Source: Leptospirales bacterium (lineage in GTDB: Bacteria > Spirochaetota > Leptospiria > Leptospirales > Leptonemataceae). Taken from it: 64,000 nt of DNA. The number at the start of each line of letters is the position of its first letter. The stretch's first letter is position 1. Shown here one piece after another: positions 1-64,000 of this stretch. The position numbers and the translations under genes were made by a program. The notes under the pieces are model-generated. The model saw only the letters and a program-made list of their open reading frames with translations, did not search any database and had not been told where the DNA came from. The stretch lies in the NCBI GenBank assembly GCA_019694685.1, contig JAIBBM010000007.1:51750-115749 (forward strand), in the 5' to 3' direction.

Positions 1-720
1 TACGCCGCCCATGATAGAGTTGAAATGGAGAGGAAACCAGTACGGCGGCAGAACCTGTTTCAGACCATCGTTCAGATTGGGATCGTACTGAACAAGCGAA
101 GTGATGTTGGTTGCGTTGATTACAACGTTGTTGTCGAACGCAGTTTGTTGAATTGCGCCCGCCAGTTTGCTATGGCCGGTTGCGATTGCGCGAACAAAAA
201 TTCCTGCATGGAGATATACACCGGGCCCGACGTCTCTTGAAGGGTAGAGCGCACCGCGGCCGTTCATAAATTCCTGATAGTTGATGAGTCCGCCCGTAGA
301 GAAGCAGGTATCATTTTCGAGGCTTACAGAGTAAGGCTGACTGCAGTAGACCTGGCGTTCAGATGCGATTACATCCCAGAAAGCCTTCGCATCCTTCGCA
401 GTATCAATGCTCCAGAGTCCGTTTCCGTAATCCTTTGAAGAGAGGCGAATCTCGCCAATGTCCAGGTAAATAGGCAGCTGGCTGTATCTGGGCACCCCGA
501 CTAGATCCACAGAAGTATCTTCTGCGTCCACGTAGAGGTTATTGTTGTTTAGTTCTGTGAATTCGAGCGGAGAGTCGGATGCGTACGTGCCTTTCAGGAT
601 CAATACAGTCTTGCTGTTCATCCCCAGGAGGCTGGACAGAAGCGGTTCCGCATTCTTACCCTTGCATGATGCCACCATCAGGAGTGCGATCAATAGTAAC
701 GTTAAGCGGCATCTCTTCAT
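1..720 (-). CDS. Putative exported lipoprotein, C-terminus beyond window
   Basis: The frame is open from an ATG at 718-720 to the left edge, giving 240 residues with no stop, so the gene is complete at its start and cut at its end. The N-terminus is a short basic stretch, a hydrophobic segment and a lipobox ending in Cys19 (context VASC-KG), the typical pattern for a signal-peptidase-II lipoprotein; spirochaetal lipoboxes are loose, and this one fits. The mature part has no repeat or family motif I recognise. It sits 5' of a beta-barrel-like gene in the same direction of reading (that gene lies upstream of it), so both may be envelope proteins of one transcription unit. Function unknown. Confidence 0.7.
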   Translation of the reverse strand, partial: MKRCRLTLLLIALLMVASCKGKNAEPLLSSLLGMNSKTVLILKGTYASDSPLEFTELNNNNLYVDAEDTSVDLVGVPRYSQLPIYLDIGEIRLSSKDYGNGLWSIDTAKDAKAFWDVIASERQVYCSQPYSVSLENDTCFSTGGLINYQEFMNGRGALYPSRDVGPGVYLHAGIFVRAIATGHSKLAGAIQQTAFDNNVVINATNITSLVQYDPNLNDGLKQVLPPYWFPLHFNSIMGGV

Positions 721-727
721 ATAAACC

Positions 728-1366
728 TCACAGAATAAAAGAAGTCATCAGCCCAAAGTGGAAGAAATGACCGTTTCGCTTCTTGAAATATTGCGTCTTC
801 TGGTACCTTGGATCTGTTGTTCCAGTTGTGATGGGTAAGAGAGGTTGCTCTGGATCTTTCAGATGTTTTTCGTAAACCAGATTGTAGTCTATGCGAAGAC
901 CGATTCTGAATCTGCGCCCGGCAAGGATCGAAAACTCAGTGCCAAGGTATCCAAGAGGTTCCCAGCCATGTCTGTTTATAGGGCGCACCAGTACGTATGC
1001 TGTTCCACCGCCAGCCTTTAAGAAAACCTGCATACGAATCGGGAGCTGGATTGGATAACTCAGCGCTGCGTAAATTGGGATGACAGTTGCGCTTTGAGTT
1101 TCGCGCGAAAAATAGTTCGAATAAGACGTCCCGAATTCCGTATACAGAATCCAGGGCCAGGTCATGCGATAGAACAGACCTCCACCCAGGTTGGAATCGA
1201 GTGCTGCATCCAGTTCAGTGCCAGGGAGGGGGTTGGATGCTCCGATCCACAGCCCAATCTCATGCTTCACGCGGGAAGCAGACTGCTGCTCCTGGGCATG
1301 AAGGCTGCTTGCGGCTGTGCCCGCTGCGAGCAAAACGATGCAGATCAGGATTCTACTCTTTCGCAT
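728..1366 (-). CDS. Putative outer-membrane beta-barrel protein
   Basis: About 212 residues. An N-terminal signal peptide (basic start, LICIVLLAAG core, cleavage likely after LHA) is followed by a chain of short alternating hydrophobic/polar strands rich in Gly, Tyr and aromatic residues, ending in Phe-Ile-Leu close to the terminus, as in small outer-membrane barrels. I chose the ATG at 1366 because it has an AGGA Shine-Dalgarno sequence 6 bases upstream; a GTG 15 bases earlier has none. The start overlaps the 3' end of truA by 14 bases, so it is probably translated from the same message. No specific substrate or family can be named. Confidence 0.7.
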   Translation of the reverse strand: MRKSRILICIVLLAAGTAASSLHAQEQQSASRVKHEIGLWIGASNPLPGTELDAALDSNLGGGLFYRMTWPWILYTEFGTSYSNYFSRETQSATVIPIYAALSYPIQLPIRMQVFLKAGGGTAYVLVRPINRHGWEPLGYLGTEFSILAGRRFRIGLRIDYNLVYEKHLKDPEQPLLPITTGTTDPRYQKTQYFKKRNGHFFHFGLMTSFIL

Positions 1367-2243
1367 GGTTTTCCTGGTCACCTTCTCGGGAACTCCTCAT
1401 TCTGCCAGCATGAATCCTCATGAGCGGATGATCATCCGGAAGAGCCAGTTCCTTGAGTCCGGGGGCTGTTCCGGGGACATAAAACGCATGTCTGAAATAC
1501 AAGCCCTCCGACGGGGCCGTCTGTCCTGTCTTGAAACGGGATCCAGACAGAACTGCGTCTGTAATAGAGGAAAGCTTTCCTGCTGCTCGATCTACAATTG
1601 TTCCGGCGAGGATTCGAATCATGTTGTGCAGGAATGCATTGGCGCGAACACGCAGAACGATCATATCTCCGTGCCCGGTCCATGGATCTTCTTTTCTGTA
1701 GAGAACGGCCGAATCGAGATATCGAACCGTTCCTTTTCCTTCGTAGAGTGTTTTTGTCAGAGCAATGAAGTCTCTATGACCGCAAATCGCCGCAAGCTCT
1801 TGATTGATTTCTTCTATTTCAAAGCCTTTCTTTCTGTGCCAGGACCTTCCGCGCCAGAATGGACTTCGCGCGCCAATGTGATACATGTATTCATATTCGC
1901 GAGCGATGCAAGAAAACCGAGGATGAAAGTTGCGCGGCATGTTCAGCGATTTCTGAACGGAAACATCAAAAGGCAGCAGCGAATTCAGGGAATAAGTGAG
2001 CTTCCCAGGATCCGGCGCAACAGGAGATAAGAATGTGGCCACCTGGCCTGTTGCGTGAACTCCGCTGTCTGTCCTTCCAGCGCAATCCACTCGCGTATGT
2101 TCGCGTACAACAATCTGCAAAGCATTTTCCAGCAACTCTTGAATGCTTGTTCCGCTCTTCTGGTATTGGAAGCCCGCATATTTTGTTCCGTCGTACGAAA
2201 CGATAAGCGCAGTGCGGTGATAATCAGGATGCGGCTGGAGCAG
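1353..2243 (-). CDS. truA: tRNA pseudouridine(38-40) synthase TruA
   Basis: TruA converts uridines 38-40 of the tRNA anticodon arm to pseudouridine. The catalytic-Asp motif AGRTDSGVHA and the conserved HNMIR segment are present, followed by a family-typical C-terminal region. The conserved N-terminal block with YDGTKYAGFQYQ is encoded upstream of the first TTG (2135), in frame, yet between the preceding in-frame TAG (about 2271) and that block there is no ATG, GTG or TTG. The best remaining initiator is CTG at 2241-2243, behind GGGG. The gene overlaps the end of the DUF2225 gene by 20 bases. The enzyme identity is sure; the start is inferred and a conventional call would begin at 2135 and lose essential sequence. 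Confidence 0.9.
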   Translation of the reverse strand: MLQPHPDYHRTALIVSYDGTKYAGFQYQKSGTSIQELLENALQIVVREHTRVDCAGRTDSGVHATGQVATFLSPVAPDPGKLTYSLNSLLPFDVSVQKSLNMPRNFHPRFSCIAREYEYMYHIGARSPFWRGRSWHRKKGFEIEEINQELAAICGHRDFIALTKTLYEGKGTVRYLDSAVLYRKEDPWTGHGDMIVLRVRANAFLHNMIRILAGTIVDRAAGKLSSITDAVLSGSRFKTGQTAPSEGLYFRHAFYVPGTAPGLKELALPDDHPLMRIHAGRMRSSREGDQENHAKE

Positions 2244-3132
2244 TGGGCGGAACCCCGTTGATTGTATCTATTTCCTTCTGCAATTCTTCATAGAGTTCTT
2301 TGGCCATGTCTATGATGACGGAAGGTTTGCTCTTGGATGCGCGGCCCATGCCGTATAGTTTTCCGAGGTAGCGTTTGCTTCGGTCCAGGTATTCGAGCTT
2401 CTTTTCTTTTGTGGGTGCAAGCTGATTGAGGTACTTGCGCGTCAGGTACCCGTTGATATAGATAACACCATCAAAACTCCAGTTGTTGTCCGTATCCGGA
2501 CCAAGAAGGTTGATGAATTGCTCATGAGGTTCGCGGCCATTCGTCATGATTTCGAGAGTGGGGATGTACCAGCTGACTGACTTAAGATAGAGGAATTCGC
2601 TCAGTTTCTCAAAACCGTACTTTGGAAATTCTTCCGCCATGTCCTGGAAAAGCCAGGCACCCCGAAGTGCGCAGATTGCTTTTTTGGGAGTGGGTGCGAT
2701 TCCCATCCCCCGCATTTGATAGCAGTCTATGGCCAGCAGATAGCTGGCCGCGCCGGAAACCAGATTTCGATCGTCTGCGAAATCAACGGGCCCCACAATC
2801 TTCTCGACAGACGTACGCCTGTCCAGAGTGGCCTTCTTTAGTTTTTCTACTTCATCCGGCGGAAGAAGAGCAAAATCAGTTGGAAAAGAGGAGAACAGGC
2901 ACTGTGGACAGGTCAGGATGGAATAAGCCAGTGGATACACCTTGCCATATCTTTTGCTCACCTCGTAGAGCCGGCGAAGCTCCTGGGTGAGTTTCCCGGC
3001 GATCAAGCGGCCCCCGCCCGAATGAAGTTGTTCCCGGTTGAATTCGAAGCCACAGACCTTGCAGGTGCTCTTGTCTTTGACCCGATAGGAAATGGCTTTA
3101 GCCTTGGATATTTCGGGCTGTTTGATGCGCAT
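2224..3132 (-). CDS. DUF2225-family protein with two CxxC pairs
   Basis: 302 residues resembling the DUF2225 family, which is common in spirochaetes and Firmicutes and has no established function. Two CxxC pairs at Cys24/Cys27 and Cys75/Cys78 suggest a structural zinc site near the N-terminus. The rest is predicted mainly helical, with a TPR-like look in the last 150 residues (for example YLDRSKRYLGKLYGMG). There is no signal peptide or membrane segment, so it is cytoplasmic. It is the first gene of a leftward run followed by truA with a 20-base overlap. Function unknown. Confidence 0.75.
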   Translation of the reverse strand: MRIKQPEISKAKAISYRVKDKSTCKVCGFEFNREQLHSGGGRLIAGKLTQELRRLYEVSKRYGKVYPLAYSILTCPQCLFSSFPTDFALLPPDEVEKLKKATLDRRTSVEKIVGPVDFADDRNLVSGAASYLLAIDCYQMRGMGIAPTPKKAICALRGAWLFQDMAEEFPKYGFEKLSEFLYLKSVSWYIPTLEIMTNGREPHEQFINLLGPDTDNNWSFDGVIYINGYLTRKYLNQLAPTKEKKLEYLDRSKRYLGKLYGMGRASKSKPSVIIDMAKELYEELQKEIDTINGVPPTAPAAS

Positions 3133-3137
3133 CGGGT

Positions 3138-3171
3138 TTTACACGTTGGCTTGCCCGTGCCGGCGTGTAAA
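3138..3171. promoter_or_regulatory. Inverted repeat between divergent genes
   Basis: Perfect 8-bp arms TTTACACG (3138-3145) and CGTGTAAA (3164-3171), separated by 18 bases, lie only 6 bases from the start of the leftward DUF2225 gene and about 80 bases from the rightward secreted-protein gene. The AT-rich stretch just right of it could hold a -10 element. An operator or a hairpin in the leader are both possible; nothing in the sequence decides between them. Confidence 0.3.
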
Positions 3172-3248
3172 TTTTATTTTGGCCTGCGTCAGGTTTGAAC
3201 TTGCATCCACCGATAGGAATAAGAGCTTACTCGAGGGTTCTTCTCATT

Positions 3249-4397
3249 ATGAAGCGCAGACTGGCATTTTTACTACTTTTATGTCTCCCCGTGGCGATCC
3301 ATGCGGAGTCGGTGGCTGAAAAAGCCACCGAAAAGCGAAACGAGCTGATTCGCTATTTGCGCGAAATCCGCACGATGGCTTACAACTATCCCTGCGATCC
3401 ATTCCCGGATTGCCAGGCCGCCCTTCCTCAGGGGGATGACAAGAAGGCTCCGGCAACACCTGCAGGAACCACTGCGCAGCCAGAGAGAATCAAGCTCTTT
3501 GGAGATATCAAGCGCATCTATCAGGAAGGCATGGTCTACCTGTATGAGGGCAATTTTGTGAATTCATACAATCGGTTTCTGGATTCTCAGGCTCGCGTGG
3601 AGAGAATGCTCGAAGGTCTTAGCCAGCTCTACCTGGATCGTGCGGAAGCAATGATGCGTGATTCTATAGAAAAGAAAGATCCAACGGATCCCGCAGACAT
3701 GACTGCGACTGACATTTCCATTGACTACGGTCAGAAGTCAGATAAGCGTCGCGATTTCGCGCGCAATCGTGAAATTCCTCGCGATTCGAGAACGTATGAT
3801 CAAAAAGAAGTGCACTACGCCCATAACAAATACGAGATCGAACGCAATATTGAAATGGGATACAAGCACCTGGGCCTCGCACGCGAAGCACGCCGTCGCG
3901 CTCTGATCGTGGATACCAATCTAGCTCCCAATCAACGCATGGAACCGCATCATCGTCGTGCACGAATCGAATACTACCTGGATTGCATTCGGATGGCTCG
4001 TCTTGCGAAACTGAACGGAGAACGTATCTATCAGTTGAAGTATCCGTACGACAACTATGCATTGATTAGCCCTTTCGGAAAAACAGAAATCGTGAGAGGG
4101 GATCATCCTAAAGAAGCGAAGTTCCCTGTCATTGCGGGTAAAGAGAGAGACTGGTCTACAGATGAAAACACTGCAGACGCAAACAAGAAAGCAGACAAGT
4201 CCAATCCTTACATCTATCCTGCGAATTTGAACCCTGTATTTGATCTTCGCATTCCAGAGAAGTATCGTCGCGATTCGTCTGATGCGCGCGATCAAATCTA
4301 TGCAGATCAAATAGATATCAATGTTGATTTCCGCTACATTCCTGAAAAGAGGAACAAGCCTACTGCGGACTCAACCACGCCGGCCAAACAACCTTGA
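3249..4397 (+). CDS. Secreted, charged alpha-helical protein of unknown function
   Basis: 382 residues. The ATG at 3249 starts a good signal peptide (MKRR, LLLLC core, cleavage near IHA) and has GAGGG about 11 bases upstream; the frame opens 54 bases earlier but those residues are not signal-like. The mature protein is highly charged, rich in Arg, Lys, Asp and Tyr, and predicted helical through the centre (segments such as YLDRAEAMMRDSI and NIEMGYKHLGLAREA), with a Thr/Pro/Lys tail. One Cys pair lies near residues 47-54. It is a monocistronic gene with its own terminator. Periplasmic location is likely. I do not recognise the family; a role in the periplasmic flagella or wall is only speculation. 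Confidence 0.7.
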   Translation: MKRRLAFLLLLCLPVAIHAESVAEKATEKRNELIRYLREIRTMAYNYPCDPFPDCQAALPQGDDKKAPATPAGTTAQPERIKLFGDIKRIYQEGMVYLYEGNFVNSYNRFLDSQARVERMLEGLSQLYLDRAEAMMRDSIEKKDPTDPADMTATDISIDYGQKSDKRRDFARNREIPRDSRTYDQKEVHYAHNKYEIERNIEMGYKHLGLAREARRRALIVDTNLAPNQRMEPHHRRARIEYYLDCIRMARLAKLNGERIYQLKYPYDNYALISPFGKTEIVRGDHPKEAKFPVIAGKERDWSTDENTADANKKADKSNPYIYPANLNPVFDLRIPEKYRRDSSDARDQIYADQIDINVDFRYIPEKRNKPTADSTTPAKQP

Positions 4398-4449
4398 TTT
4401 GGATTGCGCTGCCCGTGTGAACGGCAGCGCATCATTCATTCGATTGAGA

Positions 4450-4475
4450 AGCCCCGCCATGGCGGGGCTTTTTTA
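4450..4475 (+). terminator. Rho-independent terminator
   Basis: A perfect 9-bp GC-rich stem (AGCCCCGCC / GGCGGGGCT with AT between) is followed directly by six T. It is placed about 55 bases after the stop of the rightward secreted-protein gene and abuts the stop codon of the convergent leftward gene. On the opposite strand the hairpin is not followed by a T run, so it is directional. Confidence 0.9.
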
Positions 4476-5393
4476 ATTTCCCTGCGATTCGAACTCTTTG
4501 CGCGCAATCAGCACCTGGTTCATTTTCAGTTGAGCCAGTCGACGCAGTTCGATCATTTCTTCTTTGTGTTTAACAAGTTCGGGATCTTCTTCAAATCTAC
4601 CTTCCATCATTTTCAGTGTATCTCTCAGGAATCGAAGATCTTTTTCTGTAGCGATTTTGTGCTGTTTGATCAGCGTTTTGATTTGCTCGAATTCGTATTT
4701 GCGAAGGTGGATGCGAACCAGAAATTGAACACCGAACTTATCCACCGCTTCTCCCCACTTTCCAGAGCGGTTCATCTCTTCGATTTTTTGCAGATGTTCC
4801 GAGTCAATCGCTCGACGTGGTTGTGCTTCCGTTTTTGCGGACGAGGCAGTTGCACTGCCTGATCCAATATCAAAGCCCACTTCGGGAAGTAGTTCGTTCA
4901 GTTTCTTCTGTTTCCAGCCTTCCGAGAATTCTGCGAATCGAGTTGCCATGAACTGCTCGTATTGCTGGAGCATCATGGCCAGGTTCATGCTTTTTCCAAG
5001 AGGGGTATTGTTGAACTGGCGAGCGTTGCCAATCAGTTCCCTCAGAATCAACGTTGCCTGTTTTCTTTTGTAATACTGGCCTTCGTAGGAGAGCTCCAGT
5101 TCCGAGTAAGATACTTCCTTCAATCGCATGATGACTGGAACATCGCAGACAACGTATGCTTCTAGTCCATGAATGAGAAGTCGCTCATCTGGTTCCACGA
5201 GTCTGATTGTGAAAAGGTAGTGCGCATCTGAAAGCACACGAAGATAGAATCTCATGCGATCTTCGCTTTCGCACAAATCGCTCAGCAGCTTTCGGTAGAT
5301 TGTGTCTGAAAACGGAATCGATGTCCGCTTTCCTTCCTCGTTTAAAGTCCGAATTCTTCGGACGATCTCCATGAGGCGTTCGCCAAGGGTCAC
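4473..5393 (-). CDS. Conserved-looking cytoplasmic protein of unknown function
   Basis: 306 residues with no signal peptide, membrane segment or motif that I recognise. It has an N-terminal mixed domain (1-165), a low-complexity Ser/Ala linker near residues 175-190, and a C-terminal helical, Lys/Glu-rich segment likely to form a coiled coil (last 90 residues). The GTG start overlaps the kdsB stop as GTGA and has AAGGGA about 8 bases upstream, so it is translationally coupled to kdsB. The coupling suggests coexpression with envelope biogenesis but does not reveal function. Confidence 0.7.
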   Translation of the reverse strand: MTLGERLMEIVRRIRTLNEEGKRTSIPFSDTIYRKLLSDLCESEDRMRFYLRVLSDAHYLFTIRLVEPDERLLIHGLEAYVVCDVPVIMRLKEVSYSELELSYEGQYYKRKQATLILRELIGNARQFNNTPLGKSMNLAMMLQQYEQFMATRFAEFSEGWKQKKLNELLPEVGFDIGSGSATASSAKTEAQPRRAIDSEHLQKIEEMNRSGKWGEAVDKFGVQFLVRIHLRKYEFEQIKTLIKQHKIATEKDLRFLRDTLKMMEGRFEEDPELVKHKEEMIELRRLAQLKMNQVLIARKEFESQGN

Positions 5394-6130
5394 TCTAACA
5401 TTCCCTTCTTGCGAAAGATGGCGGTGATGTTCTGCAGATCTTCGGGTGTATCCACTCCAGGTAGCGAACCTTTCACAATGTGTGCGCCCATCGAGTAATC
5501 GTTCTCAAGTACTCGGAGCTGCTCGAGAGATTCTGTATCTTCCAGACCAGAACCGGGCAGCGTGCGAAAGCGAAGCAGAAAATCCCGACGATACGCGTAG
5601 ATTCCCAGATGGAGAAAAACAGGATGTCCCGTTTTGTTTCTTGGAAATGGAATGAGCGATCTTGAAAAATAGAGCACTTTACCTTTCTTGGTGAGTGTTA
5701 CCTTGACGCGGTTTGGAATGAGCGGATCTTCCGCATCTTCAAAGGGGCGAGCAGCTGTAGTTACTTCCCATTCAGGATGGTCTTTTAAGAGCTGAACGAC
5801 TCCAGAGATCAGGTCTGGTTCGATGCCCGGTTCGTCTCCCTGAATGTTAACGACAATCTGATAGTCTTTGTATGATTCCGAAACTTCCGCGAGTCTGTCT
5901 GAGCCCGCCTTGTGGTCTTCAGATGTCATCAGCACTTCTCCGCCAAACGCCTTCACTGCATCCCGCACTCTTTCATCGTCTGTTGCGATGACAAGATGAT
6001 CAAGATCCTTGCACCGCGATGCGGCTTCGTAGACCCACTGAACCATTGGCTTTTTGCCGAGCGGTGCAATGACCTTACCCGGAAATCTCTGAGAACCGTA
6101 TCGCGCTGGAATGACGCCAAGTACTTTCAT
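5390..6130 (-). CDS. kdsB: 3-deoxy-manno-octulosonate cytidylyltransferase
   Basis: KdsB activates KDO as CMP-KDO for lipopolysaccharide inner-core assembly. The protein (246 residues, the usual length) starts with the nucleotide-binding IPARYGSQRFPGK motif and carries the family signatures NIQGDEP (near residue 96), FSRSLIPF, HLGIYAYR and the C-terminal GVDTPEDL. It is cytosolic. Its presence shows the organism makes a KDO-containing LPS. Downstream is a coupled gene of unknown function. Confidence 0.97.
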   Translation of the reverse strand: MKVLGVIPARYGSQRFPGKVIAPLGKKPMVQWVYEAASRCKDLDHLVIATDDERVRDAVKAFGGEVLMTSEDHKAGSDRLAEVSESYKDYQIVVNIQGDEPGIEPDLISGVVQLLKDHPEWEVTTAARPFEDAEDPLIPNRVKVTLTKKGKVLYFSRSLIPFPRNKTGHPVFLHLGIYAYRRDFLLRFRTLPGSGLEDTESLEQLRVLENDYSMGAHIVKGSLPGVDTPEDLQNITAIFRKKGMLE

Positions 6131-6167
6131 CTAAATTTCAGGCTGTGAGAGGGGGTTGGTACGTCAA

Positions 6168-6857
6168 TCAGCTCTTCAGTGGGTCGATCAGGCCCGCCTC
6201 CGCAAATCCCTTTTCGCGCAAAACACAACTGTCGCACAATCCGCACGGTTTTCCAGAAGCGGAAGGCTGGTAACAGCTAGAGGTCCTGGAGTAGTCTACT
6301 CCCAGTTTCATTCCTTCTTGAATGATCCGCGCCTTGTTCCATTGCATGAGTGGCGCGTGGATTATGATGGGCCTTCCTTCCACACCCCGTTTCATTCCCA
6401 GTGCTGCCATTTGTTCGAATGCCTGAATGAATTCTGGTCTGCAATCAGGGTATCCTGAATAATCCAGCGCGTTGACCCCGATGAAAATATTCCCTATGTC
6501 ATTGGATTCGCATACCGCGAGAGCGTGAGAGAGAAATAGTATGTTTCGCGCGGGCACATAAGTGACAGGGATAGAATCATCGATTTGACGTTTCTCGGGA
6601 ACGGCAGGGCCTCCCGGCACGAGAGCCGTATTTTTGAAGAGTTCTTGATCAATACGTAGTACTAAATGTTTTGCGTTCGCCCTGATGGCAAGCTCCCGCG
6701 CTCTTTCCAGTTCGAATTTATGCCGTTGTCCGTAGTCAAAGGATAATGCTATCAAGGAGTATCCGTGCGATTTCGCAATCTGCAATACAGTTGCAGAGTC
6801 GAGACCGCCACTCAGAAGGACTACTGCGCCTTCAGCCTTTGTAGATACATCTTGCAT
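6168..6857 (-). CDS. queC: 7-cyano-7-deazaguanine synthase QueC
   Basis: QueC converts 7-carboxy-7-deazaguanine to preQ0 using ATP and ammonia, in queuosine or other 7-deazapurine synthesis. The PP-loop motif LLSGGLDSAT is near the N-terminus and the zinc-binding cluster SSCYQ...CGLCDSC is near the C-terminus. The ATG at 6857 is preferred to a TTG 18 bases upstream. It overlaps the 3' end of queD and is the last gene of queE-queD-queC. No queF or tgt lies within the window. Confidence 0.96.
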   Translation of the reverse strand: MQDVSTKAEGAVVLLSGGLDSATVLQIAKSHGYSLIALSFDYGQRHKFELERARELAIRANAKHLVLRIDQELFKNTALVPGGPAVPEKRQIDDSIPVTYVPARNILFLSHALAVCESNDIGNIFIGVNALDYSGYPDCRPEFIQAFEQMAALGMKRGVEGRPIIIHAPLMQWNKARIIQEGMKLGVDYSRTSSCYQPSASGKPCGLCDSCVLREKGFAEAGLIDPLKS

Positions 6858-7236
6858 TGCACGTTTCGTGAACAATAATTTCCGTCAAAAATGGCATGGA
6901 AGGTTTGAGTCTCTTCCAGAGCCAGATCGCCACTTCTTCGCTCGTTGGGTTTTCGAGGCCTGGAACTTCATTGAGTAGATTGTGGTCCAGATACTTCTCA
7001 AGGAGCGGCTTTACAACGGAAGTGATGTCTCCGAAGTCCATGAGCCATCCGGTCTGCGGGTTCACTTCTCCATTGAGTTTTATTTCGAAGCGAAACGAGT
7101 GGCCGTGCATGCGTCCGCATTTGTGTCCTTCTGGAACTCGTGGCAGGAAGTGAGCTGCTTCAAACCGAAACTGCTTCACGATTTCCACTACGCGTGACTC
7201 CGCGGGTTTATGCAGTGAATCAAACTCCTGTTGCAT
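6832..7236 (-). CDS. queD: 6-carboxy-5,6,7,8-tetrahydropterin synthase QueD
   Basis: QueD turns dihydroneopterin triphosphate into 6-carboxytetrahydropterin, the second step toward preQ0. The zinc-ligand histidines appear as FEAAHFLP and the CGRMHGHSF segment, with the catalytic Cys in CGRMHGH; the C-terminal HETCNARCIY motif is family-typical. ATG at 7236 has GGGGAG three bases upstream, better than a start 60 bases earlier. It overlaps queE by 17 bases and queC by 26 bases, so the three are translated as one operon. Confidence 0.96.
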   Translation of the reverse strand: MQQEFDSLHKPAESRVVEIVKQFRFEAAHFLPRVPEGHKCGRMHGHSFRFEIKLNGEVNPQTGWLMDFGDITSVVKPLLEKYLDHNLLNEVPGLENPTSEEVAIWLWKRLKPSMPFLTEIIVHETCNARCIYKG

Positions 7237-7873
7237 TCGCTCCCCAGATGATCTTATGAAGCTGGATCTGCATGCGTGCGTCAATGTTTTCTTCAAGCAA
7301 CCATTGCGTGAGAGTTGCTGGAGCCACGCTTCCCCATACAGGGGAAAGGAGTAGATGGCACACGTTCTCTAGATTGTGAGATCTGATCCAGGAAAGTGCG
7401 GCGTCAAAATCGATTCTATCCTGAATCACGAACTTGATTTCGTCCGACTTCTTGAGCCACTCGAAATTTTTCTCGAATGGATGGTGAGCCTGTCCCGATC
7501 CCGGAAGCTTGATATCCATGACAATGTGGACGTAGTCTGGAATTCCATCCAGGCTTCTGTGTCCGCCCGTCTCTAGAAGAATCTTTTTTCCTCTGGCATG
7601 CAAAGCTTCGCAGAGCGCAATCACCTGGTCCTTTTGCACCAGTGGCTCTCCACCTGTGATCTGGATCAGGCGAACGGATGTGGGGACTCGTGCGAGTAAG
7701 TCTTCAAAGGAGATGGAAGGTCCGTTTCCAAGCGCCTGCGGAGTGTCACACCAGGAGCATCGAATGTCGCAAACAGCGGTACGAATGAAGAAGCACGGTA
7801 ATCCTGCATGCATTCCTTCTCCTTGAACGGAAAGGTAAGTCTCAATGATGCGGATATTTTTGTCCTGGCTCAT
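7220..7873 (-). CDS. queE: 7-carboxy-7-deazaguanine synthase QueE
   Basis: QueE is a radical-SAM enzyme that makes 7-carboxy-7-deazaguanine. The early motif SVQGEG and the CX3CX2C iron-sulfur cluster motif (CDIRCSWC) are intact, followed by the SAM-binding ITGGEP. The ATG at 7873 gives the usual N-terminus; a GTG at 7891 would add six residues, and neither has a clear Shine-Dalgarno sequence. It is the first gene of the que operon and is divergent from a sensor kinase across a gap of 25 to 43 bases, so their promoters must overlap or lie in coding sequence. I saw no preQ1 riboswitch there. Confidence 0.95.
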   Translation of the reverse strand: MSQDKNIRIIETYLSVQGEGMHAGLPCFFIRTAVCDIRCSWCDTPQALGNGPSISFEDLLARVPTSVRLIQITGGEPLVQKDQVIALCEALHARGKKILLETGGHRSLDGIPDYVHIVMDIKLPGSGQAHHPFEKNFEWLKKSDEIKFVIQDRIDFDAALSWIRSHNLENVCHLLLSPVWGSVAPATLTQWLLEENIDARMQIQLHKIIWGANATGV

Positions 7874-7916
7874 GCTAAAAGGGTTGAGCACAGAGAATGC
7901 GCCGTAGCCTCACGTT

Positions 7917-9119
7917 GTGCTGGTTGTTCGGTTCGCACAGATCGTTTTCCTGGCGGGTCTTGTCGCGGGAATCGTTTTTCTATTCTGGTCCTGGCGTCGT
8001 GGAGTTCGTTTCATCCAAATAGAACGCGCCAGATTGAGGCGAGTGGATACGGTAGAATGGAACCCTTCCATTCCGCGTGATTTTCTGAATGAGGTTCTAT
8101 CACCCGATCGCATCGAATTGTGCTCTATTGCGCAGGATGCGTCTCTCGTGCGAATTTGCCAGTGGATGGCCGAGCAGTCATTGTCTGTGGCAGCGATTCC
8201 GGCGCGTGGGCCGAGTGGATCGGGTGTTTGCATTCTTCGGCCGGGTGCCCTGCAGGATGGGTTTGTCTGGCGGCTTTTTTTCGATCGTAACCTTCCGCGA
8301 CCTTCCACTCTGGAAGCAGTAGTAGCCAGGATGGATCTTTTCGTGAGATCCGGTGAAAAAGCGGAATCACCCGCGAGCGCGCCTGGCGAAACGGCGGAAT
8401 ACAGATTGAGTCAGTTGCGCGCACTGGAGCTGTCCGTTCAACGCATCGCTCATGACATTCGCATTCCAGTGGCCTCACTGTCATTGATTGGCGAAAACCT
8501 TGGCGTAGAGTGGGAGAGCATCCGACGGACGGAAGCTTCCGTTCATATGGATGGACTCTTGATTCGTCTCAGGCGACAGATTGCGAATCTAGAATTGTTC
8601 GCGCGCGGCTTTCTAGATCTGGAGAAAGGGGCCCAGCCGGCGTCAGAAGTGAAGACACTGGATGTGGGGGCTCTGTGGCTCTCGCTCCTGGATGCACATG
8701 CGGAAGAGATGAAGAAGAAGAGTCTTCGATTGAAAATCGCGGGAGATATGACAGGACAAATGGTTCGATGCGCAGAAAGCGATCTGGTCCGAATTCTTGA
8801 AAACCTTCTGTCCAATGCTTTGAAGTTCTCTTTGCCGGGTGGTTGCATCTGGACTTCCGTGAGGGGTGAGGAATCGGACATTGTGCTGGATTTGGAGGAT
8901 TGTGGGCCAGGATTCACTGCCAGTACCGAAATGGATCCTTTTGATCTGGCTCGCAGAAATCTGGGAAGAACAGGGACAGGATACGGGCTTGGCCTCGCTG
9001 CAGCTCTCGACCTGGCAGAATCAATGAATGGGAAACTTTCCCTCGCCAATCCCCTTCACGGCGCCGGCGCCAGATTTTTGCTTGTACTTCCGGGCGCGGA
9101 GTTGTCTCTGGACACATGA
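7917..9119 (+). CDS. Membrane-anchored sensor histidine kinase
   Basis: 400 residues: one N-terminal membrane helix (about 5-25), a divergent sensory region (about 30-150) with no recognisable PAS or GAF signature, then a HisKA domain with the phospho-acceptor His in the HDIRIP box (near 182) and an ATPase domain with N box (ENLLSNALKF), G1 (EDCGPGF) and G2 (TGTGYGLGLA). All catalytic boxes are intact. It starts at GTG; no response regulator is adjacent, so its partner is elsewhere. The stop overlaps the next small gene as ATGA. Confidence 0.92.
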   Translation: MLVVRFAQIVFLAGLVAGIVFLFWSWRRGVRFIQIERARLRRVDTVEWNPSIPRDFLNEVLSPDRIELCSIAQDASLVRICQWMAEQSLSVAAIPARGPSGSGVCILRPGALQDGFVWRLFFDRNLPRPSTLEAVVARMDLFVRSGEKAESPASAPGETAEYRLSQLRALELSVQRIAHDIRIPVASLSLIGENLGVEWESIRRTEASVHMDGLLIRLRRQIANLELFARGFLDLEKGAQPASEVKTLDVGALWLSLLDAHAEEMKKKSLRLKIAGDMTGQMVRCAESDLVRILENLLSNALKFSLPGGCIWTSVRGEESDIVLDLEDCGPGFTASTEMDPFDLARRNLGRTGTGYGLGLAAALDLAESMNGKLSLANPLHGAGARFLLVLPGAELSLDT

Positions 9120-9343
9120 CCGGCATCCACCTTCGCAACACGACGGGCAAGAGATCAGGTTCCTTTATTCGCTACGAATACGGGGAGGATTTGTTTGGCT
9201 ACGTGTATCTCGACGTGATCCGCGGTCGTCGTCATCGTGCTCAAAAGGTTTGGACTGCACTGTTTACCAGCAAAATCGATTTCCTGATCACTCTGGATAT
9301 GGACCTGGAAAGAAAAGAGAACCTGAACTACGTCCACGCCTGA
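9116..9343 (+). CDS. Small protein of unknown function, coupled to sensor kinase
   Basis: 75 residues. The ATG overlaps the kinase stop as ATGA, a strong sign of translational coupling and the main reason for calling it. The sequence has alternating beta-type patterns (FIRYEYGEDLFGYVYLDV) and a balanced composition, with no membrane segment. It could be a small partner of the kinase, but nothing in the sequence shows that. No family recognised. Confidence 0.55.
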   Translation: MTGIHLRNTTGKRSGSFIRYEYGEDLFGYVYLDVIRGRRHRAQKVWTALFTSKIDFLITLDMDLERKENLNYVHA

Positions 9344-9375
9344 CCTGCTGGATTTTTCCTAACAAATCGCACTTG

Positions 9376-9407
9376 AAAAAAAATGACCCGCCATTCACGG
9401 TCGGGTC
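9376..9407 (-). terminator. Hairpin with leftward T-run, touching the next start codon
   Basis: GACCCG (9385-9390) pairs with CGGGTC (9402-9407) across an 11-base loop. Read leftward, the hairpin is followed by A and eight T, which is terminator-like for leftward transcription, although no leftward gene ends here. Read rightward, its 3' arm abuts the GTG of the gpsA-plsB gene, where a Shine-Dalgarno sequence would be expected and is not seen. Confidence 0.4.
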
Positions 9408-11816
9408 GTGGAAAACAGTGTTTTCGTACTTGGCTCCGGGCCCCTTGGTTTGATCCTTTCTTCTAATCTATCTGAGAAGGCTTCTTCCGTCACTCTATGC
9501 TGGCATGATTCTGCGGAAGCGGCGCGAATGCGCCGCGACGGTGGCACGCGCTTGCTCAATCAGGATTTCTTTTTCCCGGACAATGTGGAGATAGCGGATC
9601 GAACTGCCTATCTTCCAGACGATTGCATTCTGATCGTTGCGATCTCTTCTCGCGAACTCGAAGAAACGATGGAGGCCATGCTTGCATCTTTCAAAGATCG
9701 CTCAGGTCTGATCGTTCTGTTTACTAAAGGACTTCCATCTTACACTGCACGAAAAAAATACAACGCGCGCACTTTCTGTGAATACATGGAAAAATTTTCG
9801 CATGATCGCGGCATTCATCAGCTTAAATTTGCCGCCGTCAACGGACCCAGTTTACTCTCCGAACTCTATCATGGATCCTACAGCTTTCTGAACGTAGGCT
9901 GCGCCGACACAGACGCGGGGAAACGAATCGCGGAGTTGCTTTCTAACGATCGCATCCAGTGCGGTTACACCTCTGATACAATCGGCGTGGAAATGGGCGG
10001 CGTGCTCAAAAATCCAATCGCGATTGCATCTGGCATTGCAACGAACCTGGCGGAATGCGGAGGCAACTTCGCAGGCGAGCTCATACAACACGGCTTCCAG
10101 GAAATGCTTTCCCTTTCTCTGGCAATTGGCGCTCGCCAGGAGACTCTCATCGGAAGATCGGGCATTGCAGACTTAATGACAACGTGCTTGAGCAAGGAAA
10201 GTCGCAATCGGGCTTATGGTGAAGATTTCATCAAACGCCTGCAATCTGGTTCTGAAGAACATGGGGTGATGGATCGCATTGAAACATTTTTGAATCCAGC
10301 GCGGGTGATCCAGAAGGATGCGGCTCAAGGTCAGGATGTAGTAGAAGGCGCCTATGCGATTGCTTCTATTGTAGAGATTGCAGCTGAGTTAAAAGTAGAG
10401 GTTCCGCTTTACAACGCGTTATACGAGATTCTGTCGCGCAGAAGTCCCCCGAACGCACTCATATCCGCGATTACAGGTGCGCCCGTTCGAGCAAGTGAGC
10501 CGCAGGTTCTGCATAGAAGGCAGGGTTTGCACCTGGCCGCCGGGACAGATTTCGTAGAGGTACTCTCTTCGCGTGTTTTTCATAGCGTTCAGGTGACCAA
10601 AGGAATGCAATCTCGCATCAAGAAGCAAGCGACGCAAGTACTCACTCAACTGGACAAGAGACTTCAGAAAGCAAAGAAAGTGAAGAATCGTATGGATCTT
10701 CAGAAGATTCCGCACGAAAGGGATTTGTGGCTGTCTTTCTCTTCTTCGATAGGTGAATCAGAAAGCCGCGCTCTACGACATTTGATTCAATTCTACGCGG
10801 AAGAGATCGCAGACAGCTACACTCCAGGCATGCGCGAGACTCTCATTCGTCTTCTTGCCCCCGTGCGATTTGCTGCGAGTGGTTTCAAGCTGGGATCTGC
10901 CATGCCAAAAATTGGTGGAAACACGGAGGAGTTGAAGAACCTCGCAGCACACTACAACGTGATGTACACCCCCACACATCGATCACACCTGGATTCAGTA
11001 GAAGTTGCCTTTGGACTTTCCTGGCTTTCTGTTCCTCTTCCGCGGTACGCCGCAGGAATCAATTTGATGGCGGATCAATTCCAATCGTGGTTGCTGCGTT
11101 CTTTTGGAGCCTACGCCGTCGATCGGGAACGGACGCGAAATTTTCTCTATCTCGAATGTCTTTCGTCTTACGCTTGTTTGATGCTTGAGTCTGGCATTCC
11201 ATCCCTGGTTTATCCGGAAGGAACGCGAAGTCGCGACGGAAAAATCGTTGGAATCAAGACAGGTCTTTTGTCTACTGCTGTCTCAGCCTATCAGAACACG
11301 GGCCGCGAAGTCGTTGTAATGCCCCTTGCTCTTTCCTATGAAAGCATCCCCGAAGATTCATTCTATTGTGGACTCGGCGAAGAACCTGGCCTGAAGGAAT
11401 TCATCAACAAAAGAGGAAGTGCATACCTGGACATTTGTGATCCAATTCGAGTGTCCAGGCACATGTCTGCGGATGATCCAACTCTCTCCATATCCATGGC
11501 GATTGTAGAACAGTGGAAGAAGCATTTGCGTATCTTACCCAACCAGATTCTCGCACGCATTCTATCTGACAATGGCCACGCGGTGCCACGTGCCGGCCTC
11601 CCCGCTCTTGTGGAAGAGTTCGTGCTGCGAAATCCAGGGAACTATCTGACGCGCGATGCGGAGGCGATTGTGGAGCAAGGCATTGCATCGCTCCGGGAGC
11701 GCAATATTGCGAAGGAAGATGGTGTTCAGCTGGCATCTGTTACGCCCGCTCTCGCCTCGTATTACGGCGGTATGGTGCCGGAATCCGGAGGAACGATCCT
11801 GGACCAGGACGCGTGA
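9408..11816 (+). CDS. Fusion of glycerol-3-phosphate dehydrogenase and PlsB-type acyltransferase
   Basis: 802 residues with two enzyme domains. Residues 1-345 are an NAD(P)-dependent glycerol-3-phosphate dehydrogenase (GpsA): dinucleotide motif GSGPLG at 9-14, catalytic-type Lys201 in VLKNPIAIASG, and FAGELIQHGFQEM. Residues about 440-720 are a glycerolipid acyltransferase: HX4D motif at His524-Asp529 (HRSHLD), block II FGAYAVDRER near 566, and YPEGTRSR at 602-609. These look more like glycerol-3-phosphate acyltransferase (PlsB/GPAT) than PlsC. One chain could therefore take DHAP to glycerol-3-phosphate and to lysophosphatidate. The start is GTG, directly after a hairpin. No transmembrane helix is obvious. 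Confidence 0.9.
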   Translation: MENSVFVLGSGPLGLILSSNLSEKASSVTLCWHDSAEAARMRRDGGTRLLNQDFFFPDNVEIADRTAYLPDDCILIVAISSRELEETMEAMLASFKDRSGLIVLFTKGLPSYTARKKYNARTFCEYMEKFSHDRGIHQLKFAAVNGPSLLSELYHGSYSFLNVGCADTDAGKRIAELLSNDRIQCGYTSDTIGVEMGGVLKNPIAIASGIATNLAECGGNFAGELIQHGFQEMLSLSLAIGARQETLIGRSGIADLMTTCLSKESRNRAYGEDFIKRLQSGSEEHGVMDRIETFLNPARVIQKDAAQGQDVVEGAYAIASIVEIAAELKVEVPLYNALYEILSRRSPPNALISAITGAPVRASEPQVLHRRQGLHLAAGTDFVEVLSSRVFHSVQVTKGMQSRIKKQATQVLTQLDKRLQKAKKVKNRMDLQKIPHERDLWLSFSSSIGESESRALRHLIQFYAEEIADSYTPGMRETLIRLLAPVRFAASGFKLGSAMPKIGGNTEELKNLAAHYNVMYTPTHRSHLDSVEVAFGLSWLSVPLPRYAAGINLMADQFQSWLLRSFGAYAVDRERTRNFLYLECLSSYACLMLESGIPSLVYPEGTRSRDGKIVGIKTGLLSTAVSAYQNTGREVVVMPLALSYESIPEDSFYCGLGEEPGLKEFINKRGSAYLDICDPIRVSRHMSADDPTLSISMAIVEQWKKHLRILPNQILARILSDNGHAVPRAGLPALVEEFVLRNPGNYLTRDAEAIVEQGIASLRERNIAKEDGVQLASVTPALASYYGGMVPESGGTILDQDA

Positions 11817-11833
11817 TTTTTTGGCCACATTGA

Positions 11834-11863
11834 TTCGCAAAAGTACTTGCAATCTTTTACAAT
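11834..11863 (+). promoter_or_regulatory. Possible sigma70 promoter of small gene
   Basis: TTCGCA (11834-11839) and TACAAT (11858-11863) are spaced by 18 bases and point to a start site near 11870, about 40 bases ahead of a strong Shine-Dalgarno sequence. The -35 match is modest (4 of 6), the -10 good (5 of 6). Confidence 0.4.
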
Positions 11864-11866
11864 TCG

Positions 11867-11881
11867 CTGACACTGTGTCAG
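11867..11881. promoter_or_regulatory. Palindrome at predicted transcription start
   Basis: CTGACAC and GTGTCAG form a perfect 7+1+7 palindrome exactly where the predicted transcript would begin. Position and symmetry fit an operator for a small dimeric repressor; it could equally be a short 5' hairpin. Confidence 0.35.
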
Positions 11882-11908
11882 GGAATTCGCTTTCCCAGGG
11901 GGACTCAA

Positions 11909-12086
11909 ATGAAACAGCTTTTAGGTGTCGTGGCTATGGCCAGGTCCTCGCAGTGACAATTTCAAGAATTTGCATAAGACGCAGTCTTATAAGGCAAGCG
12001 ATTTCACATGTGCTGCCTTTGAAGACGCAGAGCTGCTTGCAAAAGCAAAACTCTTGGAGCAAGAGGCGGCGGAAGAAAAGCAATAG
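11909..12086 (+). pseudogene. Small gene with frameshift
   Basis: An ATG at 11909 with a strong AGGGGG Shine-Dalgarno sequence 6 bases upstream opens a frame that ends after 15 codons (MKQLLGVVAMARSSQ). The +1 frame, closed just upstream by a TAG near 11923, is then open to a TAG at 12084-12086 and reads as a plausible acidic helical protein (segments YKASDFTCAAFEDAE and LLAKAKLLEQEAAEEKQ). A one-base change between about 11925 and 11955 would join the two into a product of about 58 residues. It could be a real mutation, a sequencing error or, less likely, programmed frameshifting. No family recognised. Confidence 0.5.
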
Positions 12087-12094
12087 AAGGGTGG

Positions 12095-13378
12095 TTATTC
12101 TTTCAAGGCTTCCGTTACTTTCGCTTTCAGTCTGCCCTGAGAGAGCATGATTTCAATTTCATCGCCGCGTTCCACCTGCGCGGCGGATCGAATGACTTTT
12201 TTGTCTTTGTCCCGAACCAGAGAATAGCCGCGGCGCAATGTGGCCAGAGGACTGAAGTTGGTCAGTCTCTCTTCCAGTAATTTGAATCGTTCTTCGTTTC
12301 GCTTCAGTCCGGCTTTGAAGTGCATCCCGAAGTGATCAAATTTTTCCAGTCTGCGACTGTTGCTGTGCAATCTGCTTTGCATACCCAGGTTGAACGATCG
12401 ATGCATCTGATCCATTCTCATTTGCCAGATCTCAAGCATGGCCGCCGGTTTTTTGTGGATTTTGGAGTTGAGAATCTGGAGCAATCTTCTTCTTCCGCGT
12501 GTATGCGAATGCACGAGGGAAAGCCTCAATCTCAGAGCGCATTCTTCTATGCGTTCTGTGATTTCTGACATGAGCGGAAGAACCTTGAGAACTGCAGCGC
12601 TGGGCGTTGGCGCAAAATCATCTGCTGCGAGATCGGATATTGGATGATCGATTTCATGTCCTACTGCGGATACGATGGGCACTCGCGACCCGGCAAATGC
12701 TCGTGCCACTCTTTCGTCGTTGAAGGGCAAAAGGTTTTCAAAGGATCCACCGCCTCTGCCTGCGATGATCACATCTACGTTGAACTCCGGTTTATTCAAT
12801 AGTTGAATCGCATATACGATGGATTCCACAGCGCCCGGGCCCTGCACCACACAGGGCGCAAGCAAGATGTTGATTCCCGGAAACCGAGATCGCGCAACGC
12901 GAATGATGTCCTGGATGGCTGCCCCTGTTGGAGCAGAAGCAACTCCCAGTGTAAAAGGAAAAGGAGGCAGCGGCCTTTTTCTCGACAGATCGAACAAGCC
13001 CTCCGCATGCAGTTTTTTCTTCAACTGTTCGATTTGAAGACGAAGCAAACCTTCGCCTGCAGGAAGTACTTGCTGCACGTTGAATTGATAAGAACCGCGA
13101 GGAGCGAATACAGAAATTCCACCGCGTGCCTGGATTCGCATTCCATTGGCCAATTTGATTTCGCGCACTTTCTGATTCGCGTACTTGAAAAATGTGCAGC
13201 TAATGGTGGACTGTTCGTCTTTTAGAGAAAAGTAAATGTGACCACTTGTGTGATGGACCAGGTTTGTGATTTCGCCTTCCATCCAGATGTTCTGCAGGTG
13301 AAGCTCATTCTGCAGTATGTCCCGAATGAGAGAATTTACGCGCGAAACGCTGAATATGTTTCGAGCAGGTGCGTCCAT
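12095..13378 (-). CDS. xseA: Exodeoxyribonuclease VII large subunit
   Basis: 427 residues. An N-terminal OB-fold (VSRVNSLIRDILQ, then WMEGEITNLVHHTSGHIYFSLKD) binds DNA; the catalytic core has the family motifs GVASAPTGAAIQDI, GRGGGSFENL and SAVGHEIDHPISD; the C-terminal third is a long Arg-rich coiled coil. XseA with XseB degrades single-stranded DNA in repair. No xseB is adjacent, which is unusual but not rare. It is the last gene of a four-gene leftward run, 2 bases after the AI-2E-type permease gene. Confidence 0.96.
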   Translation of the reverse strand: MDAPARNIFSVSRVNSLIRDILQNELHLQNIWMEGEITNLVHHTSGHIYFSLKDEQSTISCTFFKYANQKVREIKLANGMRIQARGGISVFAPRGSYQFNVQQVLPAGEGLLRLQIEQLKKKLHAEGLFDLSRKRPLPPFPFTLGVASAPTGAAIQDIIRVARSRFPGINILLAPCVVQGPGAVESIVYAIQLLNKPEFNVDVIIAGRGGGSFENLLPFNDERVARAFAGSRVPIVSAVGHEIDHPISDLAADDFAPTPSAAVLKVLPLMSEITERIEECALRLRLSLVHSHTRGRRRLLQILNSKIHKKPAAMLEIWQMRMDQMHRSFNLGMQSRLHSNSRRLEKFDHFGMHFKAGLKRNEERFKLLEERLTNFSPLATLRRGYSLVRDKDKKVIRSAAQVERGDEIEIMLSQGRLKAKVTEALKE

Positions 13379-13380
13379 GT

Positions 13381-14484
13381 TTAAGTCGCTGAGGCGGGAG
13401 CGCGTCTGGGCATGATGCTCCAGAGCGTCACAAATACAGTGACCATGATAGGTCCTATGATCACACCGGTAATTCCAAACTCAGCAAGTCCGCCAAGGAT
13501 GGCGAAAAAGAGAAAGATGGGATGGATGCCAAGCTGACGATCCAGGATTTTTGGCTTCACAATGTTTTCGAGAACGAGGTAAACAGCAGGGCCGTAGATG
13601 GCCATGAACGCTGCGAGGCCGTAAGAATTTTCTACAAAACCAAGGTAGAGAGCCGCCGGGAGCCATACTACAGCAGTTCCGACCACTGGGATGAGAGAGA
13701 AGATGGCTGCTACGGCGCCGAATAAAAGTCCGCGCGAAAATCCGCAGAAATAAACACCGAGTCCAAGGGCGCATCCCTGCAAGATTGAGATGAACAAATT
13801 CCCGCGAACGACGGCGCGAAGCGATTCGCCAAGGCGTTCTACGAAAATCTTGAGTCTATCCTGCGGGATGGGCAGGACTTCCTCAATGAATTCGTAGAAA
13901 ACTCTTCCATCTCGAAATAGAAAAAACAAAAGTATGAGCGCAAACAGTAGATTCACTACGATCGTTACAGTTACGGCCATGCTTCCGAAAACAAAACTGC
14001 CTGCGTTGCCAAGGAGGCTGCCCAGTTTGTCCGGATCCAAAAAGCTAGTGTAACGATCCACTACATGGAGCACTGTGTCCTGCAAATCAACCCAGAAGAA
14101 AGGATCCGATGTGAGTGGATCGGCGAAGGAAGGAAGTAGCGGAACCATCTTCAGTACATCATCTGAAGCCAGAATGTCTTTCAGGCGAAACGTAACATCA
14201 ATCGCTTCCAGGACAAGCAGTCGAATCAAAAGCAAGATGGGGCCAAAGATGATGATCATCACAAAGAGCATGCTGAGAGTGGCCGCAAGCCCTTTGTATT
14301 TTCCCGTGATGCTTTGGAACTTCTTGTGAATTCCTTCAAAGGCCACGTAGAGAACGAGCGCGAGAAAGACCGGCCAGACAAAGGAACTGAATAACCAGAC
14401 AAGAAGGAGGGACGAGCCTACCATCAGCACAATGGATAGATAGGGAAATGCAGTCTCTCGATTGAGAAAACCGGGCCGATCCAT
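13381..14484 (-). CDS. AI-2E family (PerM/YdiK-like) membrane transporter
   Basis: 367 residues with about seven or eight membrane helices in the pattern of the AI-2E/UPF0118 family: two pairs at the N-terminus, a soluble segment (about 95-150), then conserved stretches LFFLFRDG, VRGNLFISILQGCALGLGVY and GIHPIFLFFAILGG near the C-terminus. Members are proposed exporters or Na+/H+ antiporters; the substrate cannot be read from sequence. It lies between a lipoprotein gene (1-base gap) and xseA. Confidence 0.9.
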   Translation of the reverse strand: MDRPGFLNRETAFPYLSIVLMVGSSLLLVWLFSSFVWPVFLALVLYVAFEGIHKKFQSITGKYKGLAATLSMLFVMIIIFGPILLLIRLLVLEAIDVTFRLKDILASDDVLKMVPLLPSFADPLTSDPFFWVDLQDTVLHVVDRYTSFLDPDKLGSLLGNAGSFVFGSMAVTVTIVVNLLFALILLFFLFRDGRVFYEFIEEVLPIPQDRLKIFVERLGESLRAVVRGNLFISILQGCALGLGVYFCGFSRGLLFGAVAAIFSLIPVVGTAVVWLPAALYLGFVENSYGLAAFMAIYGPAVYLVLENIVKPKILDRQLGIHPIFLFFAILGGLAEFGITGVIIGPIMVTVFVTLWSIMPRRAPASAT

Positions 14485-14485
14485 G

Positions 14486-14938
14486 TTAGCCGTCTCTACC
14501 CAGGCGTCTCATGTAGACTCGAATTCTGGAAGGTGGGCCGGATCTTGCGATCACGGTGACCACTTCGCTGTAAGCGGACTCTGCCATGAGAAGCAATGCC
14601 TTTTCTTCTGACCTGCTCTGGATTACTTTCCAGCCCTGCTCGCGAAATGCGTTGTTGTAATACGCTTCAATGTGCTGCACGTCATCGCGGCTTTCAAATT
14701 CAATGCTGCCTTCCTGGGAAGATGCATAGGATTCTGGTTCATACCCCGCAGACAGTACAGCGCGTGCGTCAGGATATCGAAACCCCGCTGGAAGTCCGGC
14801 TGGAAGATCTGTCGGGTTCTGTGTGATTCGAAAATCTTTAAAGCGAACGACTCTCTGTGAAGTGTTGTCACCGCATCCTGCGGACAAAAATGACATGCTC
14901 GCGATGATGAACGCGATCCGTAGAGTGGCGCGTTTCAC
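14486..14938 (-). CDS. Small putative lipoprotein
   Basis: 150 residues. The signal peptide ends in a lipobox with Cys22 (LSAGC). The mature part contains a region (about 50-140) with the pattern of an alpha/beta domain: PAGFRYPDARAVL, then IEAYYNNAFREQGWKVI, like the small domain seen in several lipoproteins of unknown function where a helix precedes 'GW'. GTG start overlaps the previous stop as GTGA, so it is coupled to the winged-helix gene upstream. Confidence 0.7.
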   Translation of the reverse strand: MKRATLRIAFIIASMSFLSAGCGDNTSQRVVRFKDFRITQNPTDLPAGLPAGFRYPDARAVLSAGYEPESYASSQEGSIEFESRDDVQHIEAYYNNAFREQGWKVIQSRSEEKALLLMAESAYSEVVTVIARSGPPSRIRVYMRRLGRDG

Positions 14939-16911
14939 CGGATGAGTCTCACGATCAGATTCAGTTTCTCAGAGATTTGAATCGTCTCTGCAATTTTGTC
15001 ACTTTCGATGAGTATGGAAGTGGGGGATATCTTTTGAGTGACGAACTTGCGGCCTGAGATTTGCCCGAGCAGAAGATCCATGTGTGACGCATCCTGAGTT
15101 TGGACCAGTACACATTCGTCCGTGATGGTCACAAGAGGAACAGACCGAGACCATTCTTCAATGGAGAATAGGAGGTTTTGCGGCAGATCGCTGCGACAGG
15201 TAGTGCGAAGGAAATCAATGAGCTCCTGAGGATTGCGCTTGAGGAGCAAGCCCTCGAGGAAGGAGTCGCGTGTAAGCTGGAACGTGTATACATTGTCAAA
15301 GCTCTTGAGTTCGAGGAAACACTTCAATAGATAGAGGCCGCGAATAGAGAGTTTTTCCGGGATTGCAATCAGACTCATGTCTGGATTGAGAATGATACCA
15401 CCTTTTTGATCATCGCGCACGAGGCTCTTGCCGCGGAAGATGTTGTTGCCTAGTTCAGAAACCTCGATCTTGCGATCCGGGTAGTCTACATTGATGAGGC
15501 CCATCAATTGAAGATAGAAGAATGCGCTTGTCACTTCTTTGCGAAGATCTGCCAGTTCTTGTTGAAAGTTCTTCACGCGAAAAGTTTTCGAGAGAATTAG
15601 CTTTTCGCGAATCATAGTTGCCAGGATTACGAAGTAAAGTACGCGTCCGCGTTTCTGAACTGCAGAAACGCATTCGTCGAACACTGCCTTGTCATAGAAA
15701 GGAACGTACATTGGTTCAAACACATCCTCGTAGCGAACGCGTCTTTCTCTGCCGGCTGTGATCTCGTTCATGATTCTTTTTTGGAGATCGAACGGATCCA
15801 TTTCCAGAATGGATTCGTAATCGTTGCGAAGCACCACATCGTCGCGCTTGACGCGGACAATGTCCATCTGGCGCATCAAAGGCAGCAGCAATTCAATTTG
15901 ATAGATCTGGCTCTTTTCCATGAAAAGAGCAATGTCCGGGCGAAGGAATTTGTTTTCTGTATCTTTTAGATCGATTTGTTTGATCTTGCCTGACTTTGCC
16001 AGGTTCAATCCTTTGCGTCCCAAATACACGATCATCTTCTTGATGTTCAGTGCGAAATCAAGATCATTGGTAATGATGCGTTCCTGGCGCTTGCGTGTTC
16101 CTTTCTTTTCACCGGGCAGTGCAGGGTTCTCCGTGTAGAGTGCGAAGACTTCCACGGGCATAATCAGCAATCGCACGAACTTTTCATCAATGTAATAGTC
16201 ATCTATGAGAATGCCCAGGTGGTTCAGTTTCTGGATTGGGTCTTCCCATTTTCCTTTGCGCGCCGTGACGATTTCTTTAGCGCGCACCATTTCAAGGATG
16301 CCGCCTTGTTGAAAGCACTCGAGTGTAAGTTCGCGTTCCAGTTCGGAAAGACCATCGATCACCTTACGGATGTTATCCGGAAGACTGAGCGCGTTTGAAT
16401 CAGGTTTCTTACCCGCCGCTGATTCCCATTCGCGCGGAATAGGCCCGCGACTTGCGAGGTATTTGGGAAGGCTGATGCGAAACTTCTGGCCCTTTTCATT
16501 TGTTTCCATCCGGATGCGCGTGCCGCTTTCCGGGAAGAAATAGTACTTATCCAGATTGTTCGTGAGTCTTTCGCGATTCTTCCTCTGATAGACCAGGAAG
16601 TAACGTTTGAGAACGCCCAGTTCCATCTCGGCATTGACGGGCGGCGCACCAATTTTACGCGCGATTTCACCGAGAGTAAGAATGCTGTTCTTGCTTTTAA
16701 GAATGGACGTGTAAATGGTTACTTGAGTGGAGCTGAGTCTTTCCAGGACGCCCTTGAGGTAGAACTCATCCTGCATGCATTCAATGATTTTCTTTGCGAT
16801 CCCTTTCTTCTCTTTTGGAATCTTGTTGATGTTCCAGAGAGCGGCCAGCCTCTTGAGCGCGGACACATCAAGTTTGTCCAGCTCAAGCTGTAAGACGTTT
16901 TCTTCTGCCAT
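14935..16911 (-). CDS. Winged-helix protein with XPB/Ssl2 N-terminal-like domain
   Basis: 658 residues, cytosolic. The N-terminal 130 residues look like a SAP/winged-helix region (LERLSSTQVTIYTSIL, TLGEIARKIGAP). The C-terminal 200 residues, with GGIILNPDMSLIAIPE and repeated helical pairs, resemble the domain found N-terminal in XPB/Ssl2 helicases (Helicase_C_3). No Walker A or DEAD-type motif is present, so it is not itself a helicase. Such proteins occur in Actinobacteria and spirochaetes and are thought to act with DNA repair or transcription. First gene of the run ending in xseA, which fits a DNA-repair context weakly. Confidence 0.7.
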   Translation of the reverse strand: MAEENVLQLELDKLDVSALKRLAALWNINKIPKEKKGIAKKIIECMQDEFYLKGVLERLSSTQVTIYTSILKSKNSILTLGEIARKIGAPPVNAEMELGVLKRYFLVYQRKNRERLTNNLDKYYFFPESGTRIRMETNEKGQKFRISLPKYLASRGPIPREWESAAGKKPDSNALSLPDNIRKVIDGLSELERELTLECFQQGGILEMVRAKEIVTARKGKWEDPIQKLNHLGILIDDYYIDEKFVRLLIMPVEVFALYTENPALPGEKKGTRKRQERIITNDLDFALNIKKMIVYLGRKGLNLAKSGKIKQIDLKDTENKFLRPDIALFMEKSQIYQIELLLPLMRQMDIVRVKRDDVVLRNDYESILEMDPFDLQKRIMNEITAGRERRVRYEDVFEPMYVPFYDKAVFDECVSAVQKRGRVLYFVILATMIREKLILSKTFRVKNFQQELADLRKEVTSAFFYLQLMGLINVDYPDRKIEVSELGNNIFRGKSLVRDDQKGGIILNPDMSLIAIPEKLSIRGLYLLKCFLELKSFDNVYTFQLTRDSFLEGLLLKRNPQELIDFLRTTCRSDLPQNLLFSIEEWSRSVPLVTITDECVLVQTQDASHMDLLLGQISGRKFVTQKISPTSILIESDKIAETIQISEKLNLIVRLIR

Positions 16912-16991
16912 GTATTGTTATATTAAGGAACAGGATAGGGGCACGCCTAAGGTGCGGCTGTTGGGCCTCATGTAAAGCCCTTTTTGAATTG

Positions 16992-17708
16992 ATGCTCGCC
17001 ATTCGAATTGCTGCTGCTCTGTACTCTTTCGTCTTCATCTGGGGCGTACTGCGTGAGCATTTCAATCCCTGGGTCGCCATTGCCTGGTGCGGGGCCGTGA
17101 TTCTGTTCTACCTGCGAATGAGAGGGTTGGCTCTGATTCGCCGTGCTGGAACTGCCCTGCTCTTTCTACTTCACATCGAGTATTGTGTTTGCAGTTGGAT
17201 GATGGTGCGGGGGCCAAGCATGGAGCCTTCGTATCACGACGGCGACATTGTGTTCGTTCGCAAATGGCCGTATGGCTGGATTCTGCCTCCCCTACCCGGA
17301 TTTCGTTCTGCCCCGTATGTGCGCTTGAGCGAATCCTTACCAGCAGAGGGGGACGCAGTGGTTTTGCGATATCCTGGTCTCGACCCTGGTGGAGATTCTT
17401 TTCTCTTGAAGCGGATTGCGGCCCTTCCGGGGGAGCATTATCGTTTCGCGGATGGCAATTTCATCGTAAACGGGAAGGTGCGTAGATCGATTTCGGCGCA
17501 GCCGCTTGTGGTGCAGCCACCCGTATTCTCCACGCCAGATTCATTTTCAGATCCGTTCGTTGTGTATGCGGCGGCCAATGGAGTGCCCACGGACGGAATC
17601 GTACCGCCAGGCTTTGTGCTTGTACTCGGAGATAACTCTGCCAATTCTCGTGATTCAAGGAGCATCGGTTTTATTCCGCTCAATTTCGTGATGGGTGTTT
17701 GCAAGTGA
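16992..17708 (+). CDS. lepB: Signal peptidase I
   Basis: 238 residues. Three N-terminal hydrophobic segments anchor it in the inner membrane. The Ser/Lys dyad is Ser76 in GPSMEPS (box B) and Lys140 in LLKRIAALPGE (box D); box E is LGDNSANSRDSRSIG. It removes signal peptides from exported proteins. The insertion between boxes B and D (about 90-120) and a long stretch before box E are larger than in minimal enzymes. Its stop overlaps the PBP start by one base (TGATG), an operon of two envelope genes. Confidence 0.95.
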   Translation: MLAIRIAAALYSFVFIWGVLREHFNPWVAIAWCGAVILFYLRMRGLALIRRAGTALLFLLHIEYCVCSWMMVRGPSMEPSYHDGDIVFVRKWPYGWILPPLPGFRSAPYVRLSESLPAEGDAVVLRYPGLDPGGDSFLLKRIAALPGEHYRFADGNFIVNGKVRRSISAQPLVVQPPVFSTPDSFSDPFVVYAAANGVPTDGIVPPGFVLVLGDNSANSRDSRSIGFIPLNFVMGVCK

Positions 17709-19537
17709 TGGTCAAGGTTCACAATCGCGCGCGCATATTCGCCGGAGCGATTACCATTGCGCTTGGACTTTTGTTCGCGCGCATCGTGTTTCTCGTCGTG
17801 TCAACAGACGCGACTGCTGTGGATCAGAAAGAGGGAATTGTTCGCGGTCCCATTCTGGATCGTCGTGGTATCAGCCTTGCACGAACAGAAGAGGCAAGTG
17901 CGATTGCAATTGCGCCTCCAGAGGTGCTCGACACTGAATTTGCGGCGCAGAATCTCTCAAAACACCTGGGCATCCCTCCCGCTGAAATAGTTGAGAAAAT
18001 TTATCAACAAAGCAACAGACGGTACTTCTACCTGAAGCACCAGGTGGACAATTTTACGGCGGATCGTATCATGGATCTTCGCATCCCGGGCGTGCATCGC
18101 GAATACGAATTCAAACGATTGTATCCCGCAGGCAGACTGGCCGGAAACCTGCTTGGTTTTGTGGGGCGAGATCCGACTACTTCTCTTTCCGGGTTGGAAA
18201 GGTCTTACCATGATTTGCTAAATCGAGCGGAGATGGGAGAACGTCGTGGGCCCGCGCTCTACCTCACGATTGATAGTCTGATTCAGAGCAAATTGGAAAA
18301 GGAAATGCGCGCCGCTTACGAATCGTCGGGAGCGAAGAGAGCAACGGGTGTATTCATGGATCTGGATACCGGCGAAATTCTTGCGATGGCAAGCTTTCCG
18401 GAGCTTGATCCGAATGACTACCAGGTGAGTCGACCGGACCAGAGGGAGAACTGGGGAATTCGCATGGCGTATGAGCCTGGCTCTACCGTGAAGGTGTTGA
18501 TGGCGGCCATTCTCTTGAAGAACAATGCTGTTCGGCCGGATGAAAAATTCTTCTGCAATGGAGAATACAAAGTTGGGAATGTCACAGTGCGTTGTCGCGT
18601 TCATGGCAAGATGTTTGCGCACGGCGAAGTAACTCTCTCTGACATAATTACAAAGTCGTGTAACGTAGGAATCATTCAGGCGATGAGCAGAATTCCGCCG
18701 GAAAAACTCAATGCGGATTTGCGTGCGCTTGGTTTTGGAGAAAGAACGGATTTGCTTCCACCCGGATCAGGAGAAGCTCCCGGGTACCTTCCTGAAATCG
18801 GCGATTGGGTGCCCAGTTCCCGAATCTATTTTCCAATCGGGCAGGGCTTCAGCGTTTCTCCTGTGCAGCTTCTGCGTGCTGCCGGTTCTATTGCAAACGG
18901 TGGAACTCTTCTTCAACCAACTCTGGCGCGTCAGGCCGTGGCTCAAAATGGAAAAATTCTTTTTGAGCATACGCCCATCCGGGCGAAGAATCCTTTTGAA
19001 CCTGCTGTGAATCGAGAAGTGCTGCGATACATGCGTCGTGTTGTGCTCGAAGGAACTGGTAGGGCTGCGCTGATTTCAGATGTGGCGATCGCTGGAAAGA
19101 CTGGAACAGGACAGAAGTCGAGTGCGAAGGGATACTATGATAAGTATGTTGCTTCTTTCCTCGGTTTCTTTCCCGCACAGAACCCCAGATACGGCGGTCT
19201 TTTGATTTTTGATGAAGCGGGAGAAGAAAGCGGCGGTTCTCTGGCGGCACCCGTGTTCGCGCGATTTGTTCAAAGCATTCTTCCTGTTCTCAATGAAAGT
19301 TCTCAAACATTTCGTGTTCCTGATCTGGCACCCATTGCGCAATCTGCAGCCGCGTTTGAGGCAGGCAAGATTGGAGATTTTCGTGGAATGTCTGCGCGCG
19401 AAGCCAGATACCTTGCCGCGCGCGTGTATTCGATTCCGGTAGAATTGGATGGTAGCGGCTATGTAAAGTCGCAGGATCCTCCGCCAGGAACGCCGGCGGC
19501 TAAAGTTAAAAAAATTAAACTAGTTTTGGAGCCTTGA
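17708..19537 (+). CDS. Class B penicillin-binding protein with PASTA domain
   Basis: 609 residues. One N-terminal membrane helix (10-32), a dimerisation domain containing RGPILDRRG (46-54) and RLYPAGRLAGNLLGFVG, and a transpeptidase domain with Ser259-x-x-Lys262 (GSTVK), SCN at 317-319 and KTGTGQ near 465. The C-terminal 70 residues contain a PASTA-like repeat with DFRGMSAREA and PPPGT. It cross-links peptidoglycan; the layout is that of FtsI/SpoVD-type septal enzymes, though PBP2 (elongation) cannot be excluded from sequence. An ATG overlapping the lepB stop is the start. Confidence 0.92.
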   Translation: MVKVHNRARIFAGAITIALGLLFARIVFLVVSTDATAVDQKEGIVRGPILDRRGISLARTEEASAIAIAPPEVLDTEFAAQNLSKHLGIPPAEIVEKIYQQSNRRYFYLKHQVDNFTADRIMDLRIPGVHREYEFKRLYPAGRLAGNLLGFVGRDPTTSLSGLERSYHDLLNRAEMGERRGPALYLTIDSLIQSKLEKEMRAAYESSGAKRATGVFMDLDTGEILAMASFPELDPNDYQVSRPDQRENWGIRMAYEPGSTVKVLMAAILLKNNAVRPDEKFFCNGEYKVGNVTVRCRVHGKMFAHGEVTLSDIITKSCNVGIIQAMSRIPPEKLNADLRALGFGERTDLLPPGSGEAPGYLPEIGDWVPSSRIYFPIGQGFSVSPVQLLRAAGSIANGGTLLQPTLARQAVAQNGKILFEHTPIRAKNPFEPAVNREVLRYMRRVVLEGTGRAALISDVAIAGKTGTGQKSSAKGYYDKYVASFLGFFPAQNPRYGGLLIFDEAGEESGGSLAAPVFARFVQSILPVLNESSQTFRVPDLAPIAQSAAAFEAGKIGDFRGMSAREARYLAARVYSIPVELDGSGYVKSQDPPPGTPAAKVKKIKLVLEP

Positions 19538-19539
19538 AA

Positions 19540-20304
19540 ATGGCATTAGAAGTCACACTTGAAAAATTCCAGAGCGATGTACTTGAGAAATCGCTCACGG
19601 TCCCCGTGCTCGTTGATTTCTGGGCGGAGTGGTGCGGTCCGTGCAAAATGCTCGGCCCGGTTTTAGAGAAACTGGAAAAGGACTATGGTGGGTCGTTCTT
19701 GCTTGTGAAAGTGAATACGGATCTAGAGCAAGAGCTCGCCGCGCACTTTAGAATCACTGGCATTCCCGCAGTGAAGTTGATTGCAGGCGGCCGATTGAAA
19801 GACGAGTTCACGGGTGCGCTACCGGAGGCGCAGGTGAAAGCATTTCTGAAAAAGAACAAAATAGAACCTGTAACCACTACTCCTGCGGAGGCGCCGTCTG
19901 GTGCGGATCTGATCTCTCAGGCAGACAGCATTCTAAAAAAGGAAACAATCTCGGAGGGGGATCATTCTGTTCTCTGGGCGGCCGCACTGCAATCATTCGC
20001 GGAACAAAAGCAGTTTGAACCATATCTTGCGAAGATCCCGGAGCTGGGCAGTGCCTACTCGGACCGTCGTTCTGCGTTGAGTCGATTCGTGGAAGGGGGA
20101 GATCCGGAAAAATTGAAATATGGTAGAATCGCCCTGACCGACCCTGCCTCCGCCATGGAATACTTTCTGAACAGGCTACAGAATGCTTCCGGTGACGCGC
20201 GAAACAGGGCCAAGGACGACCTGGTGTTCTGCTTTCACGTGGCCGGGAATGCCTCAGATATCACCAACTCGTACAGGCGAAAGCTGGCAGCCATCTGGTT
20301 CTAG
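19540..20304 (+). CDS. Thioredoxin-domain protein with C-terminal helical extension
   Basis: 254 residues. The first 105 form a thioredoxin fold with an intact active site WCGPC and the cis-Pro motif TGIPAVKL. A Pro/Ala linker follows, then a helical domain with a degenerate TPR look (150-254), as in YbbN/CnoX-type proteins, which combine thioredoxin and TPR and act as chaperones for oxidised substrates. Here the CXXC is intact, so it may be redox-active. ATG at 19540 has GGAG upstream; the start is 2 bases after the PBP stop. Confidence 0.88.
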   Translation: MALEVTLEKFQSDVLEKSLTVPVLVDFWAEWCGPCKMLGPVLEKLEKDYGGSFLLVKVNTDLEQELAAHFRITGIPAVKLIAGGRLKDEFTGALPEAQVKAFLKKNKIEPVTTTPAEAPSGADLISQADSILKKETISEGDHSVLWAAALQSFAEQKQFEPYLAKIPELGSAYSDRRSALSRFVEGGDPEKLKYGRIALTDPASAMEYFLNRLQNASGDARNRAKDDLVFCFHVAGNASDITNSYRRKLAAIWF

Positions 20305-20360
20305 ACCCGGAAGCCTGGATTTTAATTGATCTGCCCGGCGAATAGGCAACGGTATGCCGG

Positions 20361-21005
20361 ATGGAACGTTTGACAGATCGCCTCACGCAGCAGGTTTTGC
20401 GCGATTTCGCCCGGATTGGACGATCGGCGTCCTTCGCGCGCGGCCAGACCGTATTTCACGACGGTGATCCTTATCGCGGGCCCTATATGGTCTCTAGCGG
20501 CAAGTTCAAAATCTGCAACGTCAATGAAGAAGGCAAAGAAGTCATCATAAGCATCTTCGGCGAAGGCGAATGGATCGCGGCTCCTCCGGTTTTCGCGGAT
20601 ACTCCCCGCTATCATGCTGAGTGCATCGCTCTTGAGGAGGGGGACCTCTTGCTCTTTCCATGCGCGGAGCTGCGAAGTTATCTACTGCAACACTCAGAGG
20701 TGATGTTTGAATTTGCACGGATGATTGCGAGCACCACTCTTCAGTTCCGCGAAAGACTTCGCGCTCTGACTTTGCTCAACGTCCAGCAGCGTCTTGAAAG
20801 TTTTCTGTCAGAGCTTGGTGCAAGAAAGCAGGCTGTGGCTCTGCCTTTGCCCAAGAATCAAATTGCGTCTCTCATTGGTTCGACTCCGGAATCGGTGAGT
20901 CGCGCATTTCGGATACTTGTGGATGAAGGAAAATTGAAAGTAGATGGTGAGAGATATCACCTTGAAGGTTCCGGCGGAAGTAAAGCAGACGCCGCTTCTG
21001 TATAA
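20361..21005 (+). CDS. Crp/Fnr-family transcription regulator
   Basis: 214 residues: a cyclic-nucleotide-type beta-barrel (1-120), a dimer helix, and a winged HTH (155-205) with recognition helix STPESVSRAFRIL. In the phosphate-binding cassette the usual Arg-Ser/Thr after the GE motif reads PRYHAECIA: Arg is kept but the Ser/Thr is Tyr, and the helix is lengthened, so cAMP binding is uncertain. No Cys cluster for an iron-sulfur centre is present. It is the only such regulator in the window and thus a candidate, but unproven, reader of cAMP made by the BLUF cyclase at 34.2 kb. Confidence 0.9.
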   Translation: MERLTDRLTQQVLRDFARIGRSASFARGQTVFHDGDPYRGPYMVSSGKFKICNVNEEGKEVIISIFGEGEWIAAPPVFADTPRYHAECIALEEGDLLLFPCAELRSYLLQHSEVMFEFARMIASTTLQFRERLRALTLLNVQQRLESFLSELGARKQAVALPLPKNQIASLIGSTPESVSRAFRILVDEGKLKVDGERYHLEGSGGSKADAASV

Positions 21006-21014
21006 AGCGGCGTC
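20988..21014. terminator. Hairpin at crp stop codon
   Basis: A 10-bp stem GACGCCGCTT / AAGCGGCGTC encloses the TAA of the Crp/Fnr gene and lies ten bases before the end of the convergent TMEM43-like gene. Neither strand has a T run after it, so it may act as a weak bidirectional terminator or stabilise 3' ends. Confidence 0.45.
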
Positions 21015-21023
21015 TAGCATCTG

Positions 21024-22139
21024 TTAGGCGGCCGGTGCGCTTTTCTTCTTGTAAATCAAGAATCCTGCAATCAGAGCAAGTCCAAGGAGGATAAACAAGA
21101 AGTACTTAATGATCAGGAACGCAAGTCCCATGATCACAAAAGAGAACACTCCAAAGATCACCTTGATGAGACCTTCTCCAAATCCACCAATGATCGGGAT
21201 GAATTCAATCAGCTGAAGGATGGGTCCCGTAAGTAGAACCAGTCCAAGCCAGAAACAGAAGACGGAGCCCAGATACAGTCCAATGGTCCAGCCTGAATCA
21301 GCACTGGAGACCGCAGACATGGTTTCTTTGAAAGATCCCGGGCCAAGTTTCAACCAGTGGCCAGCGAGGATTCCGCTTTTTCCGGTGGAATACTCTTCGA
21401 ATTGATTTCCGACCAGTTTACCCACTGCAGTGTAATCTTTTCCTGCTTCATAGGAAGTACCGGAGAAGGTGATCTTTTCGCATCCAGCTTTAGGACTGGA
21501 TGTGGCACAGGCCGCTTCAGGGTAGAAGGCGCCGCTGTATTCAGTCATGTCGCGCGTTAGATCTGATTTCTGTACTTTTGCGCCAGGCAGTTTGACTGGA
21601 TCAATGGCAGATGGATTGAGGGAGTAGGTTGTGCCGGATGAATTGATGGTCACTGAGTCTGCTGCGAAATCGGCGCTAGAATAAGTTGCGGAGAAATTTG
21701 TTTTCCCTTCGCATCCTTTCTTGCTGCCAACATTCAAATCAGGAGAGCTGGTCCATTCCAGTTTGCAGTCGTACGTCTTGGTCTCTTTCTTGGTAGTGCC
21801 GCTGCCTTCTGTTTTCGTGGTTTCTTTGTGAACCCACGCCATGATCTGCGCACTTCTGGAGAGTTTGAGATACTTGCCAGGTTTTACAAACTGCGGATCA
21901 CCTACTGGTGATGAATCGAGTTTGCCTGTCGCATAGACTGGCTTGTTGTCTGCCGCGGCTTTCGCTGCTTCTGAAGCAGGAAGTGCCCCTTTCATTTCCA
22001 CAGAGGCCTGTTCCCTGCACGTGGATATGTAAACGATAAAGAATGCGCCCGGTAACAGAAGCAGGCCAATCAGCATGCCCCCGAATGAATTCTTCATTTG
22101 CTCCCAGGGCCCGACCACCCTTGTTTCTTCTATTGCCAT
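21024..22139 (-). CDS. TMEM43/LUMA-family membrane protein
   Basis: 371 residues: one N-terminal membrane helix (about 18-38), a large extracytoplasmic domain (40-275) and a cluster of three or four helices at the C-terminus with the family-like LGLVLLTGPILQLIEFIPIIGGFGEGL segment (first and last parts cited). This architecture matches the TMEM43 (LUMA) family, found in eukaryotic nuclear membrane and scattered bacteria, with no known bacterial function. Start ATG has GGAGG at -8. The periplasmic region contains paired Cys residues that could form disulfides. Confidence 0.82.
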   Translation of the reverse strand: MAIEETRVVGPWEQMKNSFGGMLIGLLLLPGAFFIVYISTCREQASVEMKGALPASEAAKAAADNKPVYATGKLDSSPVGDPQFVKPGKYLKLSRSAQIMAWVHKETTKTEGSGTTKKETKTYDCKLEWTSSPDLNVGSKKGCEGKTNFSATYSSADFAADSVTINSSGTTYSLNPSAIDPVKLPGAKVQKSDLTRDMTEYSGAFYPEAACATSSPKAGCEKITFSGTSYEAGKDYTAVGKLVGNQFEEYSTGKSGILAGHWLKLGPGSFKETMSAVSSADSGWTIGLYLGSVFCFWLGLVLLTGPILQLIEFIPIIGGFGEGLIKVIFGVFSFVIMGLAFLIIKYFLFILLGLALIAGFLIYKKKSAPAA

Positions 22140-22246
22140 GATTGCCTCCGCACGAATGTCTGCGGAAAATGCGCGACATGGAGCAGAGATTCAACTAAAA
22201 TTTGTTTTTTGAGAATGTGCGTTGCACCAGGCTTCGCACACTTTCT

Positions 22247-24700
22247 TTACCATTCGTCTCGTCTTGAGGCCTGCATGGAGTAACCGGTCTGGCCCGCTGA
22301 GCCCGTGTTTGACTCGAAGGCGCGAGGAACTGTTCGCTTCAACAGTTCCATCATCTCAGAATAGTACTCCACTCGCAGACCTTCTGTCACGTGCGCTGGA
22401 ATCTCTTCAAATTCAGGGCGATTCTGTTCTGGCAGCAGAACGGTTTCTATTCCTGCCGCACGCGCTGCGAGGACTTTCTCTTTGATCCCACCCACCGGAA
22501 GAATTCGCCCGCGAAGGGAGATCTCGCCTGTCATCGCAATGTTCTCAGCAATCGGCACTCCTTTGAGTAGACTGGTCAATGCGCTGAGAAGTGTGACGCC
22601 CGCCGAAGGTCCGTCTTTTGGAATCGCTCCACTCGGGATGTGAATATGGAAGTCTCTGGTTGCGAAAGCTTCTTGCGAGATCCCAATCTCCTGCGCGCGG
22701 CTCTTGAGAAAAGAGAATGCGGCGTGCGCAGATTCTTTCATCACATCGCCCAGCTGTCCGGAGAGTTTGAAGTCTCCTTTTCCAGGATACGAAGCCGCTT
22801 CTATATAGAGAATGTCTCCGCCCACAGGGGTCCATGCAAGGCCGACCGCAAGTCCTGGCTTCCCGAGATGTTCTTTCATGTCGCGGTGGAAGCGATCCCG
22901 GCCCAGCATTTCTTTGACGTCCTCTTCGCGAATGGTCAGCTTCTCTTCGTTGCCGGTAGACTGATTCTTTTCGCGCGCTTCTAGAATCTTGCGAATCGAT
23001 TTGCGTGCGATCCCTTCGAGTTTTCGCTTGAGGGAACGGACTCCTGCTTCACGAGTGTGCGCCGTGATTACTTTTTCAATGGCTCCGTCCGTGAACGATA
23101 TTTGATCTGCGTCGAGTTTCAGATCATTGAGTATGGTTGGGACAAGATGCTTTCTTGCAATCTGACGCTTCTCTGCTAGAGTGTAGCCGGACAGATTCAC
23201 GATTTCCATTCTATCGAGCAATGGAAGCGGAATGCTGTCCGCGTTGTTCGCGGTTGCTACAAACAGAACACGGCTCAAATCGTACGGAAGGCCCAGGTAA
23301 TGATCTTCAAAGCTGTGATTTTGCTCTGGATCCAGTACTTCGAGAAGTGCCGCAGATGGATCTCCGTGATAGGATGTTCCTGTTTTGTCGATTTCATCAA
23401 GTAAGAACACAGCATCTCTGCGCTCTGCTTTCTTCATCGCAGTCAGGATCTTTCCAGGCATCGCACCTACGTACGTTCTTCTGTGACCCCGGATTTCCGC
23501 TTCATCGCGCACGCCGCCCAGAGCGGAGCGGACCAGCGGTCTACCGAGAGCACGTGCCACTGATCGTGCCAGAGAAGTTTTTCCTACCCCTGGAGGACCC
23601 ACGAGGCAAAGAATCGGGGCGCGCGAGCCACCTGTTTGTTTCTCTACCGCGAGATATTCAAGAATCCGCTTTTTCACTTCTTCAAGGCCTTCGTGGTCTT
23701 CGTTTAGAATCTCTTCTGCGCGGCTGAGAAGAATTTCACGTGGTTCTGGATTCTCAAAAGGCAATTCCAGAATTAGTTCCAGCCAGTTGCGGATCTGGTT
23801 GACTTCGAATCCTCCACCCTGCGGGCCTTCTTGCGCGCGGCGGAATCGTTTCAATTCTTTATCAACCGCTTTGCGCACATCGTCTGGCAGCCACTTCTCT
23901 TTCAGTTGTTTTTCAATATCATCTGTATCCGCTTCATCATCTTCGCCCAGTTCCTTGCGGATGGTTTCCATCTGTTTGCGCAGATAGAAATCGCGTTGCA
24001 TCTTGGTTGTGTCCTGTTCTACTTTCTCGCGGACTTCGCGTTCCATTTGCATGCGATTGGTTTCTTCCACAAGATCTTCCTGAACCTTGCGAATCTTCTC
24101 CGCGATGGAACTGATCTTCATAAAATCGATCTTCTCATGGATTTCTTTCTGAGAGAAGAAGACTACCTGGTTGGCCAGTGCGCTGGGGTTTTTCAGTCTG
24201 CGAACAAAATTCGTAACTTCGTCTGGGATTCCGGGATGCGCTTCCACGTATCGAACCACGTGCGCCTGGAATTCCAGAAATTGTTCGTCCGTAGAATCGT
24301 TGAGTTCTCCGAGTGGCATGACTCGTCCCACGAGGTAAGGTGAAGTCTTCACAACTTCGATCAGTTCAATCTTTTGGACGCCTTGCAGAAAGACCTGGTA
24401 TCCGCCTTCTCCCATGGGGATCACTCTGTGGATTTCAGCGAGAGAACCCGTGCGATACAGATTCTTTTCGTCTACGTTCTCTTCCTGCGCCGAAATTTGA
24501 GTGAACAGCGCAACGAGAGATCCTGGCTTTCCATTTTTTTCTATCAGTTCGATGGACTCGTTTCTGCCAACGAAAATGGGCAATAGAACCCCCGGAAGGA
24601 CGACTGCGTTGCGCAGTGGGATCACGGGAAGCTCAAGGGGGATGCGGCTTTTGTCGATCTCGGTAATGTTCTGGTCTGTGTAGCGAATGCTGGAACTCAT
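22247..24700 (-). CDS. lon: ATP-dependent protease Lon
   Basis: 817 residues from ATG 24700, which has GGCAGGG upstream; the open frame continues 37 codons further but those residues are not Lon-like. Order: substrate-binding N domain (10-210) beginning with ELPVIPLRNAVVLPG, a coiled coil, the AAA+ module with Walker A GPPGVGKTS (368-376) and FLLDEIDK, and the serine protease domain with the Ser-Lys dyad in DGPSAGVT and GGIKEKVLAA. It degrades misfolded and regulatory proteins in the cytosol. It is divergent from htrA, so two quality-control proteases share one intergenic region. Confidence 0.97.
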   Translation of the reverse strand: MSSSIRYTDQNITEIDKSRIPLELPVIPLRNAVVLPGVLLPIFVGRNESIELIEKNGKPGSLVALFTQISAQEENVDEKNLYRTGSLAEIHRVIPMGEGGYQVFLQGVQKIELIEVVKTSPYLVGRVMPLGELNDSTDEQFLEFQAHVVRYVEAHPGIPDEVTNFVRRLKNPSALANQVVFFSQKEIHEKIDFMKISSIAEKIRKVQEDLVEETNRMQMEREVREKVEQDTTKMQRDFYLRKQMETIRKELGEDDEADTDDIEKQLKEKWLPDDVRKAVDKELKRFRRAQEGPQGGGFEVNQIRNWLELILELPFENPEPREILLSRAEEILNEDHEGLEEVKKRILEYLAVEKQTGGSRAPILCLVGPPGVGKTSLARSVARALGRPLVRSALGGVRDEAEIRGHRRTYVGAMPGKILTAMKKAERRDAVFLLDEIDKTGTSYHGDPSAALLEVLDPEQNHSFEDHYLGLPYDLSRVLFVATANNADSIPLPLLDRMEIVNLSGYTLAEKRQIARKHLVPTILNDLKLDADQISFTDGAIEKVITAHTREAGVRSLKRKLEGIARKSIRKILEAREKNQSTGNEEKLTIREEDVKEMLGRDRFHRDMKEHLGKPGLAVGLAWTPVGGDILYIEAASYPGKGDFKLSGQLGDVMKESAHAAFSFLKSRAQEIGISQEAFATRDFHIHIPSGAIPKDGPSAGVTLLSALTSLLKGVPIAENIAMTGEISLRGRILPVGGIKEKVLAARAAGIETVLLPEQNRPEFEEIPAHVTEGLRVEYYSEMMELLKRTVPRAFESNTGSAGQTGYSMQASRRDEW

Positions 24701-24798
24701 GGTACCCTGCCTTTGCATGACCCGTGCCAGCATCAAGACCGGCCAGGGCTTGTTTCTGTGCCGTATGTGAAGGAGGCGGGGACATTTTGTCATCCCGC

Positions 24799-24827
24799 TT
24801 GCCATTTCCATCCGGCGCAGATTATAT
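24799..24827 (+). promoter_or_regulatory. Sigma70-type promoter of htrA
   Basis: TTGCCA (24799-24804), 17 bases, TTATAT (24822-24827). The predicted start of transcription near 24834 leaves a short leader with a GAGG Shine-Dalgarno sequence ahead of the ATG at 24850. This also supports 24850 rather than the upstream in-frame codons as the start. Confidence 0.6.
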
Positions 24828-24849
24828 TCACAAGGAAGACGAGGTTTCT

Positions 24850-25998
24850 ATGGCGAACGAGCGATTTTTTTCCCAATCCGTGAGGCATTTGCGTCTATAT
24901 GGCATGAAGTATTTTTTCGCTCTTGCGGCTCTTGCAGTTTTGCATCCGGCTTTCGCGGCCCCGCTCGATGCTCCACCCGGTGTATCCAGCGAAGACTTTC
25001 AGCGTGCGATGAGTCAATCTCGCAACTGGCAGATCGTAAATCACGCGATCTACGAAGCAGTTCGTCCTTCCACAGTGCAAATCATCGCGGCCGGCGGAAC
25101 AGAAGTCGCGGCGAACGCAGATCCTCGCATGAAGGATCCCTTTTTCAGAAAATTCTTTGGGCCACCTCCAAGTCAGGAAGCTCCGCCTTCTATTGGTTCT
25201 GGTTTCATTCTAGACGATTCAGGACTTGTTGTAACCAACCTGCACGTTGTGCGAAATGCTAAGAACGTTCAGGTGATTCTCGCGGATGGTACGAAGGTTC
25301 CTGGAGTGATTCGTGGTTCAGACGAGTGGACGGACATCGCCGTGATTCAGATGAAGAATGCGAAGAACATTCGTCCTGCGAGACTCGGAGACTCGGACAA
25401 GGTTTATGTGGGTGATTACGTAGTCGCTCTTGGAAATCCATTTGGACTCCAGGGAACTTTTTCAACAGGCGTTGTATCTGCGGTGGCGCGTTCGGTTCCA
25501 GGAGATCCTGGAATGAAATTTCTTCAAACAGATGCTGCCATCAATCCTGGGAACTCAGGTGGACCACTCATCAATCTGGACGGCGAAGTCATTGGCATCA
25601 ATCGTATGATCGTTTCTCCCGCAGGCGGTTCTGTAGGAATCGGGTTTGCGATTCCAATCAATGAAGTGAAGAAGGTGATCGCAGACATCAAAGCGAATGG
25701 AACTGTGGTTCGCCCTGCACTCGGGGTTCAAATCGAGAATCTATCTCCGGAAGGAAAGAAGACGCTCGGTGTGGAAACAGGAGTGGTGATTCTTGGAGTG
25801 GTTCCTGGATCGGGTGCGGATAAGGCAGGACTCGAGCAAAAAGATGTGATCACAAAAGTGGACGGCACCATCTACGACGACACGGAACCACTTCGCTCCT
25901 ACATTCTGACAAAGAGAGTCGGAGACAAAGTTACCCTGGAAATTGTGCGAAACAAAGTGGTCCAGCAGCTGCAGATCGTGCTGGGTAAGAGACAGTAA
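24850..25998 (+). CDS. HtrA/DegP-type periplasmic serine protease
   Basis: 382 residues. An N-terminal signal or anchor segment (MKYFFALAALAVLHPAFA begins at residue 19), then a trypsin-like domain with the full triad His (TNLHVV), Asp (TDIAV) and Ser (NPGNSGGPL), then one PDZ domain (about 290-382) with the GVVPGSGADKAGL loop. It degrades misfolded envelope proteins. A single PDZ places it with DegS/HhoA-like members rather than two-PDZ DegP. It is divergent from lon, and a sigma70 promoter precedes it. Confidence 0.94.
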   Translation: MANERFFSQSVRHLRLYGMKYFFALAALAVLHPAFAAPLDAPPGVSSEDFQRAMSQSRNWQIVNHAIYEAVRPSTVQIIAAGGTEVAANADPRMKDPFFRKFFGPPPSQEAPPSIGSGFILDDSGLVVTNLHVVRNAKNVQVILADGTKVPGVIRGSDEWTDIAVIQMKNAKNIRPARLGDSDKVYVGDYVVALGNPFGLQGTFSTGVVSAVARSVPGDPGMKFLQTDAAINPGNSGGPLINLDGEVIGINRMIVSPAGGSVGIGFAIPINEVKKVIADIKANGTVVRPALGVQIENLSPEGKKTLGVETGVVILGVVPGSGADKAGLEQKDVITKVDGTIYDDTEPLRSYILTKRVGDKVTLEIVRNKVVQQLQIVLGKRQ

Positions 25999-26111
25999 CA
26001 GGTTTCAATCGAGAGCGGCAGCGATCGCAGGAATCACTTGCCGCATACGTTTGAGCTCTGAAACTTGGCGATCATGTCGTCGCAAAACTCGCGCACAGGC
26101 GCTCGCTTGCG

Positions 26112-27743
26112 GTGACTCCGGCAAAGAATGTGAGCGCCTTTCGTAGTAAAATTGTTCAGGATGAGAGTTTTCTGGCCAATGCGGCTGATCTGAAAGCTCG
26201 CACAGAAGATATTCGCACCCTTGCTTCTTCCATTCAGGAAGGCGGAGGCGCTCGCGCCAAAAAGTTGCACGAATCTAGAGGAAAGCTCTTTGTGCGGGAT
26301 CGCATTCAGCTTCTGCTCGACCCTGGATCTCCCTTCCTCGAAACGGGGCTTTTTACCGCTCACCAGGCGTATGACTTCGATGTGCCGTCAGGCGGCATTG
26401 TAACTGGAATTGGCAGAATTGAAAACACTCTCTGCATGATTGTTGCCAATGATGCAACAGTCAAAGGTGGCACATACCTTCCTCTTACAGTCAAGAAGCA
26501 TCTTCGCGCGCAGGAGATTGCTCTGGAGAATCGTCTTCCCTGCATTTACCTGGTGGATTCTGGAGGAGCGTTCCTGCCCATGCAGGATGAAGTATTTCCG
26601 GACAAGGAACACTTCGGACGAATCTTCTACAACCAGGCTGTGATGTCAGCACAGGGAATTCCGCAAATTGCAGTGGTGATGGGAAGCTGCACTGCGGGAG
26701 GCGCCTATATTCCGGCCATGTCGGAAGAGACAATCATTGTAAGAGGGAATGGAACGATCTTTCTGGGTGGTCCTCCTCTTGTAAAGGCCGCCACAGGAGA
26801 GGATGTCACCGCAGAAGATCTGGGCGGAGCTCACGTGCACACTCACAAGAGTGGTGTTGCAGATCACTTTGCTCAAAATGATGAGCACGCTCTTGAAATC
26901 ACTCGCAGAATTGTAAAACATTTAAACTATCGTCCGGCTGCTTCTGCATTTGCGGCACGCTTCGCTGCGCGCTCTCCTATCTACGCTCCCGAAGAGATAT
27001 ACGGCATCATTCAAAAAGATCTGCGCAAACCATACGACATTCGCGAGATCATGGCGCGCATCGTAGATGGGTCAGAGTTTCATGAATTTAAAGAGAATTA
27101 CGCGACTACGATTGTCACTGCATTCGCTCATGTGTTTGGATTTCCAGTTGGAATTGTTGCAAACAACGGAGTGCTGTTTTCAGAATCAGCCCTGAAGGCC
27201 GCTCATTTCATTGAGTTGTGTTCGCATCGTAAGATTCCTCTTCTATTTCTACAGAACATCACCGGCTTCATGGTCGGGCGCCAGTATGAGAATGCGGGCA
27301 TTGCGCGCGATGGCGCCAAGATGGTGACTGCTGTATCCAATGCAAACGTGCCCAAGATTACGGTAGTGGTCGGCGGGTCGTATGGTGCCGGTAACTACGG
27401 CATGTGTGGTCGTGCGTATGGTCCCAGGTTTCTCTGGATGTGGCCCAATGCTCGCATCTCTGTGATGGGAGCAGAACAGGCGGCCAACGTACTACTCACC
27501 GTAAAGATGGAACAGATCGCGCGTGAGCGGGGCCAGGGTTTAAGCCAGGAAGAACAGATTGAATTCAAGAAACCCATTCTAGACGAATACGGTCACAAGT
27601 CCCATGCACTCTATTCGAGCGCACGTCTCTGGGACGATGGCATCATTGATCCTGCACGGACTCGCGAAGTAGTTGGTCTTTCTCTTGCAGCATGTACTGG
27701 CAGTCCAGTCGGCGAAGCACCTTCTTCCCTCTTTCGCATGTAA
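26112..27743 (+). CDS. Acyl-CoA carboxylase beta subunit, methylcrotonyl-CoA type
   Basis: 543 residues, a full-length carboxyltransferase with both crotonase-like halves: oxyanion-type glycine motifs [13 protein letters not shown] (N half) and [18 protein letters not shown] (C half). The latter, with [14 protein letters not shown], is typical of methylcrotonyl-CoA carboxylase beta (leucine breakdown), though geranyl- or other 3-methylenoyl-CoA specificity is possible. No biotin-carrying alpha subunit is adjacent, so it must be encoded elsewhere. GTG start at 26112; a second GTG lies 18 bases on. Confidence 0.9.
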
Positions 27744-29852
<2,109 letters not shown>

Positions 29853-29925
29853 ATCGTGTTCTTTGGTTTGGCCCTGGTTTCTGAATTATAGTTGAGTAAG
29901 TTTAACGTCATGCGCTCATGAGGGC

Positions 29926-31656
29926 ATGAATGGTGGCGAACTCATTGCTCAGACATTGCAACTTCACGGTGTGCGCGCCGTCTTCACTCTTATAGGCGGG
30001 CATATATCTCCGATTCTCGTGAGCTGCAAGAAAGCTGGAGTGAGAGTAGTAGATGTTCGTCACGAAGTAAATACGGTCTTTGCTGCAGACGCCTCAGCCA
30101 GATTGACTGGAATCCCAGGCGTTGCAGTGGTTACGGCAGGCCCCGGCGTCACCAATACTCTCACTGCCCTCAAGAATGCACAGATGGCTCAATCGCCTCT
30201 CGTTCTGATTGGCGGAGCCACCGCGACTGTGCTTAAGAATCGCGGTTCATTGCAAGATATTGACCAGATTGCTGCGGTAAAGCCGCACGTGAAGTGGCAT
30301 GCCTCAGCAAAGAAGGTCCGCGATCTGCCGCGCTTGATTGCAACTGCTTTCATGAAATCTCGCGAAGGAGTTCCCGGACCAGTTTTCGTGGAAGTACCCG
30401 TGGATTTGCTATATGAAGAGTCAACTGTGCGTGAATGGTATATGGCCAGCGTGCCCCGGAAGCCAGGGCTCAAGAATTACGTGATATCGCGATATCTATC
30501 CAGACACGTGGACACTCTTTTCCGGGGAGCGGATCTTTCTTCGCCAGCCAGTCCAATGCCGTATAACGTTCCCTCTCATACTGATTCTGATTTGCGTCAG
30601 GTTGTGGAGCGGCTACAGACCGCCGCAAAGCCGCTCCTTGTGATTGGAAGTCAGGCAATGCTGCAGCCACAAAGATCGGCAGAACTGGCCCGCGCTGTGG
30701 ACCAACTTGGAATTCCAGTCTATCTGGCAGGAATGGCGAGGGGACTTCTGGGCAAGAAACACAAATTGCAGCTGAGACACAAACGCGCGGAGGCATTGAA
30801 AGAGTGTGATCTTGTCATTCTCGCAGGTGTGCCTGTTGACTTCAGATTGAATTATGGATCTCAGATTCGATCTTCCGCCTTTCATATTGGGGTGAATCGG
30901 AGTTCCCAGGATCTTAAGAAAAACAAACGGCCTTCCCTGGCGCTCAAGGCGGACGTGTGCGATTTTTTGATTTCGCTCTCTTCTGTTTATTCGTCCGGAG
31001 CCGGCAGGTTAGATGCATGGATCTCACAGCTACGCGCGAGAGATCTGAAAAGAGAGGAAGAGATTCTTTCTCTGTCCGCGAAGAAAGCGAAGAACGTGAA
31101 TGCGCTCAAGCTACTCTTTCAACTAAAAAACAAACTGCCGGATAATGCGATTCTTGTCGCTGATGGTGGAGATTTTGTGGCCACCGCCGCCTACATTCTC
31201 GAACCACCGGCTCCACTCTCCTGGCTCGATCCCGGCGTTTTTGGAACTCTGGGCGTAGGCGCAGGGTTTGCGCTCGGCGCAAGTGTGGTTTGTCCGGATC
31301 GCGAAGTCTGGATCATCTATGGAGATGGATCCGCCGGCTACAGCATCATGGAATACGATACTTTCGTGCGTCATCGCTTCCCGGTGATTGGGCTCATTGG
31401 CAACGATGCCTGCTGGACTCAGATCTATAGAGACCAGAAGGAAATCTTGAAGGACGATATCGCATGCATGCTTCTGCATACGGACTATCACAAAATGGCG
31501 GAGGCCACGGGTGCGACAGGATTTCTGATTGCGCGCGAATCTTCTGTTGCTTCTGGGCTCACTGCTGCTCGCAAAGCCGCGCAAAAGAAAAGTCCGGTTC
31601 TCATCAACGCAATCATTGATATTTCAGACTTTCGCAAGGGTTCGATTTCTATGTAA
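29926..31656 (+). CDS. Thiamine-diphosphate enzyme, acetolactate synthase / 2-hydroxyacyl-CoA lyase-like
   Basis: 576 residues with the three domains of the ThDP decarboxylase family: PYR domain with the catalytic Glu in [13 protein letters not shown], a central domain, and a PP domain with the cofactor motif GDGSAGYS...IGNDACW (GDG to N about 27 residues). The sequence resembles eukaryotic ILVBL/HACL2 and IlvB-like proteins more than genuine IlvB, because no small-subunit gene is present and the neighbours are acyl-CoA enzymes. 2-hydroxyacyl-CoA cleavage (alpha-oxidation) is a reasonable inference, not shown. Confidence 0.82.
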
Positions 31657-31671
31657 TTATGGAGGATTCCC

Positions 31672-33330
31672 ATGCATTTCCCCTGGACAAAACACTATGA
31701 CGCGCATGTTCCTCCGGTTCTGGAATATCCGGATTCTACCATTGGGGAACTTTTCGATGAATCCGTTCGCAAACATGGAAGCAGAATCGCGGTTCAATTC
31801 ATGGGCAAGAAGATCTCTTACGACTCGATGGAAAAGGATGCCGCATCTCTGGCCGTTCATCTTTCTAGCAAAGGCGTGCGGCCAGGCGATCGCGTTTTCT
31901 TGCTTCTCCCGAATACTCCTCATTTCGTGGCGGCCTACTATGCAGTGATGAAGATTGGCGCCGTTGTTGTGCCCGCAAGTCCGCTCGACACAGCTCCTGA
32001 AATTCAGTACAAGATTCGCAATTCAGGCGCACGCGTTGCGGTGTTCCTGGATCTTTTGTTCGAATCGCTCGAACCTTCTTTGCCACTGCTCGAAGCTGCG
32101 GTCGGATGCGATCTGTCTGATTACTTGCCGTTTCCGAAAAACTATTTGTTCCCGATCAAGAAGCGCAGACTCGGGAGAAAAATGCCGCCTTACAATGAGA
32201 AGGTGATTCGGTTTAGCGAGATCTTGAAGGTCAAGGAAACCTTTCCTTGCAAACATTCCAGTCCGGATGACCTGGCAGTCATCATCTACACGGGCGGAAC
32301 CACTGGAATTTCCAAGGGTGTGATGCTTTCGCACAGAGCCCTCGCAGTCAATATGACCCAGGCGCGTACCTGGGGTCAGGTGACAGGGGATGACATCAAT
32401 CTGTGTGCTCTTCCTTTTTTTCACGGATTCGGCATGAGCATCGGGCTCAACACTACGTTTGTTGCGGGCGGTCGAATGCTGCTACTCCCCAAATGGGATG
32501 CGGGCCAGGCGATCCGTCATTTTGAAAAGGATGGCGTCACGTTATTCGCCGCTGTTCCAACGATGTACAACAGCATCCTGAATCATCCGGATTTTTCCCG
32601 CATGAAGAATGCTCGATTGCGCGGATGCTATGTGGGGGCCGCTCCCGTGCCCGAATCGCTCAAAGAGGAATTCTTCCGTCGCACAGGAGGAATCTTGATC
32701 GAAGGCTACGGCCTAACGGAAGCTGTGACTGCAAAATCCGCGAATCCGTACATTGGAAAGAAGAAGGAAAAGTCGATTGGGATTCCGTGGCCGGATACTG
32801 AGTTCAGAATTGTGGACGAGATCACCGGGGAAGCATCCGCGCCGGGAGTGGAGGGTGAAATCATTCTGCGCAGTCCAGATTTAATGATGGGCTACTGGCA
32901 GAATCCAGAGGCAACGGACGAAGTGTTACGCGACGGGTGGTTGTTCACAGGTGATATCGGAAGAATGGATGAGGACGGATACTTCTACATTGTAGATCGT
33001 AAGAAGGATCTAATCATCAGTGGTGGTTTTAACGTATATCCATCGGAGATTGAAGAGGTTCTGTACAGTCATCCATCCGTGCTGGAAGCGTGCGTGATCG
33101 GAGTGCGAGATACTCACAAGGGCGAAATTCCCCGCGCGTATGTTGTGCTTCGTCAGGGGGAGCGCGAAGATGCCAATGCGCTGATGGAATTCCTTGGAGT
33201 GCGTTTGATTCACTACAAAGTGCCGCGTTCTTTTATTTTCAAAGACGCACTCCCAAAAAGTCCCATTGGGAAAATCTTGAGAAAAGAACTCCGTGCCGCT
33301 GATCCGGACGTTGGATCGAGTAGAGGATGA
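31672..33330 (+). CDS. Long-chain fatty-acid-CoA ligase
   Basis: 552 residues of the AMP-forming acyl-CoA synthetase family: P-loop YTGGTTGISKG (near 205), the linker EGYGLTEA (near 345), TGDIG, the hinge DRKKDLIISGG, and the catalytic Lys in SPIGKILRKEL. It activates fatty acids with ATP and CoA at the membrane face. It follows the ThDP enzyme after 15 bases with a strong GGAGG Shine-Dalgarno sequence, so the two are co-transcribed. Chain-length preference cannot be read directly. Confidence 0.93.
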   Translation: MHFPWTKHYDAHVPPVLEYPDSTIGELFDESVRKHGSRIAVQFMGKKISYDSMEKDAASLAVHLSSKGVRPGDRVFLLLPNTPHFVAAYYAVMKIGAVVVPASPLDTAPEIQYKIRNSGARVAVFLDLLFESLEPSLPLLEAAVGCDLSDYLPFPKNYLFPIKKRRLGRKMPPYNEKVIRFSEILKVKETFPCKHSSPDDLAVIIYTGGTTGISKGVMLSHRALAVNMTQARTWGQVTGDDINLCALPFFHGFGMSIGLNTTFVAGGRMLLLPKWDAGQAIRHFEKDGVTLFAAVPTMYNSILNHPDFSRMKNARLRGCYVGAAPVPESLKEEFFRRTGGILIEGYGLTEAVTAKSANPYIGKKKEKSIGIPWPDTEFRIVDEITGEASAPGVEGEIILRSPDLMMGYWQNPEATDEVLRDGWLFTGDIGRMDEDGYFYIVDRKKDLIISGGFNVYPSEIEEVLYSHPSVLEACVIGVRDTHKGEIPRAYVVLRQGEREDANALMEFLGVRLIHYKVPRSFIFKDALPKSPIGKILRKELRAADPDVGSSRG

Positions 33331-33337
33331 TGGTAAG

Positions 33338-34132
33338 TTAACGTGCCTTTTTGTTCTTCTTTCTCATGCTCATCCCGAATCCACCAAAGCGAATCTTGAT
33401 CTTCGGGTTTCGTGCGAGGATGGCGCTTTCGAGTGCTTTGACTTTTTTTTCCGGCTGCTCCAGGACTACTGATATCGAAATCCCTATGTACTTTCCTGAT
33501 TCTACTTCGCGAAGGAGATCATTCTCAGGTAAGTTGCCGGTATACCAGGCAGAGATTCCCCGACTGCGTAAAACTGCGTAATGCAGGAGGCTACTCAGAT
33601 CGTGCGGATCTCCAGGAAATGTGGTTACAAGCCATCCCGGTTTCGCGTGAGGAGGAAACTTTTCAATCTTCGCGAATATGTATCCGTGAAGCCAGTGTGA
33701 AAATGCATGCTCCTCCGGGACACTGAGTAGATTTTCTTCCCATGCCTTGCCTACGAGAATTACTGCCGGTCCGATAATGTGGTGCACCCATGCCGAGAAG
33801 GACCCCTTGAGTTGCTTGTCGAAAATCTTTTCTACACTGTCGTAATCATGGGCCTGCAAAAGCTTTATGAATGTTAACTGTTCCTCTGAAAAGGTTGTGA
33901 CTTTGTCCTTCAGCAGGGCTTCGCGTCCCAGAGCCATGATCTTTTTGAGCTTCTGCGATTGATCGAGTCGCATCTGGATGCTTTTGAGTACAAAGTAATC
34001 ATCATTCGAATAATGCCAGTAACCATTCGGTGTGCGAAACGGTCGTAGAATGTTGTATCTTTCCTGCCACTTACGAATGGCGTGCGAAGCGATTCCTGTC
34101 ATTTTACTCAGATCTTTGATCAGATAGTCCAT
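33338..34132 (-). CDS. MerR-type regulator with cobalamin-binding domain (CarH/LitR-like)
   Basis: 264 residues. Residues 1-70 are a MerR winged HTH (IASHAIRKWQERYNILRPFR). Residues about 80-160 form the helical bundle and 165-264 the B12-binding Rossmann domain. Positions known to matter in Thermus CarH are recognisable at the same numbers: Trp131-x9-Glu141-His142 and lower-ligand-type His177 in GDPHDLS. The residue corresponding to CarH His132, which ligates cobalt after photolysis, is Glu here, and the Gly of DxHxxG is Ser. It likely binds adenosylcobalamin and represses DNA in the dark. Divergent from a BLUF cyclase across a shared operator. Confidence 0.9.
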   Translation of the reverse strand: MDYLIKDLSKMTGIASHAIRKWQERYNILRPFRTPNGYWHYSNDDYFVLKSIQMRLDQSQKLKKIMALGREALLKDKVTTFSEEQLTFIKLLQAHDYDSVEKIFDKQLKGSFSAWVHHIIGPAVILVGKAWEENLLSVPEEHAFSHWLHGYIFAKIEKFPPHAKPGWLVTTFPGDPHDLSSLLHYAVLRSRGISAWYTGNLPENDLLREVESGKYIGISISVVLEQPEKKVKALESAILARNPKIKIRFGGFGMSMRKKNKKAR

Positions 34133-34140
34133 TGAGCTTC

Positions 34141-34169
34141 AGTATACAGTTGCTGCGTTTCTTTGTCTA
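34141..34169 (-). promoter_or_regulatory. Promoter of the CarH-like gene
   Basis: On the minus strand TAGACA (34169-34164), 17 bases, TATACT (34146-34141): each hexamer matches 5 of 6 consensus bases. The ATG lies at 34132. The -35 hexamer is wholly inside one arm of the inverted repeat at 34162-34193, so a dimer bound there would block this promoter. Confidence 0.6.
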
Positions 34170-34193
34170 ATGTTTTTAGAATCATTGGACAAA
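34162..34193. promoter_or_regulatory. Inverted-repeat operator between CarH-like and BLUF-cyclase genes
   Basis: Arms TTTGTCTAATG (34162-34172) and CATTGGACAAA (34183-34193) match at 10 of 11 positions around a 10-base AT-rich centre. Each arm contains a -35-like hexamer facing outward: TAGACA leftward, TGGACA rightward. The rightward one has a weaker -10 (GATGAT, 34209-34214) at 17 bases. Position between a MerR-type regulator and its divergent neighbour makes autoregulation plus control of the cyclase the simplest reading. Confidence 0.65.
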
Positions 34194-34228
34194 AAATGGA
34201 TGGCGATTGATGATCCTTCTGCCTCCTT

Positions 34229-35293
34229 ATGGACATGAAGCGGCTCACGTACATCAGCAACTTTTCGCAACCCCTCGCGCGAAATGAAATTGAACGAATC
34301 GGCGAGGTGTCTGTCAGGAACAATGCGCGCGACGGCCTTACAGGAGCCCTATTCTGTTTCCATGATGTCTTCTATCAGGTCATAGAAGGCGAAGAGCAGG
34401 CCATTGAGCGCTGTTATTCGAGGATTCTGAAAGACTCCAGGCACAAAGATATCTTCTGTTTGAAAGTGGAGCAGGGGGTTTCGTCTCGCATGTACGGAGA
34501 CTGGGCCATGAAAACCGTGATTCTGGAGGAATCGGGCGAAGCAATCCTCGTGGCTCTCCGAAACATGATGGACGGTCTCTCTTCCACGCATCGTATACTG
34601 GAGCGTTATGCGCCAGCGGAGATTCTGCAAACCATGCAGAAGGGCAGAAATCCTTTGAGTGAAAACTCGAGCATGACGGAGAGAGTCGTGATATTTGCAG
34701 ATATTCTGGCCTCCACTACTTTAACGGAGGTTCTGCCGGCCGAAACTATGGCGCTGTTGCTGGCAGATTACTATGAGATTGCGAATGCAGCCATTGTCGA
34801 ATCCGGCGGCACTATTTCAAAGCTCACTGGAGATGGCTTGATGGCTCATTTCGAAACGGGCAAGGCGGACTCGGCCCTGGACGCGAGCATTCGCATCATT
34901 CATAGAATCAACGACCTTCGAAGCCGCGCAGAATCTCATGACCCTCGAAAGTTCCTGTACTCCGGAATTGGAATTTCCGCGGGCCGGGTGCTGGAAGGAA
35001 GCATTGGTTCGGATCTGCGAAAGGATTACACTTTGCTTGGCGACCCGGTGAATTCCGCGGCCAGGCTTGAATCTGTAACCAGGAAGACCGGTCATGCGAT
35101 TGTATTTGATTCGCGCTTTCGCTCCTTATTGCGCAAGGAACGCACACTCAAGAAGCTCGGGCGTTATTTACCCAAAGGAAAAACGGATCAACTGCAGATA
35201 TTTACGATTCCAGAAGACGCAATCAAATTCCACATAACGTCAGAGAGTCTACGCAAATCCATTCAAAGCCTCTCTGAACCGGCACGCTTGTGA
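34229..35293 (+). CDS. Photoactivated adenylyl cyclase (BLUF + class III cyclase)
   Basis: 354 residues. Residues 1-100 are a BLUF flavin domain with Tyr8, Asn32, Gln50 and Met94 matching the flavin-contact residues of Beggiatoa bPAC shifted by one. After a helical linker, residues 150-345 form a class III cyclase with metal-binding Asp158 (IFADIL) and Asp202 (LTGDGL), adenine-selecting Lys198, Thr in YTLLGDPVN, and the transition-state Asn/Arg in NSAARLE. The whole chain aligns by eye with bPAC. It should make cAMP under blue light. ATG at 34229 or 34235 both give the expected N-terminus. Homologues have been described in Leptonema and Turneriella. Confidence 0.95.
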   Translation: MDMKRLTYISNFSQPLARNEIERIGEVSVRNNARDGLTGALFCFHDVFYQVIEGEEQAIERCYSRILKDSRHKDIFCLKVEQGVSSRMYGDWAMKTVILEESGEAILVALRNMMDGLSSTHRILERYAPAEILQTMQKGRNPLSENSSMTERVVIFADILASTTLTEVLPAETMALLLADYYEIANAAIVESGGTISKLTGDGLMAHFETGKADSALDASIRIIHRINDLRSRAESHDPRKFLYSGIGISAGRVLEGSIGSDLRKDYTLLGDPVNSAARLESVTRKTGHAIVFDSRFRSLLRKERTLKKLGRYLPKGKTDQLQIFTIPEDAIKFHITSESLRKSIQSLSEPARL

Positions 35294-35386
35294 AATTGAA
35301 TCTCAACTAGTGCTGGTTTTCGGTTCGTAGCGCGTTCCTTCGATCTTTTTCGTTGCCATCCTCGGAAAGATCGATTCTGTGAACCA

Positions 35387-36415
35387 GTGCGCACTGCAGC
35401 AGAGCAACAGGCAACTTATCGTCTGCGTCTACGGGCTTCCGTTGTGTCCATCGTGGTTGGCTTTCTTGTATGCTTGTTGAAGTTTGCAGGGTTTCTCACT
35501 ACAGGTTCCTACGCGATCCTTTCGGATGCACTCGAAAGTATCATAAATGTGGCTGCAGCCAGTTTCGCCGCATACTGCATTGTGCAGGGTGCAAGAAAGG
35601 CGGACTTTGACCATCCATACGGTCGCGGTCGCCTGGAATATTTTTCAGCAAGCCTTGAGGGTGCTCTCATTTTGCTCGCTGGCGTTATCATTTTGAATGA
35701 GTCTATTCCAAAGTTGTTTGCCGGTAATGTAGTGGGCAGGATGGATCTGGGTCTAATGTTCACGGGAGTGGGCACCGTCGCGAACGGAATCCTGGCCGCT
35801 TTCTTGATTCGTTCTGGCAAGAAACATCACAGCATGGCTCTAGAAGCGGACGGCCATCACGTATGGTCTGACGTTGTTTCAAGTATTGGTTTGTTTGTTG
35901 GGTTGGTTCTGGTGGCCATTTCAAAACTGCCGTGGTTGGATCCATTGCTTGCGTGTATCATGGCACTATGGATTTTGTGGTCCGGGTTTCGAATTCTTCG
36001 TCAGAGTTTCTTTCAGCTAATGGATCGTGCCAGTCCGGATGTGGTTACGAAAGTGACGAGCGCGATTGCGGAATTGCGAAAGCCGGAAATGATTCATCCG
36101 CATCGCATGCGGTTACGCGAATCAGGCCCGTATGTTCTGGTAGATTTCCACATGATTGTGCCGCGCTTTTTCACAGTGAGGCAATTGCACGATCTGGAAG
36201 AACACATTCATCGGAATCTGGAGAGCATTCTTGACAGACCTGTGGATCTGATGCTCCACAATGATCCATGCACTTCGAATAACTGTGGTTATTGTTCGAT
36301 GAAGAATTGCAGGGTTCGCAAGAAGAAGCAAACTTCACAACTTAAACTGGATCCCCAACATTTGCTGGAGGATATTTCGCATCCAGTACACACGCGTGAT
36401 CGGAGGGGGGACTAG
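35387..36415 (+). CDS. Cation diffusion facilitator (CDF) metal exporter
   Basis: 342 residues with six membrane helices (30-215), the metal-binding HxxxD/DxxxD-type motifs (SDALES in helix 2, HHVWSDV in helix 5) and a cytosolic ferredoxin-like domain. The C-terminal end has DPCTSNNCGYCSMKNC, four Cys in a short span, then a Lys/Arg-rich tail, suggesting a thiol metal sensor. Helix-5 His-Asp suggests Zn or a related divalent ion rather than Mn. GTG start at 35387; no clear Shine-Dalgarno sequence. Confidence 0.92.
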   Translation: MRTAAEQQATYRLRLRASVVSIVVGFLVCLLKFAGFLTTGSYAILSDALESIINVAAASFAAYCIVQGARKADFDHPYGRGRLEYFSASLEGALILLAGVIILNESIPKLFAGNVVGRMDLGLMFTGVGTVANGILAAFLIRSGKKHHSMALEADGHHVWSDVVSSIGLFVGLVLVAISKLPWLDPLLACIMALWILWSGFRILRQSFFQLMDRASPDVVTKVTSAIAELRKPEMIHPHRMRLRESGPYVLVDFHMIVPRFFTVRQLHDLEEHIHRNLESILDRPVDLMLHNDPCTSNNCGYCSMKNCRVRKKKQTSQLKLDPQHLLEDISHPVHTRDRRGD

Positions 36416-36418
36416 GTA

Positions 36419-37204
36419 CTATTTCTGTTCCTGGCCTCGGACCCACGTTCCTGTGCGAGACTTCCCATCCTGCGCCGTGTAAGTTCCGTGTCCGTGCGGT
36501 TGGTCGTTTTGAAATTGGCCTTCGTATTTGCGTTTGTCCGCGTACGAGTAGACGCCGGTGCCTTCTTTGAAATTGTTTTTGAAATCTCCCGTGTACTGGT
36601 CCCCGTTCGCGTACTTATAAATGCCTTTTCCTTCCTTCTTCCCGTTTACGAATTCGCCAGTATAGACGCCACCGTCGCTGTGAGTCAGAGTCCCTTTCCC
36701 TTGAAAAACTCCGTTCACAAATTCCCCGGTGTAATTGCTTCCGTCAGGCAGAGTGCTTTCCCCTTTGCCCTGAAGCTGTCCATCTGTGAATGATCCTGTA
36801 AATGTAGTGCGGTCTGGCCTGGTCAGAGTTCCCTTCACAAACTTATTGCTTTCAAATTGGCCCTGCGTTCTGGTTCCATCTGGCAGGGTTTCTGTTCCCT
36901 CTCCATTTAGTTTTCCATTTACGAAGTTGCCCTCAAGCTTTCTGCCGGTTTTCAGCAAAAAGACGCCTTTGCCTTCGATCTTGTTGTCCTTGAATTCTCC
37001 AGTATATACGCCGGACGGCAGAGTGTAAACACCCTGGCCGTGGAAATTGCCATTCTTGAATTCGCCTTCGTATCGCGAGCCATTGGGAAGCTGCAGAGTT
37101 CCCGGACCATTTTTGCAATCCCCTCGCGAGCATGTTTCTGTCTGGGCGAGAAGTTGGCCTCCCATGGAAAGTGTGACGATCAGAACCAAAGTGGCAGATT
37201 TCAT
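36419..37204 (-). CDS. Exported MORN-repeat protein
   Basis: 261 residues: signal peptide (MKSATLVLIVTLSMGGQLLA) then nine consecutive MORN-type repeats of about 22-23 residues (pattern Y-x-G-x-F-x-N-x-x-x-G-x-G) and a partial tenth. MORN repeats form an elongated beta solenoid and often meet membranes. The ATG at 37204 has GAGG 6 bases upstream. It is the last gene of a six-gene leftward run, after the DUF2339-DUF3999 membrane protein, and may act with it in the periplasm; that is inference. The fourth repeat is degenerate. Confidence 0.88.
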   Translation of the reverse strand: MKSATLVLIVTLSMGGQLLAQTETCSRGDCKNGPGTLQLPNGSRYEGEFKNGNFHGQGVYTLPSGVYTGEFKDNKIEGKGVFLLKTGRKLEGNFVNGKLNGEGTETLPDGTRTQGQFESNKFVKGTLTRPDRTTFTGSFTDGQLQGKGESTLPDGSNYTGEFVNGVFQGKGTLTHSDGGVYTGEFVNGKKEGKGIYKYANGDQYTGDFKNNFKEGTGVYSYADKRKYEGQFQNDQPHGHGTYTAQDGKSRTGTWVRGQEQK

Positions 37205-37229
37205 GGCGATCCTCAAAAGTTTAAGTTCT

Positions 37230-40205
37230 TTATGATTTTACTGATTGAGCATAGTCGCGGAACACTCTCAAGCCTGGAATGGCGAGTGCTGCCAGACCAA
37301 TGTAGAATGCGATTCGGATGATCCAGCTGGAAAGCGGTGGCTCCACTGCTGAGTATGCGAACGCTGCGTTGTCACCGAGAGCTGTCGGCGTGAAACTTGC
37401 GGACACAACTGAATCGTCCATTGTGCGTGAGAGATCGTAGTCCGGGAATCCAACGTATTCATTTCCTGCATAGATCTTGATTTCTGGATTCCCCTCTTCC
37501 GTTGCCAGTTCATCTGCAGAAGGAAGCTGGAATATCACCTGTTCTAGCGGAGCGAACGCTGTGGATTTTGTTAGCTTAAGTGCTGCGTCGTCTTCGTTGA
37601 ATACAACAACCTTCACTGCATCTGTTGCGGGACTTGCCAGATCGAGTACCTGGTCTGCGGGATCGTTGGTCCTTTTCATGAATCCAGTGGTCGTATTGAT
37701 CACGAATTCATGTGAAGCCCGCTGCATCACGTACACTTCCACTCTCCTGTGAAAGCGTGGTTCAGCAAACTGAAGCGTCAGTCTCTCAATCTTGCGCTGG
37801 TCCTTGTTGTTAAAGAGAAATTCGGTAGCGTGTTCGTCTGTGTTCTGCGTGATTTTCCATTCTTCTGGTGGTATATCAAAAGAGACTTCGCGATCGCGCG
37901 AAGGGCCGTAGTGCACTTTTGGGAAAACCATATGAAGGTTCTTGTCGAGTGTCACTCGCAAATATTTGGAGCGGCCTGCATCAATGCTAATGACTCTGTC
38001 CGACGCGCCCGCGTAGTTGTAGATGTTTCTGTGACCGATCACGTTCCAGTCTCCTGGTTTTTCTCCCGCTTCTACCTGGACGCCCGACTCATACATTTCG
38101 GTTGATTCTACTTCCAGATCCGTCCAGACGGTTCCTCCCGGTGCTTCGGGCAATCGGAGGACAAAGACTCGAGCGTTTCTCTGTCCTTCTTCAAAGATTA
38201 CTTCGGGTACTGCCGCGCCGGTGCGTTGTTTGTCTTCGCGCACTCTCTGTAACACGTACGGGAGCGCGCGATCTTTCCAGGCAATGCGGACGGAGGAGGA
38301 TCCTGCGCGAACCAGATCGTCGTTCATCGTGAATCTTCCGTAGGCCGTTTTTGAATCCTTTAGCGCAGATGGATTGTCCGGCTTTAAAGAGGCAACTTTC
38401 TTGAAGCTACCAGCACGGATCGTTTCCGCCTGCAGGTTGTTAGACGAAAGTAGTATGAATAGAGCAAGAGGAGCAGCCAACCACATCATAAGAGTCTTCC
38501 CGATTTGTAGAATTTTGTCGCGATACTTTTGGTACACGATGCTGAGTACAACAAGTGCAACGCCCAGGCTGAACCCTGCGATGATGCGAACAAGGCGACT
38601 CATGGTCCAGATGTCATAGAAGTAGAGCTTCATTACAACTAGAGCGGCAAGAAACACGCCACACAGTCGCATGGTTTTGTGATTTCGCAGGAAACCGTAG
38701 ACGAGGAAGATCGCGGCATATAGTCCCAGAACATACGAATACCCCAGGTTGCGATAGTGCGGCGACGCGATGAAATCCCTGTTTTCTAGCAAAGTTCCAA
38801 AAACGAACAAGAACATGGAGAGAAATGCAAATCCGCGCACGAGGGTTTCAAACGGATCTTTTCTGTGCCTGAGATACGTGATGGAGGCGCCTACGCCTGC
38901 GACCAGGTAGAGAGCGAATCGCACATTGACCAGCGGATGAAACGGCGAGGGAGTGTATTCTGCAAAGATGAGGCGGAATACAGCCAGAATCCAGGCAATC
39001 ATGCTTACCAGGAGAACGGGTCTGGTTTTCAGAGTGACCGAAGAAATGGAAAGAGCGGAAGCAAATACGATCCAGGAAAGGGTCAGAAGCCTGCCATCAA
39101 AGAATTGCGAAATGGATGCAAACGTGAATACGAGTATTTGGAAGAAGAGAATACTGCGAGTGCTGTTGTCTCTGGCTTCAATTGCTGTGTAGCGAATGTA
39201 GAAGAATGCCATGAGCAGAGTGAGAACCAGAAGAAAGTGGCTGATCGCATTCGGGTAATGATGTCGCGTCAGATAGTAACCAGCGGAGGCATAAAACAAA
39301 GAGGATAGCGGCAGAATGATCAAATCTGGAATGGATGGAGCTGTCTTGTGTCGCAGAGATAGAAACGTATGTCGAACGAAGAAAGCGGCAAGAGTGAATA
39401 CGAGTATGGCCATTGGAAAAACAAAGCCACTCTTGTTTAGATAATTAGAGGCCCATCCAGTCCACATGATCGCAGTTCCTGCCAGCACGATGACTGCAGA
39501 AATGCGCCAGGGTCTGTACCAGCTCACCCACAGAAAACCAAGTTGAATGACTGCGATGTATGTAAAGAGAAAGCGGTAGGAGTTTTCCCCGCGCGAAAGC
39601 ATGATGGGTGCCAGAAATGAACCGATCAACCCGAAGACGTAGAGACTCTGTCTATTTGCAGTGAGAGAAAGCACAGTTGCGGCGACGCTCAGCACAAACA
39701 GACTTACGAAAACTTCCTGAATGCCAAGCAGGTAGTAGAAATGATACGCGCTGAATAGCGAAATGTAGACAATGGAAATGCCAGCCCCAAACAGAGGAGC
39801 AGGTACCACCCTCATGTTTCTTTTGGCCAGAGACACTGCAACACCTGCAATTGCGAAACCTACGAGTAAGCCGGTGTAAATTCTACCCGACTCATTGACC
39901 CACTGGTTGTCGAATGCAAGTTTGATGAACCACGAAACGGCCAGAACAATAGCAACAATTCCGAGTTTGCCAAGCAGGTTTCCGCCAAGGAATACTTCGA
40001 CGTTATCTTCCTTGAAGCGTGATAGAGTTTCTGTAACAATTCCTGGCTTTGCGGGCGGGCGCGGGGGAGTCGTTACGCTAGAAGTTGGCCGGGTTTCTGC
40101 GGTCTGTGTAGATGAGGATGACGATTGTTGTCTGACTGCTGCTTTGAGTTCTGCGAGATCATTTTCGATTCTTTGAATGCGCGCGCTTATTTCTTCTGGA
40201 TTCAT
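37230..40205 (-). CDS. Large polytopic membrane protein, DUF2339 fused to DUF3999
   Basis: 991 residues. A short coiled coil (1-30) and Ser/Thr/Pro linker lead to about 20 membrane helices (85-590), the DUF2339 pattern; then a periplasmic part (about 595-950) whose AETIRAGSFKKVASL start, SSSVRIAWKDRALPYVLQ region and lack of helices resemble DUF3999; and a final membrane helix (960-980). The two domains are usually neighbouring separate genes, for example in Pseudomonas. Function unknown; a cell-envelope role is likely. Its ATG overlaps the upstream stop as ATGA. Confidence 0.8.
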   Translation of the reverse strand: MNPEEISARIQRIENDLAELKAAVRQQSSSSSTQTAETRPTSSVTTPPRPPAKPGIVTETLSRFKEDNVEVFLGGNLLGKLGIVAIVLAVSWFIKLAFDNQWVNESGRIYTGLLVGFAIAGVAVSLAKRNMRVVPAPLFGAGISIVYISLFSAYHFYYLLGIQEVFVSLFVLSVAATVLSLTANRQSLYVFGLIGSFLAPIMLSRGENSYRFLFTYIAVIQLGFLWVSWYRPWRISAVIVLAGTAIMWTGWASNYLNKSGFVFPMAILVFTLAAFFVRHTFLSLRHKTAPSIPDLIILPLSSLFYASAGYYLTRHHYPNAISHFLLVLTLLMAFFYIRYTAIEARDNSTRSILFFQILVFTFASISQFFDGRLLTLSWIVFASALSISSVTLKTRPVLLVSMIAWILAVFRLIFAEYTPSPFHPLVNVRFALYLVAGVGASITYLRHRKDPFETLVRGFAFLSMFLFVFGTLLENRDFIASPHYRNLGYSYVLGLYAAIFLVYGFLRNHKTMRLCGVFLAALVVMKLYFYDIWTMSRLVRIIAGFSLGVALVVLSIVYQKYRDKILQIGKTLMMWLAAPLALFILLSSNNLQAETIRAGSFKKVASLKPDNPSALKDSKTAYGRFTMNDDLVRAGSSSVRIAWKDRALPYVLQRVREDKQRTGAAVPEVIFEEGQRNARVFVLRLPEAPGGTVWTDLEVESTEMYESGVQVEAGEKPGDWNVIGHRNIYNYAGASDRVISIDAGRSKYLRVTLDKNLHMVFPKVHYGPSRDREVSFDIPPEEWKITQNTDEHATEFLFNNKDQRKIERLTLQFAEPRFHRRVEVYVMQRASHEFVINTTTGFMKRTNDPADQVLDLASPATDAVKVVVFNEDDAALKLTKSTAFAPLEQVIFQLPSADELATEEGNPEIKIYAGNEYVGFPDYDLSRTMDDSVVSASFTPTALGDNAAFAYSAVEPPLSSWIIRIAFYIGLAALAIPGLRVFRDYAQSVKS

Positions 40206-42562
40206 TTCTTGATCAGCTCCGCATCCACTGTAATTTCATGATCCACCGCAAGTACGCGCGGCGGTAAACCTTTGCCGGACTTCTGTCGTGCCAGCAAGCC
40301 TGCCGCAGACTGGATCAGCTGCGTTAGAACTGGATCCATGGTCTCTGTCGGCACCCCATAGTACAAAAAGTTAATGGGTGTTAGACCACCGAGTAGATGG
40401 AGGGTTCGAGTTTTCTTATCCAGTTCTATGCGAACCTGCGTGCCCTGAATGAGCCCTGTCTGGGGGTCTCGTATTGGTTCTGCGTCTACTCTGGCTGCCT
40501 GTCCACGAATTCGCGGAGATTGAGCTTGTCTGAGTTTTTCAACGTAATGCGACAAATGCGTGAATTCCAGAGTCTTCGTGGACCCGCTTGCAAAAAACAC
40601 ATGGGGACGCTTTCCATTCAGGATGAGGTCTTCGATCCACTCATCCGTGAAGATGGATTTTCCAATCACACCCAGAATGATGTCCGCGTCTCGCACGTGT
40701 TCCTTTCCAAGTTTCTCAAGTGCGGCCGCTTCCGTGATTCCTTGAGCGGATGAATTCTTGCTATTGATTACCAGATCGACTCCGGCGACGCGGTCCGGTT
40801 GAATGCGCGATTTCAAATGTTGCACGAGACACTGACCAATGGCCCCTCTGCTTCCAAGCACGAGAGCCCGGCGATTAGAAAGGACAAGCCCCTGTCCGTG
40901 TAAAATGCTTTCCACTGCGTGCAGGATAGAAACCGAAACTTCGCGCGATTCCATTTCTCGTTTCGTTTTTGAAACTGCAATGGTCAGTGCTGGAAACTGA
41001 AGGCGATTGTATTTCTTCTGAACTCCAACCAGTCGGTCGTATCCATTGCGTGTGTGCTCTACGCTGCCGGTAAAGAAAGCGCTGAGCCATTCTCCCAGGG
41101 GTTTTTCCAGGTCTTTGTCAGAGACAGGCAGGATTTCTTTTAGACCTTCATTCTTCTTTCCAGGATCAAATCCGTAGTAGATCATTGCGTCGCGTACGGA
41201 TTTTTTTTCCAGAGATAGAGCATTCAATTGCGGCGCCAGGTAACCGCCGTCTTCAACGAGCAGAAGCTTCTTATTGGTTCGAATGCAAATACCGGCTTCG
41301 CGAAAAAACAGATTGCCCGCTGCCAGTTGCATCGCCTCAAAGAAAGCGAGCTTCTTTTCCGCCAGTCTGCGATCCAGATCCTGGAATCGCGTAATGGGCG
41401 AATATTGTCTGGATAGAATGTAAAACCCTTCCACGCTCCCGGAAGCTTCAATTTTGTTGAGCCCATGGAAGGCGAACTGGTTTTCAGGAAGAGATAGTAA
41501 AGTTTCTAAATATTCCGGTGGAACAATACCCGCGTACTTAACAAAGAGTACGCGCAGAAACTCCGCGTTCATGTTTTCGATCGCGCGAATTGTGGCCAGG
41601 ATTTCTCCGGTGATATGATGAATCAAGAGTACGCGAACGCCTTTCATTGCGTCTGGTTTCTTCAGGCTGAGCTTTTCCAGCTGAGGCATCCGTGTGAGAT
41701 AGCGGCGAATGTCGGGGAATACGCGCGGAAGATCGAGGCTAATGTTGAGGCATCTGCCTCTTCTTGAAAGGTCGAGATAGGCGCGTCTCGGGCCCGAAAT
41801 GACCTCAATTTCGCCTTGAGAAAGCCGCCTTCCGATTTCTCGATCTTCCAGCACAATCAAACATTTTCGCAGGAAATCAACTGTCTGCTCAGGCGCGGAT
41901 GAAACCAGGTATTCTTCGCTTTCAACGGGCCAGTGGATCGTTATGATTTCGCAGTGCTCCATCCCGGCCGAGTTGATCTGCTCAAAGAAATTGGGCTGAC
42001 GTCCGCGATCTTCGTTGTGCTCGTTCTGGAAGTTTTCGCATTCTCTGCGGATGCCCTGATGCATGGACTCGGCCATGCGCGTCAATCCCTGCAAATAAAC
42101 CCTGCGATCGAGATCGTTTACAGGCACGTGCGAAATTCGTTTGAGATCGAGCCTTCCTTCTTTTTCTGTTTCTATGGTGATGCGGAGAAACTTTCCCTCG
42201 ATGTCTCTTTCTACTAAAAAGAAATAATCAATCGCTTCTTGTTCAAAATGAAGATGGTACGGAAACAAAAGTCCAGGAGGTTCTTTCTTCTTCTGCGTCA
42301 GGCCAAAGTATTCGGGAAAAAGAATTCCTCCCCAGGCCGGGCGCTGCAGAGTTCCGAACACGGCGCGAATCTGAGTGTGAAATTCTTTTCTGTATTGTGG
42401 AAGGCCTTTGAGTACGTTTTTCCGCGCATGAATGGACACGCCTGCTATTCCAAGCTCCGCCAGTTCCGGTGTGATTTCGGGAAGAATCCTGTAGAGAACA
42501 GAAATATCCGTTCCGCGTCTTGCCTGATCGAGGATCTCCTCTCCGAGCATTCCCGCAAGCAC
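40202..42562 (-). CDS. Large protein with C-terminal S-adenosylhomocysteinase-like NAD domain
   Basis: 786 residues from GTG 42562, which has GGGGA 6 bases upstream. The open frame continues to 42781, but its first 40 codons run out of frame through the STAS gene and have a Ser/Arg/Lys-rich shadow composition; residues between 42563 and 42656 could still be coding from an unusual start. The N-terminal 500 residues match nothing I recognise. Near the C-terminus (about 590-770) is a Rossmann segment LVLGSRGAIGQCLVQHL with downstream FFASGSTKTLEF, resembling the NAD domain of adenosylhomocysteinase. The catalytic domain of that enzyme is absent. Confidence 0.72.
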   Translation of the reverse strand: MLAGMLGEEILDQARRGTDISVLYRILPEITPELAELGIAGVSIHARKNVLKGLPQYRKEFHTQIRAVFGTLQRPAWGGILFPEYFGLTQKKKEPPGLLFPYHLHFEQEAIDYFFLVERDIEGKFLRITIETEKEGRLDLKRISHVPVNDLDRRVYLQGLTRMAESMHQGIRRECENFQNEHNEDRGRQPNFFEQINSAGMEHCEIITIHWPVESEEYLVSSAPEQTVDFLRKCLIVLEDREIGRRLSQGEIEVISGPRRAYLDLSRRGRCLNISLDLPRVFPDIRRYLTRMPQLEKLSLKKPDAMKGVRVLLIHHITGEILATIRAIENMNAEFLRVLFVKYAGIVPPEYLETLLSLPENQFAFHGLNKIEASGSVEGFYILSRQYSPITRFQDLDRRLAEKKLAFFEAMQLAAGNLFFREAGICIRTNKKLLLVEDGGYLAPQLNALSLEKKSVRDAMIYYGFDPGKKNEGLKEILPVSDKDLEKPLGEWLSAFFTGSVEHTRNGYDRLVGVQKKYNRLQFPALTIAVSKTKREMESREVSVSILHAVESILHGQGLVLSNRRALVLGSRGAIGQCLVQHLKSRIQPDRVAGVDLVINSKNSSAQGITEAAALEKLGKEHVRDADIILGVIGKSIFTDEWIEDLILNGKRPHVFFASGSTKTLEFTHLSHYVEKLRQAQSPRIRGQAARVDAEPIRDPQTGLIQGTQVRIELDKKTRTLHLLGGLTPINFLYYGVPTETMDPVLTQLIQSAAGLLARQKSGKGLPPRVLAVDHEITVDAELIKK

Positions 42563-42656
42563 CGACAGTCCCCGAAACAGTTTCAGGTCTGTCAGGTCGA
42601 GTTGTGCGCGTCCGCGCTCCCCCTGAACAAGCGGTACACCTAGAGAGGTGATTCTT

Positions 42657-42995
42657 TCAGGATGGGAAGCGCGCTTTGAATTCTTCCTCCGAGAGGATTT
42701 CAAATACGGACTCCAGTTGGGCGGTGCGGAAAGTCTTGCGTACGCTCTCTTTGAGAGACGCGAGGATGACTGTTTTACCAAATCTCGTGGCTTCCGTGCG
42801 GAGCTTCAACAAATCTCCGATTCCGGAAGAATCAATATACTCCATGCGCGAGCATTCCATGATTGCCTGGCGATTCTGGATGTCCAGCTTCCCGGTCATG
42901 ATGTCCAGGAAGGCATCTTTGTCTTCGAGGGTGAACCTGCCAGAGATACCGACGCAATCTGCATTTGCCAGTTTCTTTACATCAAATTGAGCCAT
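42657..42995 (-). CDS. STAS-domain anti-sigma-factor antagonist
   Basis: 112 residues, a single STAS domain of SpoIIAA type. The phosphorylatable Ser lies in YIDSSGIGDLL (near 58), with the conserved fold on either side. Such proteins bind and release an anti-sigma or partner-switch kinase when unphosphorylated. No anti-sigma kinase is adjacent, though a degenerate GHKL-like protein is at 60 kb. It overlaps the prmA 3' end by 14 bases. Confidence 0.9.
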   Translation of the reverse strand: MAQFDVKKLANADCVGISGRFTLEDKDAFLDIMTGKLDIQNRQAIMECSRMEYIDSSGIGDLLKLRTEATRFGKTVILASLKESVRKTFRTAQLESVFEILSEEEFKARFPS

Positions 42996-43902
42996 CTTTC
43001 ACCAACTCCAACAAACACCATCCATCATCTTCCAACTCGCTTTTCAGGCGGTGGTTTTCGAATGCAGATATGATTTCGTTTTTCTGTTCTGATAGAATGC
43101 CTGTCATCACCATGCGTGGAAACCGGCACGACTGGATTCTATCTTTCGCACCGAGGATGATATTTGCGGTAAGATTGCCCACAAATATTTCAGCGTTAAA
43201 TGAGGAAAGCTCCGCAAGTTCGAAGCCACCCTGGAGAATGGAGAGGCGGGTGGAATCGATGCCCGGGTTCAGGGCCAGATTCTGTTGTGTGGCGCGAACT
43301 GCATTGGACTCAATGTCGAAGGCGAGAACGGCCCTGGCACCAAGCAGCAAAGCGGCCAGGCTGAGAATGCCGGACCCACAGCCAGCATCGATGATGCGAA
43401 GATCGCGCACACCCTGTTCACAGAACCAGCGAATGCACATCCTGGTGGTAGGGTGCAGACCTGTGCCGAATGCGAGGCCGGGGTCCAGGTAGAGGATCGA
43501 TTTGTCTTTGAAGTCTTCTGGTTCTTCTCCCTTTTTCCAGGACGGCACAATGCCGACGCAGGCAATGGAGAATGCGCGGTAATGTTCTTTGTAGCTTTCC
43601 AGATACTCTTTTTTGCTGATCAGTTTTTCCTGAATGGCGAACGTATCCGCCCCGATTACCTCAAGCAGAAGCTCCATCTTGATGGCAGCCTCGCTATCCT
43701 CAGGATCGAAATAGAAGAACAGAGTGGATGAATCTTGCCTTCTTCCTTCCTCGTAAAGGGTTTCAAAATAACCCTCCAACCCCGGAATCGTTGAATCATC
43801 TACAAGCATGACCAGAGCCTGTGCCGATTCCTGGCTCAGATCGATTCGAATTTCTGTGAATGCCTCGAGATCCTTCAAAGACTGTTGCGGATTTCCTTTC
43901 AA
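42982..43902 (-). CDS. prmA: Ribosomal protein L11 methyltransferase
   Basis: 306 residues. The PrmA signature LDPGLAFGTGLHPTT and SAM-binding motif I DAGCGSGILSLAA are clear, followed by GNLTANII, the substrate-binding NL motif. It trimethylates ribosomal protein L11. The N-terminal 110 residues are the substrate-recognition domain, somewhat divergent. Located between an unknown 597-residue protein and the STAS gene in one leftward unit. Confidence 0.93.
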   Translation of the reverse strand: MKGNPQQSLKDLEAFTEIRIDLSQESAQALVMLVDDSTIPGLEGYFETLYEEGRRQDSSTLFFYFDPEDSEAAIKMELLLEVIGADTFAIQEKLISKKEYLESYKEHYRAFSIACVGIVPSWKKGEEPEDFKDKSILYLDPGLAFGTGLHPTTRMCIRWFCEQGVRDLRIIDAGCGSGILSLAALLLGARAVLAFDIESNAVRATQQNLALNPGIDSTRLSILQGGFELAELSSFNAEIFVGNLTANIILGAKDRIQSCRFPRMVMTGILSEQKNEIISAFENHRLKSELEDDGWCLLELVKDGSI

Positions 43903-43917
43903 TTCCCCGGTTCCGTC

Positions 43918-45711
43918 TTATCCGGGTGACTGCCCTGGGAAGCTGCGCTGGAATTCGTCGTCTGGCATGTCGATTACGCCGCCGAACAAATCCCCATTCT
44001 CCAGTCTCTGCTTGAGAGCAAGAGCATAGCAATACGTTTCAGAAAAGCAATTGCGGATCCGCTTCCCTTCGAGCTTCCTTTGAGTTGCGCCAGAAATATC
44101 AAAACGGAAAAACTCGTCCGGATTCCCAACGATTTGATTGGATCCTTTCAGGTCATCGAGTATCACCTCGAGATTGCTTGTAACGCGAAGCATGACGTCT
44201 TTGATCATCTGGCGCACCTGCCGGCCGGTGGCTCCGCGTCTTGCTTCTATGAGTTGCACTCTCTTTGCATGCTCCACGTAGTTCGTATGCGCCACTGGAT
44301 CGTTTGCAGCTCTGCGATACTCCATGTTTTCCTGAACGTACTTTCTGAATTGATCATGCGCACTGCGGGCTGTTTCGTACGCGTCCGCAAGTTTTTGACG
44401 ATAGTCGATCTTGACCCCACCACCGTAATTTGCGTTCAGCCGAACCTTGGAGGAAGTCAGAATCATTGAATATTCGTCTTCAAATTCTTTGAAAAACAAA
44501 TACGCAAGAAACACCTTATCTCGATTTTGCATCAGTTTCCATTCTCCGCGCACATCGAACTTACGCTTCATGTTTTCAATTGGAATCTGACTCATCAGAG
44601 TCATGCCATACGCGATCTCAGTTTCTTTGCTGTCAGACGCTGGCTTTTCTTCTCCGTCCTCGAGTACGGCGTCTTCAATCTTTTCTTCATCAGGATCTTC
44701 TTGTTTTTCTTCCGCAGCCTTCTGTTCGGCCTGCTTTGCCTGAAGATCAGAAATGGGTTCTCCTGCGCGACGACGACCAGGCCGTTCGTCTGGATTTGCC
44801 TGGATGATTTCTTCAAAGAGCCACGTGCCTGGTTCTACTTTTTTCAACTCCATTCTTTGAAGGAGAAGCACGAGCAGTGGGAAAATATCATCCATGAGAG
44901 TCCGCCATTCCTGGCGGATCTTCTTCTTTTTTGCTGCGTAGAGATTCGATGGCTTTTTTTCCAGTTTTTCCTGGAGTTCAATGGCCGCCTGGGCCGCAAC
45001 CAGATACGTTTCCTGATAAGGGCGCAGATAATAAAGTTTCTTTAGGAATGATATGGCGGGAACGCGAACACCATCAAACGCAGCAGATGCGGTAGGATCC
45101 GACGTGTAGGCGCTCAACAGATCTGAAAGCTCTGCCCGGTCATACAATTTGCCCGCTCGATCCAGGATTTCAACGTAGAGAGGATTCTTTGAGTCCAGGT
45201 CTTTGATGATTTGTCTGCCAATCTCCGGATTCGTGCTGAACAAGTCCATGCTCAGGATATTGCACTCCATCACTGCACGGCGCGCGTCCAGGTTGAGGCG
45301 TGACATGAACTCCGGCAGCACCCGGTCTTTTCCAAATGGGACAATGTTCTTGAATTTGCAGCGCAGCTTAACTACGAGGCGGGAAACAAATGAGGAGGCT
45401 TCCCGCTCTTCTTCCGCGCGAATCCTGCGAATCTTCTGGATTTGATCTGCTTCTGCGAACTTCTGTTCGCGAGCCACCTGCGAAGGGAGCCTTGGGCCTG
45501 TGAGATTCCGCGCGCGCTTGTCCTCTTCTCCTGCAGCTCCGCCCTTTGCGCGTGCCTTTTCTGCTCTTTCTGCTTCGCGACGAAGGGCACGCTCGTCCAT
45601 AACCTGCCCGCCGGCAGACGTAAATTTCTGGATGAGTTGTTGACGGTCCTTGTCCTGGAGCTTATCTGAGCCGATTGCCCGACGAGTTCGGTCAAACTGC
45701 ATTTCGTCCAT
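43918..45711 (-). CDS. Large charged cytosolic protein of unknown function
   Basis: 597 residues from ATG 45711; an in-frame start 36 bases earlier would overlap the divergent nucleotidyltransferase gene. Layout: a basic, Ala/Arg/Lys-rich N-terminal segment (30-120) likely disordered or coiled-coil; a helical core (125-305); an acidic Glu/Asp/Lys-rich linker (320-375); and a C-terminal helical region (380-597) with many Tyr and Arg. No membrane helix, signal peptide or known motif. It resembles in overall plan the 596-residue product at 54.2-56.0 kb, though I cannot show homology. First gene of the six-gene leftward run. Confidence 0.7.
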   Translation of the reverse strand: MDEMQFDRTRRAIGSDKLQDKDRQQLIQKFTSAGGQVMDERALRREAERAEKARAKGGAAGEEDKRARNLTGPRLPSQVAREQKFAEADQIQKIRRIRAEEEREASSFVSRLVVKLRCKFKNIVPFGKDRVLPEFMSRLNLDARRAVMECNILSMDLFSTNPEIGRQIIKDLDSKNPLYVEILDRAGKLYDRAELSDLLSAYTSDPTASAAFDGVRVPAISFLKKLYYLRPYQETYLVAAQAAIELQEKLEKKPSNLYAAKKKKIRQEWRTLMDDIFPLLVLLLQRMELKKVEPGTWLFEEIIQANPDERPGRRRAGEPISDLQAKQAEQKAAEEKQEDPDEEKIEDAVLEDGEEKPASDSKETEIAYGMTLMSQIPIENMKRKFDVRGEWKLMQNRDKVFLAYLFFKEFEDEYSMILTSSKVRLNANYGGGVKIDYRQKLADAYETARSAHDQFRKYVQENMEYRRAANDPVAHTNYVEHAKRVQLIEARRGATGRQVRQMIKDVMLRVTSNLEVILDDLKGSNQIVGNPDEFFRFDISGATQRKLEGKRIRNCFSETYCYALALKQRLENGDLFGGVIDMPDDEFQRSFPGQSPG

Positions 45712-45723
45712 ATTGATTACTGC

Positions 45724-46101
45724 ATGAAAAAAAGAGAACCAGTGCAATCAAAAATTAACCAGGACGAGCTCTTGAAACAAGAAGTGCTGCGCCTGGAGAC
45801 GGCTGGTTGTCTCATTGCCGGCGCCCTGATTTTCGGTTCTCAGGCAAGTGGAGAGGCCAGACCCGATTCAGATGTCGATCTGGGCATCATTTACGAAGGG
45901 ACAGCTCCTGAAATGGATCGAACGGACACAGACGTGTTCGTATGGAGCGTGGCCCGGTGGGACAGTGGATTTCCTCTTCAGATTGAGATTGCGCGAAAAG
46001 GGCGCATTTTGTATGATCCCCGCGGCATCGTGCTGGCCAGACTCACTATGATCCGGGAGCAAATTCTTCCCTATTGGGAAATCCATTTGAAACGACTTTG
46101 A
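45724..46101 (+). CDS. Nucleotidyltransferase-domain (MNT-like) protein
   Basis: 125 residues with the polymerase-beta-type motif FGSQASGEARPDSDVDLGI: the GS pair and both catalytic Asp residues are intact. This is the size and pattern of minimal nucleotidyltransferases, some of which are the antitoxin partner of HEPN toxins. No HEPN gene is adjacent, so a stand-alone nucleotidyltransferase is the simpler reading. It lies 12 bases from the divergent unknown gene and 6 bases before the phosphoesterase gene. Confidence 0.85.
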   Translation: MKKREPVQSKINQDELLKQEVLRLETAGCLIAGALIFGSQASGEARPDSDVDLGIIYEGTAPEMDRTDTDVFVWSVARWDSGFPLQIEIARKGRILYDPRGIVLARLTMIREQILPYWEIHLKRL

Positions 46102-46107
46102 CATCTT

Positions 46108-47124
46108 ATGGTTGAGTTCTTAAACAGCCGTGACGCAATTCTCCGGCAATTTCTATCCACATACGCTTCATCGCCGGAGATTCAGGCCGTGCGCGATGAT
46201 CAACGCTTCATTGTATTTTCAGATCATCACCGCGGGGATCGCGGCTATTCGGATTATTTTCAACGCTGCGAGAAGACATACAATGCGGCCCTGGGGCATT
46301 ATCTGGAGCGTGGCTACCACCTGGTGCTGCTGGGAGATGTAGAAGAGTTCTGGGAGTTTCATCCGAAGACGGTCGTTTCAAGCTATCCTCTCACCTATCA
46401 ACTCGAGCGCGAATTCTTTGAGGATCATCGTTTTACAAGAATTCGCGGAAATCACGACAGCCTTTGGAAGAATCCCGCCATCGTAGAAAAATATTTGCAT
46501 CCAGTCTTTCCGGGCATTCGCGTTCTCGATGGTCTTCGCATTCGAGTGGCGGGTGAAAAGCCAGTCACCGTCTTTCTGGCTCACGGACATCAGGGAACCT
46601 TTCTCAGTGACACGCTCGACTGGTTTAGTCTGTTCTGGTTTCGCACTCTGGGCTCTCGCGTCATTCATCCGTTTAAGAGAAAATACCAGACGCCAGCGCA
46701 GAGCTTCGCGCTCCGCGAGGAACACGAAACGATGATGTTTGAATGCGCGGAAGCAATGAATCAGGGGCCGGACAAGATCATCTTGATTGCAGGTCATACG
46801 CACCATCCAATTTTCATGTCGCAAAATCGAGTGCAGAGAATTCGGGAGACTGCAGAAATACTTCGCGCGCGCGGTGGAAAAAAGAACAGGAAACGCCTGG
46901 CAAAGGTTCGCGCGCAATTCGAGTACATCAAAGCGGATTTTGGTCTCGATGAATTGATGAATCGTAGATCTTTCTATTTCAATACAGGGTGTTGTTCCTT
47001 TGACGACGGTAGCATTACCGGCATTGAAATTGCGAAGGGAAAAATTAAGCTTATCAAATGGACGGACGAATCCACTCACGCGGAAAGAATGATTCTGGGA
47101 TCTGAGAGGCTATCTGCGATTTAA
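46108..47124 (+). CDS. Calcineurin-like metallophosphoesterase
   Basis: 338 residues with the complete two-metal motif set: FSDHHRGD, LLGDVEEFWEF, RGNHDSL, a His in FLAHGHQG and GHTHHP. The GDVEEFW form is close to LpxH-type UDP-2,3-diacylglucosamine hydrolases, but the protein is about 100 residues longer, with an insertion before GHTHHP and a long C-terminal part. Substrate uncertain. It follows the nucleotidyltransferase gene closely and is probably in the same message. Confidence 0.88.
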   Translation: MVEFLNSRDAILRQFLSTYASSPEIQAVRDDQRFIVFSDHHRGDRGYSDYFQRCEKTYNAALGHYLERGYHLVLLGDVEEFWEFHPKTVVSSYPLTYQLEREFFEDHRFTRIRGNHDSLWKNPAIVEKYLHPVFPGIRVLDGLRIRVAGEKPVTVFLAHGHQGTFLSDTLDWFSLFWFRTLGSRVIHPFKRKYQTPAQSFALREEHETMMFECAEAMNQGPDKIILIAGHTHHPIFMSQNRVQRIRETAEILRARGGKKNRKRLAKVRAQFEYIKADFGLDELMNRRSFYFNTGCCSFDDGSITGIEIAKGKIKLIKWTDESTHAERMILGSERLSAI

Positions 47125-47127
47125 GTT

Positions 47128-47577
47128 TTATTTCTTCGTCGCGGCAAGGTGCATCAGTCTTTCTGGTTTGTCATAAGTGCGAAAGCCAATGTCGCGATAC
47201 ACTCCATGCGCATCTTTCGTAAAAAGATACCAGTGTTCCACATCTCGAAGGGATGATTGTGAAATCAGATTTCTGACCATGGCGCGGGCAATTCCCTTCC
47301 CTCTCGCGGATTCTTCAACGTATACGTCAGCAATGTAGCCAAAGCGGGTTGTATCTGAAACGCATCTGGCGATCCCAACCATCCTGTTTCCGCTGTGTGC
47401 GCTCACCACTGTTGTGGATTCGCGAAATCCCTTCTCCACTTTCTCGAGGGAAATACCTTTGCACCAGTAGGTTTCTTTGAGCCATGAGTGCGCGAGTTTG
47501 AAGTTGATTTTGTCCGGTGAATTTTCGTACAAAATCTTCTTCTGAAAGAGGCCAGTGATGATTTTAGACACGGCCAT
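47128..47577 (-). CDS. GNAT-family N-acetyltransferase
   Basis: 149 residues. The acetyl-CoA loop V-x5-RGKGIA (EESARGKGIARAM) and a following helix define the GNAT fold; the C-terminal YRDIGFR-type motif is common in small-molecule acetyltransferases. ATG 47577 is preferred to a start ten codons earlier. It overlaps the 3' end of the PrsW gene by 14 bases. Substrate unknown. Confidence 0.88.
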   Translation of the reverse strand: MAVSKIITGLFQKKILYENSPDKINFKLAHSWLKETYWCKGISLEKVEKGFRESTTVVSAHSGNRMVGIARCVSDTTRFGYIADVYVEESARGKGIARAMVRNLISQSSLRDVEHWYLFTKDAHGVYRDIGFRTYDKPERLMHLAATKK

Positions 47578-49057
47578 GGCTTCGTGCAAACTCCTGGAAA
47601 AAGACAATAGATACGAAGAAGCTGCCGGCCATAGCGTACGCGGTTCCGCTGAGTGCTTTGGCCGGGCCCAGTTCCTGAGCGATCATGATAAAACAAATGC
47701 CGGCCGTGGCACCCAGCATCGATGTGAATGTAACGAGTAGCGGGGGTTTATCTTTTTGTCCGCCACGCAAAGCGTGTGCGTTGTGAAAGAAGGAGCGTGC
47801 TACCCAGATGAAGATGAGGCTGGAGAAGAAGGCAAGATCCGCAATCGTAGAATCGATAATAAAGAAATCATACAATCCATGCATTGCGATCACGAAGGCA
47901 AGTTGTTCGAAGAATTCGCCCCAGGAAGTACGTCCTTTGAGAGCGTCCGTGAAGGCAAGACCCGCCATGCCGGTCCACATCATATGTGCGAAATTCGCAG
48001 TGAGAAATCTGGCAAACACGGCTCCCCAATCCCCTGCATAGTACTGAGTGTTTTCTTCGATGGCAAAGCCGAGTCCTGTACAGGAAGCCAGGGCCAGAAC
48101 CACGATGGGTTCTGCCTTACGGGCCAGTAATATCACTGGCAATGAAAACAGCAGCTTCAGTGTTTCTTCGCGCAGACCAATGCCCAGGACCGCGTAGATT
48201 AGATTGAGCAACCAGTGAGGCGAATAACGTTCGAATACGAAGAACCTCTGTTCAATGCTGATTTCAAAGACCGTTGCATATGCACTGAGTCCGCCCAGGA
48301 TTAAAGCAAACGGAACCAGGGATGTGTATTTCCATGACCAGTTCTGCACCCGGCCCAGCTGCAGCATCAACAGCAGCCAGCATAGACCGGCACCCGCGGC
48401 TGCGATCATCGTCCCGGGCTGGTAGGACTCTATTTGATGACGAATGAGCCAGTATCCGGCAAGGACGAACTCACCTCTACTCTGGGCGTAGTTCATACGC
48501 AGGAATGGATCCGCCTCTTCGTAGTACAGAGGATCTGCCATCAGGGCGCGAAAGTCTGTCTTCCATCCCAGGCTGTGAACAAGGTGAAGGATATCGAGTC
48601 TCTGGTCGGGATCAGGGTGAATTTGCTCTGCCTTTTTGAGCAGCGCGATTGCTTCTGCATCCCGGTGTAGTCTCTCAAGCACGCATCCCGCATCCCGTAG
48701 CAATGGCCAGCTTTCTTGAACTGTGCTGACTTGATTTAGATTGGCCACAAAGGCGAATAACGTTTTGTATCTCAGTTGTCCCGGTTCGTTCAGTTGTTTG
48801 AGCATCGCATCCGAAACATTGCTGTGCGATTCTGCATGCTCCGCCAGGGCAAGACACCAGGCATCTGCTGGATCTCCGGATGCTGCCAAAAAATCCAGGA
48901 TTTCATGGTCTCCGCGCTCGGGTAGCTCGGCATCATAAAACACTTTCGCTCTCTGCAGACTGGGAGGAGCCGGGCGACGCGAAAGGGCGGTGCCTGCGGC
49001 GGCAAAAAAGCCAAAGATGATCAGAAATAGACCAACCAGCCGAACGGGAGAAACCAC
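47564..49057 (-). CDS. PrsW-type intramembrane metalloprotease with N-terminal extension
   Basis: 497 residues. One N-terminal membrane helix, a soluble extension (30-205) of helical hairpins with a TPR-like look (EAIALLKKAEQIHPD), then seven or eight membrane helices carrying the PrsW motifs: EETLK near 300, GFAIEEN near 330, FAHMMWT and MHGLYDF. PrsW family proteases cleave anti-sigma factors in the membrane. The extension is longer than usual and could recruit a substrate. Start is at ATG 49057 or a GTG nearby. Confidence 0.88.
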   Translation of the reverse strand: MVSPVRLVGLFLIIFGFFAAAGTALSRRPAPPSLQRAKVFYDAELPERGDHEILDFLAASGDPADAWCLALAEHAESHSNVSDAMLKQLNEPGQLRYKTLFAFVANLNQVSTVQESWPLLRDAGCVLERLHRDAEAIALLKKAEQIHPDPDQRLDILHLVHSLGWKTDFRALMADPLYYEEADPFLRMNYAQSRGEFVLAGYWLIRHQIESYQPGTMIAAAGAGLCWLLLMLQLGRVQNWSWKYTSLVPFALILGGLSAYATVFEISIEQRFFVFERYSPHWLLNLIYAVLGIGLREETLKLLFSLPVILLARKAEPIVVLALASCTGLGFAIEENTQYYAGDWGAVFARFLTANFAHMMWTGMAGLAFTDALKGRTSWGEFFEQLAFVIAMHGLYDFFIIDSTIADLAFFSSLIFIWVARSFFHNAHALRGGQKDKPPLLVTFTSMLGATAGICFIMIAQELGPAKALSGTAYAMAGSFFVSIVFFQEFARSHGRV

Positions 49058-49147
49058 ACGTTTGCTTCTCAGAGATGCGGGGTGCGGTCAAGTAGAACCT
49101 GGCTTGCAATTGGATTGCGCTCACCAGGCGGAAAGCCAGGAGGGGTT

Positions 49148-49633
49148 ATGACTGGAATAGACTATCAGGTGAATCCTCTCTGGCAATTCCTCAGGGAGAC
49201 GTACGGATTCGAGAAAGCATTCGCGTTTTTTGGCCCTTATGCAGGCGCCAGTATCCGTGTTGAGATTGTAGATTCCAATACGATCGTAAGCAGCATGGAT
49301 CTGGTGATGACAAATACCAATTACGTAGGTTCTCATTTTGGCGGATCGCTGTACTCCATGTGCGATCCTTTCTACATGTTCATTCTGATGGAGAATCTGG
49401 GACCGGACTATATTGTATGGGACAAGAGTGCTAGCATTGATTTTATTCGACCGGGTCGAGGTCTGGTCCGTGCACGATTTCACATTTCGAAAGAGGAAAT
49501 TGAAAAGATACGCGATCAAGTTGCAAAGAATCGGAAGATGGATTGGACTGCAGATTGCGAAATTCTAGATGAATCCGGGACAGTTGTGGCTCGCGTTCAC
49601 AAAGTACTCTACGTGCGAAAGAACAAGAAGTAG
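49148..49633 (+). CDS. Hotdog-fold protein (DUF4442)
   Basis: 161 residues. The sequence fits the DUF4442 hotdog family: TNTNYVGSHFGGSLYSMCDPFYMF is cited here as two parts, TNTNYVGSHFGG and SMCDPFYMF, which form the central helix region of thioesterase-like hotdogs. Start ATG at 49148 has AGGAGG four bases upstream. It may handle acyl-CoA or a similar thioester, but catalytic residues are not defined for this family. No coiled coil or membrane segment. Confidence 0.85.
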   Translation: MTGIDYQVNPLWQFLRETYGFEKAFAFFGPYAGASIRVEIVDSNTIVSSMDLVMTNTNYVGSHFGGSLYSMCDPFYMFILMENLGPDYIVWDKSASIDFIRPGRGLVRARFHISKEEIEKIRDQVAKNRKMDWTADCEILDESGTVVARVHKVLYVRKNKK

Positions 49634-49639
49634 CCTTTT

Positions 49640-50101
49640 TTATTTAGAAGGGAAAAGGCTTCTGATCTTCTCTCTACGAAAATCAAAGATGGCGCGAAGA
49701 CGCGGCTTCACAATGATCGCGTGAGCTATCTTTCCTAGAATTCCAAACGGCAGGGCATAGGTTACGATGTCTGTTACTTCAGTAGACGCTCCTTTTGCCG
49801 CGAAATGATGTTCATGATGCCAGATCTTGTAGGGTCCGATTCTTTGCTCGTCCACGAAATATTCTCCTTCGCGAACATGAGATATTTCCGTAACCCAGGT
49901 CAGAGGAATGCCGAATAACGGTTTTACAATGTATGTGATCATCAAGCCGGGGTAGATTTTCTCCGGAGGATTCCCCTGAATATCAAAACCGATTCCAGGA
50001 GGAGTGATTGTCTTGAGGTTTTCCGGGCGTGAGAAAAAATCCCATGCTTCTGCTTGAGATATAGGGATGAGTTCCGTTTCGCGCAGAATGTGAATTGCCA
50101 C
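49640..50101 (-). CDS. SRPBCC-family ligand-binding protein
   Basis: 153 residues with the SRPBCC/cyclase-like pattern: N-terminal beta strand and helix (AWDFFSRPENLKTITPP), a central beta sheet and a long C-terminal helix (RLRAIFDFRREKIRSLF). Such small START-like proteins hold hydrophobic ligands or act as coenzyme Q-binding or cyclase proteins. It is convergent with the hotdog gene and no neighbour identifies its ligand. Confidence 0.85.
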   Translation of the reverse strand: MAIHILRETELIPISQAEAWDFFSRPENLKTITPPGIGFDIQGNPPEKIYPGLMITYIVKPLFGIPLTWVTEISHVREGEYFVDEQRIGPYKIWHHEHHFAAKGASTEVTDIVTYALPFGILGKIAHAIIVKPRLRAIFDFRREKIRSLFPSK

Positions 50102-50140
50102 AGGATACTATACTGGAATCGGACGAATCCGGCTACTCGT

Positions 50141-52036
50141 TCATTGCAGAGTGAATGAAACGCGTCTGTTTTTTTGTCTGTCTTCTTCCGTCGTGTTAGG
50201 CGCCACGGGCTTCGTGGATCCAAATCCCTTTGAATCCAGTCTTTGCCTCGAAATGCCTGCCTGAACCAGGTATTGGAGGACGGATCTGGCTCTGTTTGCA
50301 CTCAGTTCAAGATTGGCTGCGGGTTGTCCAACGTCGTCTGTATGTCCCTGGATTTCTACGCGAAGATTAGGATTCTGTTTTAGGATGACGGCCAGTCGAT
50401 CCAGTTCCGAAAAGCTTCTCGGGTTGAGTGTGGCACTTCCGGATTCGAAGAAAATGTTGTTCAGCACGATTTCAACATTCTTAGCCTGAGCAGACGCAAT
50501 CGAAACGAGTTTTATATCCACAGTCTTTTCGAAGTAGCTTTGCGTATTTCGCAGATCCACGCGCTGGCTTACCGGAAAATATCCAGGTTTGCGTGCGAAG
50601 TAGGCGTACTCTCTTCCTGCGGGCAGTGCGATAAAGAATTCTCCGCTCACAGGTTTGCTCGACATGATTCCAAGGCTCTGGCCGGTGGCGAGGTCCTGCC
50701 ATTCAATCTGGCTCTCCAGCGGAACGCTCATGTCGTCGCGCACCGTGCCTCGAACTGCCATCACAATGGACGCCGGGCGAATCGCCGGAGGAAGAGGAGT
50801 GATTTCAAAAATGTCCTGGCCTCCCACGGTTCCTGGCAACTCTCCAGAAAAATAACCGCGGTCTGATGCAGCCGTGAGTCTGAAACCCCAGTCCTGCCCT
50901 GCGCCATTTACGAGAGGTCCTAGATTTTCTGGCGTAGACCAATGAAGCCACGTATCATCCAATCTTACAGATTTGTATACATCTGATCTTCCGAAGCCGT
51001 TGTATCCGTCTGACGAAAAATAGAGCGTCTTTCCATCTGCGTATAGGAATGGCGTACGTTCCGCTCCCGGCGTATTTAAGTAAGGTCCCAGATTTCGCGG
51101 TGTGCTCCAGGTTCCGTCTGGTTTGCGGAAGGCGACATAGAGATCCGTATTCCCCATCAAGAATCCGCCTTTCAACTCAGTCACCGGTCTGTATGTAAAA
51201 TATCCACCCGGGCGATCGCTTGAAAAAATCAATGCGTTTCCATCTGCAGTATAAAACGAATCAGATTCAAAGTAGTTTGAGTTGATGGGCGCCGGTAGAT
51301 GGCGTAGCGAAGACCAACCGTCTGCCCCGAGCCGGGATTCAAAGATGTCTCCATTTCCGTACGCGCCGTCATAATTACCAAATACAGAGAGAATTGTTCC
51401 GTCTGGAGATAGACCGTCAGGCGACTCTGATTTGCTGGTACAGAGCTCTTTGACGATCGCAGGTGTTGTCCATCCTGAGTCGCCTTGTTCCGTTTTCCAG
51501 ATGTCTTCTTTTCCTTTGCCACCGGGTCGATCGAATGCAGTGAAGTACATTCTGCGGCCGCTCAGTTCCGGAATGGGAAGATAGTCGTTAGCGGTGCTGT
51601 TGATCCCGGGGACGCTTTGTACGTTTGCGCGATCTCCTCTTGCAAGCAATCCGATGAGTTGTGCCACTTCCATCTGCCGAAACGGAAAGTAGTTCGAATA
51701 TTTTTGCCAGATGGCGATGGCGCCTGCATAGTCTCCATGCGCCATGCGAAAGCCAGCCAGTCTCTGCACCATCACCCATGCGATGTAAGGGTGGTTTCCG
51801 CCCCGTGCCAGGACCTTTTCCAGAGTGGCAGCGCTGCCCTCCGATGTTCCAACCAGTGTGCGTACAACGTCCGGGTTTACTCCGCTCATCCAGTCCGTGG
51901 ATCTGATCTTCCTTTCTCTCTCATAGCCCACATCATATGCGTCACTAAGCGTTTCTGAAATGGGCACGGAGGGAGGAGCTTGAACAATCTGGCCGTGGCA
52001 CCCGCAGAGAAGCAGAAGGGCCAGAAGCAACCTCAT
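50141..52036 (-). CDS. Lipoprotein with PD40 propeller and C-terminal OmpA domain
   Basis: 631 residues. The signal peptide ends in LLCGC (lipid Cys13). Residues 130-400 hold several WD40-like PD40 repeats (RRMYFTAFDRPGG, LIFSSDRPGGY, LYFSSDGYNGFG, YFSGELPGT). A short beta-domain follows (about 405-490) and an OmpA domain (510-631) with IQGHTDDVG, NLELSANRA and RQKNRRVSF, which binds peptidoglycan. It is likely a surface or periplasmic lipoprotein tethering the outer membrane to the wall. Divergent from the PilZ membrane gene. Confidence 0.93.
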   Translation of the reverse strand: MRLLLALLLLCGCHGQIVQAPPSVPISETLSDAYDVGYERERKIRSTDWMSGVNPDVVRTLVGTSEGSAATLEKVLARGGNHPYIAWVMVQRLAGFRMAHGDYAGAIAIWQKYSNYFPFRQMEVAQLIGLLARGDRANVQSVPGINSTANDYLPIPELSGRRMYFTAFDRPGGKGKEDIWKTEQGDSGWTTPAIVKELCTSKSESPDGLSPDGTILSVFGNYDGAYGNGDIFESRLGADGWSSLRHLPAPINSNYFESDSFYTADGNALIFSSDRPGGYFTYRPVTELKGGFLMGNTDLYVAFRKPDGTWSTPRNLGPYLNTPGAERTPFLYADGKTLYFSSDGYNGFGRSDVYKSVRLDDTWLHWSTPENLGPLVNGAGQDWGFRLTAASDRGYFSGELPGTVGGQDIFEITPLPPAIRPASIVMAVRGTVRDDMSVPLESQIEWQDLATGQSLGIMSSKPVSGEFFIALPAGREYAYFARKPGYFPVSQRVDLRNTQSYFEKTVDIKLVSIASAQAKNVEIVLNNIFFESGSATLNPRSFSELDRLAVILKQNPNLRVEIQGHTDDVGQPAANLELSANRARSVLQYLVQAGISRQRLDSKGFGSTKPVAPNTTEEDRQKNRRVSFTLQ

Positions 52037-52102
52037 GCAGGATGAATTGCCTCATCGCATGACGTGTTCAAGGAATAATTTCCTCAGTCACGCGGAAAGT
52101 GG

Positions 52103-52131
52103 TTGCATCTGTTGACCGGCGACCTTAGAAA
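52103..52131 (+). promoter_or_regulatory. Possible promoter of the PilZ-protein gene
   Basis: TTGCAT (52103-52108), 17 bases, TAGAAA (52126-52131). Transcription from here would start near 52138 and would exclude an ATG at 52137, supporting the ATG at 52161. Both hexamers match 4 of 6 consensus bases. Confidence 0.4.
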
Positions 52132-52160
52132 AAGGCATGCAAGAATCGTCTGAAGTCTCG

Positions 52161-52874
52161 ATGAAGATTCCTTTTTTCGAGAGAAGAAGACGAATTCGCC
52201 GCCCATGGACTCTGTTGTTCTTTGGCATTGCTTTCCTGTTGCTACCGTTTCTCAATTATTTGGGAATCACAAGCCAGCTACAAATTTCGCCACAGATGCC
52301 AGTCGTCGCCCTTAAGCTTCTCAATCCTGTGGAACTGATTCTGCTTTTCACTCCCATTCTCGTCGGGATCGGACTTCTCGCGGTGAAGAGATGGGGCTGG
52401 TGGTTGTTTCTCGCGTATGCGGTCGTGTTGATTGTTCATAACATCTACGCTCTGGCTCGTTCTCCGGGATACTACAACGCAGGAGCTCTTATCCAGACGA
52501 TTCTTGGAGTGGCCGCAGTTTTGTACTTCGTGCGCCGCGATATTTCTGCACCGTATATGCGAATGTATCCGCGCGGATGGAGAATTCAAAAACGCAAACC
52601 GGTAGAAGTGGAAGTGCTGGTGGATGGCATTCGGCGATCTACACGCGACGTAAGTGATTCAGGATTGTATGTAGCATGGGAGGATTGCTATCGCGAGCCA
52701 GGAGAAGAAGTCCATCTGGCTTTCTTTCTGGATGGTGCTGAGTATAAATGCAGAGCCGGTGTGGTGCGAGTCGACGAAGATGGCGCAGGCATTGCCTATC
52801 GCGGAGTCACTCGTGCATTTAAGAAAAACATCATGCGCGACATTGCTAAGCTGGAGAACCTCAACCAACCCTAG
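52161..52874 (+). CDS. Membrane protein with C-terminal PilZ domain
   Basis: 237 residues. Four membrane helices (about 20-135), then a PilZ domain (145-225). Its c-di-GMP site can be read as RGWRIQKRKPVEVEV, with the Arg cluster, and DVSDSGLYV, the (D/N)xSxxG motif. Binding of cyclic di-GMP to a membrane-anchored PilZ domain often controls motility or surface behaviour. The ATG at 52161 is used; an in-frame ATG 24 bases earlier lacks spacing for a Shine-Dalgarno sequence. Confidence 0.87.
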   Translation: MKIPFFERRRRIRRPWTLLFFGIAFLLLPFLNYLGITSQLQISPQMPVVALKLLNPVELILLFTPILVGIGLLAVKRWGWWLFLAYAVVLIVHNIYALARSPGYYNAGALIQTILGVAAVLYFVRRDISAPYMRMYPRGWRIQKRKPVEVEVLVDGIRRSTRDVSDSGLYVAWEDCYREPGEEVHLAFFLDGAEYKCRAGVVRVDEDGAGIAYRGVTRAFKKNIMRDIAKLENLNQP

Positions 52875-52898
52875 CGCGCGATTCTCTTTTGGTCGTGC

Positions 52899-52923
52899 AA
52901 ACGCCGCCTTCGCAGGCGGCGTT
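52899..52923. terminator. Bidirectional hairpin between convergent genes
   Basis: AACGCCGCC and GGCGGCGTT form a 9-bp, GC-rich stem with a 6-base loop between the PilZ-protein gene and the phosphofructokinase gene, both of which end nearby. Short T stretches follow on each side. Probable shared terminator. Confidence 0.6.
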
Positions 52924-52933
52924 GTCTCCTGGA

Positions 52934-54157
52934 TCAGTAGACTCTTTCTGGTCTTCCCGAGAATTTTTCAAATTTTGGTTCAACATTCGCCGGTGCCCGA
53001 CCAAAGCAAATGCCCATTCTCTCGTAGAGTGCAATGCTCTCAATGTCTACATGTCTCTGAACGATCGCCTCTGCGACAGGCATGTAACGAATCTTTCCGT
53101 CTTGATAGGAAATCACAGTTACACCATTGATTCCTTTGAGATGGAGTTCCACTGCAGCCGCACCTACTTCGAGTCCGAAGTTTGCGTCCACAGGACTTGT
53201 GAATCCGCAGCGCACTAGATGGCCGGGGCGAACTTCGCGAATTTCCGGAATCTCATACACTCCTTCTACAAATTGGCCAGTTCGTTTCATGAATTCTTTC
53301 ACAGCCGGATCTTTTTTTACACGATCTTCTAGTTGTTTCACCACGTATTTTCCAGCACCCATGAGCTTCTTATGACCGAACGCATCCGCTGTTGAGCTTT
53401 CATCTACGAGTTCTTTGCCGGAAGAATCTTTGAGTCCTTCTGCAACAATCACCGCAGCCGTGCCCTTGCGCGCATCCGATGACTCCACTCGTCTGATGAA
53501 ATTGCCCATCACATGCTTATAAAGAAGGTCAAAATCGACTGGAACTTCCGGTATCAAAATTGCGTCCGCACCGGCTGCGATTCCACCGCGAAATGCAGTG
53601 TGTCCCGCATAACGGCCAAAAACTTCCATGACTACAATTCGATTGTGAGTGCGGCCAGTTGTGTATAGATCGCGCGTGAATTCCGCGATGCGTGCTACCG
53701 TGCTGTCTCCACCTACACTGTAAGGCATCAAGTCCAGGTCCATGGTTTTGGGAGCGTGTACGCATGGAATTCCCTGCGAAGCAAGATCCACAACTACGCT
53801 TCCGGAATCGTCTCCACCCGATATGACGAGTGCATCTATTCCGAATTTCTTCAGGCCTTCGCGGATTCTGTCGTACTTTTTTTCATCTTTGATTTTGGAT
53901 ATCTTCACGCGTGAGTTGCCTGCTTCCGATCCAGCCAGGTATACGTGAATGTCTTCGATGCGAGATTCTGTTAGTTCGACCAGACCCGGAAAATCTACGA
54001 GATTGTAAAGGCCAGCATATCCATTCGGGATCAAATATGCTTTGATGCCGCGAGATAGTGCGAGGCGCGCCGCGCCAATGATGACTCCGTTGAGACCTCC
54101 ACAGTCTCCGCCGGAAGTAAGGATGCCGATTTTCTGAATTGCCATGCCCTGAATCAT
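52934..54157 (-). CDS. 6-phosphofructokinase, PPi-dependent type by motif
   Basis: 407 residues of the phosphofructokinase A family: GILTSGGDCGGLNGV at the N-terminus, fructose-6-phosphate site and GGDDS at 114-118. In ATP enzymes the fourth residue is Gly; Asp there, together with Lys of PKT at 136-138 (Gly in ATP enzymes), marks pyrophosphate use. The catalytic PKTMDLD keeps both Asp but has Leu for the usual Asn. It is the last gene of the leftward etfB-etfA-lolA-unknown-pfp unit. PPi-linked glycolysis is common in spirochaetes. Confidence 0.92.
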   Translation of the reverse strand: MIQGMAIQKIGILTSGGDCGGLNGVIIGAARLALSRGIKAYLIPNGYAGLYNLVDFPGLVELTESRIEDIHVYLAGSEAGNSRVKISKIKDEKKYDRIREGLKKFGIDALVISGGDDSGSVVVDLASQGIPCVHAPKTMDLDLMPYSVGGDSTVARIAEFTRDLYTTGRTHNRIVVMEVFGRYAGHTAFRGGIAAGADAILIPEVPVDFDLLYKHVMGNFIRRVESSDARKGTAAVIVAEGLKDSSGKELVDESSTADAFGHKKLMGAGKYVVKQLEDRVKKDPAVKEFMKRTGQFVEGVYEIPEIREVRPGHLVRCGFTSPVDANFGLEVGAAAVELHLKGINGVTVISYQDGKIRYMPVAEAIVQRHVDIESIALYERMGICFGRAPANVEPKFEKFSGRPERVY

Positions 54158-54186
54158 CTTCAGGCTAAAAATGAGTCAACGCAAAT

Positions 54187-55977
54187 TCAAGCGGGCGCGC
54201 TGTCGTCATACTCAACACCGAGTTTCTTGAGCTCATCTATGAGAGATTGGATCTCAGCCTGCAGTCGAGCAGGAGACGAAAGGTGTCCGAGTAGTTCATC
54301 ATCGCGAAAGATCAGCATGTAGTTGTACATGTTCCTGACGATTTGCTCAATCACACCTTCCACTGTCATGCCGTTCCAGCGGTTGTTGGATACGATTTCC
54401 AGGTCGTAGAATGGTATATAGCGCTTTCCGACTGCCAGAGACTCAATGGGAATTGTTTTGGATCTTGCAAGTTTCTCCTGGGTTGCCTGATTCGTATCAG
54501 ATTTGGCAGCGATGTGATTGTCCCAGATCGTGCGAAACGAAGTTCCAACTATGCGAAAGAGTTTGGTCGCACGCCGGCAGAGAGTAACAAAGCGTCGCAT
54601 TTCCTCATCCCCGCTGTCTTTCTTGAGCACTTCAGTGAGATTGTGAAAATGAAAGCTCATGTTCTTGTTCTTCTTGAAAAACACTTCGATGTCTCTCAGC
54701 AATGCATTGAATTCATCGATGGTTGCTTTGAACAAGCCCTGTTTGAACAGAATGATTTCAATGGGATTTCCGCCGTCGCGCGCGTGCACAGAGCTTTCTA
54801 GAAGGTAGAGGCTCGAGATATCAAAGTCTTTCATCACCACAAACAATAGCTTTGGCGGCTCGGTTTTGTGCGATTTCGCGGTCATATCGTTGACCATTTT
54901 TTCGTTGTAAATGCGCCTGAGGACTTCCGCTACGATCGGATTGAGAAAATCAGTCTTAACTTTTCCAGCGCCGTCATAGTCAAAGAAATTACGTTTGAGA
55001 TTTTCGATTTCACGCATTTCTGCCTTGCGCATGGCGATTTGCGTATGATGTTTTTTGATCATTCCGTCTATCTGCTGCATGACGGATTCAGGAGCGCGGT
55101 ATCTTTTCAGAACGGGTTTGCCCACACCCATTTCGTCTACGATTTCCTGCCAGGTGGGAACGCGTTTCTTTGCCAACCCGTGGAACGCTAGAATAGTGTT
55201 CTTAAGCGTAGGGTTTTTCGCATCAAGCGATGAAATGAATGCCATCGCATTGCGAAGGGCTTCGGTATAGCCGCCCAGTTCTTTGCTTTCTGAAACAAAT
55301 TTAATGAATGGATCCGTGAGGATCTTTCTGAAGTTTGGATATTGAATCAGAGCAGCATACATCTTCTGCATTTTGCCCGATTCTGCCGCGAGAACTTCCT
55401 GTCTTTCCACTCGCTTGAACATGGGTGCGACTGTAATGAATTCGTTGAAGAATTGATAAGCAGTCACAATCACATTGTAAGTGGGAGGATCCCATTGGGT
55501 CCAACCATCGCGAGCTGCGACGCGAAAGCATTTGATTACGGCTACAATTACATCTTCGTTGAGAGTGGAGAAGATGTCCTCCGCCTTTTTGGATATATGA
55601 AGATTTCTTCCCAGGAATCCGGTGGTCAGGGTTTCCGTATCTTTTCCCCAAACACCAATTTCTCCTCCGCCAAGGATAGCACCTAACAACCCCGTTCGTC
55701 GCGGCTCCGGCTTCTTTGGTGCCTGTCTCTGTGCACCGGCACCTGCGGCTCCGCTACCGGAGCCCGCCGAAGGTCGCTTTCTTTCTACTGTTTCTACGCC
55801 TTTTTGTTTTCGCGCATGTGCCGCGTCCAGTTCCTCAATTCTCTGGATGCGGGCGAATACATCGCTGACGGATTGAATTACTTTTTCAACTTGCTCTTGC
55901 ACTTCCGGAGGACGTGCTTTGCGGTATAGATCGCCGAAGGCCTTGTGCGCGGCAGCCCGCGTGAGGGTCGGGTCCAT
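54187..55977 (-). CDS. Large cytosolic protein of unknown function
   Basis: 596 residues without signal peptide or membrane helix. Residues 60-100 are a Gly/Ala/Pro/Arg linker; the N-terminal 60 are helical; the rest (120-590) is a mostly helical fold rich in Phe, Lys and Arg. No motif is recognised. The overall plan (charged linker, long helical core) resembles the unknown protein at 43.9-45.7 kb and both may belong to one lineage-restricted family. Placed between lolA (1-base gap) and the phosphofructokinase gene. Confidence 0.7.
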   Translation of the reverse strand: MDPTLTRAAAHKAFGDLYRKARPPEVQEQVEKVIQSVSDVFARIQRIEELDAAHARKQKGVETVERKRPSAGSGSGAAGAGAQRQAPKKPEPRRTGLLGAILGGGEIGVWGKDTETLTTGFLGRNLHISKKAEDIFSTLNEDVIVAVIKCFRVAARDGWTQWDPPTYNVIVTAYQFFNEFITVAPMFKRVERQEVLAAESGKMQKMYAALIQYPNFRKILTDPFIKFVSESKELGGYTEALRNAMAFISSLDAKNPTLKNTILAFHGLAKKRVPTWQEIVDEMGVGKPVLKRYRAPESVMQQIDGMIKKHHTQIAMRKAEMREIENLKRNFFDYDGAGKVKTDFLNPIVAEVLRRIYNEKMVNDMTAKSHKTEPPKLLFVVMKDFDISSLYLLESSVHARDGGNPIEIILFKQGLFKATIDEFNALLRDIEVFFKKNKNMSFHFHNLTEVLKKDSGDEEMRRFVTLCRRATKLFRIVGTSFRTIWDNHIAAKSDTNQATQEKLARSKTIPIESLAVGKRYIPFYDLEIVSNNRWNGMTVEGVIEQIVRNMYNYMLIFRDDELLGHLSSPARLQAEIQSLIDELKKLGVEYDDSAPA

Positions 55978-55978
55978 A

Positions 55979-56599
55979 TCAGTTGCTCTGGTTGAGAGGG
56001 TTTTCTACCGTGCGAGATCCTGCGGGGGCATCGTAAGAAAATAAACTTACGGGAAAGGCGTCTACTTTCCGCAGGTTGCTGAGAGTGATTGTGGTCCAGT
56101 CGCCTGAGCTTTTATGCCGAATGCTCAGTTGTTCGAGTGTGTGTTCCGCACCCCATTTGAGACGAACTTCCTGAATGTTGGAGGAAGGATTTTCCGATTC
56201 GAGTAACGCTGTGTTCCCACTGACTTTTGTTTTGAATCCAGTCAAAAGCCAGCCAAGTCCACCGCCGCCCGGGACCATGAGCTGTTTTCCTGCGACGCTT
56301 GATGATGGATTGTACACAACTAGTTCGCGTCCCGTAGCCGCAATCACTCGTCCGTCTGAGAGTGCGAGATGCACCTTACCATTGCTATACGAAAGGTTGC
56401 CGCGAAGAGCTCCCCCGCCGCCGGAGGATATGCTGATAGAAGCTTTGAATCCACCCAGGGATCGCATGCGAGACACGACTGCCTGAACGTCCGGGTTTGG
56501 TTCTGCAAATAACGGAACGGCGGCCAGTTGCCAGGCAACCGCCGCCGTCAGGAACAGAAGTCTGTAAGCAGACTTAGCCAAGAACCTTCTTGAATTCAT
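55979..56599 (-). CDS. LolA-like outer-membrane lipoprotein carrier
   Basis: 206 residues. Signal peptide with AxA cleavage near residue 32 (VPLFA). The mature part has the LolA pattern: a helix with [12 protein letters not shown], then antiparallel beta strands with [20 protein letters not shown] and [11 protein letters not shown], which form a half-barrel that holds acyl chains. It probably carries lipoproteins or lipids across the periplasm. ATG start overlaps the etfA stop by 26 bases. Confidence 0.85.
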
Positions 56600-57512
56600 C
56601 CGTCATTGCCGGCACAACTTTGAACAGATCGTCTACGATCCCGTACGTTGCGACTTTGAAAATGGGAGCATCTTTGTCTTTGTTGATGGCCACGATGTAT
56701 TTGGAAGATCCCATACCAGCCAGATGCTGGATGGCGCCTGAGATTCCGCATGCAATGTAGCAGTTTGGAGAAACTGTCTTACCAGTTTGTCCAACTTGCG
56801 CGCTGTGAGAAATCCATCCCGCGTCCACTGCAGCGCGGGATGCGCCAAGCGCTGCACCTGTTACATCGCACAGAGCCTGCAGAAGTGGCCAGTTTTCCGG
56901 GCCTTTGATTCCACGACCGCCTGAAACGATGATCGACGCGTCTGTGAGCTGAATCTTGGATCCACCTGACATGTCTGTGCTGGTGATTTTTCCGGTTACA
57001 TTGCCTTCTCCGGCTGAGGAAGTTTCGATTGCTTCTGCGCCAGAGTGAGCTTTCACTTCTTGAGAGTTGGGGCGGACTGTGATGACTGCCGGGCTCTTGA
57101 TACGAATATTTGCGAACGCTTTTCCAGAGTAGACTGGTTTGCGCAGTTCAACATTTTCAAGACTTCCTTTGATGCTCACCACATCTGCTGCAACGTTCGC
57201 TCCGAGTTGCACTGCAACGCGCCCAGCGTAGTCACGTCCTAGAACAGAATGAGCTGCCAGAACGATCTTTGCGCCTTTTTCTTTTGCAACCGCGGAAACG
57301 ATGTTTGCCATTCCTTCCGGGCTGTAATTTGCCAGAGTGGCTTTAACAACTGTATCTGCGCCTGCGCCCAGGAGTTCTTTTGCCTGTGCGTCATTGCCGT
57401 TTACAAGCAATGCAACGACTGGAGTTCCGAGGGTGCGCCCAGCTGAAACAAGCTCTTTTGAGATTTTCTTCAGCGAATCGCCTTTGAGTTCTGCTACTGC
57501 GAGTACTGCCAT
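56574..57512 (-). CDS. etfA: Electron transfer flavoprotein alpha subunit
   Basis: 312 residues, standard length. The FAD-binding C-terminal domain has the motifs [24 protein letters not shown] and the [25 protein letters not shown] stretch, given here in parts. With EtfB it carries electrons from acyl-CoA dehydrogenases to the respiratory chain. The ATG has a GAGGT Shine-Dalgarno sequence. Located immediately after etfB in one unit and 1.3 kb from the acyl-CoA dehydrogenase gene on the other strand. Confidence 0.96.
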
Positions 57513-57530
57513 TGTATTCTACCTCTTTCC

Positions 57531-58292
57531 TCAGATTACTTTTGCTTCTTCGCGAAGCGCCTTAACCAGTTCTTTCGCCTTCGTTTCAGGTGCGTCACCG
57601 TCGATGATGCGGCCTGGTGGACGAGGAGGTGGAAGTTCGAGAGAAACGATTTCTACTTTTGCGAACCCGCTTCCGAATGAATCAGCTGCTTTCACATCTA
57701 CCTGCTTCTTCTTGGCTGCCATGATTCCTTTCAGAGAAGGATAGCGAGGTTCGTTCAGGTTTTTTGCTGCTGTGATCACTACTGGAGTGGAAGCTTCCAT
57801 GACTGCGCTTCCGCCTTCGATTTCGCGTTTTACAACTACTTTGTTTCCTTCAACTTTTAGCTCGATCGCGTTGTTGATGTTCGCGCATCCGAGAGTCTGT
57901 GCGATCATGGATGGAACCATGGAAGACTGAGAGTCAATTGCAACGTGGCCAGTCAGGATCAGATCTGGTTTTTCTGCTTCTACGAACTTCGCGAGCACTG
58001 AACCAGCGTAGCCAATGTCCAGAACGTTGTAGGAATCGTCTTTGATGTGAATTGCCTGATCTGCGCCGAGCGCATATGCAGTGCGAAGCGCTTCCACTAC
58101 GCGGTCCGGGCCGAGTGATGCCGCAATTACAGTCCCGCCGGTTTTTTCTTTCAGGCGAAGGGCTTCTTCGAGCGCGTGTTCATCAAAAGGCGATACAATC
58201 CATTTGATGCCGGCGTCTACAATTCCTGCGCCAGAAACCTTGATGCTGGTTTCTGTGTCAGGAACCTGTTTAATAAGTACGAGTATCTTCAT
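57531..58292 (-). CDS. etfB: Electron transfer flavoprotein beta subunit
   Basis: 253 residues. The AMP-binding site motifs VLIKQVPDTE, SPFDEHALEEALRLKE and LTGHVAIDSQSSMVP are present. It forms the EtfAB dimer that accepts electrons from acyl-CoA dehydrogenases in beta-oxidation. First gene of the five-gene leftward operon ending in the phosphofructokinase gene. Confidence 0.96.
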   Translation of the reverse strand: MKILVLIKQVPDTETSIKVSGAGIVDAGIKWIVSPFDEHALEEALRLKEKTGGTVIAASLGPDRVVEALRTAYALGADQAIHIKDDSYNVLDIGYAGSVLAKFVEAEKPDLILTGHVAIDSQSSMVPSMIAQTLGCANINNAIELKVEGNKVVVKREIEGGSAVMEASTPVVITAAKNLNEPRYPSLKGIMAAKKKQVDVKAADSFGSGFAKVEIVSLELPPPRPPGRIIDGDAPETKAKELVKALREEAKVI

Positions 58293-58360
58293 TGAGGATC
58301 TCCAATGGATAAAACTTGGATTCTACGACTTTTTGGTGGTCCGGGCCGGGGTCAATGACT

Positions 58361-58723
58361 TTACGTTTGGTCTTCCGCGTCAGAATCGCCTGGGAAAACG
58401 CGCTGAAATAGCTGCATATTCCATACAATAGAAAGAATCACGACGAGGAAATTCGCATCTGTCTTTAGATAGAAAGAAAGCCCCGCGACGAGAGGAATCA
58501 GATGAACCGTGAGGTAATGAAGGCCGCAAAGGATGGACATGCGATCCGGGGCTCCAGAAAGCAAAACGCGCAGTCTGGCGCGATAGAAATGAATGATCCC
58601 GGCGCTCTTCTCTTCCACACTCGTGAGTGAGTGGACATAAGCCTGACGGATGACCACGCTCAGGTAGGCGCAAGCACCCACACAAAGCACTGTAAATACT
58701 AGAAGTGGAATGGACAGTTGCAT
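58361..58723 (-). CDS. Small membrane protein of unknown function
   Basis: 120 residues with three hydrophobic segments (about 4-26, a short one near 60-80, and 86-105) and a charged acidic tail. The ATG at 58723 is preferred to a TTG 39 bases earlier. No motif recognised. It stands alone between etfB and the divergent acyl-CoA dehydrogenase gene. Confidence 0.5.
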   Translation of the reverse strand: MQLSIPLLVFTVLCVGACAYLSVVIRQAYVHSLTSVEEKSAGIIHFYRARLRVLLSGAPDRMSILCGLHYLTVHLIPLVAGLSFYLKTDANFLVVILSIVWNMQLFQRVFPGDSDAEDQT

Positions 58724-58779
58724 GAATCGAGAAGAGAAAAAATTGTTTATGGGACAGTGCAAGGAAAACTTTTCATCCT

Positions 58780-59970
58780 ATGGAAATATCGCTGAAGCCA
58801 GAGTCCGATCTTTTTGATCCAACGCCCGCCCATAGAGAGCTTCGTGAGGTGGTTCGCAAGTTCAGCGAAGGCCCATTGCGCGAACAGGCGCGTCATGGAG
58901 ACGAATCAGAAAAATTCAACATAGACTTGTTTCGCAGGCTGGGCAGCGAGCTTGGAATTCTCGGCCTCACAGTTCCTGAAGATCAAGGAGGAGCGGCTCT
59001 GGGCCCTGTCGCAGAAGTGATTCTGCACGAAGAGCTTTCCAAAAGCGATCCGGCGTTTACTTTGAGTGTTCTTGCCCACGAAATTCTATTTGTGAATAAT
59101 CTTTCCGTAAATGGAAACGATGCGCAGAGAAAGAAGTATTTACCAGGGGTCATTTCTGCGCAGAAGATAGGTGGTATGTGCATGACGGAACCTGGTGCTG
59201 GAACAGACGTTCTGAGTTTGACCACGGTTGCCGTGAAAAAAGGCGATCGTTATGTGCTCAATGGATCCAAAGCCTGGATCACAAACGGATACGAAGGCGA
59301 TTATTTCCTGGTTTATGCGAAGATGGACAATTCTTCCAATAAGAGTATTACCAAGTTCATCGTTGAGTCTGCATATCCAGGATTTCGCGTCGGGAAAAAA
59401 GAAGAGAAGATGGGCATGCGTGCGTCGAGCACAGCTGTTCTTTCTTTTGAAGATATGGAAGTCCCCGCGGAAAACCTTGTAGGGGAGGAAAACCGCGGCC
59501 TGGTTTCCATGATGCGCAATCTGGAGATCGAAAGAATCGCTCTGGCCGCACAATCACTTGGAATCGCAGAGCGCTGCATTGAAGTGATGGCAAAGTACGC
59601 AGTGAGCGATCGATCCAGTTTTGGAAAGCATCTCATTGAACACGGACAAATCCAGCGACTGGTTTCTGAAAGTTATGCGGACTGGTCTGCCGCTCGCTGT
59701 CTTGTGTATCATACAGCTGGAAGATTATCGCCTAACGTTCGAAATTCGACTGCGGCAGCCGCCGCCAAGCTTGTGGCAACACAGATGGCGGAAAGAGTTG
59801 GAAGAAATGCGATCCAGGTACTGGGCGGGAATGGTTACAGTCGTGAATATCCCGTGGAACGTCTTTACCGCGACGCGGTTCTATTGAGCATTGGTGGCGG
59901 AACCAACGAAGCCATGCAGAAGAACATTGCAAATGATCTTATTAAGATCTTCGCTGGTCCTTCGCACTGA
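58780..59970 (+). CDS. Acyl-CoA dehydrogenase
   Basis: 396 residues, the full three-domain fold. Recognised motifs: MTEPGAGTD and ALxxxG-type FAD contacts, GSKAWITNGYEGDYFLVYAK, SFGKHLIEHGQIQ and the C-terminal QVLGGNGYSREYPVERLYRDA, quoted in parts. The expected catalytic Glu lies near residue 365 (GGTNEAMQ). It oxidises acyl-CoA to trans-2-enoyl-CoA, passing electrons to the EtfAB pair encoded nearby on the other strand. Chain length cannot be decided. Confidence 0.94.
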   Translation: MEISLKPESDLFDPTPAHRELREVVRKFSEGPLREQARHGDESEKFNIDLFRRLGSELGILGLTVPEDQGGAALGPVAEVILHEELSKSDPAFTLSVLAHEILFVNNLSVNGNDAQRKKYLPGVISAQKIGGMCMTEPGAGTDVLSLTTVAVKKGDRYVLNGSKAWITNGYEGDYFLVYAKMDNSSNKSITKFIVESAYPGFRVGKKEEKMGMRASSTAVLSFEDMEVPAENLVGEENRGLVSMMRNLEIERIALAAQSLGIAERCIEVMAKYAVSDRSSFGKHLIEHGQIQRLVSESYADWSAARCLVYHTAGRLSPNVRNSTAAAAAKLVATQMAERVGRNAIQVLGGNGYSREYPVERLYRDAVLLSIGGGTNEAMQKNIANDLIKIFAGPSH

Positions 59971-60021
59971 AGGGAAAGTGATTCTCTAAACGGAGTAATT
60001 AGACGCAAGATGAAGCGGATC

Positions 60022-61134
60022 TCAAGTATCCGCGGTCTGGCGAGATGCGACGTAGTTCACAAGTGCTTCACGCTTGAGTACAAAGCCAATCTTAGTTCTG
60101 TCCTGGTAGAATACAGGTTTGAGCGGATGTTTTTCCGGAGTGAGTCTTCCAAGGATCGTCAAAATCAAATTGATGCCCAGTCCCGCGCCTTCGCGGTGAG
60201 GATCTTCCATGAGCTCCGTCAGGTTTTCCCCAAACATGGTGTAGTTGAGTCTTTGAAGAAGGCGTAATTTTTCCGGTCTTGAGATGCTTGTGTAGTTGGT
60301 AGTCCAGCAGGCAATGTTCGCGTCTGTGGATCTGAAAATTACGTCGAAGTATTTGTCTTCTGCTGCCGCGAGCTTGTGAAGGTTTTCATCCCCGTGTTCT
60401 TCCAGTTCTTCGCGGAACATGGATGCAAATTTGTTGTATTCGATTTTTGGGTCCACACCTGCCGGCTTTGCTACGTGTCTTTCAAAGAGCACTTTGTAAG
60501 TTGCCTTGGATGCGTTGATGGCCATTTCGTTGAGGCAGGTGTAAATCTCTGCGGAAAGAGACCCCAGGTTTTGCTTCATCAGTAAAAGTGAAATGATATC
60601 GCGCAAGAACGTTGCGATTTCTCCCGTCAGGCGATATGTACGGATGGTTACCTGCCAGTTCAGATCTTCCAGCTTGAGGCGCACCGCATCTTCCTGCAGT
60701 TGCTGAGAGAAGGCTGGCAGATTGATAGAGCGGCGAAGATCTATCATCTCAAGTTGTTTGAGGAAGTTGAGCTGCTCTGCGAAGAATGGATCTCTGAGAA
60801 ATCTTTTTGTTTCAACATCAAAGATCCATTTGTTCTTCCCGAGCAGGCGAATGAAATCATCGCGATAGTTCAATTTGACCGTTGAGTCATATATGAACTT
60901 GCCTTCCTGGTCGAGCATTCTCTCGAAGAATTCAACGACTCTCTCTTCTGTTTTCAGGAAATGCAAAAGTGTTTCCGCAGCGGCGGTCCCGGGTATGGCG
61001 ATCTTGGTGCCAAATCCAGATAGCTCATGGATATCAAATCTCCGGTCCATCTGCTGGCCCAGCGCGTTGACCTGGTCTGAGTTCAGAGACGTTGCAACAA
61101 CATCGCGGAATGCTTTCTGGATTTCCTTGTTCAT
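60022..61134 (-). CDS. Unknown protein with degenerate GHKL/histidine-kinase ATPase features
   Basis: 370 residues, cytosolic. No phospho-acceptor His box is seen, but three motifs of a HATPase domain can be read: an N-box-like LNEMAINASKATY (near 205), a G1-like region near VIFRSTDANIACW, and a G2-like GAGLGINLILTIL near 335. The N-terminal 190 residues contain helical segments and no sensory domain I recognise. It may be a GHKL ATPase of the anti-sigma or switch-kinase type or a lineage-specific relative. Function inferred only. Confidence 0.65.
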   Translation of the reverse strand: MNKEIQKAFRDVVATSLNSDQVNALGQQMDRRFDIHELSGFGTKIAIPGTAAAETLLHFLKTEERVVEFFERMLDQEGKFIYDSTVKLNYRDDFIRLLGKNKWIFDVETKRFLRDPFFAEQLNFLKQLEMIDLRRSINLPAFSQQLQEDAVRLKLEDLNWQVTIRTYRLTGEIATFLRDIISLLLMKQNLGSLSAEIYTCLNEMAINASKATYKVLFERHVAKPAGVDPKIEYNKFASMFREELEEHGDENLHKLAAAEDKYFDVIFRSTDANIACWTTNYTSISRPEKLRLLQRLNYTMFGENLTELMEDPHREGAGLGINLILTILGRLTPEKHPLKPVFYQDRTKIGFVLKREALVNYVASRQTADT

Positions 61135-61232
61135 CAGGTGGTGGCATTTGTGAAATATCGCCGCATTCCAGTCAAGAACTAGTGCCCGGATTTTTTGGAT
61201 TGAGGCCTGCCCGGGCCCCCTGTGAATGAGTC

Positions 61233-62066
61233 ATGTTCCTTTGTGCTCGGATTGGCCTTTTGGTAGTTCTACTGGTGCATGGTTGCACGGAAAGGAGAGC
61301 GGTTATGAATCCGTTAGACGATGAGACTCTTGCCTCTCGGGTTTTCTTTCCGCGTAAGAGTGCAGGCCGGGCTCCGGCGGGGGCCAGGGATTTGATGATT
61401 CCAGTTGCCAGGGCAGAGCTCGGCGCTCGGTTCTATGAGAAGGATCCAGCGTTTCGTACTGTGCTCTATTTCCACGGGAACGGAGAGACTGTTCCAGACT
61501 ATGATCGCATTGCAGGGCTCTATCATAGATCCAGACTGAACTTATTCGTAGTCGACTATCGGGGCTACGGATTCAGCACCGGAAGTCGTCCTACTCTAAG
61601 ATCGCTTTCAGAAGATCCGCCTATAGTCAGTGAGTTCTTCTTGAAGCAGATTCGGCCTGCTGCGCCGCTTCCCATCATAATGGGGAGATCTCTGGGCAGT
61701 AGTCCAGCCACGGATATTGCCGTGTCCAATCCGCAACGTTATGCGGGCTTGATTCTTGAGAGCGGGTTTGCGGATGTCAGGCCGCTTCTCGGGCTCCTGG
61801 GGGTTCAGCTGAGTGATGCACAGGAAGAGGAAGCCCACAAATTGTTTTCCAACGCGGGCAAGCTTTCCGGGATCAAAATTCCGGTCCTGATTCTACATGG
61901 AGAAGAAGATCACTTGATTCCGGCCAAACATGCGCGAGCCAACTTTGAAGCGGCTGCAGTTAAGCTGAAAACTTTAAAGATCATGCAAGGCGCAGGACAC
62001 AATGACCTGCTTGTGCAGAGCGATGAATACTTCTCATCGATCGATCAATTTGTGCAAAAGCTTTAA
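61233..62066 (+). CDS. Alpha/beta hydrolase, probable lipoprotein
   Basis: 277 residues. An N-terminal hydrophobic segment ends in LLVHGC (lipobox, Cys18). The hydrolase fold shows YFHGNGET (oxyanion), VDYRGYGFSTG, nucleophile Ser in GRSLGSSPA, Asp in HGEEDHLIP and His in GAGHNDL: a complete triad. Resembles the ABHD/BEM46-like hydrolases; substrate unknown. Likely on the outer face of a membrane. Confidence 0.88.
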   Translation: MFLCARIGLLVVLLVHGCTERRAVMNPLDDETLASRVFFPRKSAGRAPAGARDLMIPVARAELGARFYEKDPAFRTVLYFHGNGETVPDYDRIAGLYHRSRLNLFVVDYRGYGFSTGSRPTLRSLSEDPPIVSEFFLKQIRPAAPLPIIMGRSLGSSPATDIAVSNPQRYAGLILESGFADVRPLLGLLGVQLSDAQEEEAHKLFSNAGKLSGIKIPVLILHGEEDHLIPAKHARANFEAAAVKLKTLKIMQGAGHNDLLVQSDEYFSSIDQFVQKL

Positions 62067-62081
62067 AGATCTCTTCCAACG

Positions 62082-62507
62082 TTAGGCGATTTGCATCTCC
62101 ATTTTTTCTCGCAATGATTTGACGGGTGCCGCCAGTGCTACCATCGCCCCTGCGAGAGTTCCAAGCAGGCTTCCAGGGGCCGTATAGAATAGAAGAGACG
62201 CCGTATCCGCAAGCTGGGAAGCCATTTCCGAATTCACAGGAGCCAGAACCAGCCAGAGACCAAAACCCGCGGCCATGGCAGATCCAAAGCCAGTGTCCGC
62301 AGAGGCGCACAGCCTTACGAGTGCTACCCCGGCTCCGTAGTTTACGACGATCCAGGGAGCCATGGACACTCCGCTCTCCATGGCGATTTGCAGCGTTTCC
62401 TGGAGGGTCAGCTCCATTGTCAGCCAATTCCACATTGCTGTGGAAAAGAGCATTAGAGTGCCGCTCATTGCTCCATAAACCAGCAATCCGATCCCATGAT
62501 TCTTCAT
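62082..62507 (-). CDS. Small polytopic membrane protein of unknown function
   Basis: 141 residues with three or four hydrophobic segments and few charged residues until the C-terminal LREKMEMQIA. ATG 62507 has GGGGGG six bases upstream and is chosen over an earlier in-frame start. No family recognised. Convergent with the hydrolase gene, with only 15 bases between the two stops. Confidence 0.6.
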   Translation of the reverse strand: MKNHGIGLLVYGAMSGTLMLFSTAMWNWLTMELTLQETLQIAMESGVSMAPWIVVNYGAGVALVRLCASADTGFGSAMAAGFGLWLVLAPVNSEMASQLADTASLLFYTAPGSLLGTLAGAMVALAAPVKSLREKMEMQIA

Positions 62508-62546
62508 AAATCGCCCCCCATCCTGTTTGAGGAGCAAGATGTGTAC

Positions 62547-62580
62547 CCCAAAAATATCGCGGCTCGCGCTATTTTTTGGG
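62547..62580. repeat. Imperfect inverted repeat upstream of small gene
   Basis: CCCAAAAATA (62547-62556) and TATTTTTTGGG (62570-62580) flank a GC-rich core TCGCGGCTCGCGC. The arms are near-perfect and could form a hairpin. It lies between the divergent genes starting at 62507 and 62680. It may be an operator or a leader structure; read rightward a six-T run lies inside the right arm. Confidence 0.4.
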
Positions 62581-62679
62581 ACCCGGTTCAGGCTGCATCG
62601 GGTCTTACCAGTCGTGCGAGGATGATTCCCGCATGCAAAACCCGCAGGTGTACTTTGTGCCCTTGCGAAGGAGAAAAAT

Positions 62680-63102
62680 ATGATGAGACAATTTCTATTT
62701 GCCGGCCGCAGACATTGCGGCGGGCATCACAAATTCAGAGAAGAGGCAGGGTTCATGGGTGGTCCATTTGGTGTCCGCCGGCCGTTGCGTCATCTAGCTT
62801 ACCGGTTGAATCTGGATGAAGCGCAGGTGGCCAAATTGGCCGAAATACTGAACGAGCTCAAAACGGAGCGCGCGCAGGCGGAAGTAGATTCACGCAGAAC
62901 GTTAAGCGCTTTTGCGGACGCGGTTGCCGGTGAACAGTATCTGGAAGCAAAGGCCAGGGAAGCTTCCGAAATGCGTGTTAAAACTGCGGAGCGTCTTGGC
63001 GCCGCCGTGGAAAAGGCATTGCGCGAGATTCATTCGATGCTTTCAAAAGAGCAGAGAGAGAAGATTGCGTATTTGATTCGCACTGGAGAGCTTCTGATCT
63101 GA
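62680..63102 (+). CDS. Small helical protein of Spy/CpxP-like pattern
   Basis: 140 residues. The ATG has AAGGAG seven bases upstream. The N-terminal 40 residues are basic with a CGGHH segment that could bind metal; the remaining 100 are a continuous helical region (LNLDEAQVAKLAEILNELK, MLSKEQREKIAYLI) with the LTxxQ-like features of Spy/CpxP-type metal-sensor chaperones. No signal peptide is visible, so unlike those proteins it may be cytosolic. Confidence 0.65.
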   Translation: MMRQFLFAGRRHCGGHHKFREEAGFMGGPFGVRRPLRHLAYRLNLDEAQVAKLAEILNELKTERAQAEVDSRRTLSAFADAVAGEQYLEAKAREASEMRVKTAERLGAAVEKALREIHSMLSKEQREKIAYLIRTGELLI

Positions 63103-63117
63103 GACGTTAGCCGACTT

Positions 63118-63144
63118 TTCAAGGCGCCGCGTGGGCGCCTTGAA
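63118..63144. terminator. Symmetrical hairpin between convergent genes
   Basis: A perfect 10-bp stem TTCAAGGCGC / GCGCCTTGAA with a 7-base loop sits between the small rightward gene and the leftward membrane-protein gene at the right edge. No long T run follows on either side; likely a shared weak terminator. Confidence 0.5.
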
Positions 63145-63146
63145 CC

Positions 63147-64000
63147 TCAATCCACGCGAAAGCGGTGAATTTCCATAAGCTCAGTCTGCACCGTTCCCAC
63201 ACGAACAAACTCTTTATCCCAGATTGGATCCAGGGCACTGCCCGAGGTGATCTTTCCCTGCGCGCTCTGCTGCCAGGCGAATTTCAAAACGGGGACAAAT
63301 ACAGATATGGTTTTACCTTTGAGATGTTTGTGGGCTGCGGCAGAGAATGCCCTCACGTCTTCTGCGTAAAAACTTGCATGGCCAAAGTATTCCGGTCCCT
63401 GGTAGTGAAGAAGAGCTGCCCCCGGGAAAGCCCAGACATCTGTATCAAACCGTTTGAAATCAGAGATATATTGCTTTTGCTGCCTGCATGCAATCTTTCG
63501 AAAATTCGCACCTACTACTGTGAATGCGATCGGCAGGAGTAAAAGTGAAGCCATCACTCTGGTTTTCGCTTTCGAAAGGTTTACTTTCTTCTGTACGGAG
63601 GAGAGTATGAGGAATCCTGGAAAAAAGGAGAGCACCAGGTATCTAGGGCCCCAGTTCAGTGCCCCATCCCCCGGAGCGGCCACGCTCATTACGAAGATGA
63701 ACAGGACGATCGCTCCGTGTAGTATCCGTTCTGCCGGAGTCAATAGTTCTCGGAAGCTCTTCTTGAAGAGCGCGACTAGAAGCACGACCAGTGCCGGCAA
63801 ATAGAGCAGGAAACCGATTTGCATTTTGCCGGCCACAAGCATCGTGATCGCCTGGGTCATCTTCATTTGCCACCCGGTCCAGAACAGTCCCGAGTTTGCA
63901 ATCATCCTGGGGCCGAGCAGGATTCCATAACGAAGTTGATTAAATAGAATGAATAAACCGAGTCCTGCCGCCGCGCCGATGGCGAAAGGCAGGATGGGAA
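63147..64000 (-). CDS. Polytopic membrane protein, N-terminus beyond window
   Basis: The frame is open from the stop at 63147 to the right edge, so the start lies outside. The visible 283 residues begin with hydrophobic segments (PILPFAIGAAAGLG) and contain at least four membrane helices before a soluble C-terminal domain (about last 110 residues). The pattern of a polytopic membrane part followed by a periplasmic tail is seen in glycosyltransferases of the GT39/PMT type and in O-antigen-related proteins, but no catalytic motif is in the visible part. Function unknown. Confidence 0.65.
   Translation of the reverse strand, partial: PILPFAIGAAAGLGLFILFNQLRYGILLGPRMIANSGLFWTGWQMKMTQAITMLVAGKMQIGFLLYLPALVVLLVALFKKSFRELLTPAERILHGAIVLFIFVMSVAAPGDGALNWGPRYLVLSFFPGFLILSSVQKKVNLSKAKTRVMASLLLLPIAFTVVGANFRKIACRQQKQYISDFKRFDTDVWAFPGAALLHYQGPEYFGHASFYAEDVRAFSAAAHKHLKGKTISVFVPVLKFAWQQSAQGKITSGSALDPIWDKEFVRVGTVQTELMEIHRFRVD

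Follow-up and report, generated by a model that had tools for sequence, protein, structure and literature searches.

In a 64,000-nucleotide stretch of DNA from a Leptospirales bacterium (hereafter the window), a gene for a LitR/CarH-family regulator and a gene for a bPAC-type photoactivated cyclase are divergent, start to start, and a predicted operator in the gap between them overlaps the predicted -35 hexamers of both genes. Our preferred reading, to which we assign a probability of about two in three, is that a light-released, B12-binding repressor acts at positions 34163-34192 to control its own gene and the cyclase gene, forming a two-pigment feed-forward AND circuit. In the dark, the regulator would sit on this dyad and keep both genes off. 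Green or blue light would cleave the cobalt-carbon bond of adenosylcobalamin bound to the regulator, weakening its DNA binding and giving RNA polymerase access to both divergent promoters. The newly made cyclase would form cAMP under blue light only, which would make the feed-forward loop coherent, with AND logic.

The two genes and the dyad between them

The regulator gene (positions 33338-34132, minus strand) encodes 264 amino acids and was characterized by its ORF, Pfam and PDB matches, a structure model and an alignment. The cyclase gene (34229-35293, plus strand) encodes 354 amino acids with a BLUF and a class III cyclase domain, and the two starts are 96 bp apart. Both ORFs were re-read, and the coordinates that a sequence-only reading had given for the divergent pair proved correct.

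That reading had also taken the first protein for a CarH-like MerR regulator with a cobalamin domain, with which the Pfam and best PDB matches agree. A MerR helix-turn-helix (HTH) domain (residues 3-66; PF13411, MerR_1, E 1.6e-10) is followed by a four-helix B12-binding domain (residues 90-149; PF02607, B12-binding_2, E 9.1e-6) and a C-terminal Rossmann-like half that contains His177; the PF02310 profile gave no match to the regulator at 1e-3. The best PDB match is Thermus CarH/LitR (3whp, E 1.2e-21), and the AlphaFold model (mean pLDDT 90.4, pTM 0.70) has the Thermus thermophilus CarH (TtCarH) structures 5c8e and 5c8d as its top fold matches, with a TM score of 0.56 at full length over 258 aligned columns and about 0.7 for the cobalamin domain (at most 0.72 when normalized to the length of the target). 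All four residues named beforehand, Trp131, Glu141, His142 and His177, are present, as is the Wx9EH motif. Glu141 and His177 are found in 35 of 35 aligned regulators and Trp131 and His142 in 34, in an alignment that omits 13 of the 28 homologue-search matches; the same-class regulators outside it are those of G006, G014, G015, G017, G019, G021, G039, G044 and G046. The best family match is NCBIfam NF052513 (CarH equivalog), at 89 bits against a cut-off of 400, and we therefore assign the regulator to the LitR/CarH family without calling it a CarH orthologue. Judged by these sequence features, it would bind adenosylcobalamin as its chromophore and release DNA in the light; a cob(I)alamin adenosyltransferase is encoded in the same genome. 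The three g1 regulators were not recovered as one clade; metagenomic rows are mixed among them.

Photoactivated cyclases such as bPAC, OaPAC and TpPAC are known for their photochemistry and as optogenetic tools, and the window's cyclase resembles them in joining BLUF to a class III cyclase domain with the same catalytic and flavin residues. Its BLUF domain (34235-34513, plus strand; residues 3-95, E 5.9e-25), the sole BLUF match in the genome, carries Tyr8, Gln50 and Met94, and its class III cyclase domain (34685-35191, plus strand; residues 153-321, Guanylate_cyc E 1.6e-10) carries Asp158, Lys198, Asp202 and Thr268. The protein matches the bPAC structure 5m27 at E 1.9e-86 across residues 3-339, in keeping with the bPAC-type assignment made at the outset, for which the first six of these residues had been cited correctly. 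All seven are invariant in 18 aligned cyclases, the window's among them; this alignment and its tree omit three of the 21 copies (G004a and G035, each with an in-frame stop, and G007 with an internal deletion). We take the Tyr/Gln/Met set to be the flavin site and the Asp/Lys/Asp/Thr set to be catalytic. The enzyme would thus be expected to make cAMP in a light-dependent manner and to act through cAMP-responsive targets; the genome has 25 cNMP-binding domain matches.

The predicted operator, TTGTCTAATG-N10-CATTGGACAA (34163-34192), is a 30-bp inverted repeat common to both genes, with a TnnACA half-site in each arm. Its matrix score is 27.9, which none of 2000 dinucleotide shuffles equals. The predicted sigma70 promoter of the regulator gene (34141-34169, minus strand; TAGACA-N17-TATACT) has its -35 within the left arm, and that of the cyclase gene (34186-34214, plus strand; TGGACA-N17-GATGAT) has its -35 within the right arm, so that binding should repress both genes. 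Known CarH operators likewise have the -35 embedded within them (PMC9304148). Three features count against our reading: the predicted cyclase promoter has 9 of 12 consensus matches and a weak -10; the gap between TGTC and GACA is 20 bases in the window dyad and 21 in most others; and window-type operators are inverted repeats, TGTC and GACA being 20-21 bases apart, whereas the Thermus and Bacillus CarH operators are described as tandem 11-bp direct repeats (PMC9304148). The same source calls myxobacterial CarH operators plastic.

Recurrence of the dyad across the class

Of 48 sampled genomes of the class, 19 carry the cyclase, and 18 of these also have CarH, against 10 of the 29 others. In three of the 19, all from the window's genus (loci L052 and L053), the cyclase diverges from CarH or from the CarH operon; in two from another genus, at near-identical loci (L069 and L070), it lies inside the CarH operon. 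CarH is elsewhere in 13, mostly on another contig of a draft assembly, and missing from one. A survey of relatives for the divergent pair, suggested at the start, bears out the co-occurrence of the two genes but shows their arrangement to be narrowly conserved, and we dropped conserved divergent adjacency as chief evidence because it is limited to one genus. Outside the class, neither a site nor, within flanks of up to about 8 kb, a CarH homologue accompanies the cyclase homologues from a Saprospiraceae and a Bacteroidia MAG, and blastp at E <= 1e-5 likewise gave no CarH homologue in the flanking DNA retrieved for the remoter cyclase matches (L162-L172).

The site itself was scored with a matrix built on 12 sites at CarH genes or operon heads, chosen by eye and none of them directly 5´ of a cyclase, although one (G004) heads an operon ending in a cyclase gene and is a near-copy of another (G020). 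At a 17-bit threshold, fixed after the scores were seen, 11 of 21 cyclase upstream regions carry a site, compared with 0 of 237 other upstream regions (Fisher 5e-14), where the highest score is 16.1. This background consists of simple-caller ORFs of at least 150 aa, none within 450 bp of a regulon-type gene start; a first run had included loci fetched for carrying the pattern, and the repeat run excluded them. Cyclases away from CarH score at least 17 in 6 of 16 cases (Fisher 2e-8, or 1e-4 if the four family-f3 genomes are treated as one), and four of these six dyads also match the exact pattern. Both genomes with the operon arrangement have an extra dyad just 5´ of the cyclase (scores 18.5 and 19.2, mutual near-copies). 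Among the 15 CarH genes beyond the 12 used for training, 11 have a site at or above the threshold.

Against our reading, the matrix scan found no site before 10 of the 21 cyclase genes, including the G035 copy, and no clear site at 3 of the 27 CarH genes examined (G006, G010 and G013); for the G047 CarH, the contig starts inside the upstream gene and the operon head falls outside the scan. Nevertheless, because the site is found at 11 of 21 cyclases and at 6 of 16 unlinked ones, the link between regulator and cyclase outlasts gene arrangement and is stronger evidence than adjacency. The transcriptional connection first proposed from the divergent pair thereby gains support, whereas broad conservation of that pair does not. 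The cyclase tree, with five changes and weak deep forks, does not show that the site before cyclases arose just once.

Exact matches to the pattern number 56 on both strands of the 48 genomes, compared with 19 for the reversed control, and reduce to 37 distinct sites. Seventeen are at CarH, lipid-cluster or cyclase genes, three precede a desaturase, a UvrA-like gene and a GTP cyclohydrolase I gene, and 17 lie elsewhere without explanation, which again counts against us. Inspection of five of these stray loci (L134, L138-L141) revealed no related genes, and two ORFs next to the L134 site had no Pfam match. Given the stray sites and the control matches, we place no trust in single exact matches and dropped exact-pattern counts as sole evidence, replacing them by the matrix scan with its background set and shuffles.

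How the putative repressor may be released

A difficulty for release by light is residue 132, which the sequence-only reading had not listed. TtCarH has His here, which becomes the upper ligand of cobalt on illumination, whereas the window regulator has Glu, and His is found at this position in 0 of 35 aligned regulators. TtCarH H132A is reported to remain mostly tetrameric under light (PMC10442372), and residue 132 is described as variable among other light-responsive members of the CarH family (PMC11796333). Since His132 is missing throughout, release may differ from that in Thermus CarH, and the cyclase possibly serves as an anti-repressor.

In this alternative, which we consider improbable, the regulator represses at the dyad but is released by the blue-light BLUF cyclase, so that the cyclase is both target and trigger and B12 is merely a structural or metabolic ligand. 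The absence of a residue required for light-driven dissociation of the TtCarH tetramer would fit, as would the linkage of the genes in 5 of 19 cyclase-bearing genomes and the flavin anti-repressors described beside MerR/LitR regulators (PMC3509220; PMC9758184). However, ten genomes of the class carry CarH without a full-length cyclase, and the dyad is at the CarH gene or operon head in all eight that were scanned (G007, G017, G018, G025, G028, G031, G037 and G043; seven of these gave training sites, and G039 and G044 lay outside the scan). Release therefore cannot generally require the cyclase. The retention of Glu141 and His177 in all 35 aligned sequences also argues against an anti-repressor mechanism, and E. 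coli BluR aligns with the window regulator over the HTH region only.

We give comparably low odds to a regulator that acts at the dyad in response to B12 level or redox state, not light, and so couples the cyclase to B12 status or oxidative stress. The photochemistry of the regulator is itself an inference, the absence of His132 would suit this alternative too, and a MerR-like light regulator of V. cholerae has been modelled as responsive to reactive oxygen species (PMC5241685). Nevertheless, the regulator keeps Trp131 and Glu141, described in TtCarH as touching the adenosyl group (PMC10442372), and the predicted targets (UfaD/O/M-like genes, the cyclase and, each in one relative, a GTP cyclohydrolase I and a UvrA-like gene) resemble light-induced LitR regulons. 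It is more unlikely still that adjacency and dyad are incidental, with the site serving the regulator gene alone and the cyclase promoter independent. The cyclase genes that have no dyad and the limitation of linkage to two genera favor such a view, but the dyads directly before CarH-unlinked cyclases in six genomes and the extra dyads in both operon-arranged genomes oppose it.

Known systems and the wider predicted regulon

CarH/LitR class I proteins, as in Thermus thermophilus and Myxococcus xanthus, are adenosylcobalamin-dependent dark repressors of carotenoid genes. The window regulator resembles them in its MerR HTH and cobalamin domains, its Trp131, Glu141, His142 and His177, and a predicted operator that overlaps the -35 and has TnnACA half-sites. 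It differs in lacking His132, in having an inverted dyad where they have direct repeats in tandem, and in its predicted targets, which are lipid-modification genes and a photoenzyme that makes cAMP.

A flavin photoreceptor beside a MerR/LitR repressor is already known from E. coli BluF-BluR (YcgF-YcgE; PMC3509220) and Pseudomonas mendocina PmSB-LOV-PmlR2 (PMC9758184), precedents that the sequence-only reading had not named, and both resemble the window in that the repressor gene adjoins the photoreceptor gene. A further likeness is the palindromic TGTAC...GTACA motif of BluR, in an operator that covers the -35 and spacer (PMC3509220). BluF, unlike the window cyclase, has a degenerate EAL domain and is a protein anti-repressor, and BluR is described as without ligand (PMC3509220); here the partner is a cyclase and the regulator keeps His177 and Glu141. 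PmSB-LOV, unlike the cyclase, is a short LOV protein serving as an anti-repressor, and class II LitR retains only the four-helix B12 domain. Points of resemblance in the Pseudomonas systems, PmlR2 and the P. putida PplR regulon, are the operator, given as TGTACA-N12-TGTACA, and light-induced targets that include UfaM, FolE and photolyase (PMC9758184).

In the window's genome, two further predicted sites belong to a cluster of lipid-modification genes on a different contig, with genes for DUF1295, MFS and DUF1365 proteins, an FAD oxidoreductase and two CFA-type methyltransferases. By sequence, the cluster resembles UfaD/UfaO/UfaM of R. sphaeroides in its DUF1365 gene, CFA-type methyltransferases and flavin oxidoreductase; R. 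sphaeroides UfaO is reported to contain DUF1365 (PMC7380195). There, the Ufa genes were studied in a chrR background, loss of ChrR raising the product, whereas here LitR/CarH-type control is predicted. GTP cyclohydrolase I and a UvrA-like gene are each predicted as targets in one relative, and the predicted regulon apart from the cyclase resembles a furan-fatty-acid/photo-oxidative-stress type. Because the same repressor is predicted at the lipid cluster, the cyclase would form one arm of a regulon for photo-oxidative stress.

Among the matches listed in a search of the open-access literature (titles and starts of abstracts), we found neither LitR/CarH control of a photoactivated cyclase nor a transcriptional regulator of any such gene. 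The proposal that a link between B12 photoreception and a cAMP photoenzyme is new thus stands within that literature, although pairings of flavin sensors with MerR/LitR regulators are not.

If our reading is correct, one light sensor governs the supply of another, with cobalamin and flavin photoreceptors in series. We extend this to the class only tentatively, at slightly less than even odds: the B12 sensor (UV to green) would set the amount of cyclase and blue light its activity, cAMP would report light history together with present blue light, the operator would keep the wiring after the genes part, and the switch would work without the upper His. The absence of His132 also makes these regulators a ready natural experiment on the residues needed by the CarH light switch. 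The operator-like site before cyclases, probably including TpPAC, which is probably the G032 gene with its upstream dyad, would offer a testable natural regulator of optogenetic tool genes, and the regulon would link cAMP with a photo-oxidative-stress (furan-lipid-like) gene set.

Gene pair and intergenic dyad

Contig 42, the source contig of the window in a genome of 4.3 Mb and 134 contigs, carries a gene for a 264-aa MerR-type regulator (33338-34132, minus strand) and one for a 354-aa BLUF-cyclase (34229-35293, plus strand), with 96 bp from start to start. By Pfam domains, PDB sequence matches and fold the regulator groups with Thermus CarH/LitR; by the first two of these the cyclase groups with bPAC/OaPAC. 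Alignments bore out every residue that the sequence-only reading had named in both proteins. Residue 132, which that reading did not mention, is Glu in the regulator and departs from Thermus thermophilus CarH (TtCarH). Across 35 aligned regulator sequences, the window's included, this position is Glu in 28, Gln in three, Ser in two, Asn in one, Cys in one and His in none; Glu141 and His177 are invariant in the same alignment, and Trp131 and His142 are each present in 34 of 35.

Direct reading and an inverted-repeat search of the intergenic DNA gave a dyad, TTGTCTAATG-N10-CATTGGACAA (34163-34192), a predicted operator that starts 30 bp from the regulator ATG and ends 36 bp from the cyclase ATG. 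Both arms carry TnnACA, which forms the core of the repeats described for CarH (PMC9304148), here in inverted order. A consensus scan predicted one sigma70 promoter per direction: that of the regulator is TAGACA-17-TATACT, that of the cyclase TGGACA-17-GATGAT. A shuffled intergenic region yields 0.6 such promoters on average. The two predicted -35 hexamers fall in the two arms of the dyad, one in each. The 64-kb window has no second dyad of this type that scores at least 15 bits.

Cyclase, CarH and dyad among relatives

The cyclase was found in 19 of 48 genomes of the class (E <= 1e-50). CarH homologues, counted as matches better than 1e-20 (one weak hit is thereby excluded), are present in 18 of these 19 and in 10 of the other 29 (Fisher p = 2.5e-5, ignoring kinship); none was found in the remaining cyclase-bearing genome. 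The divergent arrangement held in three genomes: the cyclase lies head to head with the regulator gene in G000 (the window's genome) and G001, and with an X241-CarH2 operon in G002. Elsewhere other arrangements occur. In G004 and G020 the cyclase closes the run CarH-AmOx-DUF1365-CFA-Y236-Y186-cyclase, and in 13 of the 19 genomes CarH is away from the cyclase (most drafts place it on a different contig, where it may be distantly linked); in G032 the two are 1.15 Mb apart on one contig.

Some copies deserve separate mention. G002 has two CarH paralogues (loci L052 and L072), each with a dyad: one in a window-like position without a cyclase, beside 672-aa and 344-aa ORFs of matching size, the other inside a lipid operon facing the cyclase. 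The cyclase copies at L067 (G035) and L068 (G004) have one in-frame TGA each, and neither has a dyad. In G007 (probably Leptonema illini), the cyclase ORF (L071:6315-7100) is shortened to 261 aa and lacks the stretch matching window-cyclase residues about 109-195, including the first metal Asp158, despite LiPAC from that species being reportedly a photoactivated cyclase.

A dyad TGTC-N21-GACA stands directly before 12 of the 24 CarH genes whose upstream DNA was inspected, and at the operon head in others; the spacing in the window is N20. A two-arm matrix was built from 12 sites before CarH genes or operons, none directly upstream of a cyclase (the G004 site heads the operon that ends in the cyclase gene). 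We applied it to 21 cyclase genes, 20 from the class survey and the shortened G007 gene, covering for each the 200 bp before the start and the first 30 bp of the gene. Eleven scored 17.1-29.5, and no site was present before the other ten (G003, G004a, G006, G007, G013, G015, G016, G019, G021 and G035; scores <= 9.4). Among 237 regions that precede other genes, in the window and 40 fetched loci, the highest score was 16.1, and dinucleotide shuffles reached the score of each positive region in 0 to 3 of 2000. Six of the eleven dyad-bearing cyclases are not next to CarH: G047, G046, G045 and G032 (family f3), and G014 and G010, the weakest of these at 18.4 and 17.1. With a threshold chosen only after the scores were seen, Fisher p against background is 5e-14 for all cyclases, 2e-8 for the unlinked ones and 1e-4 with family f3 counted once. 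Of the 15 CarH genes outside the training set, 11 carry such a site before the gene itself or its operon; none was seen there for G006, G010 or G013, and the G047 contig starts within the upstream gene. G032 is most likely Turneriella parva, whose TpPAC is described as an active tool protein (PMC6218482).

Proposed light release, possible anti-repression and precedent

In darkness, AdoCbl-bound regulator would occupy the dyad and block both promoters; the genome encodes an adenosyltransferase for AdoCbl synthesis. Light would free the dyad, by analogy with the release described for CarH (PMC4557120; PMC9304148), and the resulting cyclase would turn blue light into cAMP. We infer the binding, repression, photochemistry and cAMP targets. 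The genome has 25 cNMP-binding domain matches, one of them in a CRP-like regulator of the window (20361-21005, plus strand; cNMP_binding and HTH_Crp_2), 13 kb from the cyclase and a possible cAMP target.

Release by light is the weak step of this proposal. TtCarH H132A is described as largely tetrameric in light in PMC10442372, although that paper also cites an earlier report of its dissociation, and other family members without His132 do respond to light (PMC11796333). A rival is therefore live in which the cyclase itself acts as a BluF-like or LOV-like anti-repressor of the regulator. All eight genomes scanned, of the ten with CarH but no full-length cyclase, carry dyads, which argues against anti-repression as a general rule.

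Established systems place a flavin photoreceptor next to a MerR/LitR repressor both in E. coli (PMC3509220), where bluR adjoins bluF in the gene neighbourhood we checked, and in Pseudomonas (PMC9758184). The claim that the link had no precedent was therefore too strong for flavin-MerR coupling. For the narrower combination, a regulator that keeps the B12 ligands controlling a cAMP-producing photoenzyme, we found no case among the matches listed from the open-access literature.

Lipid cluster and wider predicted regulon

The usual company of CarH is a lipid cluster of flavin oxidoreductase, DUF1365, CFA-type methyltransferases, MFS and DUF1295. The DUF1365 protein UfaO of R. sphaeroides makes furan fatty acids with UfaM and UfaD (PMC7380195). 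In the window's genome this cluster is on contig 38 and carries two dyads scoring 26.1 and 25.1 bits, one ahead of DUF1295 and one ahead of the flavin oxidoreductase; the 14 kb read there contain no CarH gene. Window positions 49640-50101 (minus strand) encode a 153-aa protein with no Pfam match that is 52% identical to Y186 of G004, which sits in the stretch separating CarH-cluster genes from the cyclase.

Further dyads precede genes for a fatty-acid desaturase (L133:5244-5274, G031), a UvrA-like protein (L135:4987-5017, G016) and GTP cyclohydrolase I (L136:5154-5184, G025). Across the 48 genomes, 17 of 37 distinct exact-pattern sites lie elsewhere, without explanation. In P. putida, FolE and UfaM belong to the PplR regulon, which light induces (PMC9758184). 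The desaturase, UvrA-like and cyclohydrolase genes are possible further members of the predicted light regulon. A DUF5939-cyclase gene and its homologues (L069:7051-8967 and L075:3840-5693; 36-38% identical) recur next to the CarH cluster in two genera; in genus g2 the gene shares its strand with MFS and CarH and is flanked by them. This is likely another cyclic-nucleotide enzyme tied to the predicted regulon.
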